DNA from: a virus
Reading direction: 5' to 3' (one strand)
Virus record (IMG/VR): IMGVR_UViG_3300036852_000653
Coordinates: 1 to 46,142 of that record
Length of the DNA: 46,142 nt
Below are positions 1-46,142 of the stretch, one piece after another (positions within the stretch are counted from its first letter, which is position 1; each line of letters starts with the position of its first letter). Both the position numbers and the translations under genes were made by a program. The notes below the pieces were generated by a model. It searched no databases, was not told where the DNA came from, and saw only the letters and a list, made by a program, of their open reading frames with translations.

Positions 1-200
1 GTCAGAGCCCCATTCTAGGCTGATTGGGCAGGCCCGCCATCGGTTGGGCAGATGGGCCAACACCGGTAGTATTTGGTCCCGATGCCGCACAACGTCCCCA
101 CCGGCACCGGGACCCCACCCGAGAAGGTCAGGGCCTACTTCCGGGCCCGTTCCCAGGGGGCGTCGGGGGTGGCGGCCTCCCGGGTGGCGGGCATCAACCG
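1..200. repeat. Terminal direct repeat, left copy
   Basis: Bases 1-200 are repeated at 45943-46142. The only difference I see is position 73 (T) against 46015 (C). This shows the molecule is circular, circularly permuted or terminally redundant; assembly overlap and a real terminal repeat cannot be told apart from one sequence. The repeat covers the end of the control region and the first 40 codons of the terminase gene. Confidence 0.93.
44..72 (+). promoter_or_regulatory. Putative promoter for the terminase/late operon
   Basis: A -35-like TTGGGC (44-49) is followed after exactly 17 bases by a -10-like TAGTAT (67-72), each matching the sigma70-type consensus at four of six positions. The predicted start, about 6-7 bases downstream, falls only a few bases before the ATG at 82, so the terminase message would be leaderless or nearly so. 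That fits the lack of a Shine-Dalgarno sequence there and the common use of leaderless mRNAs in actinobacteria. The same sequence recurs in the right terminal copy. Confidence 0.4.
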
Positions 201-2145
201 CAAGACCGGCGATGCCCTGTGGAAGGCCCATGCCGTCGCCATGGACGCCAAGGTTCGCCGGGGCGACACCGTGCGGGCGGAGGCCATGGCCGAGGCCCTC
301 GGGGAGGGCCTGACGGAGGCGGAGGCCACTTCGGTGGCCAATCGGGCCTCGGCCCGCTTCGCCGGCCACGGCAACCCCGCTGCCAATGCCCTGCGGTTCT
401 CGGCCGCCATCGGCGACCTGGCCCTGGCCGATCCCCTGCCCCGCCACCTGCTCTGTCCCGAGGCGGCCCGGGCATTGTCGGACTTCGGCTACTTCCGGCG
501 GCGCTACCTGGGCCGGGGCAGGAGTCCGTGGCAGGAGGAGGCGGGCCAGCGGGCGGTGGAGTGGCTGGCCTCGCCCGAGACCGAGTTCGTGGTCGTCAAC
601 GCCCCGCCCTCGGCGGGCAAGTCGACCCTCTTCACCCACGATCTGGTGCTGTGGCTGATCTGTAGGGACCGGCGCATCCGCATCATGCTGGGCTCTCGCA
701 CCTACGGCCAGGCCATCAAGTACTCACGTCGGGTGCGCCGCACCCTGGTGAGTATGGTCCCCTACCGGCCCACCGAGCGGGCCCGTATCGAGGACGGGGC
801 GGTCGACGCCCTGGCCTGTCTCGGCGACGACTTCGGGCGCTTCCGCCCCGCCGCTCGGGGCGAGGCCTTCCAGGCCGGCGGCTTCACCGTGGCCCAGCTG
901 GCGGGCGAGGAGGTCTCGGACAAGGAGTTCACCGTCACCGCCTTCGGTTTCGACGCCGACTACCTGGGCCAGCGCCCCGACGTGGCCATCTGGGACGACC
1001 TCGTCGACCTCAAGAACATCCGCAACGCCGAGCAGCGTGACGACATCCGCGAGCTGTGGGACAACATCGCCGAGCCCCGGGTGGAGCCCCCCGGCCTCCT
1101 CCTCCTCCAGGGCCAGCGCCTCCGCCACGACGACCTCTACCGCCACAACATCGACAAGGTGGCCATCCGCATCGACGACGACGACCCCACCCTGGCCGAG
1201 GAGCTCGGGCCCAAGTACCGCCACGTGGTCTACCCCGCTCACCGGGAGGACATCTGCCAGGGGGCCCACAAGCGCACCTCCCCCGCCCTGGGCGAGCCCG
1301 GTGGCTGCCTGCTGGATCCCCGGCGTCTCCACTGGGGGGCGCTGCGCACCCTGGAGACCGAACAGCCCGACACCTACCGGGTGGTCTACCAGCAGGAGGA
1401 TCTCGATCCCACCTCCCAGCTGGTGGCCCGTCACTGGGTCCAAGGAGGCACGGGCCCCGACGGTGTCCTCTACCGGGGGTGCTGGGACGACACCCGTTCC
1501 CTGTGGACACTTCCCCCGGGCGTGGCCGGCCCTCTCCACATGCTGGCCTCGGTCGACCCCTCCATCGCCAACTGGTGGGCCATCCAGGTGTGGGCCTACT
1601 ACCCCCAATCAGAGCAGCGCTTCCTCGTCGCCATCGAGCGCCGGCGCATGACCGCCCCCGAGTTCCTGGAGCAGCAGGCCGACGGCACCTACACCGGCCT
1701 TCTGCCCGAGTTCCAGTCCCGAAGTGTCGACATGGGCGCCCCCATCCGCACCTGGGTGATCGAGGTGAACGTGGCCCAGAAGTGGCTCCTCCAGTACCGC
1801 CATGCCACGGAATGGGCAACCAAGGTGGGCATCAATTTCAAGCCTCACACCACCGGGATCTACAAGACGGATGCCGATAGAGGCATCCCCATGGTCAAGC
1901 CATTGTGGCGAACGGGCCGCATCCGCCTGCCCGGCAATCAATTCGACGGATCCCGCCAGCAGGCTGAGTTACTGGTCAAAGAGATCACCCGCTGGCCCCA
2001 TTCCGTCACCGACGACCAAGTCATGGCCCACTGGCAATTGGAGCACAATCTCGCCGCTCTCACCCCCCGGCGCTCCACCAAGCAGACCAAGCCCCACCGC
2101 CCGTCCTGGCTGTCTTCCTCACGCCGGGTGGCGGTCGGTGTCTGA
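82..2145 (+). CDS. terL: Terminase large subunit (ATPase-nuclease), N-terminally extended
   Basis: Motor that translocates phage DNA into the procapsid and cuts it. The 687-residue protein has a P-loop APPSAGKST at about residues 174-182, a Walker B VAIWDD at 301-306, and RNase H-like nuclease acidic motifs SVDPS (about 490) and TDDQ (about 643). Residues 10-60 are an extra helical segment with a helix-turn-helix look (SRVAGINRKTGDALWK); no separate small terminase gene is visible upstream, so this may serve as the DNA-recognition part (inference). I chose ATG 82: an in-frame TTG at 73 exists only in this copy of the terminal repeat (CTG in the other). Portal follows after 72 bases. Confidence 0.95.
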   Translation: MPHNVPTGTGTPPEKVRAYFRARSQGASGVAASRVAGINRKTGDALWKAHAVAMDAKVRRGDTVRAEAMAEALGEGLTEAEATSVANRASARFAGHGNPAANALRFSAAIGDLALADPLPRHLLCPEAARALSDFGYFRRRYLGRGRSPWQEEAGQRAVEWLASPETEFVVVNAPPSAGKSTLFTHDLVLWLICRDRRIRIMLGSRTYGQAIKYSRRVRRTLVSMVPYRPTERARIEDGAVDALACLGDDFGRFRPAARGEAFQAGGFTVAQLAGEEVSDKEFTVTAFGFDADYLGQRPDVAIWDDLVDLKNIRNAEQRDDIRELWDNIAEPRVEPPGLLLLQGQRLRHDDLYRHNIDKVAIRIDDDDPTLAEELGPKYRHVVYPAHREDICQGAHKRTSPALGEPGGCLLDPRRLHWGALRTLETEQPDTYRVVYQQEDLDPTSQLVARHWVQGGTGPDGVLYRGCWDDTRSLWTLPPGVAGPLHMLASVDPSIANWWAIQVWAYYPQSEQRFLVAIERRRMTAPEFLEQQADGTYTGLLPEFQSRSVDMGAPIRTWVIEVNVAQKWLLQYRHATEWATKVGINFKPHTTGIYKTDADRGIPMVKPLWRTGRIRLPGNQFDGSRQQAELLVKEITRWPHSVTDDQVMAHWQLEHNLAALTPRRSTKQTKPHRPSWLSSSRRVAVGV

Positions 2146-2217
2146 TGAGTGAACAGCTACAGCCTGATCTAAGACCCGCAGATCGAGTTCCAGGTCATCT
2201 AGTACCGGGGAGTGGCT

Positions 2218-4032
2218 ATGCCGATCACGGCTGAGCAGGTGGTCGAGTACTACGCAGAGCGTAAGAAGCGCCAGGAGCCCCGCTTCGCCGTCATGCGTGA
2301 GCTGGACCTGGCCTACGCCGGCGAGCTCGACGTGCCCCTCCCCGAGATCTCCCGCAACGAGAAGCCGATGGTGGCCAACCTCTTGCAGTCCGGCCTCGAT
2401 CAGACGGCCATGCGCGTCGCCTCCACCCTGCCCGAGCCCGACTTCCCTCCCATGCGCCCGGGCTTCGACGTCCACGAGGACCGGGCCCGCACCAAGGCTG
2501 ACATCGTCTTGTCCTGGTGGGCCATGAACGACCTGACCCTCAAACTGAAAGAGCGGGCCCGTCACCTCATTGGCTACTCCACCGCCCCCATCCGCGTCGG
2601 CTACGACCCGACGAGACCGTATCCCGTGTGGCAGGTCCTCGATCCCTTCACCACCTATCTTCCCCCCACCTCCCCTACCCGGGAGATGACACCGCTGGAC
2701 TGCATCCACACCTACACCCAGCCCCTGCGCTGGCTGGAGCGCCTCTACCCCGACCACCTCGCCCAACTCCACAAGGGCCATGATTCCAAGCCCGACACCC
2801 TCTTCACCTGCTGCGAGTACCTGGGCTACGACGAGACCGTCCTCGTCATCCTGGGCGAGCACCGCTCTGACGACGTGTGGCAATCACCCAAGGGCGCCGG
2901 CAAGCCCTTCATCGTGGCCGATCGCATCCCCAACCGGGCCGGCATCTGCCCGGTGGTCGCCCCCTACCGCATCGTGCTCAATCGTAACAAGCCCATGGGC
3001 CAGTTCGACGGCCTGGTCGGCGTGTTCTGGTGGCAGGCCAAGCTCATGGCCCTGGGCGGCCTGGCCGTCGAGCGCGACATCTTCCCCGACGAGTGGGCCG
3101 TGGCCCGCCAGGGCGAGGTGGTGGAGATCTTGGAGGAGGCCGACGGCCTGCGGGGAGAACGGGGCCGCCTCACCGGTGGCGACATCAAGTCCATCCACGA
3201 GTCCCCCGGCCAGCAGACCATGCAGATGCTCAACATGCTGGAACGGGCCATGCGCCTGGAGGGCGGCATCCCCGCCGAGTTCGGAGGCGAGTCTGTCTCC
3301 AACGTGCGCACCGGTCGGCGTGGCCAGCAGATCCTCTCCGCCGCCATCGACTTCGCCATCCAGGAGGCGCAGCAGATCCTCGAGGTGAGTCTGCGGGAGG
3401 AGAACGTGCGGGCCATCGCCGTCGATCGGGCCTACTACGGCAACGTTCCCCGTTCGTTCTACTTCGACTGGAAGGGGCGTAAGGGCTCGGGTACCTACGA
3501 CCCGGCCGAGACCTGGGACACCGATCGCCACTCCGTGCGCTACTCCTTCCCCGGCGCCGACCTCGCCGATCTCGTCATCTCCGGCGGCCAGCGTCTGGGC
3601 ATGAAGGCCATGAGCCGCTACCGCTTCATGGAGATCGATCCCATGATCGAGGATCCCGAGCTCGAGCACGGTCGCATCGTCGAGGAGAGCCTCGAGGAGG
3701 CCGGGCTCCAGGGCCTGCAGCAGGGACTGGTCTCCGGCCAGATCCCGCCCGACGACTGGGCCTTCATCGTCTCCCAGATCGTCGAGCAGCGCGTCCCTCT
3801 CTACAAGGCGGTGATGGCCGCCCAGCAGCGGGCCCAGGAGCGCCAGGCCTCGGCCGGTGAGCTCGGTGCCCCCACTGGTCCCGTCGAACCGGGCGCCCCC
3901 GAGGCCCAGCCCGGCCTGGCTGCCCCTGGTGCCGGTGCCGAGGTCCCCACCATCGGCCCCCCGGAGGCGGGCATGGAGAATCTCGGCCAGATCATGCAGA
4001 CGCTGCGTAGGACGGGGAGAGGGGCGGCGTAG
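2218..4032 (+). CDS. Portal protein
   Basis: A 604-residue protein with the layout of phage portals: acidic N-terminal segment, long mixed core with a PAEFGGESVSNVRTGRRG-type stretch, and a low-complexity Pro/Ala/Gly C-terminus. It would form the dodecameric ring at the packaging vertex and connect to the tail. ATG 2218 is preferred over the in-frame GTG at 2212 because GGGGAG lies five bases before the ATG and would overlap the GTG. The gene sits directly after the terminase, the usual place, and abuts the next gene without a gap. No internal maturation or protease domain is seen. Confidence 0.85.
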   Translation: MPITAEQVVEYYAERKKRQEPRFAVMRELDLAYAGELDVPLPEISRNEKPMVANLLQSGLDQTAMRVASTLPEPDFPPMRPGFDVHEDRARTKADIVLSWWAMNDLTLKLKERARHLIGYSTAPIRVGYDPTRPYPVWQVLDPFTTYLPPTSPTREMTPLDCIHTYTQPLRWLERLYPDHLAQLHKGHDSKPDTLFTCCEYLGYDETVLVILGEHRSDDVWQSPKGAGKPFIVADRIPNRAGICPVVAPYRIVLNRNKPMGQFDGLVGVFWWQAKLMALGGLAVERDIFPDEWAVARQGEVVEILEEADGLRGERGRLTGGDIKSIHESPGQQTMQMLNMLERAMRLEGGIPAEFGGESVSNVRTGRRGQQILSAAIDFAIQEAQQILEVSLREENVRAIAVDRAYYGNVPRSFYFDWKGRKGSGTYDPAETWDTDRHSVRYSFPGADLADLVISGGQRLGMKAMSRYRFMEIDPMIEDPELEHGRIVEESLEEAGLQGLQQGLVSGQIPPDDWAFIVSQIVEQRVPLYKAVMAAQQRAQERQASAGELGAPTGPVEPGAPEAQPGLAAPGAGAEVPTIGPPEAGMENLGQIMQTLRRTGRGAA

Positions 4033-4455
4033 ATGGTGCGCAAGAGGAAGGTCCCCGGTCAGCCGCAGGACCCCAGAGGCGGTGCGAGAGTAGGGACTCC
4101 GGGCAAGTCGTACGCCAACAGATCGGATCTCCAGGCTCAGCCCGTACGCGCTGCTCCCTCCAAGGAGTACGGCCAGCGGGCTGCCGCCGAGGCTTCCCAG
4201 CAGGCCGTCCCTCTTCCCCAGGCCCGGCCCTTCGTCGGCCCTGATCAGGTGCCCTCCTTCAGCCAGCCCTCCCAGCGACCCGATGAACCTCTCACTGCCG
4301 GACTGCCCTTCGGCCCTGGTCGCAACCCTGGTCCCATGGACCGCCCCACGGACCCGACGGCCGACGGTGTCGGTGACCGCCTGCGCGCCCTCTACCTCGC
4401 TTTCCCCACGGCCGAACTCCGAGAACTGCTCGAGGACCTGGAAGCGGGCGACTGA
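4033..4455 (+). CDS. Small Pro/Gln-rich protein after portal, unknown
   Basis: A 140-residue protein starting on the base after the portal stop codon, so probably translationally coupled. The N-terminus is basic with a PGKSYANRSDL segment; the middle is rich in Pro, Gln and Ala and probably disordered; the C-terminal 35 residues (RLRALYLAFPTAELRELLEDLEAG) look like an amphipathic helix pair. I have seen GKSYxNRSDL-type segments in other phage proteins at this locus but know no function. A head-assembly or portal accessory role is inferred from position only. Confidence 0.7.
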   Translation: MVRKRKVPGQPQDPRGGARVGTPGKSYANRSDLQAQPVRAAPSKEYGQRAAAEASQQAVPLPQARPFVGPDQVPSFSQPSQRPDEPLTAGLPFGPGRNPGPMDRPTDPTADGVGDRLRALYLAFPTAELRELLEDLEAGD

Positions 4456-4504
4456 TGGACGAATACATCGCCGAATATGAGTGGGCACCGGAGAGGGGAC
4501 AACC

Positions 4505-4714
4505 ATGGTGAAGGACGATCGGATCGACGCTCGGCACGAGATTCTGAAGCTGGCGAATCGACAAATAAAGATCAACCGGGGCAGTGGTGGTCCTGAACGG
4601 ATCCTATACATGCGCCATCTTCAAGAGGCCGTCGCGATACTCCGAGGGAACGGCATCGCTAAACCAGATCTCTTTATCCGGGCTGGGTTCAACAGCCGGG
4701 TCACGCGTTCATGA
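4505..4714 (+). CDS. Small basic protein, unknown
   Basis: A 69-residue protein (starts MVKDDRIDARHEILKLANR) with ATG 4505 preceded by GGAGAGGGG at a good distance; an upstream in-frame GTG at 4481 lacks such a site. It is basic and mostly helical. Codon use is less GC-biased than in the portal gene. A 13-codon reading frame (ATG 4711 to stop 4752) overlaps its end and ends in TGATG with the next gene, which may couple translation. Confidence 0.6.
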   Translation: MVKDDRIDARHEILKLANRQIKINRGSGGPERILYMRHLQEAVAILRGNGIAKPDLFIRAGFNSRVTRS

Positions 4715-4751
4715 GCGACCTACGGCGTGGCCGTCGAGGAGATGGGCGCTG

Positions 4752-7700
4752 ATGGGCGTCGGCTACTACATCCCCGACGCCGAGGCCACCCACCAGGCCG
4801 TCGAGGCCCGCTGGGCCCGCATCCGAGAGATGCGTTCCCAACCCCAGGCCACCGCCCAGGCCCAGTCCGCCTCCGCCATCCGGGCCAACTATCCCCACAT
4901 GCGCCCGGGCGAGGTCATGCCCCTGGCTGTCGCCGGCGTCTCCCCCGCCGATCCCATCGTCGGCCAGGTGGCCACTGCCTCGGCCAAGATGCGCAAGCGC
5001 CGCACCGGCCTATGGGGCTCCATCCGCGATGTGGCCTTCGCCCCTCTGCGCCTGGGCGCCTCGGCCATGGGCGAGCTCGGCGACGCCGCCTCCTTCGTCG
5101 CCAAGCCCGTGGTCCGCTACGGCACTGCCCTGGCCATGGCTCCCTACGAGCTCGGCCAGGCTGGTATCCGCACTGCTGCCGCCATCGGCGGAGAGGTGGC
5201 CGGTGGCATCGCCTCGGGGGCGGCGGTGGGCGGTGCTGTCGGTCTCGCCGGCGGTCCCTTCGCTCCCATCTCCGTGGCCGCCGGGCTCATCGGTGGCGGG
5301 CTGGCAGGCGGAGTGGCCGGCGGTCTCGCCGCCGCCCGGGGTGTCGATGTTCAGGGTGAGGTCACCAATCCCTTCGCTCAGACCACCCTCGGCCAGCACC
5401 TGGGCGGGGCCTCCATCGGCACCGGCTACCTGGCCGGGGGCGAGGCCCACCAGCGCCAGGCCAAGGCCGCCGCTGCCGCCGCCTCCATCAACGGCCACGC
5501 CCTCACTCCGGGCCGCATGCTGGCCTCCTCCGTGCTCGAGCCCGGTTCCTCCCCCTACAACCTCGTCTCCGGCCTGGTGGACGCCTCCCTCGCCCTCTCC
5601 AAGATCGATCCCACCTCCGCTGCGCTCAGTGGCTACACCAAGTACCGCAAGGGGCTCACCAGCTTCGAGATGATGGGCGAGAAGCTGGCCGCCGGCGCCG
5701 TCGATGGTCACCGCAAGGACTGGAACTTCGCCGCTGCCGGCGAGTGGCTCTCCGGCCGCAAGGGCGGAGCGGTCAAGGAATGGCTGGCCGGAGAGACCGA
5801 CTTCTCCAAGATCCGTCGCCAGCTGAAGGGGGTCGACGTCGGCGTCGTCTCCCGTCTCACCGATGCCCGCACCGCCGACGAGGTCGACGACATCCTGCGC
5901 CCCATGCTGGGCAAGGAGCTGCTGTCCACTCCCAAGGTGGGCGATCCCCGCCTCGGCTACACCGTGCGCCGGCGCATACAGACCTCCCGCCTGGCCCAGC
6001 AACTCCCTTCCGGGCGGCTCGACTTCAACGACGCCAACCAGGCCACTGACGAGTTCGACCGCCTGCTGGCCAACATGCGCGTCGGCGCCGACGAGCGCTC
6101 CACCCTCACCAAGCAGCTGGCCGACCATCTGGGTTCGGAGAACAAGCGCGACGCACGGCGCCTCGTCTTCGACAACACCCTTATGCGGGGCACCATGCGT
6201 GATGCCGATCCCGGCCTGACCAAACGCTGGGTCAAGCGCATGTGGGACCAGGACCGGGAGCAGGCCCGCTACTTCCTAGAGTCCGACGCTTTCCAGACCG
6301 CCCCTCACGGCCTCGTCCTCGGCGGCCAGGACCAGGGCCTGGCCCTCACCGGTCTCTTCGTCGACCACACCGAGGACATCTTCGCCCTCGACAAGGCCAC
6401 CATCCGCGACATGCGCCAGGCCGCCTCTCCTTTCTCCCGCCTCCTGGCCGGAGGCCAGTGGGACGCCGTCACCGCCGTGGGCGATTACGCCATGTCCAAA
6501 TGGCGCCCCCTGGTCCTCATCCGTGGTGCTTGGACGGTACGCATCATCGCCGAGGAGCAACTGCGCATGGCCGGGGCCGGGCTCAACTCCGCCTTCAACC
6601 ATCCCCTGTCCTACCTGGCCATGGCCATCGCCGACGACGGCACAGTGGCCAACTTCCTGAACAAGATGCCCGGGGGCGAGAACATCACCGCCCGTCTGGG
6701 TCGGGCCAAGGGAGGCCTGGTCGAGGAGTTCGTCGAGAACGTGGACGAGGAGGCGGCCCTGCGGGGCGCGGTCAACGAGTACACCCACGGCATGGGCCGC
6801 ACCCAGCAGCGCCGGGGTTGGCTGGACAGTGATTCCCGGCGGGGCCGCTTCGTCCGCAACCAGACGCAACAGACCTACCGGCGCTACCCCGACGGCACTG
6901 TCGACGATGGTTACGCCATGACCCGGGCCGAGCGCATCGAGCGTCTCAACAGCGATCCGGTGGCCCGCCGCGTGGCCCATGGCCGCCCCCTCGACGAGGA
7001 TCTCGCTCCCACCCACGCGCAGGCCGTGCCCGAGGAGATGCGCCTCGCTGGTCAGATACCGGGCCGAGTGGCACCCGAAATACCTCCGGGGCCTTCTCGC
7101 CCTGCTGTTCCTGCAGGTCCCCAGCCTCCCACCACCCAGCAGGTTCTCTTCGGTGGTCGTGAAGCAGGGGCTCCGATGCAGGCTGGCGGCTTCGTCCCTG
7201 CTTACGAGGGACCGGGCCTGCCGCCGATCCCCCCTCGCCAGCCCACCACCGCCGAGCGGATGGTTGCCGAGCGCGCCGCCCAGCCCGCAAACATCCCCAC
7301 CGGCCCCCAGCCCGTCGCTCGTCAGCTCGGCCTGGCCGGCATCGAGGAGGCTGGCCCCACCGCCCTCTACAACTGGTTCGAGAACGGCTCCGGTGCCCCC
7401 TTGCGCAACAAGCTCCTCAACGAGCCCGGCGGCCAGGTGCTTGGCACCCGTGCCGGTGTGGAGGACTTCTTCTCCAACACCCAGCGTGAGGTGGAGAAGA
7501 TCGCCGCCGGTGATGCCGCCATCCACACCGCCATCGTCGAGGGTCACCTCGACGGCGTCCCCATCAGACTGAAGAACGGGAAGATGAATCCCGAGTTCGT
7601 CAAGAAGCTGGAGGCCCGTAACGCCACCGGCCCCGAGTCCCTCCTCGGCGACGGCTTCAAGCGCTCGGACATGAAGTCCCGCTACGACAAGGCCACCGAC

Positions 7701-9500
7701 TGGCTCTTCGACAACTTCATGGGCAAGCCCAGCGCCAAGTTCTCCCGCTCGGTCACCTTCCGCCAGACCTACTGGAAGTCGGTCGAGGCCCGCATGCTCT
7801 CGGCCACCGCCGAGGATCAGGCCAAGATCCTGGCCGAGGCCCGCAAGTGGAAGCTGGCTCCCGAGCAGATTGCCACCCTGGAGCGCAAGGCCAAGCTCGG
7901 CTCCGGCGACATGACCCTGGCCGAGATCGACCTCCTGGGCAAGAAGGAGGCGCTGAACTTCACCAAGCAGCTTCTCTACGACTCGGCCGAGCGGGGCCAG
8001 CTCTCCGATGTCCTGCGCCTGGTCTTCCCCTTCGCCGAGGCCCAGAAGGAGGTACTCACCCGCTGGGCCAAGCTCGGCACCGAGAACCCCAAGGTGCTGC
8101 GTCGGGGTCAGCAGGTGATCGAGGGGGCCCGAGGCGCCGGCTTCTTCTACAAGGATCCCCAGACGGGCGAGGAGATGTTCGCCTACCCGGGCAGCGAGCT
8201 CCTGACCGAGAAGATGCTCGGTGTCCCCGTCAAGCTCGGGGGTCAGGTCAAGGGCCTGTCCATCTTCGGCTCCGGGGTCATGCCCGGTGTCGGCCCCGCC
8301 ATCCAGCTCCCCGCCCGCTGGCTCCTCTCCGACAAGCCCGAGTACGACTCCCTGCGCGACATGATCGACCCTATGGGCCAGCTCCAGGGCGAGGCCGAGG
8401 CCGGGCCCGAGGAGTCTCTCTTCGGCGCCTTCATCCCCGCCTGGGCCCGCAAGGTGTGGACTGCCGCTCAGGGGCCGCAGGACGACCGTATCTTCGCCAA
8501 CACCGTCTCCGACCTGTGGCGTTCGGGAGTCTCCTCGGGCCGCTATTCCACCGAGACCGAGGAGGACATCGCCTCCGGCCTGGAGCACGCCCGGGGCAAG
8601 GCCCGCATCGTCTTCCTCATTCGCGGCCTGGCCTCTCTCGGTGGCTCGCCCGCCGCCGTCACCCCCGAGTACATGGCCAAGGACTCCTCCGGCCGCTGGC
8701 ACATCGCCGACATCCTGCGCCAGGACTACCGGGACATGATGGAGGATCCCAACATCGGACCCGATCACGCCAACGAGGCCTTCATCGAGAAGTACGGGGA
8801 GAACGCCGCTAACTACATGCAGAGCTACACCTACACCCTCACCGCCGCTCCCAACTCCCCTGAGGCCTCCGCCTGGGTGCGAGCCAATCCCGAGCTGGCC
8901 AAGACCCACCCCGAGACCTACGGCTACTTCGCTCCCCAGGGCGAGGGCTTCGACTACCAGTCCTACCTGCGCCAGATCCGTGAGGGTGAACGCATCCCAT
9001 TGAAACCCGAGGAGTTCGCCGCCCAGGCCCAGAACCGCGTCGGCCAAATGATTTTCTACAATCTCAAGGATCGTTTCGGCCCCCGTCCCACCAAGCCCCA
9101 GCGGGAGTTCCTCACCCAGGCCCGGGGCCTGATCCGCAATGCCCTCCCCGGCTTCGACAAGCACCTGCCCCTGCCCGAGAAGTACAAGGCCGAGGAGCAG
9201 GTCGACAACTTGGCCAAGACGCTCGAGGATCCGGCGTTGGAGGGCAACGAGGTGGCCGACGGTCTGCGCCTGTACTTCCAGCTCCGCGACGTGGTCATCG
9301 CCCAGGCCAAGGCCCGGGGCTATGTCGACCACCGCCAAGCTCTGGCCGCTGCCCCTCTGCGGGCGGCGCTGCGGCAGTTCGGCGAACAGATCGTCGAGCG
9401 TGTCCCCGACTTCGCCATGGTCTGGGATCGCGTACTCGACCGAGAGATGAGGGAGGACGAGAGTGGCGGAGAAGAAGCCCAAGCCCTCGCCGCTGGCTGA
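4752..9500 (+). CDS. Very large (1582 aa) probable internal virion protein
   Basis: No enzymatic motif is recognised. Visible parts: a hydrophilic N-terminus, a Gly/Ala-rich hydrophobic stretch at about residues 137-196 that could span or disturb a membrane, a long helical middle, a Pro/Gln-rich linker at about 770-860, and a second helical half ending in an acidic tail. Size and position between portal and capsid genes resemble internal core/ejection proteins of podovirus-like phages, which leave the head with the DNA; this is inference. ATG 4752 follows GAGGAG and overlaps a short upstream frame; the frame is open from 4584 but its beginning is the shadow of the preceding gene. The stop lies 38 bases inside the next gene. 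Confidence 0.75.
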   Translation: MGVGYYIPDAEATHQAVEARWARIREMRSQPQATAQAQSASAIRANYPHMRPGEVMPLAVAGVSPADPIVGQVATASAKMRKRRTGLWGSIRDVAFAPLRLGASAMGELGDAASFVAKPVVRYGTALAMAPYELGQAGIRTAAAIGGEVAGGIASGAAVGGAVGLAGGPFAPISVAAGLIGGGLAGGVAGGLAAARGVDVQGEVTNPFAQTTLGQHLGGASIGTGYLAGGEAHQRQAKAAAAAASINGHALTPGRMLASSVLEPGSSPYNLVSGLVDASLALSKIDPTSAALSGYTKYRKGLTSFEMMGEKLAAGAVDGHRKDWNFAAAGEWLSGRKGGAVKEWLAGETDFSKIRRQLKGVDVGVVSRLTDARTADEVDDILRPMLGKELLSTPKVGDPRLGYTVRRRIQTSRLAQQLPSGRLDFNDANQATDEFDRLLANMRVGADERSTLTKQLADHLGSENKRDARRLVFDNTLMRGTMRDADPGLTKRWVKRMWDQDREQARYFLESDAFQTAPHGLVLGGQDQGLALTGLFVDHTEDIFALDKATIRDMRQAASPFSRLLAGGQWDAVTAVGDYAMSKWRPLVLIRGAWTVRIIAEEQLRMAGAGLNSAFNHPLSYLAMAIADDGTVANFLNKMPGGENITARLGRAKGGLVEEFVENVDEEAALRGAVNEYTHGMGRTQQRRGWLDSDSRRGRFVRNQTQQTYRRYPDGTVDDGYAMTRAERIERLNSDPVARRVAHGRPLDEDLAPTHAQAVPEEMRLAGQIPGRVAPEIPPGPSRPAVPAGPQPPTTQQVLFGGREAGAPMQAGGFVPAYEGPGLPPIPPRQPTTAERMVAERAAQPANIPTGPQPVARQLGLAGIEEAGPTALYNWFENGSGAPLRNKLLNEPGGQVLGTRAGVEDFFSNTQREVEKIAAGDAAIHTAIVEGHLDGVPIRLKNGKMNPEFVKKLEARNATGPESLLGDGFKRSDMKSRYDKATDWLFDNFMGKPSAKFSRSVTFRQTYWKSVEARMLSATAEDQAKILAEARKWKLAPEQIATLERKAKLGSGDMTLAEIDLLGKKEALNFTKQLLYDSAERGQLSDVLRLVFPFAEAQKEVLTRWAKLGTENPKVLRRGQQVIEGARGAGFFYKDPQTGEEMFAYPGSELLTEKMLGVPVKLGGQVKGLSIFGSGVMPGVGPAIQLPARWLLSDKPEYDSLRDMIDPMGQLQGEAEAGPEESLFGAFIPAWARKVWTAAQGPQDDRIFANTVSDLWRSGVSSGRYSTETEEDIASGLEHARGKARIVFLIRGLASLGGSPAAVTPEYMAKDSSGRWHIADILRQDYRDMMEDPNIGPDHANEAFIEKYGENAANYMQSYTYTLTAAPNSPEASAWVRANPELAKTHPETYGYFAPQGEGFDYQSYLRQIREGERIPLKPEEFAAQAQNRVGQMIFYNLKDRFGPRPTKPQREFLTQARGLIRNALPGFDKHLPLPEKYKAEEQVDNLAKTLEDPALEGNEVADGLRLYFQLRDVVIAQAKARGYVDHRQALAAAPLRAALRQFGEQIVERVPDFAMVWDRVLDREMREDESGGEEAQALAAG

Positions 9501-10206
9501 CCTCCAGGGTCAGATCAACGACATCGCCGCTCAGATCCAGGCGGCGCCGGCCACCACTCGCAAGCCCATCGGCCCACCCGCCGAGTTCCTCACCGAGCAG
9601 CAGCTCCCGGGCGCCTTTCTCGACGGCGACGAGTGGGAGCCCGCTGGTCTCCCTCCCGCTGACAAGTCCCGCCTCCAGCAGATCATGATCCGCTCCGGTC
9701 TCCTCTCCGCCACCGACTACTCCCCCGCGGTGTGGGACACCCGTACGGCCAACGCTTTCTCCCATGTCTTGGCTCTGGCCAACGCCAAGGGGATGACCAA
9801 CTACGAGGACGCCCTCTCCGAGTTCGCCCGCAACGCCGACGTCTACGGACTGGCTCCCAAAGCGGCCCGGGCCCCCCTCGTCGTCCAGTACGAGAATCCC
9901 GAGGCGGTGCGCCAGGTCATGCGCAAGTCCTCCATGAGCCTTCTCGGTCGTCGCCTCTCCGACGACGAGGAGAACCGTATGATCTCCGCCTTCCAGGCTC
10001 AGAACACCGCTTCCCAGCAGGCGAAGTACGGTGCCGGGGCAGCCGGCGGGGCCTACACCGCCCCGCTCACCGCCGAGGAATACACCACCTCCCAACTCGA
10101 GGGCCGCAAGGAGGCCGGCGCCCAGCGCTACCTCGACGCCTTCGACGAGATCGCCCGCTCCGTGGGCGTGATGGCCCAGCGGCCCGAGCAGATCGGAGGC
10201 CGCTGA
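9463..10206 (+). CDS. Probable internal virion protein, 247 aa
   Basis: GTG start at 9463 with GGGAGGA just upstream; the gene overlaps the 1582-residue protein gene by 38 bases and shares one base (TGATG) with the next. The protein begins with a basic helix and has a compact segment SGLLSATDYSPAVWDTRTA followed by a helix at about residues 65-110, a type I associate with virion-internal proteins of uncultured actinophages (from memory). The C-terminus has a RRLSDDEENRMISAFQ helix. No catalytic motif is seen. Part of the 4752-12939 block of probable inner-core proteins. Confidence 0.7.
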   Translation: MAEKKPKPSPLADLQGQINDIAAQIQAAPATTRKPIGPPAEFLTEQQLPGAFLDGDEWEPAGLPPADKSRLQQIMIRSGLLSATDYSPAVWDTRTANAFSHVLALANAKGMTNYEDALSEFARNADVYGLAPKAARAPLVVQYENPEAVRQVMRKSSMSLLGRRLSDDEENRMISAFQAQNTASQQAKYGAGAAGGAYTAPLTAEEYTTSQLEGRKEAGAQRYLDAFDEIARSVGVMAQRPEQIGGR

Positions 10207-11750
10207 TGGCCACCAACGTCACCAACCAGATGATCGTCGATGCCCTGCGGCTCCTGGGCCATGGTCGCATCCCGGCAGGTCCGTTCGACACTACCGGAGC
10301 GCAGAACACCGGCTTCAGGCGCCGGCTGGCCGGCGAGTACGGCGTCGGCACCACGGAATTCGAGCAGGCCAAGGCGATGGCCAGCGTCTGGGCCGGAGAG
10401 CAGTTCAGTCCAGAGTCGAAGACGACCAGCGCGCTCTATCAGGCGTACCAGGCCTTGCGGAACCGTGGCTTGTCCCAGGAGCAACTCATCGCCGTCACCA
10501 ACCGGGCTCTCGAGATCCAGAGAACCCAGGCGGGGACCACTCTCGAGCCACTCTACGGCACCGAGTCCATCGGTCCGAAGGGTGAGGTCGGGTTCTCCGC
10601 CTTCTTCCAGGCGGCCAACGAGTTGGCTCCCGGCAATGTCGTCAGTGCCGCCACTCAGGCTCTCACCGGTGCCGGGTTCGTCTTGCCCACGACGGTTGCT
10701 CCCCAAGCAGGTCCACCTGCCGGCGCTCCCGGGGCTCGCCCCTTTGGTGGGCCTCGTATGCAGATTGCTGGCCCAGCTCCAGTGGCACCAGCGGCTGGGA
10801 GCAAGGCCCAGGCTGCTGCTGAGCCCACCATCGCCGCCCAGGTCGCAGCGGGCATCCAGGCCGGTCTGGGGGCCGCTCTGCCCAAGCCGGCCACCCCGGC
10901 CGAGATCAGGGCCGAGGTCAACGCCATGTATGGGTGGGCGGCCGGCCTGGCCGACATCCCCGAGATCGCCAAGATCCTCGACGACGCCGCCATGGGCGTC
11001 ATCTCCAAGGCCGAGGTCGGCAACCGCTTCAAGGCCACCCACTACTACAAGACCACCAACGAGGCGGGCCGCAACTGGAAGATCCTCGCCGCTTCCCCGG
11101 GTGACGCCGCCGTCGAGCGCCAGAAGCGTCTCGACGGCATCACCAAGCTGGTGGCCGGTATCGGCATCACCATGGACCCCGCCCGCCTGAACCAGCTCAC
11201 CGACCTCTCCCTCTCCTCCGGCTGGTCGGAGACCCAGATCAGCCAGTTCCTGGCCAACGAGATCCACTACGATCCCACCCGGGCCAAGACCGGCGTCCTC
11301 GGCTCCTTGAAGGAAGCCCAGCGCCAGTACCTCGTCCCCCTCTCCGACCAGGCCATGTCATCCTGGGCCTCCGCCATCGTGGCCGGGACCAAGACGCCGG
11401 AGGAGTTCGACCAGTACCTGCGCGACGCGGCCTCGAGCCTCTTCCCCGCTCTGGGCGAGGCCCTCAAGGACCCGGCCATGTCCACCCGCAAGTACCTCTC
11501 TCCCTACGGCGAGGTCATTGCCAAGACGTTAGGCGGCAACCCCGAGGACATCGACTGGCTCGAGCCCAAGTACCAGCGCTTCATCACCCAGGTGGACGAC
11601 AAGGGCGCCCGCAAGGTCATGCCCCTGGCCGATGTGCAGCGCACGCTGATGGTCGACCCGCTCTACGGCTACGACAAGACCACCCAGGGCCAGCAGGCCA
11701 AGTCCTCGGTCACGGCCGGCCTTCTCAAGACTTTCGGGTTTGCCACCTAG
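10206..11750 (+). CDS. Probable internal virion protein, 514 aa
   Basis: ATG 10206 overlaps the previous stop by one base. Residues 1-120 are helical; about 140-230 are Pro/Ala/Gly-rich and probably unstructured; 240-514 form a mainly helical domain with a FKATHYYKTTNEAGRNW signature and several polar helices. No enzymatic motif is recognised. Codon bias is weaker over the first 600 bases than in the C-terminal half, suggesting a mosaic origin. The context (four large proteins between portal and scaffold) supports an inner-core or ejection role. Confidence 0.7.
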   Translation: MATNVTNQMIVDALRLLGHGRIPAGPFDTTGAQNTGFRRRLAGEYGVGTTEFEQAKAMASVWAGEQFSPESKTTSALYQAYQALRNRGLSQEQLIAVTNRALEIQRTQAGTTLEPLYGTESIGPKGEVGFSAFFQAANELAPGNVVSAATQALTGAGFVLPTTVAPQAGPPAGAPGARPFGGPRMQIAGPAPVAPAAGSKAQAAAEPTIAAQVAAGIQAGLGAALPKPATPAEIRAEVNAMYGWAAGLADIPEIAKILDDAAMGVISKAEVGNRFKATHYYKTTNEAGRNWKILAASPGDAAVERQKRLDGITKLVAGIGITMDPARLNQLTDLSLSSGWSETQISQFLANEIHYDPTRAKTGVLGSLKEAQRQYLVPLSDQAMSSWASAIVAGTKTPEEFDQYLRDAASSLFPALGEALKDPAMSTRKYLSPYGEVIAKTLGGNPEDIDWLEPKYQRFITQVDDKGARKVMPLADVQRTLMVDPLYGYDKTTQGQQAKSSVTAGLLKTFGFAT

Positions 11751-11760
11751 AGGAGACACC

Positions 11761-12939
11761 ATGGCCGTCGATGTCGCCGCACTGAAAGCTGCTCATCCGG
11801 AGTGGAACATCGTCGATGCCGTCGAGGCTGACGGCGGCGGTGTGTGGGCGCTAGGGGCCGACGGCGGTGTCTTCGCCCTCGGCGGCGCTCCCTTCCTCGG
11901 CTCCTACGCCGGCGAGTCGGCCCAGGTCCGCAACGATCCCACCCGGCGCTTCACCCTCATCCAGCGCGACCCGGTCACCGGGGGCTACAAGCTCCTGACC
12001 GACCGGCCCTGGGAGTCCTACAACTACGGGGCCCCCGCTGGCCCCGCCGCTGGTGCCCCCGGTGGCGACAAGCCCGGACCCGCCGATCCCGGTGCCCCCG
12101 CTCCCGGCCCCGACTCCGACGAGTCCCGGGTCAACGCCATGATGACGAGCCTCGGGCTCGGCGAGCTCGGCGCCAAGGCCTACGCCTACTGGAAGTCCCT
12201 CGGTGGCTCGGCCTCCATGGAGGACCTCAACATCTGGCTCCAGGGCCAGCCCGAGTACGAGACCCGCTTCCCGGGCATGAAGTACCTGGCCGACCAGGGC
12301 CTGGCCTGGACCCCGGCCCAGTACATCACCTACGAGCGGGCCATCCGTCAGAATCTCGTTGGCCTTCCCGACAGCTTCTTCGACTCCCACGACGACTTCG
12401 GCGAGTTCATAAAGAAGGGCTGGTCCCCCGACGAGATCGGCCAGGCCGTGACCCAGGCTCGGGACGCCGTGCTCACCATGCCTCCCGAGACCAGGGCCGC
12501 TCTCTCCCGCTGGGAGAACCAGAACGGCACCATCCTCACCGACGGCGAGCTCGCCGCCCTGTGGATCGACCCCGACGTCGCCCTGCCCATCGTCGAGGCC
12601 CGGGCCAAGGCGGCGGCCACCGCTGGCGCTGCCACCCGCGTCGGCTTCACCTCCACCTTCGGGGACGAGCTCACCGAGGCCGAGGCCACCCGCCTGACCC
12701 AGGCCGGCGCTGGAGCCGAGGCCCTGGCCGGGGTCACCCGCCTCGCCCCCCTCTTCTCCGAGACCGCCGAGGAGACCACCGACTTCGGCCGGGCCGAAGC
12801 CCTGGGCGCCGCCGCGGGCGAAGGCCCGGCCGAGGAAGCCCTCCGTCGCCGTCGGGCCTCCCGGGTCGCCCGCTTCGAGGGCGGCGGAGGTGCAGCTGGT
12901 GTCGGCGGGCCCCGTTCTGGACTCGGTACCGCTCAATAG
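11761..12939 (+). CDS. Virion protein with N-terminal DGGV-type repeat domain
   Basis: A 392-residue protein; ATG 11761 is preceded by AGAGGAGA. Residues 15-85 contain GGGVWALGADGGVFALGG and PFLGSYAG followed by a GGYKLLTD strand, matching the DGGVFAFGDAPFYGS-type repeat common in secreted actinobacterial proteins (family knowledge). The same domain ends the lysin at 25181-25849. After a Pro/Gly linker (90-125) comes a helical domain and a basic C-terminus (RRRRASR). The role may be cell-surface or internal-core contact; no catalytic residues seen. Last gene of the block before a 130-base gap. Confidence 0.7.
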   Translation: MAVDVAALKAAHPEWNIVDAVEADGGGVWALGADGGVFALGGAPFLGSYAGESAQVRNDPTRRFTLIQRDPVTGGYKLLTDRPWESYNYGAPAGPAAGAPGGDKPGPADPGAPAPGPDSDESRVNAMMTSLGLGELGAKAYAYWKSLGGSASMEDLNIWLQGQPEYETRFPGMKYLADQGLAWTPAQYITYERAIRQNLVGLPDSFFDSHDDFGEFIKKGWSPDEIGQAVTQARDAVLTMPPETRAALSRWENQNGTILTDGELAALWIDPDVALPIVEARAKAAATAGAATRVGFTSTFGDELTEAEATRLTQAGAGAEALAGVTRLAPLFSETAEETTDFGRAEALGAAAGEGPAEEALRRRRASRVARFEGGGGAAGVGGPRSGLGTAQ

Positions 12940-13069
12940 GTACCATCACGCTGTCAGCTTTCCGGGCGTGTGCCCATCGGGCCGCCTGATCGCAGGCTGA
13001 CTCCTCCACCTCTCACCCACCCGGAGAGGCGCGTTTTGGACAGGGTGCGTAGCTCCAGAAAGGAACCCA
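12940..13069 (+). promoter_or_regulatory. Gap before scaffold gene with two small hairpins
   Basis: This 130-base gap holds two short perfect hairpins, GGGC-GTGT-GCCC at 12964-12975 and GCCTG-ATCG-CAGGC at 12984-12997, neither followed by a T-run, and the scaffold ribosome-binding site AGAAAGGA just before 13070. It may be a processing or attenuation point raising scaffold and capsid expression; no convincing promoter was found. Confidence 0.3.
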
Positions 13070-13552
13070 ATGGCTGACGACGATCAGAACCAGGACGACC
13101 AGGACGACGGCACTGACTTGGTGCCCCGGTCCCACATCCGCCAGCTCGAAGCCCAGGCCAAGGAGGCCAAGGATCTGAAGGAGCGCCTCACCTCCATGGA
13201 GCGCGAGAACGCCTTCGCCAAGGCCATCGGCACAGGAACGGGTGAGCCCTGGTTCGAGTACTTCCAGGCTGGCTACAAGGGGGAGCTCACCACCGAGGCC
13301 ATCCGCCAGGCCGTCACCGACGCCGGCTTCGCCAAGGCTCCGGCCGAGACCATTCCCCCTCCTTCCGCCGACAATCCTGCCGACCTGGCTGCTCACCAGC
13401 GCCTGGCCCAGGCACAGGCGGGGGCCGCACCTCCGCCGCCCTTCGATCCCGCCGCCGAGATCGCCAAGGCCACTTCCCAGGAAGAGGTCCTGGCCATCAT
13501 CGCCCGCTGCGACCCCGACAAGTACGGGGTCACCGGTCCCATCGTCACGTAA
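13070..13552 (+). CDS. Scaffold-like protein
   Basis: A 160-residue, very acidic protein (MADDDQNQDDQDDGTD...), with a coiled-coil stretch at about residues 20-50 (QLEAQAKEAKDLKERL), a FEYFQAGYKGELTTEAIRQ segment and a Pro/Ala-rich C-terminus. This arrangement and the position immediately upstream of the major capsid gene are typical of phage scaffolds, which guide capsid assembly and then leave the head. RBS AGAAAGGA, ATG start. Followed by a 49-base gap. Confidence 0.8.
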   Translation: MADDDQNQDDQDDGTDLVPRSHIRQLEAQAKEAKDLKERLTSMERENAFAKAIGTGTGEPWFEYFQAGYKGELTTEAIRQAVTDAGFAKAPAETIPPPSADNPADLAAHQRLAQAQAGAAPPPPFDPAAEIAKATSQEEVLAIIARCDPDKYGVTGPIVT

Positions 13553-13601
13553 CCAGGGGGCGGTCATGTTGCCCGTCCCACCCACCTTTGGAGGTGAGTA
13601 A

Positions 13602-14555
13602 GTGGCTGACAGCATGACCACCACTGGCTCAGTAGGTCTGGACCAGTCCGCGTATGACAAGCTCGCCTACTTTGCATTAAGACCAGAGCTTCACTACGAC
13701 GTCATCGCCGACGTGCAGCCGACTCGTCAGTCGATGCCCGGCTCGGCCGTCATCTTCACTCAGATCACCGACCTGACGGTAGTCACCGCCGCCATCTCGG
13801 AGTCGGTGGACATCGACGCCGTGGCCATGGCCGACTCCAATGTCACCGTCACCCTGCTGGAGTACGGCAACTCGGTCAATACCACCAAGAAGCTGCGCGC
13901 CACCTCCTACATCGAGGTCAACCCGGTGGTGGCCAACATCATCGGCTTCAACGCCGGGCGCTCCATCGACAGCGTGGCCGAGATCACCGTGCGAGCCGGT
14001 TCCAACGTCCGCTACGCCGGCGACGCCACCGCCCGCAACACCGTCGAGCCCGTCGATACCCTGCTGGCCCGCAACGTCCGCCGGGCCCGGGCCGAGCTGG
14101 TCGGGGCCAACGTGGCCCCCAACCGGGGCAACCTCTACACCGCCTACATCCACCCCGACGTGGCCTACGACTTCACCGGCGAGACCGGCGAGGCCGGCTG
14201 GCGGGCACCGCACGTCTACTCCTCCCCCGAGAACATCTGGACGTCAGAGATCGGGGCCTTCGGCGGCTTCGCTTTCATCGAGACACCGCGTGCTCCTGTC
14301 TTCGCCGACGCCGGTTCGTCCACCACCCTCACCGATGTCTACGCCACGCTCTTCACCGGCCAGCAGGCCATCGCCAAGGCCTACTCGGACGTCGAGGGAC
14401 TGGGTGCCACGCCGCGCGTCATCATGAGCCCCATCGTCGACAAGCTTAAGAGGTTCGTTCCAATTTCTTGGTACCACCTCGTGGGCTATGCCCGCTTCCG
14501 TGAAGCCAGTCTCCGCCGGGTGGAGAGCGCTTCCACCATTGGGACGAACGCCTGA
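13602..14555 (+). CDS. Major capsid protein, N4-gp56 type
   Basis: A 317-residue protein recognised as the N4-gp56 family of HK97-fold capsid proteins: TTGSVGLDQSAYDKLAYFALRP at the start, EYGNSVNTTKKL and NTVEPVDTLLARNVRRAR in the body, IHPDVAYDF and a C-terminal KRFVPISWYHLVGYARFRE. It forms the icosahedral shell. The GTG at 13602 has GGAGGTG at optimal spacing; an internal ATG at 13614 lacks its own site. It sits right after the scaffold gene. Codon bias is among the strongest in the window, as expected for an abundant protein. Confidence 0.92.
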   Translation: MADSMTTTGSVGLDQSAYDKLAYFALRPELHYDVIADVQPTRQSMPGSAVIFTQITDLTVVTAAISESVDIDAVAMADSNVTVTLLEYGNSVNTTKKLRATSYIEVNPVVANIIGFNAGRSIDSVAEITVRAGSNVRYAGDATARNTVEPVDTLLARNVRRARAELVGANVAPNRGNLYTAYIHPDVAYDFTGETGEAGWRAPHVYSSPENIWTSEIGAFGGFAFIETPRAPVFADAGSSTTLTDVYATLFTGQQAIAKAYSDVEGLGATPRVIMSPIVDKLKRFVPISWYHLVGYARFREASLRRVESASTIGTNA

Positions 14556-14605
14556 TCCTGATGGCTGATCAGATGACGACCACCAAGACCTTTGGAGGAG
14601 GCTCC

Positions 14606-14920
14606 ATGCCCGACGACACCGCCGTATCCGAAGCGGTCGACGTCCTGCGCCAGGCCATGCTCGACCGGGGCGACGACCCCGGCACGGTCGAGGCTCAGCT
14701 GTCGGCCGTCAAGCCCAAGGAGGTCAATCTCGTCGGCAACATCGCCGACATGATGCGCTCGCCCGGTCCCGGTCCCGAAGAGGCGCCGGCCGGCGACGGT
14801 GAGGAAGGTGGCTACGAGACCTGGACCAAGGCTGAGCTGCAGGCGGAGCTCGACGCTCAGGGCGTCGAGTACAACTCCGGCGATACCAAAGCCGATCTCA
14901 TTGCCAAGTTCGAGGGGTGA
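14606..14920 (+). CDS. Small head protein with C-terminal HeH/LEM-like helix pair
   Basis: The 104-residue protein starts at ATG 14606 behind GGAGGAGG; the frame is open to 14561, whose first codons resemble the capsid gene start but have no RBS. The C-terminal 35 residues (ETWTKAELQAELDAQGVEY...TKADLIAKFEG) match the small helix-extended-helix fold often found at the ends of phage head or head-fibre proteins. The position behind the capsid gene suggests a decoration or head-completion role. Confidence 0.7.
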   Translation: MPDDTAVSEAVDVLRQAMLDRGDDPGTVEAQLSAVKPKEVNLVGNIADMMRSPGPGPEEAPAGDGEEGGYETWTKAELQAELDAQGVEYNSGDTKADLIAKFEG

Positions 14921-14923
14921 GCC

Positions 14924-15031
14924 GTGGCCCAAATCTGCTCTCACTGCGGCAGTGCCGAGACCCAGACCATGACCGACGGCTACGCCTGCCTGATCTGCGG
15001 GGAGACGACCAAGTACAAGGACGCCGACTAG
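14924..15031 (+). CDS. Tiny zinc-ribbon protein (35 aa)
   Basis: GTG 14924, with GAGGGG upstream inside the preceding gene's end, gives a 35-residue protein MAQICSHCGSAETQT... ACLICGE with two CxxC pairs, a minimal zinc ribbon. It ends at 15031, exactly against the next gene. Such tiny zinc ribbons occur near capsid genes in actinophages (from memory). Function unknown. Confidence 0.7.
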   Translation: MAQICSHCGSAETQTMTDGYACLICGETTKYKDAD

Positions 15032-15505
15032 TTGCGGGTGCGCGCCGATGCCCGCGCCCTCCCGCTGGCCCCGTCCTGTGTGGACGTGGTCATCAGCAAC
15101 CCGCCTTATCCCGGCAGTAGCCCTTGGGGCGGAAACTGGTGGGCGGTCCTCGGGGCGGCGGTGAGCGAATGCCAGCGGGTGCTGCGGGCACGGGGCCGGG
15201 GCTGGTTCCTGGTCCGCAACCCCCAGGGTGCCGAGCAGTGGCTCACCTTCGACAAGGAGACCTGCTGCTGGGCGCATGCCGGCGCGGCGGAGCTTCCCAA
15301 AATGGCGGGGCCCGGCATCACCTGGGGGACGGTCCCCGAAGCCGATGTGGTCCCTCTGATCCTGGGCCACAGTCCGCCCGACGGTGTCGTGCTCGACCCG
15401 TTCGCCGGCCGAGGTGGCATCCCCAAGCTGGTCGCCCGCCTGGGGCGTGTCCCGGTGGGCATGGACATCGACGCCGACCAGCTCACGAGAGGAGGTCGCT
15501 ACTGA
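15032..15505 (+). CDS. Short DNA adenine/cytosine-N4 methyltransferase-like protein
   Basis: A 157-residue protein starting with TTG 15032 (an alternative GTG lies at 15038). It has the catalytic motif SNPPYPG at residues 22-28 first and the SAM-binding motif LDPFAGRGG at 121-129 last, the permuted order of beta-class amino-methyltransferases. NPPY suits N6-adenine or N4-cytosine methylation. It lacks an obvious target-recognition domain and is about half the usual length, so activity is uncertain. It lies unusually among head genes and overlaps the next gene by one base. Confidence 0.75.
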   Translation: MRVRADARALPLAPSCVDVVISNPPYPGSSPWGGNWWAVLGAAVSECQRVLRARGRGWFLVRNPQGAEQWLTFDKETCCWAHAGAAELPKMAGPGITWGTVPEADVVPLILGHSPPDGVVLDPFAGRGGIPKLVARLGRVPVGMDIDADQLTRGGRY

Positions 15506-15621
15506 TGCCCTATCGCAGCGCCAAGCAGCGGGCCTACCTGCATGCCAAGGAGCCGGCGCTGGCCAAGAGATGGGACAAGAAGTACGGCGGGAAGGTGGTG
15601 AAGAAGAAAGGAAAGAAGTGA
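15505..15621 (+). CDS. Small basic phage protein (38 aa)
   Basis: MPYRSAKQRAYLHAKEPALAK... with a lysine-rich tail (KKKGKK). ATG 15505 sits in a TGATG overlap with the methyltransferase stop, behind GAGAGGAGG. MPYRS-AQRAYLHA-type mini-proteins are widespread near phage head genes; function unknown, possibly DNA or virion binding given 12 lysines in 38 residues. Confidence 0.75.
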   Translation: MPYRSAKQRAYLHAKEPALAKRWDKKYGGKVVKKKGKK

Positions 15622-15821
15622 TGGCCGAGCTCAGTGGCAAGAAGCGCAAGGCATTGAAGACACAGTCCTTCGCCATTCCCGGCGAGCGCAAGTACCCGAT
15701 CCATGATGCGGCCCACGCTCGTAACGCCCTGGCCCGGGTCGCCCAGCACGGCACGCCGGCCGAGAAGGCCAGGGTGCGGGCGGCGGTCAAGCGCCGTTAC
15801 CCCAACATCGGAGGCAAGTAG
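15621..15821 (+). CDS. Small DUF6582-like protein (66 aa)
   Basis: The segment FAIPGERKYPIHDAAHARNALARV...GTPAEKARVRAAVKRRYPNIG matches a domain often seen in phage and prophage proteins (DUF6582-like, from memory). ATG 15621 overlaps the previous stop (TGATG), with GAAAGGAAAG as RBS. No function is known; it is basic and helical. Confidence 0.75.
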   Translation: MAELSGKKRKALKTQSFAIPGERKYPIHDAAHARNALARVAQHGTPAEKARVRAAVKRRYPNIGGK

Positions 15822-15998
15822 ATGGCTGACGCTGACAAGACCACCGCCACCGACGAGGTCACTCCGCTCGAGGATGCCTTTGCTACCCCCTGCACCATCG
15901 CCTCCAAGAACGCCTATGGGGGTTGGAACAAGTCCACGCTGCCCCAGGGGGCGGCCAAGGGCACGGGTCCGTCCAAGAACATCGGCGGCAATCGCTAG
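15822..15998 (+). CDS. Small protein, unknown (58 aa)
   Basis: ATG 15822 one base after the preceding TAG. The product MADADKTTATDEVTPLEDAF... ends in a Gly/Lys-rich tail (GTGPSKNIGGNR). No motif. It keeps the GC-biased codon pattern and continuous spacing of its neighbours, which supports it as a gene. Confidence 0.6.
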   Translation: MADADKTTATDEVTPLEDAFATPCTIASKNAYGGWNKSTLPQGAAKGTGPSKNIGGNR

Positions 15999-16001
15999 GC
16001 C

Positions 16002-18047
16002 ATGGCCCAGGAGGAGCTGACCGCGGCGCTGAACCGGTTGGCCGGAGTGTCGAAGGCCGACGGTTACCTCGGCCCCGCCGGGGCGGCCAACCTGTGGGCC
16101 GGCACCACCAACCTGGAACTGGTCGGCGCCCTCAACGCCCGCTTCGGCCGCCCCGTCGATGGCACTTGCCTGGAGCTGAACGGCATCCTCCAGGCGCTGG
16201 GCATCGCCACCCGTGATCCCGGTGAGGCCCTGGCCCTGACCGAGAACGTCCTCCGACTACCGGGCGTGTCCGGTAACTACGTCTCCACCCCCGACAACTC
16301 AGCTATCAGCATCACCGGTGACATCGACATCCGAGCCAAGGTGGCGATGGATCGGTGGACCCCGGCCTCGGCGCAGGTGGTCCTCGGCAAGCGAGGCGAT
16401 GCTGGACAGCGTGGTTGGTACATGTACGTCCAGGCCAGCGGCTTACTCGGCGCCGGTATCTCCAACGACGGAACGGTCGAGCGGTTCCTGAACTCCGGTT
16501 CGGCGACTGACTTCGCCGATGGCGCAGTTGGTTGGATCCGCTTTACCCGTGTGTCGGCCACCGGGGTCTACGTCTTCTACAAGTCCACTGACGGAGTCAA
16601 CTGGACGAGCTTGACCGGAGGGACCGACACTACCGGCGACCTCTTCGACAACACCGAGACGCTCAAGATCGGAGCCAGAGATAGCGGCAGCGAGCCCATG
16701 CTGGGTCACGTCTACTACGCCGAGGTCCGCTCCGGTATCGACGGTAACGTCGTCGCCAACTTCGACGTGACCAAGATCCCGGTGCGGGGTTTCGCCTCTC
16801 CCACCACCACACCTGTCCTGCCTCGTAACCTGCTGACGGCCAACCAAGCTGATGTGGAGACCGACACCACCGGGTTCGGTGCAACCGGTGGTAGCACGCT
16901 GGCCCAGACTGCGGTTGCCTTCAACACCGGTGCCGCTTCCCTGGAGATGACCACCGGGGCAGGGGCCAACCCGGCCACCTTCCTCGGAAGAGCCGGTGGG
17001 GTAGGTGGTAGCGGCGGGACTTTTGCCGTCACGCCGGGCAAGACGTACACCTTCATCGGTTACGCCAGATCACTCCTGGCAACGAACTCCCTCCAGATCA
17101 AGATCGCTTGGTACACCTCGGCCAATGCCTTCATCAGCCAGGCAGCGGCCAGCTTCAACTTGTCATCCACCTGGACGTTGCGAACTGTCTCTGGTGTTGC
17201 TCCCGCCACAGCTGCCTGGGGTGTTCCCTACTGGACGTTCGCCGGGACGCCGGGAACAGGTGTCGTGGCGAACTTCGACACCATGGCCTTCTACGAAGGC
17301 ACGGTCGCTTACTGGACCCCGCCCACCACCTGGACTATCAACGGCACTGCTTGGTGGTGGGGCACATACACCGGGACCCAGCGCTACACCAACGCCCTGC
17401 GCCTACCGAACACGGCTGGCAACTACGCCTCGACGCCAGACTCGGCTGCGTTGTCGATCACCGGCGACATCGATATCCGGGCGAAGGTAGCGCTGAATGA
17501 CTGGACCCCTTCTGCTCGCCAGATGCTCGTTACCAAGTACAACACCACTGGTAACCAGCGTGCTTACGCCTTCTCGCTAACGGCGACAGGCAGACTGGAG
17601 ATCGCCTGGTCGACAGACGGGACCGCCTTCTCCACCAAGGAGTCCACCGTCGCCCCTACGGTGGCCGATGGCGGGACGTTGTGGATCAGGGTCACCCTCG
17701 ACGTGGACAACGGTCTCGTAGGCCACGACGTCAAGTTCTATACGTCGAGTGACGGGGTGACCTGGACGCAACTCGGGACCACGGTCACCACGGCGCTGAC
17801 AACATCGATCTTCGACTCCACCGCTGCCGCAGTCATCAGTGGGCGCAACGACGGATCGGCCGAGAACATCAGTGGCCGTGTCTACTACGCCGAGATCCGC
17901 AACGGGATAGCAGGCACGGTGGTCGGGGTGTTCGATCCCCAGGCCGTCCGGGTCACCGACACCCGTTCTCCTACCACCGTTCCGTCTCGCACGGGGGAGA
18001 CGTGGACCTTGAACGGCACTGGCTGGGACTGGCAGGTGGAGGGCTGA
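16002..18047 (+). CDS. LamG/CBM-containing adhesin or tail-fibre protein
   Basis: A 681-residue protein. Residues 1-75 form a conserved-looking virion-attachment segment (AANLWAGTTNLELVGALNARFG). Two concanavalin-A/LamG-like jelly rolls follow, at about 80-265 and 465-665, each starting with LRLP--GNY-STPD and containing SITGDIDIRAKVA and VYYAE[VI]R-GI-G; between them lies a CBM4/9-like beta domain (about 275-440). It probably binds host glycans. The two LamG units arose by internal duplication. Start ATG 16002 has a weak RBS. TGATG overlap with the next gene. Confidence 0.75.
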   Translation: MAQEELTAALNRLAGVSKADGYLGPAGAANLWAGTTNLELVGALNARFGRPVDGTCLELNGILQALGIATRDPGEALALTENVLRLPGVSGNYVSTPDNSAISITGDIDIRAKVAMDRWTPASAQVVLGKRGDAGQRGWYMYVQASGLLGAGISNDGTVERFLNSGSATDFADGAVGWIRFTRVSATGVYVFYKSTDGVNWTSLTGGTDTTGDLFDNTETLKIGARDSGSEPMLGHVYYAEVRSGIDGNVVANFDVTKIPVRGFASPTTTPVLPRNLLTANQADVETDTTGFGATGGSTLAQTAVAFNTGAASLEMTTGAGANPATFLGRAGGVGGSGGTFAVTPGKTYTFIGYARSLLATNSLQIKIAWYTSANAFISQAAASFNLSSTWTLRTVSGVAPATAAWGVPYWTFAGTPGTGVVANFDTMAFYEGTVAYWTPPTTWTINGTAWWWGTYTGTQRYTNALRLPNTAGNYASTPDSAALSITGDIDIRAKVALNDWTPSARQMLVTKYNTTGNQRAYAFSLTATGRLEIAWSTDGTAFSTKESTVAPTVADGGTLWIRVTLDVDNGLVGHDVKFYTSSDGVTWTQLGTTVTTALTTSIFDSTAAAVISGRNDGSAENISGRVYYAEIRNGIAGTVVGVFDPQAVRVTDTRSPTTVPSRTGETWTLNGTGWDWQVEG

Positions 18048-18313
18048 TGCCGACCTTCCAACCTCCGACCGTGGCGGATGTACCCCGCGTCCTGCCCGAC
18101 ACCCGCGGCGTTCAGTACCTCTTCGCCCGCCACTGCTCCAACCTGCCCCGCGGTCGCTCGGTCCTCAAGACAGCCGGCGTTTACCGCACCGTCGACAACC
18201 CATCTCAGACCGACATCGACGCCGCCAGCGAGGTCTATCTCGGCGGCCACGTCTACACCGTCACCCAAGCGGTGGCCGACGCCCTCACCGCCGCCGGGTA
18301 CACGGTGACCTGA
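18047..18313 (+). CDS. Small structural-type protein (88 aa)
   Basis: The product MPTFQPPTVADVPRVLP... contains LFARHCSNLPRGRSVLK, AGVYRTVDNP and VYLGGHVYTVT, a pattern I recognise from short virion-associated proteins of actinophages. ATG 18047 overlaps the LamG gene stop and its stop overlaps the FkbM gene. Function unknown. Confidence 0.7.
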   Translation: MPTFQPPTVADVPRVLPDTRGVQYLFARHCSNLPRGRSVLKTAGVYRTVDNPSQTDIDAASEVYLGGHVYTVTQAVADALTAAGYTVT

Positions 18314-18927
18314 TGATCACACGGCTCGACAACCACGAGGACCAGGCCGGCGCCTGGGACGTGATCTCCTCCGCCGCCGGCGCCCTGGCCTTCGACATCG
18401 GCGCCAACATCGGCCAGGCCTCCCGGGCCATGGCTCCCAACTTCACCCACGTCGTCGCCCTCGAGCCCTGCACCGAGTCCTACGAGATCGCCGCCACCGA
18501 GACCCCGGACAACGTCACCGTCCTGTGCCTGGCTGCCGCCGACCACGAGGGCGAGCTGACCCTCACCGAGACCGCCCGCTCCATCCGCAGCGGCCAGCTC
18601 ACCACCGGCGAGGGCCTGTCCTGGGGCGCCATCGTCGGTGAGCGCACCGTCCCCTGCGTCACCATCGACTGGCTGACCCGCGTGTACGGCCCCCCCGACT
18701 TCTGCAAGATCGACGTCGAGGGGGCGGAGATCGGGGTGCTCGAGGGGGCCCAGCGCACCTTGGCCGAGCACCATCCCCAGGTCGTCGTCGAGGTCCACCG
18801 GGAGAGGCACGGGCCGCTCGTCCGGGACCTGTTACCCGGATACGACCTGACTGAGCTTCGTCACGGCGACTACGTGAGGGAAGGGGGCTACACATGGCGC
18901 AACCACTGGTGGGTGATGGCTCGGTGA
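18313..18927 (+). CDS. FkbM-family SAM-dependent methyltransferase
   Basis: A 204-residue Rossmann-fold methyltransferase: SAM-binding FDIGANIGQASR at residues 27-38, VALEP about 20 residues on, and the FkbM hallmark FCKIDVEGAEIGVLEGAQ in the second half. FkbM enzymes methylate hydroxyls of sugars or polyketides; with the glycosyltransferase two genes downstream it could modify a glycan on the virion or host surface (inference). ATG start overlaps the previous stop; 34 bases overlap the next gene. Confidence 0.88.
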   Translation: MITRLDNHEDQAGAWDVISSAAGALAFDIGANIGQASRAMAPNFTHVVALEPCTESYEIAATETPDNVTVLCLAAADHEGELTLTETARSIRSGQLTTGEGLSWGAIVGERTVPCVTIDWLTRVYGPPDFCKIDVEGAEIGVLEGAQRTLAEHHPQVVVEVHRERHGPLVRDLLPGYDLTELRHGDYVREGGYTWRNHWWVMAR

Positions 18928-19208
18928 GCGACCTGGAGAAGTGGCGCTCGATCGGTGTCATTCGTCCCGCCACCCGGGCGGTCAACGCCGCCGAGGCTCA
19001 GCTGGGCCGAGACCGGGACGCCTATCGACGCCTGCGGGCCAACGGCCTCCAGCCCGGCCATGTCAAGGGCTCCCGCCACCTCGAGCAGCACGCCACGCTG
19101 GAGATCGAGGTGGAGATGGGCTGGATAGCCAAATCGAAGCAGGGCAAAGCTCTCGCAGAAGAAGGCGTTGACAGGTGTTACGAATTGGGATTGAAAGGCC
19201 CTCAGTGA
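18894..19208 (+). CDS. Small helical phage protein (104 aa)
   Basis: ATG 18894 lies six bases after AAGGGGG, inside the FkbM gene; a GTG at 18924 overlapping the FkbM stop is an alternative (94 aa). The protein (DLEKWRSIGVIRPATRAVNAAEAQLGRD...) is helical with a RANGLQPG-KGS-LE segment seen in small head/tail-region proteins of actinophages. Function unknown. Confidence 0.65.
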   Translation: MAQPLVGDGSVSDLEKWRSIGVIRPATRAVNAAEAQLGRDRDAYRRLRANGLQPGHVKGSRHLEQHATLEIEVEMGWIAKSKQGKALAEEGVDRCYELGLKGPQ

Positions 19209-19681
19209 AATTCCAGGGGAACCTCTACCGGCAGCGCTTCCTGCCCTTGGAGTATCGGTTCTGGTGGAAGGTTGCCCTGGTTGGGGCCACCCCAGATGAC
19301 TGTTGGGAGTGGCGCTCTAACGTCCTCGACAATGGCTATGGGCAGTTCGATCAGCATCTAGCACATCGCATTGCTTATGGGCTGGCGGTGGGACCGATCC
19401 CGAATGGCTTGGTCATCGACCACTTGTGCCACACCGAAGTGTGTGCCGGCGGTGTTTGCGAACATCGACGTTGCGTCAACCCTCGTCACCTGAAGGCGGT
19501 GACTCAGCAAGAGAATGTGTTGCGGGCTCCCACGAACTTCGCAGCGATGAATGCTGCTAAGACGCACTGCGCGCATGGCCACCCATTCGATGAGGAGAAC
19601 ACTTGGCACCACCAGGGAGAGCGTGTGTGCCGAGAGTGTTCCCGGGAGCGGACGCGGCAGTGGAGAGCGAGGAACAAGTGA
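19205..19681 (+). CDS. HNH homing endonuclease with C-terminal zinc ribbon
   Basis: GTG 19205 overlaps the previous stop (GTGA). The 158-residue protein has an HNH core: VIDHLCHTEVC at residues 70-80, then CEHRRCVNPRHLKAVTQQEN with zinc cysteines C80, C85 and C90 and His95. A zinc-ribbon tail follows (THCAHGHPFDEEN... RVCRECSRERTRQWRA). Such free-standing enzymes spread by cutting gene-less alleles. Codon bias and GC are visibly lower than in neighbours, in line with transfer. Its tail is echoed by the gene at 27218. Confidence 0.9.
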   Translation: MKFQGNLYRQRFLPLEYRFWWKVALVGATPDDCWEWRSNVLDNGYGQFDQHLAHRIAYGLAVGPIPNGLVIDHLCHTEVCAGGVCEHRRCVNPRHLKAVTQQENVLRAPTNFAAMNAAKTHCAHGHPFDEENTWHHQGERVCRECSRERTRQWRARNK

Positions 19682-21021
19682 GAGAGCTGACGCTCTACAG
19701 GGTGAGCAGCGAGGCCATCGGGTACGGCCGGTTCGGGGCCAACCTGGCCAAGGCCCTCACCGCCGCCGGCATCGACGTCTACGACGACATGCCGATACCG
19801 GCCGAGTACCGCAGGCCGCACGAGCAGCACACCGGGGCGCCGTCCAAGCTGTGCAACGTCGTCGCCTGGGTCTCGGTGCCCACCCATGGTCGGGGTTGGT
19901 TCGACGGCCAGCTGTCGGTCGTGGCCACCATGTGGGAGTCCGGTCGTCTGCCCGAGTCCTTCCGTGACACTCTCCACGAGTTCGACGTCGTCGTCGTCCC
20001 TTCCCACCACAACCTCGAGCTGTTCTCCCGCTACCACAACAACGTCCACATGGTTCCCCTCGGCGTGGACCCCACCGTCTGGCACTACGAGCCTCGGCAA
20101 CAGCCCGCCGACCGCTTCAGCTTCCTCATCGGCGGCTCCGGGGAGCGCAAGGGCACCGACCTGGCCTGGAAGGCGTTCCAGGCTGTCTTCGGTAAGGAGA
20201 GCTCCTGGGGCAGCGGGCCCGTCCCCTACCTGCGCATGAAGTCACCCAAGGGTGGCGAGTTCCGAGCTCCGAGAGTGGAGGTCATCAGTGGACGAATCTC
20301 CGCAGAAGCAGAGGTCGACCTGTACGCGACGAGTCACTGTTACCTGGGACCATCTAGAGGGGAAGGCTTCGGGCTTCAGCCGCTACAGGCTCTGGCTCAA
20401 GGTTGCCCGACTGTCCTCACGGCTGCTCATGGGCACGACTCCTTCGCACATCTCGGTCTCGGTCTCTCGGCCGAGCGGACCCAGTCTGCGTACTTCGTCT
20501 ACGGGGAAGCCGGGGAGTGGTGGGAGCCATCCTTTGACGACCTCTGTGACCGGATGCGATGGGTCTACGACCACTATGACGACGCTCTCGCCCATGCTGC
20601 CGCCGCCGCCATGGTGGTGGCAGAAGAGTTCACCTGGGCCCGTACGGCGCAGGGATTCGTTGAGGCTATTGGACCCGAGCGACTAGAAGTCCCCTACTCC
20701 GGTAACGGTTCCTGGTATGAGCCGCAGCGCCTGCGCTACGAGGTGGTGACCAACCGCAACTGGATGTGTGAGATCGCCGGCTCGACCTTCCACTTCCTCG
20801 CCGGCCAGACCTATCTGGAGCAGGCGGACATCAAGAGGGTGCTGTGGGAAGCAGGGGTCCTCGACCCTGTCTGCACCAAGGGGGACGACACCGGCCTGCA
20901 CCCGAGCCAGTTGCCCATCGACGCCTCTGCCAGCCAGAGCTACTGCGGTACTTGTCACCAACGACTGGGTAGCCAGCCCACCAGGGCCGACGACATCGAA
21001 GCGGGGGTACTGACCGGGTGA
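19678..21021 (+). CDS. Glycosyltransferase (GT4/GT1-like) with extra C-terminal domain
   Basis: A 447-residue GT-B enzyme: GYGRFGANLAKAL near the N-terminus, VVVPSHHNLELF, VPLGVDP, a GGSGERKGTDLAWKAF nucleotide-sugar region and the nucleotide-binding signature PSRGEGFGLQPLQALAQG. It would transfer a sugar from an activated donor. Residues about 352-447 are not part of the GT fold: they carry an IAGSTFHFLAGQTY-LEQADIKRVLWEAGVLDP segment like small phage virion proteins, and a CGTC pair. GTG 19678 overlaps the HNH stop. Codon bias drops around 20230-20700, suggesting mosaicism. Confidence 0.85.
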   Translation: MRELTLYRVSSEAIGYGRFGANLAKALTAAGIDVYDDMPIPAEYRRPHEQHTGAPSKLCNVVAWVSVPTHGRGWFDGQLSVVATMWESGRLPESFRDTLHEFDVVVVPSHHNLELFSRYHNNVHMVPLGVDPTVWHYEPRQQPADRFSFLIGGSGERKGTDLAWKAFQAVFGKESSWGSGPVPYLRMKSPKGGEFRAPRVEVISGRISAEAEVDLYATSHCYLGPSRGEGFGLQPLQALAQGCPTVLTAAHGHDSFAHLGLGLSAERTQSAYFVYGEAGEWWEPSFDDLCDRMRWVYDHYDDALAHAAAAAMVVAEEFTWARTAQGFVEAIGPERLEVPYSGNGSWYEPQRLRYEVVTNRNWMCEIAGSTFHFLAGQTYLEQADIKRVLWEAGVLDPVCTKGDDTGLHPSQLPIDASASQSYCGTCHQRLGSQPTRADDIEAGVLTG

Positions 21022-21902
21022 CTACTACTTCGGAACTAGTCAGTGAGACCCGCCGCCACCTCCAGTCCGGGGCCAGGGACGAGCTCAATCGCCTCGACGG
21101 CGCCGCCACCGCCAGCCAGACCGCCCTCACTGCCGAGCTGGCCATGGGAGGCATCGCCCAGGGAGCCCTGCTGGGCATCGAGTACGAGGTTATCTACGTG
21201 TTCTCTGCCACCGGCCAGATAGCCACCGTCCAGCGGGGCTATCTCGGCTCCGCCGGCGCCACCCACGCCGACGACACCCTGATCTACGTCAACCCGATCT
21301 TCAGCGACTGGTCCATCTACCGGGCCCTGGCCGAGGAGCTCGCCGCCCTCTCCTCGCCCCTCAACGGCCTCTACCGGGCCCGCACCGTCGACCTCACCTA
21401 CTCCCCCGGCCGGGAGGGCTACGACCTCACCGCCGTCACCGACTTCCAGGGCGTGCTCAACATCGCCTGGAAGGGCTACAGCACGGGCGAGTGGCCGGAG
21501 ATCCGGCGCTATCGCATTGCCGAGAACATGAACACCGCCGAGTTCGCCAGTGGCAAAGCCCTCCTCCTCTACGAGGGGGCGGGCCCCGGACGTACCATCC
21601 ACATGGTCTACAAGGCGCCCTACGCGGCGCTGGCCACCACCTCGACGGACGTGGCCATCGACACCGGCCTGCACGCCGAGGCCCACGACATCCTGCCACT
21701 CGGTGCCGCCGCCCGCTTGGTGGCCACTCGGGAGGTCAAGCGCTCGTTCACCGAGTCCCAGCCCGAGAGCCGCGACGCTGCCGACGTGCCTCCGGGCACG
21801 GCCCGGGGAGCGTCCCAGTACCTGATGGCCCTGCGCAACCAGCGCATCAGGGAGGAGGCGACTCGCCTCCATGCCCATCACCCGACCCTGGCGAGGATCT
21901 GA
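21018..21902 (+). CDS. Head-tail adaptor/connector-like protein
   Basis: A 294-residue protein. The N-terminus (SELVSETRRHLQSGARDELNRLD) is a helix; residues 45-90 form a beta unit GIEYEVIYVFSATGQIATVQRG-YLGS ending VNPIFSDWSIYRALAEEL, a layout typical of adaptor or upper-tail proteins of actinophages. The C-terminal part has an LPLGAAARLVATREVKR helix region. It would join the portal to the tail nozzle encoded two genes on. GTG 21018 overlaps the previous stop. Confidence 0.65.
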   Translation: MTTTSELVSETRRHLQSGARDELNRLDGAATASQTALTAELAMGGIAQGALLGIEYEVIYVFSATGQIATVQRGYLGSAGATHADDTLIYVNPIFSDWSIYRALAEELAALSSPLNGLYRARTVDLTYSPGREGYDLTAVTDFQGVLNIAWKGYSTGEWPEIRRYRIAENMNTAEFASGKALLLYEGAGPGRTIHMVYKAPYAALATTSTDVAIDTGLHAEAHDILPLGAAARLVATREVKRSFTESQPESRDAADVPPGTARGASQYLMALRNQRIREEATRLHAHHPTLARI

Positions 21903-22156
21903 TGGATCTCGTACCGGGCACTGTGATCCCCGATGGGCGGATGGTCGTCGAATACGGGAACTACGTCACCCGGCATCTCGGTACGCCCTCGGAGTGGAAG
22001 CTCGCGCACATCCGTTCCCTGGTGGACTTCGCTTTCAGGGCACACCAGCAGGAGCATCCCGAGCACGGTCTCGTCGAGTACGAGTTCTTCGAGCGCGTGA
22101 GCAGGATGGGCCTCCACGTTTACGGCTGGCGAGCACTCGGACTGGTTGATCCATGA
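21902..22156 (+). CDS. Small protein between adaptor and tail genes (84 aa)
   Basis: MDLVPGTVIPDGRMVVEYGNY... is overlapped at both ends by neighbours (TGATG and ATGA). It is a mixed alpha/beta protein with no recognised motif. Tail assembly or structure is a guess from position. Confidence 0.65.
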   Translation: MDLVPGTVIPDGRMVVEYGNYVTRHLGTPSEWKLAHIRSLVDFAFRAHQQEHPEHGLVEYEFFERVSRMGLHVYGWRALGLVDP

Positions 22157-24489
22157 CCACCTCCACTCTCGTCCCCGCCGTCCTGCCCTGCGCCATCAAC
22201 GGCCGCCCCTATCTGTGCGAGCCCACCTACAAGCGCGAGACCCTGCCCGTCATCCGCCAACAGGCCGACACCGGCGAGGCCCCGGGCGAGCACTCGCTCA
22301 ACCCTCAGGGCCTCTGGCGGCGCTCCCGGGAGACGTTCCATCACGGGGCGGGCCAGGTCTTCTGTGACGCCAAGGACTCCGACGAGGCCCGCTTCCGGGC
22401 CTCCAAGGGCATCGACCCCTGGACCAGGGGCGAGCTCTCTCTCCTGAACAAGACGGTCAAGGTGTGGTCCTCGGCCAATACCAACCTCGCTCTTCTGGCC
22501 CTCAATGGCTCGCTCGGCACCTACCTCTACATCGCCGACGGCAATGAGCTGTACTGGAACGAGCAGCCCTTCAACCTCCTGTCCTGGGACGCCTCCTCCT
22601 TCGAGGTCTCTACCGGCGGCTGGCTGGCGGGTACCAACACCACCCTCACCCGCTCCACCACCCAGTCCTACGTGGGGTCGGCCTCGCTGCGGGCGGAGCG
22701 CACCACCTCCACCGGCACCATCTCGACCAACACCCCCACCGGGGTCTCGGGCATCGCCGTGGACGCCAGTCGTACCTACCGCTTCGGGGCCGCCTGCCGC
22801 TGGGTGGGAGGCACCGGGGCGGGGCGCATCCCCACCGTCTTCGTCGACTGGTACACCGCCGCCGGGGCGTCGATCTCGACCGACAGCGTGGTGGGCCTGG
22901 TCGCCGACTCGTCCACCGGCTGGTTGCTGCTCAATTCCAGCGTCACCACCTCTCCGGCTACCGCCGCCTTCGCCTCCATGCGGGTGGAGTGGCCCGGCGC
23001 GGTGGTGGGTGAGGCCCACTACGCCGACGTCGTCTACCTCCAGCCGAACATCGGGCCCTTCGGTGGCGGCAGTGTCTTCCAGACCGCCGACATCCAGGCG
23101 GGAGAGGCCGCCCAGCCCATCGCCTCGGTCACCACCAACGGCTACCACATCTGGGCGGCGCTGGGAACCTCGGGCATCCACCGCACCAACGTCAGTGCCA
23201 CCGGCTCGACGGCCAACGTCCCCGCCGGCACCTTCAACCTGGTGGGCTACGCCGCCCCCTACCTGCTGGCGGCCAACGGCAACATCCTCTACGAGATCAC
23301 TGACCCGCTGGGCACACCGGCGGCCTCCATCCTCAAGACCCACGCCAACGCCGAGTTCGACTGGACGGTGATCGCCAGCGGCCGGAACTGCCTGTACGTG
23401 GCCGGTAACTCCGGGGCCAACGCCGAGCTCTACCGCATCGGCATCGACCAGACCACCGGTGGCCTCGGGGCGCTGACTCCCTGCGCCCCCTTCCCCGAGG
23501 GCGAGACCATCCACGCCATCTACTACTACGCCGGGGCGGCCATCCTGGGCACGGGCAAGGGCGTGCGCATCGCCACCGCCGACGGGGCGGGCAATCTCGA
23601 CTACGGCCCCCTGATCGAGACCACCTGGCCGGTGCGGGCGCTCGAGCCCCAGGGGCGCTACTGCTGGTTCGGCTGGAGGGACTACGACGCCACCACCACT
23701 GGGCTGGGGCGCATCGATCTGGGCTACTTCACCGAATCCCTGGTGCCCGCCTGGGCCAGTGACCTGATGACGCCCGCCACCACCCAGGGCGACATCCTCT
23801 CGGCGGTGACCTACATCCCCTACAACTACCAGGCCACCCAGTCGCCGGTGACCCGGGCCTTCGCCGTCTCCGGGGTGGGGGTCTACATCGAGGACACCGG
23901 CTACAAGGTCCCGTCGGGAACGCTCGAGACCGGGGCCATCCGCTTCGCCACCACCGAGACCAAGACGGCCCGGGCGGTGGAGATCCGCCATCATGCCCTG
24001 GCGGGGACGGTGGCGGTGGACATGAAGCGCGACGACGGCGCCTACGCCTCGGTGGGGACGTCGTCGGTGGCCGGGTCCAACGGCACCTCGCTCGACGCCG
24101 GGAGCCTGTCGGCCGAGACGTTCGAGTTGCGCTTCACGTCGACCCGCTCCTCCACCGTGCCGGCCACCGGCCCCGAGCTGGTGCGCTGGACGGAGAAGGT
24201 GCTGCCCACGCCGCGCTCCGACGAGGTCTTCACCCTCACCCTGCTACTCAACTCGTCGGTCCTCTCCACCGCCGGCGACGGCCAGCCCTATCCCCTGGAC
24301 GTGCCCGCCGAGGTGGCCGCCATCAAGGCCCTGGAGTGGGCCCGCACCGTGGTCGACTTCCAGGTCGGCAGCGACACGTTCGTGGGCTACGTCGGGGCCT
24401 CCGAGTTCACCGGCACCCACTGGGAGGGACCGAGGCGGCGGTTCTCCGAAGGGAAGATGGTCGTCCAGATGGTGACGGTGGCCGGGTGA
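22153..24489 (+). CDS. Large tail (nozzle/hub-like) protein with inserted CBM-like domain
   Basis: A 778-residue, beta-rich protein. The N-terminal part (WRRSRETFHHGAGQVFCDAKDSDEARFRASKGI) and the repeated four-strand units further on suggest a propeller-type nozzle or hub, such as the lower tail protein of podoviruses. Residues about 148-302 (NLLSWDASSFEVSTGG... ADVVYLQPN) read as a CBM4/9-like domain inserted into the protein and related to the middle domain of the 16002 adhesin. It would contact the cell wall on adsorption. ATG 22153 overlaps the previous stop. Confidence 0.75.
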   Translation: MTTSTLVPAVLPCAINGRPYLCEPTYKRETLPVIRQQADTGEAPGEHSLNPQGLWRRSRETFHHGAGQVFCDAKDSDEARFRASKGIDPWTRGELSLLNKTVKVWSSANTNLALLALNGSLGTYLYIADGNELYWNEQPFNLLSWDASSFEVSTGGWLAGTNTTLTRSTTQSYVGSASLRAERTTSTGTISTNTPTGVSGIAVDASRTYRFGAACRWVGGTGAGRIPTVFVDWYTAAGASISTDSVVGLVADSSTGWLLLNSSVTTSPATAAFASMRVEWPGAVVGEAHYADVVYLQPNIGPFGGGSVFQTADIQAGEAAQPIASVTTNGYHIWAALGTSGIHRTNVSATGSTANVPAGTFNLVGYAAPYLLAANGNILYEITDPLGTPAASILKTHANAEFDWTVIASGRNCLYVAGNSGANAELYRIGIDQTTGGLGALTPCAPFPEGETIHAIYYYAGAAILGTGKGVRIATADGAGNLDYGPLIETTWPVRALEPQGRYCWFGWRDYDATTTGLGRIDLGYFTESLVPAWASDLMTPATTQGDILSAVTYIPYNYQATQSPVTRAFAVSGVGVYIEDTGYKVPSGTLETGAIRFATTETKTARAVEIRHHALAGTVAVDMKRDDGAYASVGTSSVAGSNGTSLDAGSLSAETFELRFTSTRSSTVPATGPELVRWTEKVLPTPRSDEVFTLTLLLNSSVLSTAGDGQPYPLDVPAEVAAIKALEWARTVVDFQVGSDTFVGYVGASEFTGTHWEGPRRRFSEGKMVVQMVTVAG

Positions 24490-24992
24490 ACGGCCTTCAT
24501 ACCGCCGTCGACCCGGACTACCACAGCCATCCGGAGCCGACGCCTGCCGTGCTGGTGGTTACCTCCACCACCCGACCGGCCAACGCCCGTGAAGGCCAGG
24601 TCGTCTACGAGAAGGACACCGACCGGTTGCTGGTCTACGACGGCACCAACTGGGTGCAACGTGGCCCCGTGCGTGTTGTCGGGACGACCACGGGTGTGGT
24701 CGGTGGGGCATCCCCGGATCAGACGACTTCGCCGATCCCCTATGTCGTCAAGGGCGGCTCCGACGTCCAGACCTACGCCGCTGGCGGACTCACCGTCACC
24801 TACTCCACGGCCTTCCCGACCGGGGTGCTGACCGTCCTCATCAGCCAGGGCGACAACAATGCCTCCATCCCGTCGGTTGTCAACGCCAACAACACGGTGT
24901 CGTCGTTCAAGTACAAGGTCTTCGACACCGCCGGGGCCGAGGTGGGCGACGGCGGCCTGTACCGCGTCAACTGGCTGGCGGTGGGCTGGTGA
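24486..24992 (+). CDS. Tail-tip/fibre protein with gp53-like C-terminal domain
   Basis: GTG 24486 (GTGA overlap) gives 168 residues. STTRPANAREGQVVYEKDTDRL-LVYDGTNWV is a common adhesin connector, and the last 65 residues (TYSTAFPTGVLTVLISQGDN... GLYRVNWLAVGW) have the shape of the gp53-like tail-fibre C-terminal domain. It probably forms a trimeric tip that binds the host. Its stop overlaps the pup-like gene start. Confidence 0.75.
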   Translation: MNGLHTAVDPDYHSHPEPTPAVLVVTSTTRPANAREGQVVYEKDTDRLLVYDGTNWVQRGPVRVVGTTTGVVGGASPDQTTSPIPYVVKGGSDVQTYAAGGLTVTYSTAFPTGVLTVLISQGDNNASIPSVVNANNTVSSFKYKVFDTAGAEVGDGGLYRVNWLAVGW

Positions 24993-25180
24993 CGGCCGCT
25001 TCCCAGCAGGTCCGGGCGCGGTCCCGCCGGGAGCCCGAGCCCGAGGTGGTCGAGCCCCCCGTCACCGACCACGCCCTGGTCGACGACGCCGCCGACTGGC
25101 TCGACGAGATCGACGCCGTCTTGGAACAGAACGACGCCGAGAAGTTCGTCCGCAACTTCGTCCAGAAGGGCGGAGAGTAG
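24989..25180 (+). CDS. pup: Pup (prokaryotic ubiquitin-like protein) homologue
   Basis: 63 residues. The C-terminal half, ADWLDEIDAVLEQ and NDAEKFVRNFVQKGGE (residues 35-63), closely matches cellular Pup (LLDEIDDVLEEN...FVRAYVQKGG[QE]), including the helix that binds the proteasomal ATPase and the Gly-Gly-Glu end used for ligation. Ending in Glu means no deamidation by Dop would be needed before PafA attaches it to lysines. Residues 1-30 are disordered and charged, as in Pup. It has two lysines (K52, K60). GTG 24989 overlaps the tail-tip stop; its final codons supply the GGAGAG ribosome-binding site of the lysin. No ligase, depupylase or proteasomal gene is visible here, so it would use host enzymes. 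Confidence 0.9.
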   Translation: MTAASQQVRARSRREPEPEVVEPPVTDHALVDDAADWLDEIDAVLEQNDAEKFVRNFVQKGGE

Positions 25181-25849
25181 ATGATCGACCTCCATGCCAG
25201 CCGCGAGATCGAGGGAATCGTCGAGTACTTCCGGGCCACCGGCGTGCTCGGTCACGTCTCGTCCACCTTCCGGCCCGGGGCCCGCACGGCGGCTGGTCAC
25301 CCCTCCCGCCACGGCCGCAAGCTGGCCGTCGACTTCGGCGATCCGGCGCCCGGCCTGGACACCCCCGGCCTCCTGGAGATCTTCCGGGCCTTCGTGCCCG
25401 TCGAGGCCCACCTCAACGAGTTGATCCTGGCCACGGCTCCCTACAACATCAAGCGGGGAAAGCGGGTCAGGCGCTACGCCGAGCGGCTGCATCACGGACA
25501 CGTCCACGTCGCCGTCGATCCCGGCGTCGACCTGGCTGAGCTGTTCCCGAAGATGGCCGTCCACAGCGACGAGATCATCGACGACACCGACGGGAGGGAA
25601 GACATGGCCGATCCGGTGGACGGGATGTGCAGTCCCCAGGGCGGGGTGTGGGTGCTGACCCGCGATGGTGGGGTGCGGTCCTACGATCATGCCGAACCGA
25701 TCACCCCCTTCTACGGCAGCTATTTCTCTCTGGAGGAGCGCCACCGCAACGTTCCCCGTACCTTCGTCCAGATCAAGCCGCGGAGCAACGATCGTGAGGG
25801 CTACGTCATCGTCGCTTCGTCGGGGGAGGAGTACGAGTTCGGCAAATGA
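25181..25849 (+). CDS. M15-type peptidase (probable endolysin or tail lysin) with DGGV domain
   Basis: A 222-residue protein. Residues 25-115 carry the zinc-peptidase signature: STFRPGA, H44 and D51 in SRHGRKLAVDF, and HHGHVHVAV at 104-111, as in D-Ala-D-Ala or L-Ala-D-Glu M15 peptidases; the usual Gly three after the first His is Lys here. Residues about 145-222 (GGVWVLTRDGGVRSY, TPFYGSYFS, GYVIVASSGEEYEFG) form the same domain as in the 11761 protein, perhaps for wall binding. No signal peptide, so export would need a holin, or it acts from the virion. Directly after the pup-like gene, before small membrane proteins. Confidence 0.8.
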   Translation: MIDLHASREIEGIVEYFRATGVLGHVSSTFRPGARTAAGHPSRHGRKLAVDFGDPAPGLDTPGLLEIFRAFVPVEAHLNELILATAPYNIKRGKRVRRYAERLHHGHVHVAVDPGVDLAELFPKMAVHSDEIIDDTDGREDMADPVDGMCSPQGGVWVLTRDGGVRSYDHAEPITPFYGSYFSLEERHRNVPRTFVQIKPRSNDREGYVIVASSGEEYEFGK

Positions 25850-25917
25850 ACAGCTGGATGCTTTTCGCCATCGGCCTGATCCTGGGTGTCCTCATCTGCA
25901 AGGTAGGCATCTTGTGA
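25846..25917 (+). CDS. Tiny single-pass membrane peptide (23 aa)
   Basis: MNSWMLFAIGLILGVLICKVGIL is one hydrophobic segment. Its ATG overlaps the lysin stop (ATGA), which favours real translation. A holin-accessory or lysis-regulating role is possible from context only. Confidence 0.5.
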   Translation: MNSWMLFAIGLILGVLICKVGIL

Positions 25918-25940
25918 AGACACCTCTCGGATGAGGATCG

Positions 25941-26633
25941 ATGACAGACGAATCTTCCTTGCCTCCCAGGTCGAACCGGGAACGTCGGGGCCTGGATCCC
26001 GGCATCCTGGAGTTCCTGCGGGAACTGGGACAGGACTTCAGTGTCGGCCACGAGCGGGAGCACCAGCTGGCCGAAGCCTCGGCCAGTGCCGCCCTGGAAC
26101 TCGCCGCCCAGCGCCTGACCGAGGAGATCAAGGCGATCCGCGAGCACTACGACACCATCCTCAAGGAGCGGGACGACCGCTACGCCGAGCGCTTCGACGC
26201 CCAGCAGATAGCCGTCCAGGCCGCCCTAGCCGAGCGGGAGAAGGCAGTGCTAGCGGCATTCCTGGCCAGCGAGAAGGCGATTGCTGCCGCCGCCGAGGCG
26301 TCCAAGGAGGCCATCGTCAAGTCCGAGGTCGGCGTCGAGAAGCGGGCCGACGCCGTCTACGTCACCCTGAACAAGCTCCAGGAGGCCTTGTCGGTGGTCA
26401 TGCCCCGCTCGGAGGCGGAGAACCGCTTCGGTGCCCAGGCCCAGATCATCAACGAACTGCGCAAGACCATGGAGGTCAACACCCTCGACCTGCGCGATCG
26501 GCTCAAGGCGGTGGAGGCGGCCAAGGTGGGCCAGACCATGGGACGGAGCGAGATGTTGCCCTGGATCCTCGCCGTCATCGCCCTCGTTGGGGTCGCCGTG
26601 ACCGTCATCGTCGCCTTCAGCGGCAAGTCCTAG
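25941..26633 (+). CDS. Coiled-coil protein with C-terminal membrane anchor
   Basis: 230 residues: polar start, a long coiled coil from about residue 25 to 200 (Ala/Glu/Lys-rich, with a KLQEALSVVMPRSEAENRF break), and one membrane helix at about 205-226 (MLPWILAVIALVGVAVTVIVAF). This type occurs in lysis regions of actinophages near holins. It might connect membrane and wall like a spanin-type protein, but actinobacterial phages often lack spanins and no function is established. Confidence 0.65.
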   Translation: MTDESSLPPRSNRERRGLDPGILEFLRELGQDFSVGHEREHQLAEASASAALELAAQRLTEEIKAIREHYDTILKERDDRYAERFDAQQIAVQAALAEREKAVLAAFLASEKAIAAAAEASKEAIVKSEVGVEKRADAVYVTLNKLQEALSVVMPRSEAENRFGAQAQIINELRKTMEVNTLDLRDRLKAVEAAKVGQTMGRSEMLPWILAVIALVGVAVTVIVAFSGKS

Positions 26634-26645
26634 AGAGGAGAGTCC

Positions 26646-26768
26646 TTGCTTGCCACCTTCGCTAGCCTCGTTGCTGATCCGTCCAAGCTGCCCGACGTCA
26701 TCGTCACCATTGTCGAGCAGTCGGTCCAATTCGCTCTGGCCATCTTTCGACTCACCGTTGGAGGCTGA
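26646..26768 (+). CDS. Small hydrophobic peptide (40 aa)
   Basis: A TTG start at 26646 just behind AGAGGAGAG gives LATFASLVADPSKLPDV... with a moderately hydrophobic C-terminal half (VTIVEQSVQFALAIFRL). The stop forms TGATGTG with the next starts. Placed in the lysis region; function unknown. Confidence 0.45.
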   Translation: MLATFASLVADPSKLPDVIVTIVEQSVQFALAIFRLTVGG

Positions 26769-26769
26769 T

Positions 26770-26949
26770 GTGGTTGCAATCTTGGAAGGACTCGGCGACA
26801 GCGTCGGCCGGGAGCTCCTCTTCGTCCTCGCCCAGGCCATCGACGGTCTGGGAGAGGGGGTCGAGTTCACTGGCGAGGAGCTGGAGAAGCTCGGCGCTCT
26901 CGCCCAGGCCCTGGCCGCCAAGGTCGAGGCCTTCAGCGGGCGAGCGTGA
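26770..26949 (+). CDS. Small acidic helical protein (59 aa)
   Basis: GTG 26770; MVAILEGLGDSVGRELLFVLAQ... is an amphipathic helical protein with strongly GC-biased third positions, unlike the overlapping frame from ATG 26768. No domain recognised. Confidence 0.5.
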   Translation: MVAILEGLGDSVGRELLFVLAQAIDGLGEGVEFTGEELEKLGALAQALAAKVEAFSGRA

Positions 26950-26968
26950 CCCACTGACATGGTTCGCG

Positions 26969-27214
26969 GTGGATCCGAATCCACTCACCTTCGCCCAGTT
27001 CGGGGTGTTAGGCCTGGTTGTCGTCGGCTTCATGCTCGGCTGGATCTGGGCCAAGCCGGCGGTGGACCGCCTCCAGCACGATCTCGACCGGGCCCTGGCC
27101 GATCTACGGCGCCTGGAGGAACTCGACCGGGAGGTGATCATCCCGGCCATCACCCGCTCCAGCGAGCTGATCCAGCGCATCAGCGAGGAACTCGGCCGCC
27201 GCAACGACCACTAG
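26969..27214 (+). CDS. Membrane protein with cytoplasmic coiled coil, holin-like context
   Basis: 81 residues from GTG 26969: one membrane helix (FGVLGLVVVGFMLGWIWA, residues 10-27) followed by a charged coiled coil (VDRLQHDLDRALADLRRLEELD) ending in RSSELIQRISEEL. This single-helix plus coiled-coil type is frequent in actinophage lysis cassettes and resembles accessory holins. The frame is open further upstream, but GC-biased codon use begins near 26948. The start has a weak RBS and is uncertain. Confidence 0.6.
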   Translation: MDPNPLTFAQFGVLGLVVVGFMLGWIWAKPAVDRLQHDLDRALADLRRLEELDREVIIPAITRSSELIQRISEELGRRNDH

Positions 27215-27217
27215 GAC

Positions 27218-27478
27218 GTGAAGACCCATTGTGTCCACGGCCATGCCTATGACGAACGCAACCTCTACATCGACAAGAGGGGGCGACCCAGATGTCGGAT
27301 CTGCAACCGTGAGCACACCCGCCGCTGGCGGGCCGAAAAGGCGAAGGAGGCTGTTCGCCTGGCTCGAGCAGCTGCGTCTGACGATGCTGGACTGGAACCT
27401 GCGGAGGAAGGGCTTTCCCGCCCTCCAGCGCTACCAGCTGGACGAGGCGCAGACGAGTGCCCGCCAGGCTGTGCATGA
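27218..27478 (+). CDS. Zinc-ribbon protein related to the HNH endonuclease tail
   Basis: GTG 27218. The first 45 residues (KTHCVHGHAYDERN... RCRICNREHTRRWRAEKAK) match the C-terminal zinc ribbon of the HNH enzyme at 19205-19681 almost position by position, with Cys4, Cys24 and Cys27 kept, but the HNH catalytic part is missing. After about 27350 the sequence looks out of frame: the overlapping frame (gene 27309-27563) has the better codon pattern. It is likely a remnant, or a stand-alone DNA-binding module. Confidence 0.55.
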   Translation: MKTHCVHGHAYDERNLYIDKRGRPRCRICNREHTRRWRAEKAKEAVRLARAAASDDAGLEPAEEGLSRPPALPAGRGADECPPGCA

Positions 27479-27563
27479 CGTGTCCGACGCGATCATCGAA
27501 CTGCAGACAACAGCCGAAGAGGCCGAGATCGTCCTCGACGATGCCAAGGAAGAGGGACCATGA
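27309..27563 (+). CDS. Small basic/helical protein, unknown (84 aa)
   Basis: The frame ending at 27563 contains RRRRLFAWLEQLRLTMLDWNLRR and a C-terminal helix (AVHDVSDAIIELQTTAEEAEIVLDDAK). The best upstream start is GTG 27309; a shorter form could start at ATG 27384. It overlaps the zinc-ribbon gene extensively and the next gene by four bases (ATGA). The N-terminal KRRRRLF patch suggests membrane or nucleic-acid contact. Confidence 0.5.
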   Translation: MSTPAAGGPKRRRRLFAWLEQLRLTMLDWNLRRKGFPALQRYQLDEAQTSARQAVHDVSDAIIELQTTAEEAEIVLDDAKEEGP

Positions 27564-27877
27564 ACTGGTTGCGCTCTCAACCGGCGCTGGCCGGCGCCAT
27601 CGCCTCGTTGATCGGCGTCGTCATCGGCATCTTCGTCGACAATCCCCAGCTGGCCGTCGCTCTCGGCGGGGTGTTCCTCGCCTTCGTCGGTGTGCGCCAG
27701 GTGGTCACCCCGGTGACGACCGCCGCCACCAAGATCACCGAGGCGGCGACACAGGCGGCCACCAAGACGGTGGAACAGCTCGACGAGACGGTGGTGGGCA
27801 CCACCGGGGAGGTGACCGATGCCGCTCGGGACATCGTGACATCTACGGTGCGCGAAGTGGTGGGCGGGTTACTGTGA
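27560..27877 (+). CDS. Holin-like two-helix membrane protein
   Basis: 105 residues: two membrane helices (about 9-26, ALAGAIASLIGVVIGIFV, and 31-47, LAVALGGVFLAFVGVRQ), then a Thr/Ala/Val-rich amphipathic tail (TTAATKITEAATQAATKTVEQLDETV). Size and topology fit a class II holin, which would release the lysin encoded 1.7 kb upstream. ATG 27560 overlaps the previous stop; the stop overlaps the next GTG. Confidence 0.6.
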   Translation: MNWLRSQPALAGAIASLIGVVIGIFVDNPQLAVALGGVFLAFVGVRQVVTPVTTAATKITEAATQAATKTVEQLDETVVGTTGEVTDAARDIVTSTVREVVGGLL

Positions 27878-27984
27878 ACTGGTGGACCGTCGTCGCGGGG
27901 GTGGGACTGTGGCTCGTCGTCGAATTGGCTCGTGGCTTGCTGGCCTGGTGCTTGCGGCCGCTTACGGACTGGGCGGAGGAGTAG
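27874..27984 (+). CDS. Tiny membrane protein (36 aa)
   Basis: GTG 27874 (GTGA overlap). MNWWTVVAGVGLWLVVELARG... is one membrane helix with an acidic end (DWAEE). It overlaps the secreted-protein gene at 27909 in another frame; both seem plausible, an arrangement recalling nested lysis genes. Confidence 0.45.
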   Translation: MNWWTVVAGVGLWLVVELARGLLAWCLRPLTDWAEE

Positions 27985-28097
27985 CCCTGGCCGATGGCTC
28001 GGGCGATTGCCACGGGGCCGAGAAGTGCGAGGACAACGACCAGGTGATCGTGTGCGTGCAGCCGGGCTCCTGCAGCTTCGGCGAGGAATCTAGGTAG
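27909..28097 (+). CDS. Small secreted cysteine-containing protein
   Basis: From GTG 27909, a 62-residue product: basic start (MARRRIGSW), hydrophobic core (LAGLVLAAAYGLGGG) and a VALA-DG signal-peptidase site, then an acidic exported part of about 35 residues with four cysteines (DCHGAEKCEDN... VCVQPGSC), able to form two disulphides. No lipobox. Last rightward gene of the late region; it overlaps the convergent gene at 28090 by eight bases, with no terminator between them. Confidence 0.55.
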   Translation: MARRRIGSWLAGLVLAAAYGLGGGVALADGSGDCHGAEKCEDNDQVIVCVQPGSCSFGEESR

Positions 28098-28353
28098 CGC
28101 TCACGTCACCGTCGAACTGTCGCACCTGAGTGCAGAGGTCAGGACCACTGCGCCACAGACGGTCGGGCATGGGGTGGTCATCAGTCGGTTGTCCGCAGTC
28201 GAGACAAGTACCGCCCTGGCGCTCGCCTCGTTGCCAGCGCTCGTACTCCTCATCCATGAACTCTTGGCGCTCGGCGATCCATCCTAGACGTACCCAGGAC
28301 TTCGTGTAGCCGTCCCATTCCTTGTGGATCAGTCGGCCAATCAGTTTCTTCAT
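28090..28353 (-). CDS. Small protein with C-terminal CxxC, unknown (87 aa)
   Basis: MKKLIGRLIHKEWDGYTKSW... with TCLDCGQPTDDHPMPD...DLCTQ, a probable zinc site, and a C-terminal RQFDG at the position of the recurrent junction motif (28109-28120). Last gene of the leftward operon; ATGA overlap with its upstream neighbour. Confidence 0.65.
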   Translation of the reverse strand: MKKLIGRLIHKEWDGYTKSWVRLGWIAERQEFMDEEYERWQRGERQGGTCLDCGQPTDDHPMPDRLWRSGPDLCTQVRQFDGDVSAT

Positions 28354-28562
28354 GACTTCATGTTCTCATCAGCGACAGGGCCCTCGATACGAGCGTCTCT
28401 CGGCCACTCCATGGCACAGACCGGGCAACGCCATGCCACGATCATGTCCCGCTCCCTGGAGTAGATACCGATGACTCTGGAGCCCCACTTGCCATCTGCC
28501 TCATAAGCCCACTCATCACCGCAGTTGGGGCAGGCGGGAAGCTCGCTGGCGTAGCGCTTCAC
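28350..28562 (-). CDS. Zinc-ribbon protein (70 aa)
   Basis: GTG start at 28562. Two CxxC knuckles (CPNC at about residues 11-14, CPVC at about 46-49) around a beta core form a typical zinc ribbon. Overlaps both neighbours by four bases. Possible nucleic-acid or protein-binding role; no function known. Confidence 0.7.
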   Translation of the reverse strand: MKRYASELPACPNCGDEWAYEADGKWGSRVIGIYSRERDMIVAWRCPVCAMEWPRDARIEGPVADENMKS

Positions 28563-28744
28563 CGTGCGGCACCACCGTCGAAGTGTCGTAGCGCTCGATG
28601 GAACTCTGACTCTCGCAGCAGCCGCTCCGCCGACTCCCGAACCAAGTGGTTGACGCTGTTCTTGCGTGCCCAGGTGGCGACGAGCGTAATGTCAGCCAAG
28701 AACAGGTCCCGCTCATAATCGGCGTGCTGGGTGGGTTCAGTCAT
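28559..28744 (-). CDS. Small helical protein, MTEPTQHA family (61 aa)
   Basis: Starts MTEPTQHADYERDLFLAD; helical body; ends RHFDGGAAR. The first eight residues are shared with the gene at 30000-30239 and the end carries the junction motif, indicating shuffling among the small genes of this operon. Function unknown. Confidence 0.65.
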   Translation of the reverse strand: MTEPTQHADYERDLFLADITLVATWARKNSVNHLVRESAERLLRESEFHRALRHFDGGAAR

Positions 28745-28977
28745 CGGATGTGGTCCATCCCGCCGGAGTCGAGTTCAGCCGCCTGCGCCGGGGTCAGAGA
28801 ACCGTCGAACTGTTGCGGGATGGCCCACTCAAAGAATTTGCCGGGGATATCAGCAGCGGCCTTGTGCTGCCATGGCGTCGGGTCGTCCCATTCGACTCGG
28901 TAGCGACCATTGCCGAGGTACTCGACCGCTGTGCCGAAGTCGCCCTTGAGCTTGTCGTAGACCCGCCTAGGCTCCAT
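28741..28977 (-). CDS. Small protein with SH3-like beta segment (78 aa)
   Basis: ATG 28977 lies within the end of the upstream gene; GGGAGAG provides the RBS, so the upstream gene's last codons (SDGRDD) double as this signal. The product MEPRRVYDKLKGDFGTAVEYLGNG... has a strand-rich N-terminal half. An internal QQFDG carries the motif at 28802-28813. Confidence 0.65.
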   Translation of the reverse strand: MEPRRVYDKLKGDFGTAVEYLGNGRYRVEWDDPTPWQHKAAADIPGKFFEWAIPQQFDGSLTPAQAAELDSGGMDHIR

Positions 28978-29188
28978 CGTCTCTCCCGTCAGACTGTCGC
29001 TCTCTGAGCCAAGCGATCTCTTCTCGGGCCATGTCCCGTTCTCGCCGCAGTCGCTCGATCTCCTCGACTGCTTCGTCCATGAGGTTCTGCACGTCGCCCT
29101 GACTGAGACGCCAGAACTCCACCTTGGACAATCCGTTCCAGTAGGCAACGATGTCCCGCTCGTAATCGGTGTGCTGATCGTCTATCAC
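28967..29188 (-). CDS. Coiled-coil small protein (73 aa)
   Basis: GTG 29188 (GTGA overlap). MIDDQHTDYERDIVAYWNG..., then a coiled coil (VEEIERLRRERDMAREEIAWL) and the recurrent end RQSDGRDDGA. QHTDYERD repeats the QHADYERD of the gene at 28559. Function unknown. Confidence 0.65.
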   Translation of the reverse strand: MIDDQHTDYERDIVAYWNGLSKVEFWRLSQGDVQNLMDEAVEEIERLRRERDMAREEIAWLRERQSDGRDDGA

Positions 29189-29484
29189 TCTTTATCGCCT
29201 CGTATATCGTCCGGTGCGCCCGTCCCGTCGGGTTGTGGCCTCGTCCGCTCCAGTTCAGCTTGCCGCTGGCCAAGCCACTCCGAGTAGCAGAAGTCCTCAT
29301 AGATGCACGCTTCAGTTCCGTCCCCGGGATGACAGATGCAGCGACCGGCCGGGCGTGGGTCCGGCACAGTGTCGGCGTGCTGGGTGGCTGCCCTCTCGGC
29401 TACGCCCTTAGCGGATCTCTCAGCGGGATCCGACCCAGCGCTTGCAACAGTATCGGCGTTACTTGGCGTGGACGGTGTAGCCAT
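29185..29484 (-). CDS. Small cysteine-containing protein (99 aa)
   Basis: ATG 29484 with GAGGTGA upstream; overlaps the next gene upstream by 26 bases. The N-terminal 35 residues are Ala/Ser/Thr-rich, the middle has CICHPGDGTEACIYEDFCYSEW (four Cys, one His), possibly metal-binding. A QHADTVPD segment and the QPDG motif link it to neighbouring genes. Confidence 0.6.
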   Translation of the reverse strand: MATPSTPSNADTVASAGSDPAERSAKGVAERAATQHADTVPDPRPAGRCICHPGDGTEACIYEDFCYSEWLGQRQAELERTRPQPDGTGAPDDIRGDKE

Positions 29485-29623
29485 ACGGCCCGATCACCTC
29501 GTTCAGGTCTTCGTAGGTGAGTCCCGCCTTGGCAATCACGGGAACGAAGGTCTGGAGGGCGGCAAGGATGCCGTTGAGGGCGTCTCGCACCCGCACGGTA
29601 TCGGCGCCCTGTCGCTTATCCAT
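29459..29623 (-). CDS. Small helical protein (54 aa)
   Basis: MDKRQGADTVRVRDALNGIL... is two helices followed by GLTYEDLNEVIGPYGYTVH. ATG 29623 sits inside the end of the upstream gene (eight-base overlap), with GGGGAGGGG as RBS, which supports translation. No known function. Confidence 0.6.
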   Translation of the reverse strand: MDKRQGADTVRVRDALNGILAALQTFVPVIAKAGLTYEDLNEVIGPYGYTVHAK

Positions 29624-29774
29624 CGGCGCGCCCCTCCCCGTCGACTAGTGCGGCCTCGGCGACCTCTAGAATCCACGCCAGCGAGTCCTCGGTGCTGCCC
29701 TTCAGTCGCAGCTTGCACTCACCCCGGATGTTCTGGAGAGCCATCTCAAGATGCTTGATCCGCTCGTCGCTCAT
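29616..29774 (-). CDS. Small helical protein (52 aa)
   Basis: MSDERIKHLEMALQNIRGEC... is a single helical hairpin with an acidic C-terminus. ATGA overlap with the upstream stop at 29771-29773. Unknown function. Confidence 0.6.
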   Translation of the reverse strand: MSDERIKHLEMALQNIRGECKLRLKGSTEDSLAWILEVAEAALVDGEGRADG

Positions 29775-30007
29775 GGCTCTAGTTTCCCAGCGTCAGCCCC
29801 GTCGAACTGTGCTTTCGCCTGCTTCGCAATCGCCAGCGCACACCCTGGGCAGTAGATCGGGATCAGGTCCGGTACCCGCCCGAGATAGTCAAGGCTCGAT
29901 GGTGCAGCCACAACGTCCACACCACAGCGGGAGCAGATCAGTAGAGCCGAACCGGACTCGGGCACGGGGAGGTCACTCAGCCTCGGACAGATGAGTCCGT
30001 CAGGCAT
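29771..30007 (-). CDS. Zinc-ribbon protein (78 aa)
   Basis: MPDGLICPRLSDLPVPES... with CSRC at about residues 25-28 and CPGC at 53-56, a zinc ribbon, then an AKQAKAQFDGADAG end carrying the junction motif. ATG 30007 follows GGGAGAGACG, a signal that lies inside the upstream gene's last codons. Confidence 0.65.
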   Translation of the reverse strand: MPDGLICPRLSDLPVPESGSALLICSRCGVDVVAAPSSLDYLGRVPDLIPIYCPGCALAIAKQAKAQFDGADAGKLEP

Positions 30008-30239
30008 CGTCTCTCCCGTCGGATTGTTCGTTGTCCCAGCGTCCCCACTCCACCCACTCCTCGGGCGTCTGAGGCTGCTTGGGGGCGCTGGACTGAGCGA
30101 TCCCATCGAAGTGTTGCAACACCAGCCACATGTCCTCTGCTGTGAAATGGTCCCAGAACCACTGGTCAGGCGGAATGTTGGCGAGGCGCTCCCGAATCTC
30201 GGCCAGCACAGTCTCGGCGTGCTGCGTCGGTTCAGTCAT
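30000..30239 (-). CDS. Small protein, MTEPTQHA family (79 aa)
   Basis: Starts MTEPTQHAETVLAEIRERL, has a Trp-rich middle (DQWFWDHFTAEDMWLVLQHFDG) and ends QSDGRDDA. It has two junction motifs (30016-30027 and 30103-30114), suggesting it was assembled from two older gene ends. Function unknown. Confidence 0.65.
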   Translation of the reverse strand: MTEPTQHAETVLAEIRERLANIPPDQWFWDHFTAEDMWLVLQHFDGIAQSSAPKQPQTPEEWVEWGRWDNEQSDGRDDA

Positions 30240-30462
30240 GTGCGGCCGTCCCGTCGGACTGTCGTTCCTCGATCACCATGTCGCAGGCGTATTCCATCGC
30301 CTTGATGACCTGGAGCGTGATCGGAGACAAACGCACGTCAGCACAATGGACATGGGCGTTCATCTCGTCCCGAGCGACGAAGAACTCGGTCGCCCGCTTC
30401 AACGCTTCGGCCACGTAGTAGAGCCTCGTCTCGACGATACTCTCGGCGATCTGTTCGCCCAT
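30232..30462 (-). CDS. Small helical protein (76 aa)
   Basis: MGEQIAESIVETRLYYVAEALKR... is predicted all-helical, ending IEERQSDGTAAHD with the junction motif. Overlaps both neighbours by a few bases. Unknown function. Confidence 0.65.
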   Translation of the reverse strand: MGEQIAESIVETRLYYVAEALKRATEFFVARDEMNAHVHCADVRLSPITLQVIKAMEYACDMVIEERQSDGTAAHD

Positions 30463-31016
30463 CAGAGCCTCGCCAGTACCATGAGCATGGCGTCCAGTAG
30501 AACCCTGGCAGTTGCCTGCTTCACCGCTCCGTGCGCCCCATCGAGGTAGGCCCGCAGTTCGGCGGCGGGGTCGAATGGCTGCTTCTCGGGGGAATCGATC
30601 CCCACTCGTTGATTCCAGGTCGGCACGTCGATACGCAATGCCTCGGCCGGGTAGGCGGTGTCGGGGTCGGGACCCACCGAGGCCAGGGGCTGAGGCTTGT
30701 CCCGGTTCAGCGCACGAGCCTTGATCCGGGCGTCCTCCTCCGTCCAGCCGTCCTTCACCAGATCAGCCACGATGGCGTCCTCCATCTGAGTGGCGAAGCC
30801 GGGCTCGAGCGCATCGGCCTTGGCTTGTGCCACCGCCGGGTCCACGCCTCCCACCCACTGCGCTTCGGAGAGTCCGGGCTTCACCCCGGCCTCGATCTCG
30901 GCGATGTGGCGGGCACAGAACACACCCCCCGGCACCGGCCACGCGTCGCAGTCAGAACGGCTGCACGAGGGACGGTACTCGTAGAGGACGCCTTCGGGGG
31001 GCTGGGGATCGCTCAC
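30462..31016 (-). CDS. Unknown protein with N-terminal zinc-binding motif (184 aa)
   Basis: GTG 31016 (GTGA overlap). A CSRSDCDAWPVPGGVFCARH cluster near residues 18-37 could bind zinc; the rest is a charged helical domain with DGWTEEDARIKARALNRD. The frame is open further upstream but that part is out of register with the GC-biased codon pattern. Co-transcribed with the recombination genes upstream. Confidence 0.65.
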   Translation of the reverse strand: MSDPQPPEGVLYEYRPSCSRSDCDAWPVPGGVFCARHIAEIEAGVKPGLSEAQWVGGVDPAVAQAKADALEPGFATQMEDAIVADLVKDGWTEEDARIKARALNRDKPQPLASVGPDPDTAYPAEALRIDVPTWNQRVGIDSPEKQPFDPAAELRAYLDGAHGAVKQATARVLLDAMLMVLARL

Positions 31017-31531
31017 GGCTCCGGCTCGTCGGGATACTCGGGCAGGTCGAGTGCCTCCTGGCCCAGCACCGAGGGCAGGATGGTGTCGAGGGAGTCGCGC
31101 AGGTTGTCGTTGCTGTCCGTCCAGTGGCTCACCTTGATCCTGCACTTCTCGCCGATGTGGGAACGCACCTGGGTGCCGGGAATCGACCAGCCGCCGTTGG
31201 GCTTCTCGACGGGTTCGACGCCGAAGGCCCGGGCGCAGTCGATGTTGAGCCGTTCAATGCCGTTGCCATCGCGCATGGGGATGGCCTTGGTCAGTGTGCG
31301 TCCGGTCTCCACATCGGTCACCGACCAGATGATCGCCGGCTTCTTGGTCGCTCCGCCGAAGCCGGAGGTCTCGCCCTTCTTCACATCGGCCAGCAGGGCG
31401 TCGCGCTCGCCGGTGGGGACGAGTCCCTGCTCGGGACTCCAGTCGATATCCCACTGCTCGTCGTCGGAGGCGGCAGGGCCCTCGGCGAACATCTTCTCCA
31501 GCTCCTCGTCCCGGTACTCATCGTCGCTCAC
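31013..31531 (-). CDS. Possible single-strand DNA-binding/recombination accessory protein
   Basis: GTG 31531 overlaps the ATPase stop. 172 residues: acidic N-terminus, then a beta-rich core (PAIIWSVTDVETGRTLTKAIP... GTQVRSHIGEKCRIKVSHW) and an acidic tail (DLPEYPDEPEP). An acidic tail after a beta core recalls SSB-type proteins, and genes next to Sak4-like ATPases often encode ssDNA-binding partners; the assignment is inference. Confidence 0.55.
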   Translation of the reverse strand: MSDDEYRDEELEKMFAEGPAASDDEQWDIDWSPEQGLVPTGERDALLADVKKGETSGFGGATKKPAIIWSVTDVETGRTLTKAIPMRDGNGIERLNIDCARAFGVEPVEKPNGGWSIPGTQVRSHIGEKCRIKVSHWTDSNDNLRDSLDTILPSVLGQEALDLPEYPDEPEP

Positions 31532-32298
31532 GCGCTTTCCTTTCTGACGGTGGCTTGGCTCTTGGCCTCGGCCTCGGCGTACTCCTTGGTTACCGCGTCC
31601 CACAGCTTCTCGAAAGTGGGATCCCAGACGTGGGGCTCGAGGGACCGGAAGCGGGATCCCGCCTCCCGGTTCGATCCGCTGGTGCGGAGCAGTCGACGGG
31701 GTGTGTCGAGCTCTTCGCCCGTCTTGGGGTTGTGGGTGATCTTGTCCAACTCACCGATGACCGACGCCCAGTGGGTGACGATGGAGGTGAGCCCGGGAGA
31801 GACGTCGGGAGAGCGCTTGCCGAGGCGCTCACGCACGCCAGCTATCACGATCATGTGCTTGCCCAGGCGTCGCAGGTCGGTGAGGATGCGTGCCACCTGG
31901 CCCTGGTTGGCGAGGTACTCGCCCTGCTCGGGGACAAACTGCATCACCGGCTTTCCCTGCTTGCCGGCGGCGAGGCCGGCGTCATGGATCTCGTCGATGA
32001 GCAGACGCTGGAGCGTGGTCAGGTCATCGACGACAATGGTGTCGTACTCGCCGGCGTTCTCCTTGCACCACCAGAAGATGCCCTCCATCTCCTTGTAGCC
32101 GGTGGGCCGGAACTCCAAGCCGGTCGCACCCTGGACAGCGACGGAAACCAGGCCGTCGTCAGTGTTGATGACGACTGGCCGGGGGGCGGTGAGAGCGAGA
32201 GTGGTCTTGCCCACCTTGGGATCCCCGTAGACGAGGATCCGCAGTCGCTCCCTGGCCAGTGAGATAGGGATTGGCGGTCGGATCACCGGGCCTGGCAT
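31528..32298 (-). CDS. Sak4-like RecA-fold ATPase
   Basis: 256 residues with Walker A GDPKVGKT (25-32), Walker B DTIVVDD (86-92) and a compact RecA-type core without the long RecA C-terminus. This is the AAA_24/Sak4 type, which in phages promotes single-strand annealing or replication-linked recombination. Its neighbours, a Cas4/RecB-like nuclease upstream and a possible ssDNA-binding protein downstream, form a common recombination cassette. Start ATG 32298 directly abuts the nuclease stop. Confidence 0.85.
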   Translation of the reverse strand: MPGPVIRPPIPISLARERLRILVYGDPKVGKTTLALTAPRPVVINTDDGLVSVAVQGATGLEFRPTGYKEMEGIFWWCKENAGEYDTIVVDDLTTLQRLLIDEIHDAGLAAGKQGKPVMQFVPEQGEYLANQGQVARILTDLRRLGKHMIVIAGVRERLGKRSPDVSPGLTSIVTHWASVIGELDKITHNPKTGEELDTPRRLLRTSGSNREAGSRFRSLEPHVWDPTFEKLWDAVTKEYAEAEAKSQATVRKESA

Positions 32299-33153
32299 CT
32301 AGTCTTCCTCCCACTCGACGGTCATGGGGCCGAAGGCGAGCTCTGTGCGGCAGGGTTCCCGGTGGGGACACCAGTTGCACGGCCTGTCGATGTTGCGCAC
32401 CGGCCGAGCGCCGTTGGCCAGGGCACGTTGCCGGGTCAGGACGGCGTCGGCGTCGGCCAGGGCCTCGGCGATGTGGTCGGCGGAGCGGTCCAGCCAGCGG
32501 CGCTGAAAGGAGTCCTCGACGGGCCGCGGGTTCTTCCAACGGTATGTCTTCGCCGCCTCCAGCAGGATGCCCCAGGGGGCCATGCCCAGCTCGGCGGCGG
32601 CCCAGTAGTACAGAGTGAGCTGACTGTCCCAGGTGAAGGCCTCGAGTCGGTCGAAGTCGGCCATGGTCTTGATCTCGACCACCCACAGTCGGCCACCGAT
32701 GCGCAGCACCATGTCCATGGAGCCCACCAGCCAGGCGTAGCGACCGGGGAGGCGCAGGCGGAAGGGGATCTCGGTACCCACCACCTCTACCGCCTCACGC
32801 TCGGCCTCGTACATGCTGGCGTAGCGCTGCAGCAGCCAGGAGCAGTCGGGAATCCAGTCGGGAACGGCCATCGCCTCGGGGTTGGCGGCAATCCACTCCT
32901 CGCCCGCTGACTTGACCTCAGCCTCCCAGCTACCGCCCGACCACCACGCTCGTGCTCCGCGGTGGAAGAGCGAGCCCTTGGCCATGGCCGGAGTGGGCTC
33001 CTCGGGCAGGCGCTGGAGATATCGGTAGGAGAACTTCTTCTCGCACGCACCCATCGTCGTGGCTGATGAGTAGCTGATCTGGGGCCAAGCGTTGGGCCGC
33101 AGGATCTCGATGGGTTCGGGGAGGGGCTCGGTCGGCTGGGGCATGCGGGGCAC
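32299..33153 (-). CDS. Cas4/RecB-like PD-(D/E)XK nuclease
   Basis: 284 residues. Motifs in order: SYSSATTMGACEKKF (Cys37), GSLFHRG (His64), GSMDMVL (Asp147), VVEIKT (Glu160, Lys162), and a C-terminal CNWCPHREPC (Cys259, 262, 268). Together with Cys37 these give the four cysteines of a Cas4/AddB-type Fe-S cluster. It is probably a 5'-3' exonuclease generating single strands for the neighbouring Sak4-like protein. First gene of the leftward operon; start ATG 33153 faces the divergent promoter region. Confidence 0.88.
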   Translation of the reverse strand: MPRMPQPTEPLPEPIEILRPNAWPQISYSSATTMGACEKKFSYRYLQRLPEEPTPAMAKGSLFHRGARAWWSGGSWEAEVKSAGEEWIAANPEAMAVPDWIPDCSWLLQRYASMYEAEREAVEVVGTEIPFRLRLPGRYAWLVGSMDMVLRIGGRLWVVEIKTMADFDRLEAFTWDSQLTLYYWAAAELGMAPWGILLEAAKTYRWKNPRPVEDSFQRRWLDRSADHIAEALADADAVLTRQRALANGARPVRNIDRPCNWCPHREPCRTELAFGPMTVEWEED

Positions 33154-33222
33154 GAAGGAAAGCGTACCAGAGGGGTACGTCAGTTACTAGCTTGGGGGCT
33201 CTCCATACTGTAACTTGGCGTA
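33154..33222. promoter_or_regulatory. Divergent promoter region with palindromic operator candidate
   Basis: This 69-base gap separates the leftward recombination operon from the rightward replication operon, so it should hold two promoters. A perfect interrupted palindrome CGTACC-AGAGG-GGTACG (33163-33179) lies just upstream of the leftward ATG and is a good candidate operator. Rightward, TACTGT at about 33208 could act as -10, but the -35 is poor. Confidence 0.5.
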
Positions 33223-34572
33223 ATGCCCGAGCTCCGCCCCTACCAGAAACAGGCCATGAGCTTTCTCCTGGCCAAGCCCCGGGCCATCCTCGGCGACGCG
33301 CCTGGATCGGGGAAGACTCCGGTGGCACTGGCCAGCTTGGCCGAAGTGGGGGCGGAGCGGGCACTGATCGTCTGCCCCAACAACGTGGCCCACCACTGGC
33401 AGGAATTGGCGGAGACATGGTGGCCAAGAGCCACTGTGCTTGACGGTCGGGGCACTGCCGAGCGGCGTCTCAGAGCAGAAGACGACGTGATGTGCGTTCG
33501 TAAGCCAGCCGCCCTGATTCTCAACTACGAGGCGATGCGGATCGATGTGGAGCATCTGCTCCCGGTCCACTGGGACACGGTGATCTTCGACGAGATTCAC
33601 CGTCTCAAGAACCGCAACGCCAAGCAGACCAAGGCGGCCTGGCGCCTGGCGGCCAGGGTCCCCAGGGTCTGGGGACTGACGGGAACGCCGATCCCCAATC
33701 GGCCCGACGAGGCCTGGTCGCTTCTCCACATGCTCTATCCGAGGTACTGGCCCTCATTTTGGCGATGGGTGAACGAGCACTGCATCGTCGATCTCGCCCG
33801 CTTCGGTGGCCGGGCCCCAGTCAAGATCATCACCGGCCTGCGCCCTGAGGCGGTGGCCAAGATTCGCCGCGAGCTCGCCCCCGTCCTCCTCCAGCGCTCT
33901 CTCGAGGAGCTCCTCCCCGACCTGCCCCCGGTGACTGTCACGGTGCTCGAGGTCGACCTCGATACGCAGGAGCGCAAGGCCTACGACGACCTGAAGAAGC
34001 GCCACTGGACCCAGCTGGAGGACGGGACTCTGATCCAGACGGCGAACGAAGTGTCGAGAATCACCCGCTTCCGCCAGATCGTCTCCGACATGGAGGCGCT
34101 CGGCGCCACCAGGGCCGAGCCCGGCACCAAGATCGCCGCCACCCTGGAACTGATCGCCGACCTCGACCCCGAGCAGGTGGTGGTGCTGACGTGGTCGAGA
34201 GCGGCGGCCGAGCGTGTTGCTAGTGAGACAGGAGGGGCTTACGTTCACGGCGGCGTCGCCGGCGCCGATCGTCAGCTGGCCCTGGAGGCCTTCAAGGCGG
34301 GCAAGGTGCGGGTGCTGGCGGGCACACTGGCCACCCTGGGGGAAGGAGTCGACGGCCTCCAGGTGGCCCGCCACGTCGTGCTGCTCGACCGCCCGTGGCG
34401 CCCCAGTGACGAGGAGCAGGCCATCGGGCGCATCCGTCGGAGTGGCCAGGTCGATGCCGTCTTCGCCTGGATGGTGACGGCCCGGAACACCGTGGATGTC
34501 AAGATCAACCGCCTGCTGGCCCAGAAGAGATCGGTCATCGATGCCTTGAGAGTAGGAGAGATCGAACCATGA
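33223..34572 (+). CDS. SNF2/DEAD-type helicase
   Basis: 449 residues, superfamily 2: Q-like PYQKQA at the start, Walker A GDAPGSGKT (24-32), DEIH (123-126), LTGTP (152-156), and a C-terminal lobe with AGTLATLGEGVDGLQ and a motif VI-like QAIGRIRRSGQ. This is the minimal SNF2-like helicase common in phage replication modules, acting on replication forks or recombination intermediates. First gene of the rightward early operon; ATGA overlap with the next gene. RBS is weak, suggesting a short leader. Confidence 0.88.
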   Translation: MPELRPYQKQAMSFLLAKPRAILGDAPGSGKTPVALASLAEVGAERALIVCPNNVAHHWQELAETWWPRATVLDGRGTAERRLRAEDDVMCVRKPAALILNYEAMRIDVEHLLPVHWDTVIFDEIHRLKNRNAKQTKAAWRLAARVPRVWGLTGTPIPNRPDEAWSLLHMLYPRYWPSFWRWVNEHCIVDLARFGGRAPVKIITGLRPEAVAKIRRELAPVLLQRSLEELLPDLPPVTVTVLEVDLDTQERKAYDDLKKRHWTQLEDGTLIQTANEVSRITRFRQIVSDMEALGATRAEPGTKIAATLELIADLDPEQVVVLTWSRAAAERVASETGGAYVHGGVAGADRQLALEAFKAGKVRVLAGTLATLGEGVDGLQVARHVVLLDRPWRPSDEEQAIGRIRRSGQVDAVFAWMVTARNTVDVKINRLLAQKRSVIDALRVGEIEP

Positions 34573-34883
34573 CTGAAGACCATCCGCCGGAGATTCCCGA
34601 GGTCGTTCCCGAGAGCGCCCAGGTGCTGCGCCGGGCCGAGTCGCTGATCCGGGGCGACCGGCGCAACGACTACGGGCCGGCGGCCGAGTCCTTCGCCAAC
34701 GTCGCCGCCTTGTGGAGCGTGATCCTCCACCGCCCGGTGGCCTCCCACGAGGTGGCCCTCTGCCTGGCTGCCCTCAAGCTCTGGCGCTGCGTGACCTCGC
34801 CCGGCTCCATGGACTCGTGGACCGACCTTTGCGGCTACGGGGCGTTGGGCTGGGAGTGCATGGTGGCGGAGGCAAAGAAGTGA
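34569..34883 (+). CDS. DUF6378-like protein (104 aa)
   Basis: RGDRRNDYGPAAESFANVAALW and LCLAALKLWRCVTSPGSMDSWTDLCGYGALGWE reproduce the conserved pattern of DUF6378 (from memory), found in many phages near replication genes. The function is not established; a nucleotide-metabolism role by similarity to all-helical pyrophosphatases is speculation. Overlaps both neighbours. Confidence 0.75.
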   Translation: MTEDHPPEIPEVVPESAQVLRRAESLIRGDRRNDYGPAAESFANVAALWSVILHRPVASHEVALCLAALKLWRCVTSPGSMDSWTDLCGYGALGWECMVAEAKK

Positions 34884-35659
34884 GCCTGGTCCGCATCCCG
34901 CTGGTGCCGAGGGACAAGCGTCCGCTGGTCTACGGCTGGTCGTCTCTGCCGCCGGAGTCGCCCACCTGGGCCAAGGTGGCGGCGTCGGTGCCCGACTGCA
35001 ACTGGGGCATGCGCCTCGACGACATCGTCGTGGCCGACTGCGATTCGCAGGACGCCTCTTCTTGGTGGGCCGACAACTGCCCGGTACGGACGACCGTTGT
35101 CAGCCGAGGGCGCCCGGGTCGGTGTGCCTACTGGTACGCCCGACCGGTCGACACCAAGCTGCGCACCTTCCGTCTGCATCCCGATCTGGAGATCCGCACC
35201 GGTCCCGGAGCCCAGCAGGTGATACCACCCTCCGTACACCCTTGCGGCCGCAACTACGAGTGGACGATGCAGGCGCTGACGGACCCTGCCTATCTTCCTC
35301 TGGCTCCCGAGGAGTGGCTGCTCGAGCAGGTCCCGATCGATGACATCTGGGCCGAGGGCGGGGGCGATGGATGGAACTACATCCCCGAGGGCCACCGCGA
35401 CAACGCCCTCACTTCCCTGGCCGGCCAGCTCCGTCGCCATGGTGCGTCACAGCACACCATCGCCGGTGTTCTGGAAACGCTGAACGCCTTGATTTGCAGG
35501 CCTTCTCTGCCCGATGAAGACCTTGCCCGCATCGCCCGGAGCGTGGCACACTACGCCGTCGGAGAACGGGACCGAGATGTCACAGTGGAGTGGGACGACG
35601 ACGACGACGAGCCCGTCACTTTCATCGGAGAGAGCCGCCCCGGCTTGGTCGAAAAGTAG
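34880..35659 (+). CDS. Prim-pol type primase/polymerase with PriCT-like end
   Basis: GTG 34880 gives 259 residues. Catalytic acids D53 and D55 lie in IVVADCD; TTVVSRGRPGRCAYWYAR and LEIRTGPGAQQVIPPSVHPCG are the other bifunctional primase/polymerase motifs. The C-terminal region (EGHRDNALTSLAGQLRRHGASQ...LARIARSVAHY) is PriCT-like and ends in an acidic tail (DDDDDEP). It would make primers for the family A polymerase encoded downstream. A strong terminator begins at its stop codon. Confidence 0.88.
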   Translation: MSLVRIPLVPRDKRPLVYGWSSLPPESPTWAKVAASVPDCNWGMRLDDIVVADCDSQDASSWWADNCPVRTTVVSRGRPGRCAYWYARPVDTKLRTFRLHPDLEIRTGPGAQQVIPPSVHPCGRNYEWTMQALTDPAYLPLAPEEWLLEQVPIDDIWAEGGGDGWNYIPEGHRDNALTSLAGQLRRHGASQHTIAGVLETLNALICRPSLPDEDLARIARSVAHYAVGERDRDVTVEWDDDDDEPVTFIGESRPGLVEK

Positions 35660-35690
35660 AACCCCCCGGCTTGTCAACCGGGGGGTTCTT
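35659..35690 (+). terminator. Rho-independent terminator after primase
   Basis: Perfect 11-bp stem GAACCCCCCGG / CCGGGGGGTTC (35659-35669 and 35678-35688) with loop CTTGTCAA, followed by a short TT tract. The first base is the last base of the primase stop codon. The helicase-primase genes and the polymerase genes may therefore be separately controlled. Confidence 0.85.
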
Positions 35691-35710
35691 GCTGAGAAAG
35701 GTGCCGATGC

Positions 35711-36568
35711 GTGGCCCCTACTCCTTTGCATACTTTACCAGCCGGGTGGTACACGCGGACAACTCTCCGTGACCTAAAACCACCCGTATGGCTGGTAGAG
35801 CCGTACCTCCCCACCGCTTCTCTGGCGCAGCTGGTGGGCCCTTCCCAGGTGGGCAAGACCTTCCTCGCTGTGACCTGGGCCTGCGCCCTGGCTTACCGAG
35901 GAGCGAGGGTCGCTCTGCTGCTGGCCGAGGGACTCTCCGGCATCAACAGCCGTGTCGACGCCTGGGAGGAGCACCACGAGCGCTTGGTACCCGAGGAGAA
36001 CCTGCTGGTGCGACCTGGGGTTGCTGCCCTTACCGACCCCAGGCGGGCAGCCGAACTCGGTAAGGAGCTGCGGGCCGCCGGCCGTTTCGACCTGCTGGTC
36101 TTCGATACCTACGCCCGCTTCATGGCCGGCGCCGACGAGAACTCGGCCAAGGACACCAGCATCGCGGTGGCCAACGTCACTGCTCTCCAGGCCAGTGCCG
36201 GCGGCGCCTCCGCTCTACTGCTCCACCACACCGGCTGGTCGGGCGAACGCCAGCGGGGAAGCTCGGCTCTCTACGCCGCCTGTGACACCGTGCTCTATCT
36301 CAAGCCGGTGAAGCGCCGGGCGAAGGAGGAGCCTGAGGCTTACGACGAGGACGACTACGAGATCGCTGGGCCGCCGCCGAAGACGAGGCGCTGTCGGCTC
36401 GTGGTGGACAAGCAGAAAGACGGCGCCGCCGAGACCGATCCGGTGATCTACGAGCGGGTGGACGTGGAAGGCACCGGGTCCTGCGTGCTGTTGCCGGTCG
36501 GCGTGCCTTCGGCCAACGGGCACAAGCCGGGAAAAAGGAAGTTCGTGGAGGGACCGGCGAAATGGTAA
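35711..36568 (+). CDS. RepA/DnaB-type RecA-fold ATPase
   Basis: 285 residues; Walker A GPSQVGKTF (43-51), Walker B-like LLVFDTYARF (about 128-137), and SALLLHHTGWSGERQRGSSAL, typical of RepA-like hexameric helicases (AAA_25 type). A likely replicative helicase or loader. Start GTG 35711 behind AGAAAGGTG; an ATG at 35707 is in another frame and ends early. It overlaps the LAGLIDADG gene by seven bases (AATGGTAA). Confidence 0.85.
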   Translation: MAPTPLHTLPAGWYTRTTLRDLKPPVWLVEPYLPTASLAQLVGPSQVGKTFLAVTWACALAYRGARVALLLAEGLSGINSRVDAWEEHHERLVPEENLLVRPGVAALTDPRRAAELGKELRAAGRFDLLVFDTYARFMAGADENSAKDTSIAVANVTALQASAGGASALLLHHTGWSGERQRGSSALYAACDTVLYLKPVKRRAKEEPEAYDEDDYEIAGPPPKTRRCRLVVDKQKDGAAETDPVIYERVDVEGTGSCVLLPVGVPSANGHKPGKRKFVEGPAKW

Positions 36569-37089
36569 ACGGGCACACCCCCGTCAGGGAAGCTCCGCTC
36601 CGGGGCTCCGCCCGCTCTGCGGAGCGTGAGCTTATTGAGCCTGTCAAGCCGAGTCAAGCTGGGGGGAACGTGGTCTGGAGAGAAGCAGTTGAGCCTGGGG
36701 AAACAGATTACGCGTGGGCGGCTGGATTTTTTGATGGTGAGGGATACGCCGGTATTACCGCCTGCTTCAACAAAAAGCGGGGGAAACATTACACACGCCC
36801 TGTTACCTCTATTGCTCAGAATCACCGGGAGGTATTGGATCGCTTTTGCTGGATAGTCGGTGTCGGTCGAGTTCGCGGCCCGTATCTCAACAAGAGCAAC
36901 GGACACCAGCGGAAGCCATACTGGCAGTGGCAGACCGACAGCATGGTGACCATCAGGCAGGTATATGGGCGTCTCTGGCCGTACCTCGGCTCTGTAAAAC
37001 GGTCAGCCTTTGAAATTGCACTAAGCCATCAAGGTCCAGGTAGAAGGAATGACCCAGTCACAGGACGGTTTCTCAGTGCAGATGTCTGA
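36562..37089 (+). CDS. LAGLIDADG homing endonuclease, single motif
   Basis: AWAAGFFDGEGYAGI is the LAGLIDADG helix; a core with VTSIAQNHREVLDRFCWIVGVG and a C-terminal SHQGPGRRNDPVTGRF follow. One motif implies a homodimer. ATG 36562 couples to the helicase stop, but GTG 36670 behind GGGGGGAAC would give a more family-like 139-residue protein; the first 36 codons include a GCTCCGC/GCGGAGC hairpin (about 36606-36626) that may be non-coding. GC content and codon bias are clearly lower than in both flanking genes, as expected for an invading element. It overlaps the polymerase start by 41 bases. Confidence 0.85.
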   Translation: MVNGHTPVREAPLRGSARSAERELIEPVKPSQAGGNVVWREAVEPGETDYAWAAGFFDGEGYAGITACFNKKRGKHYTRPVTSIAQNHREVLDRFCWIVGVGRVRGPYLNKSNGHQRKPYWQWQTDSMVTIRQVYGRLWPYLGSVKRSAFEIALSHQGPGRRNDPVTGRFLSADV

Positions 37090-39811
37090 GTCTGAACTCC
37101 TTGATCGGATCATGGCAGTCCCATCAGGAGAAGCAATTTCGGTCGATGTCGAGACCAACGGCGCCCCGAGGTGGGCCGGCTCCGAGCTGCGAGGTTTCTC
37201 CGTCGCCGCCGGCGATTGGTCGGTCTACGTGCCCGTCTCCCACCCCGGCGGGGGCAACTGGTCGAAGGAGTCGGCTTGGCGGGTGGCCTACCGCCTGGCC
37301 GGCCACGCCGGCCCGCTCCTCTACCACCATGCCAAAGGTGTCGACTGGCTCTCGCTCTCCCAGCTGGTCCCCGAGAAGGACTGGGCGGTCAACGCCTGGG
37401 ACACCTGGGTGGGGTGCTGGCTGGAGGCCGAGGGTCTCAACCACGGGTTGAAGGAACGGTGCTCGCTGCTCTTCGGTCACGACGCCGGCGACGAGAAGCG
37501 CCACCTCGACCGACTGCGCCGGGGGGCCACGCTCAAGGATCTCGAGGACGAGTACTACAACAGCAAGCAGAATGGATACACCCGCAAGCAGGCCCGGGCC
37601 CTGGCCGAGCAGGACCCCCGGCGCCAGCCCAAGGACTGGGGCACCTTCACCGTCGCCGACATCTCCGCCTACGCGGCCAAGGACGCCGAGCTGACGCTCC
37701 GGCTGTATCACCACCAGCAGGCCCTGATCGCCGATGGCCGCCCCGACATCGGCGTGGCCATGCCCAGGGAGATGGACTGGCAGCGCACCGTCTACGAGAT
37801 GGAGCGCGTCGGCCTCGGCGTGAGCGAGGCCCGGGCTCAGGTGCTACGAGCCCGGGACCTCGCTCGCCTGGAGCGTCTGCGGGCGGTCTTCGCCAGCCAG
37901 GGCATCGACCTGGGTGCCAACGCCCAGGGTCCGAAAGTGGCCGAACTGGTCTACGGGACGTGGGGCCATCGCTGTCGCTGGCATACCGACTCGGGGGCCG
38001 ACTCCACCGCCAAGGAAGCGCTGATCGAGCTGGCCCACGATCCCCGGGTCGGGCTCATCCTCGAGTACCGCCACCTGGCCAAGGCCATCGTCGGCTACTA
38101 CGAGCCCCTCCTCACCCGGGCCGACCCGACGGGCCGGGTGCATCCCTCCTACGGCTACACCCGCACCGGCCGGGTGACGGCCAGGGAGCCGAACCTGTTG
38201 ACCATCCCCCGCCCCGACAACGCCATCGCCGAGGTGCGGGAGGTGCTGGTGGCAGCAGAGGGGCTGGAGTTGTGGGAGTACGACTTGGCCCAGGCCGAGG
38301 TGCGCAAGGCGGCGGCGCTGTCGCGGGATCCGGCCATGCTGGCCATCCTCAACGACCCCGACCGGGACTTCTACTCCGAGATCGCCGCCGACCTGGACTG
38401 CCCCCGCCAGACGGCCAAGACGGTGGTCCTCGCCCGCCAGTACGGCGGGGGCCCGGCCAAGCTGGCCCAGGTGCTGGCCACCGAGGCGTGCAAGCGCACC
38501 GGGAAGCTGGTGCTGCCCGACGTCGGCCGGGCCCGCACCTTCGTGGTGCGCCTGGCGCACATGTTCCCCACCCTCGAGCGGGCCAAGGCCCGTTACGAGG
38601 ACATCGCCCGGGAGGAGGGCAAGATCCGCCTCTATCCCCCGGGCCGCTATCGCCACTTCCGGGGTCCGGGCTACCTCGACCCCTACAAGGATGCCTGGAA
38701 CGCCGGCTGCCAGGGCAACGTCGGCGAGTTCATCCGCGACGTACAGATGCAGGCCACCCCCCTGCTGGCCGGCATCGGCGGGCGCTTCGTGCTCAACGTC
38801 TACGACTCCTTGGTGGCCGAGGTGCCCCCGGGCACCGGCGAGGTGGTCGGCGTCATGCTCCAGGCGGTGGTCGACGACGTCAATCCGTTCAGCATCGTCA
38901 AGCACATGGTGGAGGCGAAAAAGTGGAGCTCACCGTCGGTAGTCTCTTCGCCGGCATCGGCGGCATCGATCTCGGCCTCGAGCGGGCGGGCTTCACCTGC
39001 GCCTGGCAGGTCGAGGTCGACGACTACTGCCGACGGGTCCTCGCCCACCACTGGCCCGACGTCACCCGCTACGGAGACATTCGAGACGTCGACTGGGCCG
39101 GAGTCGCCCCTGTCGACCTCGTCGCCGGCGGTTTCCCCTGCCAGCCCGTCTCCGCCGCCGGCCGCCAGAAAGCGCAAGAAGACGAGCGCTGGCTCTGGCC
39201 CGAATTCGCCCGTTGCCTTCGCCACCTACGACCCCGATGGGCGTTGCTGGAGAACGTGCCCGCCCTCCTCACGGTTGGCGGCGGGCGAGCGGCGCAAGAG
39301 GTCTTCGGGGACCTGGCCCTACTGGGGTATGACGCGGAATGGGGTCGCCTACCAGCTGCCGCCTTTGGAGCTCCTCACCTCCGGCAACGGATCTTCGTCG
39401 TTGCCCACGCCCAGCGCCGTCAGCTATGGAACCAACAAGGGGGGCTCGGACTCGAGCGACCCGAGGGGTTACTCCCGGGAGGGCAAGGCCCGGCCGTCCT
39501 TGGAGCACATGGCCAGGCACGACCTCTGGCCAACGCCGACGGCCAACGACCACCTCAACGCCGGCTACATGCACCGGAGCGGGAGGGACTACCCGACCCT
39601 GCCGGGAGCGACGGGGGCGGCTCCTCCCCGGGGCGGTGGGGCCAGTGGTGGGAAGCTGAACCCGAAGTGGGTCGCGTGGCTCATGGGCTTCCCCCTGGAC
39701 TGGCTCGAGATCAGCTCCGAGCTCTCGGAAACGCCGTCGTCCCCCAGGTCGCCGAGTACATCGGCCGCTACATCCTCGCCGGCGGACGGCGAGCAGCTCA
39801 CTCTGTGGTGA
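37049..39811 (+). CDS. polA: Family A DNA polymerase with 3'-5' exonuclease and long C-terminal extension
   Basis: 920 residues if read to its stop. Exonuclease: SVDVET (D33, E35) and YAAKDAEL. Polymerase: motif A DLAQAEVRK (D412), motif B RQTAKTVVLARQYGG (R453, K457), motif C NVYDSLVAEV (D586; His-Asp-Glu replaced by Tyr-Asp-Ser as in several phage enzymes). Homology ends near W626. Another 294 residues (Ser/Pro-rich, then WRTC..., WGMTRNGVAYQLPPLE, LWPTPTAND, LNPKWVAWLMGFPLDW) continue with no stop through the methyltransferase gene in the +1 frame. ATG 37049 follows an AGGTAG/AAGGA stretch; ATG 37082 is an alternative. Confidence 0.85.
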   Translation: MTQSQDGFSVQMSESELLDRIMAVPSGEAISVDVETNGAPRWAGSELRGFSVAAGDWSVYVPVSHPGGGNWSKESAWRVAYRLAGHAGPLLYHHAKGVDWLSLSQLVPEKDWAVNAWDTWVGCWLEAEGLNHGLKERCSLLFGHDAGDEKRHLDRLRRGATLKDLEDEYYNSKQNGYTRKQARALAEQDPRRQPKDWGTFTVADISAYAAKDAELTLRLYHHQQALIADGRPDIGVAMPREMDWQRTVYEMERVGLGVSEARAQVLRARDLARLERLRAVFASQGIDLGANAQGPKVAELVYGTWGHRCRWHTDSGADSTAKEALIELAHDPRVGLILEYRHLAKAIVGYYEPLLTRADPTGRVHPSYGYTRTGRVTAREPNLLTIPRPDNAIAEVREVLVAAEGLELWEYDLAQAEVRKAAALSRDPAMLAILNDPDRDFYSEIAADLDCPRQTAKTVVLARQYGGGPAKLAQVLATEACKRTGKLVLPDVGRARTFVVRLAHMFPTLERAKARYEDIAREEGKIRLYPPGRYRHFRGPGYLDPYKDAWNAGCQGNVGEFIRDVQMQATPLLAGIGGRFVLNVYDSLVAEVPPGTGEVVGVMLQAVVDDVNPFSIVKHMVEAKKWSSPSVVSSPASAASISASSGRASPAPGRSRSTTTADGSSPTTGPTSPATETFETSTGPESPLSTSSPAVSPASPSPPPAARKRKKTSAGSGPNSPVAFATYDPDGRCWRTCPPSSRLAAGERRKRSSGTWPYWGMTRNGVAYQLPPLELLTSGNGSSSLPTPSAVSYGTNKGGSDSSDPRGYSREGKARPSLEHMARHDLWPTPTANDHLNAGYMHRSGRDYPTLPGATGAAPPRGGGASGGKLNPKWVAWLMGFPLDWLEISSELSETPSSPRSPSTSAATSSPADGEQLTLW

Positions 39812-39822
39812 TCGGCCGGTGA
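38923..39822 (+). CDS. dcm: DNA cytosine-5 methyltransferase
   Basis: 299 residues from GTG 38923 with GGAGG seven bases upstream. Motif I GSLFAGIGGIDLG (6-18), catalytic GGFPCQPVS (Cys73), ENV (110-112), RQRIFVVAHA, and the terminal LRALGNAVVPQVAEYIG are all in this frame. It makes 5-methylcytosine, probably protecting phage DNA from restriction; no partner endonuclease is seen. The target-recognition part (about 165-245) has weak GC bias at third positions in this frame, whereas the overlapping polymerase-extension frame is strongly biased there. Stop overlaps whiB. Confidence 0.9.
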   Translation: MELTVGSLFAGIGGIDLGLERAGFTCAWQVEVDDYCRRVLAHHWPDVTRYGDIRDVDWAGVAPVDLVAGGFPCQPVSAAGRQKAQEDERWLWPEFARCLRHLRPRWALLENVPALLTVGGGRAAQEVFGDLALLGYDAEWGRLPAAAFGAPHLRQRIFVVAHAQRRQLWNQQGGLGLERPEGLLPGGQGPAVLGAHGQARPLANADGQRPPQRRLHAPEREGLPDPAGSDGGGSSPGRWGQWWEAEPEVGRVAHGLPPGLARDQLRALGNAVVPQVAEYIGRYILAGGRRAAHSVVIGR

Positions 39823-40262
39823 GCGAGAACTGGTGGTCACTCGCCGCCTGCCGGGGACAGGACGCCACCCCCTGGTTCCCCGCCCGCAACTCCAAGAGCT
39901 ACGTCTCCGCCTACGCCGCCCGCTTCTGCGAGGCCTGCTGTGTGCGCCACCCCTGCCTGACCTATGCCATCGCCCACAACGAGCCCGGGACCTGGGGCGG
40001 GACCTCCGAGGTGACCCGCCGGCGCAAGGCTGCCCGCCTCTGTGTGAGCTGCGGCGGCGTCCTCTCCCCCTCGGAGCGGGCCACGATCATCCTCGAGGGG
40101 GCCCTCGTGGGCCGCTGTAGGCGCTGTCGGACCGCCCCGGGCCGGATAGTGGACCTGACCACCCGGACGCGGGAGAGGGCCATCCAGGGCCGCCCCGTGG
40201 CCCGCTCGATCACCGGCTATGACAGCGACTGGCTGGGCTGGCTCGACGAGAGGAGGCAGTAG
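39819..40262 (+). CDS. whiB: WhiB-family regulator with extra C-terminal zinc-ribbon
   Basis: GTG 39819. Four Fe-S cysteines C11, C37, C40 and C46 (FCEACCVRHPC) and the GTWGG turn (57-61) followed by a basic RRRKAAR stretch are the WhiB signature, so it should bind a 4Fe-4S cluster and act with the sigma factor on transcription. Residues 75-103 add CVSC and CRRC, a likely second metal site not usual in host WhiB proteins. Total 147 residues. WhiB proteins are restricted to actinobacteria and their phages, which fixes the host group. Confidence 0.92.
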   Translation: MSENWWSLAACRGQDATPWFPARNSKSYVSAYAARFCEACCVRHPCLTYAIAHNEPGTWGGTSEVTRRRKAARLCVSCGGVLSPSERATIILEGALVGRCRRCRTAPGRIVDLTTRTRERAIQGRPVARSITGYDSDWLGWLDERRQ

Positions 40263-40420
40263 TGGCCGATCAGCACGCCGAGTTAGTGCGCCGCCTCCGC
40301 ATGATGGCGAGCCAAGTCTGTGCCCGAGAAGCTCTGGCCTGCATCGGCTACGACGGCTATTGCGCCCACTGCTGGGCAGCGGAGCAGGTACGACTTATCG
40401 ACGGGGCTGAGCGTGGCTGA
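40262..40420 (+). CDS. Small cysteine-containing protein (52 aa)
   Basis: GTG 40262 overlaps the whiB stop. MADQHAELVRRLRMMASQVC... with CIGYDGYCAHCWAAEQ (CxxC plus two more Cys) probably binds a metal. It overlaps the endonuclease VII gene by eight bases. Function unknown. Confidence 0.65.
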   Translation: MADQHAELVRRLRMMASQVCAREALACIGYDGYCAHCWAAEQVRLIDGAERG

Positions 40421-40742
40421 GGCCAACGCTGCTCTCCGCCGGCGCCTGGCCCGCTACGGCATGACCCCCAAGGACTTCACCGACCTGCTGGAGCTCCAGG
40501 GCCACGCCTGCCCCGCCTGCCTGCGCCCCTTCCGCCAGGGCCGGGGACCTCAGATCGACCATGCCCATGGCGACGGGGCCTTACGCGGCTGCCTCTGTGC
40601 CCGGGAGAACTACGACCTGCTGGGCCGCTTCGGCGAGGACCCCGCCTTCTACGAGAGGGTGGCGGCCTATCTGCGGGAGCCACCGGCGGCCCGCCTGGCC
40701 GGTCCTCCCCGCCGTCACACCGACGCTCCGCCGGCCCACTGA
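40413..40742 (+). CDS. Endonuclease VII-like HNH resolvase
   Basis: 109 residues from GTG 40413: helix, then CPACLRPF (C33, C36), QIDHAHGDGALRGCLCAREN (D49, H50) and NYDLLGRFGEDPA, the pattern of phage recombination endonuclease VII enzymes that resolve branched DNA before packaging. It ends the rightward early operon, four bases from the end of the convergent leftward operon. Confidence 0.88.
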   Translation: MAEANAALRRRLARYGMTPKDFTDLLELQGHACPACLRPFRQGRGPQIDHAHGDGALRGCLCARENYDLLGRFGEDPAFYERVAAYLREPPAARLAGPPRRHTDAPPAH

Positions 40743-40746
40743 ACCG

Positions 40747-40923
40747 CTAGGTGGGTTGAGGAGCCGGGGCCTTGGTGTGCATGTCGAACATGAAGGCGAT
40801 GACCTGGCGCCGCTGCTGGGCCACCACCATCTCCCAGGTGAAGCACACCGCCTCGACCTGGGCCTCGATGGAGCGCTTCTTCTCCGCCCAGGCGACGGCG
40901 TAGTCGAGCAGGGCATGGCTCAC
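40747..40923 (-). CDS. Small helical protein, unknown (58 aa)
   Basis: GTG 40923 (GTGA overlap). MSHALLDYAVAWAEKKRSIEAQ... is two long helices with a Pro-rich end. Last gene of the leftward operon. Function unknown. Confidence 0.6.
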   Translation of the reverse strand: MSHALLDYAVAWAEKKRSIEAQVEAVCFTWEMVVAQQRRQVIAFMFDMHTKAPAPQPT

Positions 40924-41309
40924 CGTAACCCCACCCTGGCCTCGGCCTGCTCCCCGCTGAGTCCCTCCCGCTCGACCACGGCCGCCCCCGCCGCCACCAG
41001 CCGGCCGACGTAGGTATTGGGCAGCCCCAGGCGCCTGCCCAACCACCGCGTGCTCACGCCGAGGCGCTTGACGGCCACCCAGACGGTCAGGTCGCGTCGG
41101 TCCCGGGCCCGCCGGCTGGCCTGTTCTACCTGCTCGAAGGCCATTTCCAGGGTGGGGAACCAAGACGGCTCGGGATCGTCTGCCCACACCTGGAAGGTCC
41201 GGACTCGCTTCTCCCGCGATGGGGCAGAGGCTGGGGCATCGATTGGGCCGGAGAGTGGTCGCTCGGCCACGTTCGGTGCTGCCTCGCCAGTGGGCAAGAA
41301 TCGGGTCAT
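40920..41309 (-). CDS. Possible helix-turn-helix protein (129 aa)
   Basis: The C-terminal half (DLTVWVAVKRLGVSTRWLGRRLGLPNTYVGRLVAAG) has the spacing of a helix-turn-helix; the N-terminal third is Pro/Ala-rich. It may be a DNA-binding regulator; assignment by pattern only. Confidence 0.6.
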   Translation of the reverse strand: MTRFLPTGEAAPNVAERPLSGPIDAPASAPSREKRVRTFQVWADDPEPSWFPTLEMAFEQVEQASRRARDRRDLTVWVAVKRLGVSTRWLGRRLGLPNTYVGRLVAAGAAVVEREGLSGEQAEARVGLR

Positions 41310-41623
41310 TCGTCAACCTCCAGGTGGGCAAGTTTATCGCGAGGTGGGGTGTGGTACTGGCGCAGGGCGGCTTCGTTGGCGGGGCTGGCGCAGCCGTGCT
41401 CGCGGGGATCGGTCCCGTAGCGGGCGCAGCGGGGGCAGACATACCACTCCGCCGGCTCCCGGTAGGTGCCGGCCTTCTTGGCCGTTCGCACCTGCTTGGC
41501 CGTGATCTGGTGGACGCAGGGTCCTCCGCCGGGCAGGCATCTGGAGCAAGATCGGAAAGCCCCCCACCAGATGGCCCAACCGATACCGACGAAGACAGCA
41601 AGGATGACGAGGTCGAGAATCAT
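41306..41623 (-). CDS. Membrane-anchored zinc-binding protein (105 aa)
   Basis: One N-terminal membrane helix (ILDLVILAVFVGIGWAIWWG), then CSRCLPGGGPC and YVCPRCARYGT...HGC, two probable metal sites facing the cytoplasm or outside. ATGA overlaps with both neighbours. Function unknown. Confidence 0.65.
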   Translation of the reverse strand: MILDLVILAVFVGIGWAIWWGAFRSCSRCLPGGGPCVHQITAKQVRTAKKAGTYREPAEWYVCPRCARYGTDPREHGCASPANEAALRQYHTPPRDKLAHLEVDE

Positions 41624-41856
41624 GACTGCTCCCGATCGCTAGGTGGAGTGAGAACCTGGGAGTCGAGGAAGGCGGTGGTACGCACCACCTCGGCTAGCTG
41701 GAGCAGTTCCATAACTCCCTGCGTCGTGTCCCCCCACCAGCCGGCCAGGCTGGAGGCAATGTGATTGGCGCTACCGGCCTCGAGCTCGGCGGCTAGCTGG
41801 CGGAGTCGGAAGGCGACGCCGGCGGCGGCCCCTTCGTAGTCGTGGTTGATGCGCAT
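41620..41856 (-). CDS. Small helical protein (78 aa)
   Basis: MRINHDYEGAAAGVAFRLRQ... is mostly helical and ends DSQVLTPPSDREQS. The DNA coding for that end (41635-41665) is repeated at 41876-41906, where it lies after another gene and out of its frame. Function unknown. Confidence 0.65.
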   Translation of the reverse strand: MRINHDYEGAAAGVAFRLRQLAAELEAGSANHIASSLAGWWGDTTQGVMELLQLAEVVRTTAFLDSQVLTPPSDREQS

Positions 41857-41906
41857 GGCGGTTACTGATCCTTTCGATCGCGAGGTGCGGTGAGAGTCTG
41901 GGAGTC
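41635..41906. repeat. Pair of related 31-base repeats at gene ends
   Basis: 41635-41665 and 41876-41906 match at 26 of 31 positions (GATCGC, AGGTG, GTGAGA and CTGGGAGTC blocks shared). The first copy encodes the C-terminus of the 41620 gene. The second fills most of the gap 41857-41904 and would encode DSQTLTAPRDRKDQ-stop in a frame not used by the adjoining gene, as if an older gene end had been left behind. Confidence 0.7.
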
Positions 41907-42585
41907 AGGCCGGCCCGGGCCCGTGCGGGCCCCAGGGCTGGCGGTCCTCGTAGGCCAGAGGCCGAGCCAGCCGGGCCGGCGCCTCCGGGTGGCGGGTGGC
42001 CGAGGGATGGGCGGCGCTGGCCAGGAGCTCCACAGCCAGGGCGATGGTGGCCTCTGACGGTCGGCTGATGTGGTTTGCTCTGGCCAGTGTGTGCCAATTG
42101 GCCCCGCCTGCCATGCGGGAGACTTCTTCTACCGTCTCGGCGCCGAGTAACTCCCGTGCGTGCGTGGTGTAGGCCAGCGCCAGCCGGGCCGCCTTGCGCA
42201 GCCGGTTCAGCTCTTCCCAGGGATTGACGGTCGGTTCGGGCGAGCTCATTGCGTTCCTCTCCTCTGCAGTCATCCAGGTGACGTTGTGGGCGTGCTGGTC
42301 GGCATATCTGCCGGCATCGTCGGTAAAGGTTTCGGGATCGGGCATAGTCACTTCTCCTCCTTTCGGAGTACAGGTGCAGTCGGTAGGGTCGAGAGTTCGG
42401 TAGGCGGGGCAGGTCGTAGCGGTCCAGGTGTGGCCTACTCCCAGGCATGCATCACGGCTGGCTAGCTCCCAGTGCTCCTGGGTGACACCGGGAGGCGCCT
42501 CGGTCGCTGGTCGCTTGGGAATCAGGCGCGGCCGGCGGTCGGTACCGTCGGCCACGGCGTCCTCGCGGCAGTAGTCCTCATTCAT
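41905..42585 (-). CDS. Unknown protein with nested in-frame starts (226 aa)
   Basis: ATG 42585 (ATGA overlap). Residues 1-78 are a polar domain with cysteines (CPAYRTLDPTDCTC); then come three in-frame ATGs, at 42345 (behind GGAGGAG), 42273 and 42249 (behind GAGGAGAGGA). The strongest ribosome-binding sites in the gene are these internal ones, so shorter products of 146 and 114 residues are likely. The last part (LNRLRKAARLALAYTTHARELLG...) is helical. No function known. Confidence 0.6.
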   Translation of the reverse strand: MNEDYCREDAVADGTDRRPRLIPKRPATEAPPGVTQEHWELASRDACLGVGHTWTATTCPAYRTLDPTDCTCTPKGGEVTMPDPETFTDDAGRYADQHAHNVTWMTAEERNAMSSPEPTVNPWEELNRLRKAARLALAYTTHARELLGAETVEEVSRMAGGANWHTLARANHISRPSEATIALAVELLASAAHPSATRHPEAPARLARPLAYEDRQPWGPHGPGPA

Positions 42586-42818
42586 CGGATCAGGTCCTCT
42601 CTCGGAAGCGTGCGGGCTGCGATGCGATCGTTCAAAACTCCGTACAACCTCAACCGGGCTGCCGCTCGCAACGGATGGTTCCCGTGGCGCTTGTCGATTC
42701 GGAGAAGATGGCGGATCTCCGCCTTCAGCTGGTCGTCGCTGAAGAGGTCGGGGTCTGTTTGGGGAGTGGGCCAGCTGGCGGGCCAGCGACCACCCGGTTT
42801 GTAGTCGGCAACGTTCAT
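42582..42818 (-). CDS. Small basic protein (78 aa)
   Basis: MNVADYKPGGRWPASWPTPQTDP... with a helical, Arg-rich second half (HPLRAAARLRLYGVLNDRIAAR). ATGA overlaps on both sides. Unknown function. Confidence 0.6.
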   Translation of the reverse strand: MNVADYKPGGRWPASWPTPQTDPDLFSDDQLKAEIRHLLRIDKRHGNHPLRAAARLRLYGVLNDRIAARTLPREDLIR

Positions 42819-42970
42819 CGGTCGAGTCCCTTCGGATCGGTCATGGCCATGGCGGCGCGGAGGTTCCTGCGCACGTAGAGGACCTCGGGAATGCGGGCGG
42901 TGCGGGGGAACCTGGCCACCTGGGTGGCGTAGCGGGCCCGCAGGAAGTCGGTAGCCTCTTGTCTGGTCAT
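42815..42970 (-). CDS. Small basic protein (51 aa)
   Basis: MTRQEATDFLRARYATQVAR... is helical and strongly basic. ATG 42970 overlaps the preceding stop. Unknown function. Confidence 0.55.
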   Translation of the reverse strand: MTRQEATDFLRARYATQVARFPRTARIPEVLYVRRNLRAAMAMTDPKGLDR

Positions 42971-43191
42971 CGGTAGTCCTCGTCTCCATCGATCGGTTCG
43001 GATACGCAATCGCACAGTCGGTAGGTCCACGGGCCGGCCGGCGGTGACCACTGGTCGCCCAGGTCGTCGGGAATCCTCACCACGCCGGTACCGTCACAGT
43101 CGGAGCAGACATCGGCGCCACAACCGCACAGCCCGCGGTAGCGGGACGGGCCGCAGACCGTGGTATCAGGATGTAGGCGAACGAGGTTCAT
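42967..43191 (-). CDS. Zinc-knuckle protein (74 aa)
   Basis: MNLVRLHPDTTVCGPSRY..., then CGCGADVCSDCDGTG, a CxxCxGxG-like (DnaJ-type) knuckle, and a second RLCDC pair near the end. Probably binds one or two zinc ions. Overlaps the upstream gene by four bases. Confidence 0.65.
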   Translation of the reverse strand: MNLVRLHPDTTVCGPSRYRGLCGCGADVCSDCDGTGVVRIPDDLGDQWSPPAGPWTYRLCDCVSEPIDGDEDYR

Positions 43192-43325
43192 CGCCCCAGC
43201 CCCGTGCTTCGGTGACACTCGCGGCAGACCAGCCACGACCAGTCGGAGCGGTACTCGCCCTCCTGGTGGCCATCCATAGTGAACGGGCCGATGACGTCGG
43301 TGGAATCGCAGTGTCGGCAGGCCAT
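43188..43325 (-). CDS. Tiny zinc-ribbon protein (45 aa)
   Basis: MACRHCDSTDVIGPFTMDG... WLVCRECHRSTGLGR: two CxxC knuckles about 32 residues apart, a minimal zinc ribbon. ATG 43325 sits in a TGATG overlap. Confidence 0.65.
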   Translation of the reverse strand: MACRHCDSTDVIGPFTMDGHQEGEYRSDWSWLVCRECHRSTGLGR

Positions 43326-43699
43326 CACAACCACCGTTGACTGACGGCATAGCCGCCGCTCTTGTGCCAATCCGTCTCCACCCGATTGTTGTGATCGTTG
43401 GCGGGACACTTGTCGCCGATGCAAGCGAAGCCGTCGGGATAGAGCGTGCGCGACAGCGAGTAGACGAGGTCGAAACCCATATCCATGCCGCAACCGACAC
43501 GCTTCAGGCCACCATGGCGGGAATCGATGTGGGTCCCTATGGCCCGGGCCACCAGCCAGGAGTAGTCCTCACCATCGATCACAACGGATATCCAGCGCGT
43601 CATACCGGAAGCGGACACGTGGCGCAGAATGGTTTGGGCGGTGGAGCCGGGTGGGAGCATCTCCCGTAGTTGGTCGGCGGCTTCGGTCTGGTCGCTCAT
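43325..43699 (-). CDS. Conserved actinophage protein of unknown function (124 aa)
   Basis: TILRHVSASGMTRWISVVIDG, GCGMDMGFDLVYSLSRTLYPDGF and CIGDKCPANDHNN...GGYAVSQRWL reproduce a pattern I know from many actinobacteriophage genomes. His, Cys and Asp residues are conserved, so it may bind a metal; no function is established. It is translated behind structured RNA element 2, which ends in its GAGAGAGGAA ribosome-binding site. Confidence 0.75.
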   Translation of the reverse strand: MSDQTEAADQLREMLPPGSTAQTILRHVSASGMTRWISVVIDGEDYSWLVARAIGTHIDSRHGGLKRVGCGMDMGFDLVYSLSRTLYPDGFACIGDKCPANDHNNRVETDWHKSGGYAVSQRWL

Positions 43700-43783
43700 C
43701 GGTTGATTCCTCTCTCATCGGCAGGCATCGTCAGCGCAGGAATGCCAATCCTGCGGACGCCGGGCGGGCCGGCGTTTCGCCTA
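43700..43783 (-). ncRNA. Structured intergenic RNA element, copy 2
   Basis: Read on the minus strand: TAGGCGAA (its TAG is the stop of the upstream gene), stem ACGCCGG/CCGGCGT (43757-43763 with 43769-43775), stem CGCAGGA/TCCTGCG (43735-43741 with 43749-43755) with loop TTGGCAT, then CTGACGATGCCTGCCGA and the ribosome-binding site GAGAGAGGAA. The loop GGCAT can pair with the downstream ATGCC (pseudoknot). Copy 1 has different stem bases but the same shape, loop and tail. Confidence 0.7.
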
Positions 43784-43984
43784 GGTGGCCACCACGAAGA
43801 ACTCGGAATGGTTGTAGGTGGCAGGTCCGTAGCACTTTTCGGTGACGGTCCCGTCGGCCACCAGATCCCAGATGCGCTCCCAACAATCGGACCAGTAGAC
43901 CCGACCGCCGTGGTGGCGCAGTTGTCCGTAGGGAGTGTGGGTGACGCCGTAGGCGGTGATGCCGGGAGCGAAGGTAGGGAGCAT
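43781..43984 (-). CDS. Small protein between two RNA elements (67 aa)
   Basis: MLPTFAPGITAYGVTHTPYG... YWSDCWERIWDLVADG... with many aromatic residues, mixed alpha/beta. Its ATG follows RNA element 1 (GAGAGAGGAA six bases upstream) and its stop codon is the first triplet of element 2. Function unknown. Confidence 0.65.
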   Translation of the reverse strand: MLPTFAPGITAYGVTHTPYGQLRHHGGRVYWSDCWERIWDLVADGTVTEKCYGPATYNHSEFFVVAT

Positions 43985-44064
43985 GGTTTTTTCCTCTCTC
44001 GTCGGCAGGCATCGTCAGGCCCGGCATGCCAATCCGGGCGACGGGGCAAACCCCGTTTCGCCTA
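43985..44064 (-). ncRNA. Structured intergenic RNA element, copy 1
   Basis: Minus-strand order: TAGGCGAA (44057-44064, TAG being the upstream stop), stem ACGGGG/CCCCGT (44041-44046 with 44051-44056), stem GCCCGG/CCGGGC (44019-44024 with 44034-44039) with loop containing TTGGCAT, then CTGACGATGCCTGCCGA and GAGAGAGGAA before ATG 43984. The loop GGCAT and downstream ATGCC (44008-44012) can pair. Compared with copy 2, both stems differ in sequence but stay paired, which indicates selection for RNA structure; a riboswitch or translational control element is likely. Confidence 0.7.
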
Positions 44065-45111
44065 GTAGACCTCCTCCTCCTCCCACCACTGCTCCGGCTG
44101 CAAGAAGAATTCGCCGTCGTGCCAACCGAATGAATAGCCCTCAGGAGCGACGTTGTCGTTCAGCCACTGCTCAACTTCGTCGGCTGCCCACGACAACGAT
44201 TCATGTTCGTCGTCGGTGAGATCGGCGATGTCGGTCCGGCCCATGTTCGGGCCCATGTGCGCCAGCATGCGGGCAGCGAGGCCAGTGACCTCCTCATCGC
44301 GGTAGCCGTGGGCCATGGCGATGTCGACCATGCGGGCCACGCTGTATTGGCCCCAATGCCCGTCAATCCAACAGCCGGCGTCGGTCGGTGAAGCTTTGGT
44401 GGTGGTCTCTTCGCTGCGCATGGTCTCCTCCTGTGGGTGGCAATTCTCGTCGGCGCCGAAGCAGGTCTCGCCACGGTCGTCGGCATGACAGTGATCGCTG
44501 CGCATGGTTTCCTCCTCGTCGATAGCGAAGGTGGCACGTACGTCGGCAGGCCAGACCACGACCCACTGCGAGTAGGCGAATCTGTCGGCCACGGGTACGA
44601 AAGTCAGGGCGATGGCCAGGCCGGCGGGACTCTTGCCTGTCTCCCCATCGGCCAGACGCCATGGCCCCATGCCGAAGAACGAGGCGTTGGCATGGTCGAC
44701 GAAGGTGAAGCGGCGGCCGGCGTAGGTGGCGACGTCGTAAGGGTCGAAGGCGGGCGTGGTCTCGGGCTCGGAGCTCGGGGCGGCGGTGGCGCTCTCCTCC
44801 TGGGTATGCCAGTCGAGGTGGTATTCGGCATTCTCCGGAAGAATGACGAGTGGACAGCCAGCGGAGCATTCCATGGTGCCATCGGCCCGGAGCGTCAGCG
44901 TGGGCCCGGGGCGATGGCGCCTACGGTCCGGGGTTCGACCGTGCCAGGCGAGATGGGCGCTGGCTTCGGTTGCCGCCATGCCAGCCAGCGAGACGGTCCA
45001 GACCAGTCCGCAAGTGCAGGTGATCTCGGTACCGCCGACGCCGCCGGGACCGGAGGCCGAGACGGTACGGGTAGTAGTGGTGTGGGCCTGGGGAGTTTCG
45101 TGTTTGCTCAT
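44062..45111 (-). CDS. Unknown multi-part protein with zinc fingers and in-frame repeats (349 aa)
   Basis: ATG 45111. Residues 30-60 (ITCTCGLVWTVSLAGMAATEASAHLAWHG) and 75-105 (MECSAGCPLV...YHLDWHT) are two CC/HH-type finger-like units; a globular part (AGRRFTFVDHANASFFGMGPWRLADG) follows. At M203 (44505) and M231 (44421) the frame contains ATGCGCAGCGA starts, each behind a GGAGGA site, 84 bases apart, so shorter C-terminal products of 147 and 119 residues may be made. The C-terminal domain (GRTDIADLTDDEHESLSWAADEVEQWL) is acidic and helical. First gene of the leftward operon. Confidence 0.6.
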   Translation of the reverse strand: MSKHETPQAHTTTTRTVSASGPGGVGGTEITCTCGLVWTVSLAGMAATEASAHLAWHGRTPDRRRHRPGPTLTLRADGTMECSAGCPLVILPENAEYHLDWHTQEESATAAPSSEPETTPAFDPYDVATYAGRRFTFVDHANASFFGMGPWRLADGETGKSPAGLAIALTFVPVADRFAYSQWVVVWPADVRATFAIDEEETMRSDHCHADDRGETCFGADENCHPQEETMRSEETTTKASPTDAGCWIDGHWGQYSVARMVDIAMAHGYRDEEVTGLAARMLAHMGPNMGRTDIADLTDDEHESLSWAADEVEQWLNDNVAPEGYSFGWHDGEFFLQPEQWWEEEEVY

Positions 45112-45162
45112 GAGTGCAACCTTACAGGGTAGCGCCCACGAACGCAACCTATCGAGAGTGCA

Positions 45163-45367
45163 TAGCTGAGGATGGCCCCCCCGGGCCACCCTCGACCTCA
45201 GCTAGAGGGTTAGGGTTTCGGAGATCACGACACGGGGCGACAAGGGCGAGCTCCGGCGAACTCTCTACCTCAGCTAGAGGGTTAGCCAAAGTGCCGACCC
45301 CGCCCAACCCTCGACCACTACGGCGTGAACCATCGCTCACACCTTCAACCTGAGGTAGAGGTCGAGG
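45163..45367. repeat. CCTCAGCTAGAGG-type repeat cluster
   Basis: The 19-base sequence acctcagctagagggttag occurs at 45195-45213 and again at 45267-45285, 72 bases apart. Related, partly inverted pieces lie at 45163-45171 (TAGCTGAGG) and 45349-45367 (CCTGAGGTAGAGGTCGAGG). The core is near-palindromic. Multiple copies just upstream of the leftward operon suggest binding sites for a repressor or activator. Confidence 0.6.
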
Positions 45368-45608
45368 TGGGGCCGGCAGTGCGACAGGTGGGCAGAGTGA
45401 ACGAGTTCTGGGGGTCGGAGCTCGAGGAGGCCTGCCGGAGCCTTCCTAGACCATGTTCACTAAGATGGTGGACATAGTGGGCGAAGGGGACATGGTGGAG
45501 TAGGGCCCGAACGCACGCAGGCCGCACGCAGGCACGTAGGCGCACGGGGGGCGACCGCCCGAAATGTCCGTTTTACGCGCCATGTAAAAAGAAATGCATA
45601 GGGGTGCA

Positions 45609-45636
45609 AAAGAAAGGCCCTTGAGGGCCTTTCTTT
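45609..45636. terminator. Bidirectional rho-independent terminator
   Basis: Perfect 12-bp stem AAAGAAAGGCCC / GGGCCTTTCTTT with loop TTGA. The A-rich and T-rich ends make it usable from both strands. It lies in the non-coding control region and would insulate the leftward operon from the late operon promoter. Confidence 0.8.
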
Positions 45637-45667
45637 GGGCAGAATGTCCGAATTGGGGAAGAACATT

Positions 45668-45832
45668 GGCCCTCACGGGCCTATATATCTACACAATGCG
45701 GACATACATGATTGTCAAGGGAAACCTCACCATGCATAGCGATTGCATGGCCGGACGAACCACCACGAATCGGACAAAGCGACAGGAGCATTTCGGACAA
45801 AAGCCCCAAATGTTGGCCCTCACGGGCCAACA
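45668..45832. repeat. Two related GGCCCTCACGGGCC hairpins
   Basis: TTGGCCCTCACGGGCC occurs at 45666-45681 and 45814-45829. Both fold as GGCCC-TCAC-GGGCC; the second extends to a perfect 9-bp stem, TGTTGGCCC/GGGCCAACA (45811-45832). They flank the middle of the WTGTCCG cluster and could be transcript ends, origin hairpins or protein sites. Confidence 0.65.
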
Positions 45833-45942
45833 ATTGTCCACTTTGACCCGGGGTGTGCCTTTAGGGCGGTATGTCCGAATTGGGCGGGCCCTCTCTCCCC
45901 CAGTGACCAATCCGATCCCCCAGCCCTGACCCGTTCCCCCAG

Positions 45943-46142
45943 GTCAGAGCCCCATTCTAGGCTGATTGGGCAGGCCCGCCATCGGTTGGGCAGATGGGCC
46001 AACACCGGTAGTATCTGGTCCCGATGCCGCACAACGTCCCCACCGGCACCGGGACCCCACCCGAGAAGGTCAGGGCCTACTTCCGGGCCCGTTCCCAGGG
46101 GGCGTCGGGGGTGGCGGCCTCCCGGGTGGCGGGCATCAACCG
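45943..46142. repeat. Terminal direct repeat, right copy
   Basis: Same 200 bases as 1-200, differing at 46015 (C against T at 73). The copy includes the promoter-like TTGGGC/TAGTAT pair and the first codons of the terminase gene, so the window ends within that gene's second copy. Confidence 0.93.

Follow-up and report, generated by a model that had tools for sequence, protein, structure and literature searches.

We found that two elements of about 65 nt each, lying ahead of consecutive genes on the minus strand of a metagenomic virus record (the window, 46,142 bases, analysed over its whole length), are almost certainly self-cleaving type II hammerhead ribozymes, with a predicted pseudoknot between loop I and the 3' tail, that would process a polycistronic phage transcript. 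Both elements belong to this family by sequence and structure, keep an intact core, and are placed between genes, in an arrangement that recurs across many phages. A preliminary description of the same DNA had reported two structured intergenic elements before consecutive genes, giving no strand. The elements are present, and the comparison with Rfam that it called for placed them in a described family, RF02276 (Hammerhead_II), an outcome that it had itself named as speaking against novelty. Its remark that they belong to no known riboswitch class is literally true and, given this clear match, misleading.

Both elements match the type II hammerhead family

Copy 1 scored 40.0 bits against the RF02276 gathering threshold of 37, and copy 2 scored 36.0 bits, 1 bit below it; each aligned to positions 1-66 of the 66 in the model (Table 1). 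Over the whole window, the E-values were 8.3e-5 (copy 1) and 9e-4 (copy 2), which is beyond chance, and copy 2 reached 1.2e-5 in a local search. Besides RF02276, no Rfam 15 family, riboswitch families included, was detected at the locus up to E = 1. Elsewhere in the window, a third RF02276 match (13383-13448, minus strand, 24.2 bits) has a broken core (GAAG, CUGGUGA) and lies inside long opposite-strand frames; we judged it a chance match.

Read 5' to 3', each element consists of GAA, stem III, C17, stem I, and CUGANGA, with stems I and III closed by loops and stem II (AGGC/GCCU) at the open end, as in the type II topology. Both copies retain all the fixed nucleotides of the hammerhead core: C3-U-G-A-N-G-A9 reads CUGACGA, and G12-A13-A14 together with the A15.1-U16.1 pair that closes stem III reads GAA followed by ACG...CGU. 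Nucleotide 17, which must not be G and is usually C, is C43756 in copy 1 and C44040 in copy 2. The paired strands listed in the preliminary description recur as given, ACGCCGG/CCGGCGT and CGCAGGA/TCCTGCG in copy 1 and ACGGGG/CCCCGT and GCCCGG/CCGGGC in copy 2, as do the segments common to both copies, TTGGCAT, CTGACGATGCCTGCCGA, and GAGAGAGGAA.

The shared segment CTGACGATGCCTGCCGA comprises the core CUGANGA, stem II, and the pseudoknot tail: CTGACGA (core C3-A9) is followed by one extra U, then by GCC(U), the 3' strand of stem II, and then by the tail GCCGA. The segment TAGGCGAA comprises the 5' strand of stem II (TAGGC) and the core GAA (G12-A13-A14), and its TAG ends the upstream frame in both copies, as had been noted. 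The tail GCCGA is complementary to loop I UUGGC, and this pairing, which is frequent in type II hammerheads though not universal, is possible in both copies. That the loop pairs with the shared strand had been proposed before; this was right in kind and wrong in register, since an active ribozyme fits loop UUGGC with the tail GCCGA downstream of stem II, and the register GGCAT/ATGCC is unfit because core A9 and stem II would be consumed.

The elements precede ribosome-binding sites, and their loop and tail are conserved, which would also suit a new structured regulatory RNA, either riboswitch-like or a protein-bound leader, that would regulate the two genes behind them and would not cleave itself. 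The probability of such an RNA is close to nil, given that the invariant hammerhead core is correctly placed in both copies, the full RF02276 model aligns, and a riboswitch would not need a hammerhead core. The glmS ribozyme-riboswitch is a self-cleaving mRNA element upstream of a gene, as is predicted for the pair; it needs a metabolite cofactor and has a structure unrelated to the hammerhead, whereas nothing at the pair points to a ligand.

Table 1. Features of the hammerhead locus (window coordinates)
Feature	Position	Strand	Remark
Type II hammerhead copy 1, between 67-aa and 124-aa genes	43716..43782	minus	RF02276 40.0 bits; MFE fold is a three-way junction
Type II hammerhead copy 2, between 349-aa and 67-aa genes	44000..44063	minus	RF02276 36.0 bits; core complete
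Predicted cleavage site copy 1, 3' of C17 = C43756, after GU	43755..43756	minus	inferred from core position
Predicted cleavage site copy 2, 3' of C17 = C44040, after GU	44039..44040	minus	inferred from core position
Copy 1 stem III hairpin ACGCCGG-cccgc-CCGGCGT	43757..43775	minus	would be upstream mRNA 3' end
Copy 1 stem I hairpin CGCAGGA-TTGGCAT-TCCTGCG	43735..43755	minus	would be downstream mRNA 5' end
Copy 2 stem III hairpin ACGGGG-tttg-CCCCGT	44041..44056	minus	
Copy 2 stem I hairpin GCCCGG-ATTGGCATG-CCGGGC	44019..44039	minus	
TAG stop of 67-aa gene, overlaps ribozyme stem II 5' strand	43781..43783	minus	
TAG stop of 349-aa gene, overlaps ribozyme stem II 5' strand	44062..44064	minus	
67-aa gene between the two ribozymes	43781..43984	minus	no PHROG or Pfam match
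124-aa gene downstream of copy 1	43325..43699	minus	PHROG 12365, unknown function
349-aa gene upstream of copy 2	44062..45111	minus	sub-threshold DUF4178 match; start codon uncertain

Neither copy is unusually stable, the folding energies giving z = -0.84 and -0.64 against dinucleotide shuffles. Thermodynamic stability is therefore uninformative, and it is the family match and the comparative data that carry the argument. By energy alone, the MFE fold of copy 1 is the hammerhead three-way junction; for copy 2 a competing fold exists, and the hammerhead is 2 kcal/mol less stable than the MFE fold, with pseudoknot energy left out of this figure. That the MFE fold of copy 2 is not the hammerhead and that its score falls below gathering would fit ribozymes that are present and inactive, being either relics or simple spacers or hairpins that serve translational coupling. 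We consider this unlikely, because the core is intact in both copies despite diverged stems in which pairing is kept, whereas decay should strike the core nucleotides first, or at least as readily as the rest. One point that counts against the assignment to active hammerheads is the extra U that separates A9 from stem II, although 94 of the 346 relatives among the matches listed likewise continue with TGCC.

Stem and loop-tail pairing is kept among viral relatives

Viral contigs were searched by core-only patterns, and candidates were called in the retrieved loci by a core-plus-stems rule. At least 346 distinct type II hammerhead candidates were obtained from viral-contig loci, and the cleavage position is C in 330 of 346 among the matches listed. 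For the stems, we used a pattern that requires only the core, GCC, one A-T pair, and one C-G pair, which makes the test a fair one; its matches listed number 133. All seven further stem pairs are formed in 102 of these 133 listed matches, compared to 1.5% when the 3' halves are taken from other ribozymes, phage kinship being ignored in both figures, and five or six pair types occur at each of the seven tested positions in the same 133. The selection on RNA structure that the preliminary description had claimed is borne out by these counts. Loop I and the 3' tail can form at least 4 bp in 225 of 262 relatives among the matches listed, compared to 138 on average and never more than 159 when the tails were shuffled 200 times, again with phage kinship ignored.

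TA precedes GG in 19 of 197 pattern-found relatives and AA does so in 96 of 197 (both among the matches listed). We rejected the TAG within stem II as a special feature; the recurring trait is a stop codon close upstream. Four viral contigs (L001-L004) that match the 17-nt shared strand have no hammerhead beside the match and are thus probably chance coding matches. The sole other record with the very sequences of the pair (L005) is the same phage, 100% identical over 9,851 nt, and is therefore not independent support.

The ribozymes fill gaps between genes on the same strand

In minus-strand reading order, the 349-aa frame ends in TAG at 44064-44062 and is followed by copy 2, GAGAGAGGAA, and the ATG of the 67-aa gene, which likewise ends in TAG and is followed by copy 1, GAGAGAGGAA, and the ATG of the 124-aa gene. 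Many relatives are placed in the same way. Among the matches listed, 74% of 323 candidates have an upstream frame of 60 codons or more whose stop lies 4-24 nt ahead of the core (8% at random places, 13% antisense), and 72% of the 323 have a start codon plus Shine-Dalgarno-like site 15-40 nt downstream (8% random, 3% antisense); the upstream stop and the downstream start occur together in 54% of these listed candidates, compared to 1% at random places and 0% antisense. This placement, with a stop before and a start after, indicates that the ribozyme fills the gap between two same-strand genes. A scan for promoters of the sigma-70-like type found none around the window's pair, which fits a read-through transcript.

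The ribozyme position is not conserved with the 124-aa gene, since distant relatives of that gene (roughly 36-50% identity) have no hammerhead beside it; in one locus (L237), a single hammerhead-like match lies about 2.9 kb from such a relative. This agrees with published work, in which the genes flanked by hammerheads were said to vary. Two or more hammerheads, and up to 12, are found on 80 of 174 locus strands among the matches listed. Such frequent multiple copies, the adjacent-gene relatives that lack the element, and the similarity of the two copies in the window (83% identity over 59 nt) would be consistent with a duplicated intergenic repeat, a recombination cassette in which RNA structure is incidental. 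The differences between the two copies fall mostly in the stems, where pairing is kept, and a cassette would account for the spread of the element, not for its kept core and compensated stems. We therefore hold an incidental structure to be very improbable; spread as a cassette is in itself compatible with the hammerhead explanation.

Cultured phages and other features of the window

No close phage DNA relatives were found among 50,697 phage records when two parts of the genome were searched by megablast. In Rfam, Streptomyces phage Alvy has 10 RF02276 matches above gathering, in a small minus-strand gene block adjoining the integrase gene, and Streptomyces phage Daudau has 8. In the Alvy locus (L233; NC_054669, 40000-53011), two type II hammerheads stand back to back on the minus strand at 11396-11460 and 11463-11529, 2 nt apart, and double cleavage would free a fragment of about 65 nt; annotated gene 89 holds the first of them wholly and the second partly. 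Hammerheads overlap the annotated genes at 4301-4678, 5004-5834, 9750-9884, 10037-10111, and 11202-11477 of this locus, and those at 3072-3290, 8092-8499, and 10877-11047 of locus L234. These overlaps, mostly at gene 5' ends, suggest that the annotation set start codons too far upstream or includes small genes that are spurious.

Three further features of the window were recorded. A strong short inverted repeat, AGAAAGGCCC...GGGCCTTTCT, at 45606-45634 matched ctRNA_p42d below threshold (25.4 bits, gathering 50) and is more likely a terminator-like hairpin than this RNA. Direct repeats with CCTCAGCTAGAGGGTTAG lie at 45181-45285, where the DNA ahead of the minus-strand gene block is apparently non-coding and possibly an operator or promoter region. 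On the plus strand, a family A DNA polymerase frame (37049-39811), whose C-terminal part (690-896) matches the phage DNA methyltransferase PHROG phrog_1008, is apparently a DNA polymerase/methyltransferase fusion.

Discussion

Judging from its sequence, the pair of ribozymes probably cuts a long phage mRNA into single-gene pieces with hairpin ends. On the minus-strand polycistronic phage transcript, each element would fold co-transcriptionally into the stem III hairpin, the stem I hairpin, and a short stem II to which the upstream stop codon contributes in part, and the loop I/3'-tail pseudoknot would lock the active form. After self-cutting 3' of C17, the upstream mRNA would end in the stem III hairpin and carry a 2',3'-cyclic phosphate, and the downstream mRNA would have a 5'-OH and start with the stem I hairpin, with the ribosome-binding site close behind. 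The predicted cuts (43756/43755 and 44040/44039) are 284 nt apart and would release the 67-aa gene on a monocistronic mRNA of 284 nt. The likely benefit would be that mRNA stability and translation are controlled gene by gene within one transcript.

Natural type II hammerheads, their loop I/3'-tail pseudoknot, and its importance for the cleavage rate were described by Perreault et al. (2011; PMC3088659). The same study reported prophage hammerhead clusters that flank single genes or short gene blocks, proposed that they process long phage RNAs, and observed cleavage of three tandem sets in vitro, the Agrobacterium set also in E. coli. The window's pair resembles that type (RF02276, PMC3088659) in that stems I and III are closed by loops and stem II is open, the core reads CUGANGA/GAA, the cleavage-site nucleotide is C, loop I can form a pseudoknot with the 3' tail, and tandem copies flank a single small phage gene. 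It departs from the description only in details, namely the extra U before stem II and the upstream TAG stop that lies within the stem II 5' strand; other viral type II hammerheads show these as well. Because the type, the pseudoknot, and tandem gene-flanking phage clusters were already published (PMC3088659), the pair constitutes two further members of a described ribozyme family in a known kind of setting. The HDV-like theta ribozymes of gut phages (PMC10879173) are likewise small self-cleaving phage ribozymes with a proposed role in RNA processing; they have another fold and are linked to phage suppressor tRNAs, not to gaps between protein genes.

It is plausible, though we stop short of favouring it, that type II hammerheads of tailed phages are a widespread gene-gap device, with up to a dozen in a region, each reaching from the stop of a small gene to the next ribosome-binding site, that would split one transcript into mRNAs of one gene each, which would begin with a stem I hairpin and finish with a stem III hairpin, and that the scale and regular placement of this device in free phages may be undocumented in the open-licence literature. 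A 2017 review (PMC6155905) restated the association with phages, named small non-conserved ORFs as frequent neighbours of hammerheads on either side, and called their function open, so that their role in prokaryotes and their phages was at that time still an open question. Culturable Streptomyces phages with 8-10 copies each make this role testable by RNA-end mapping during infection.
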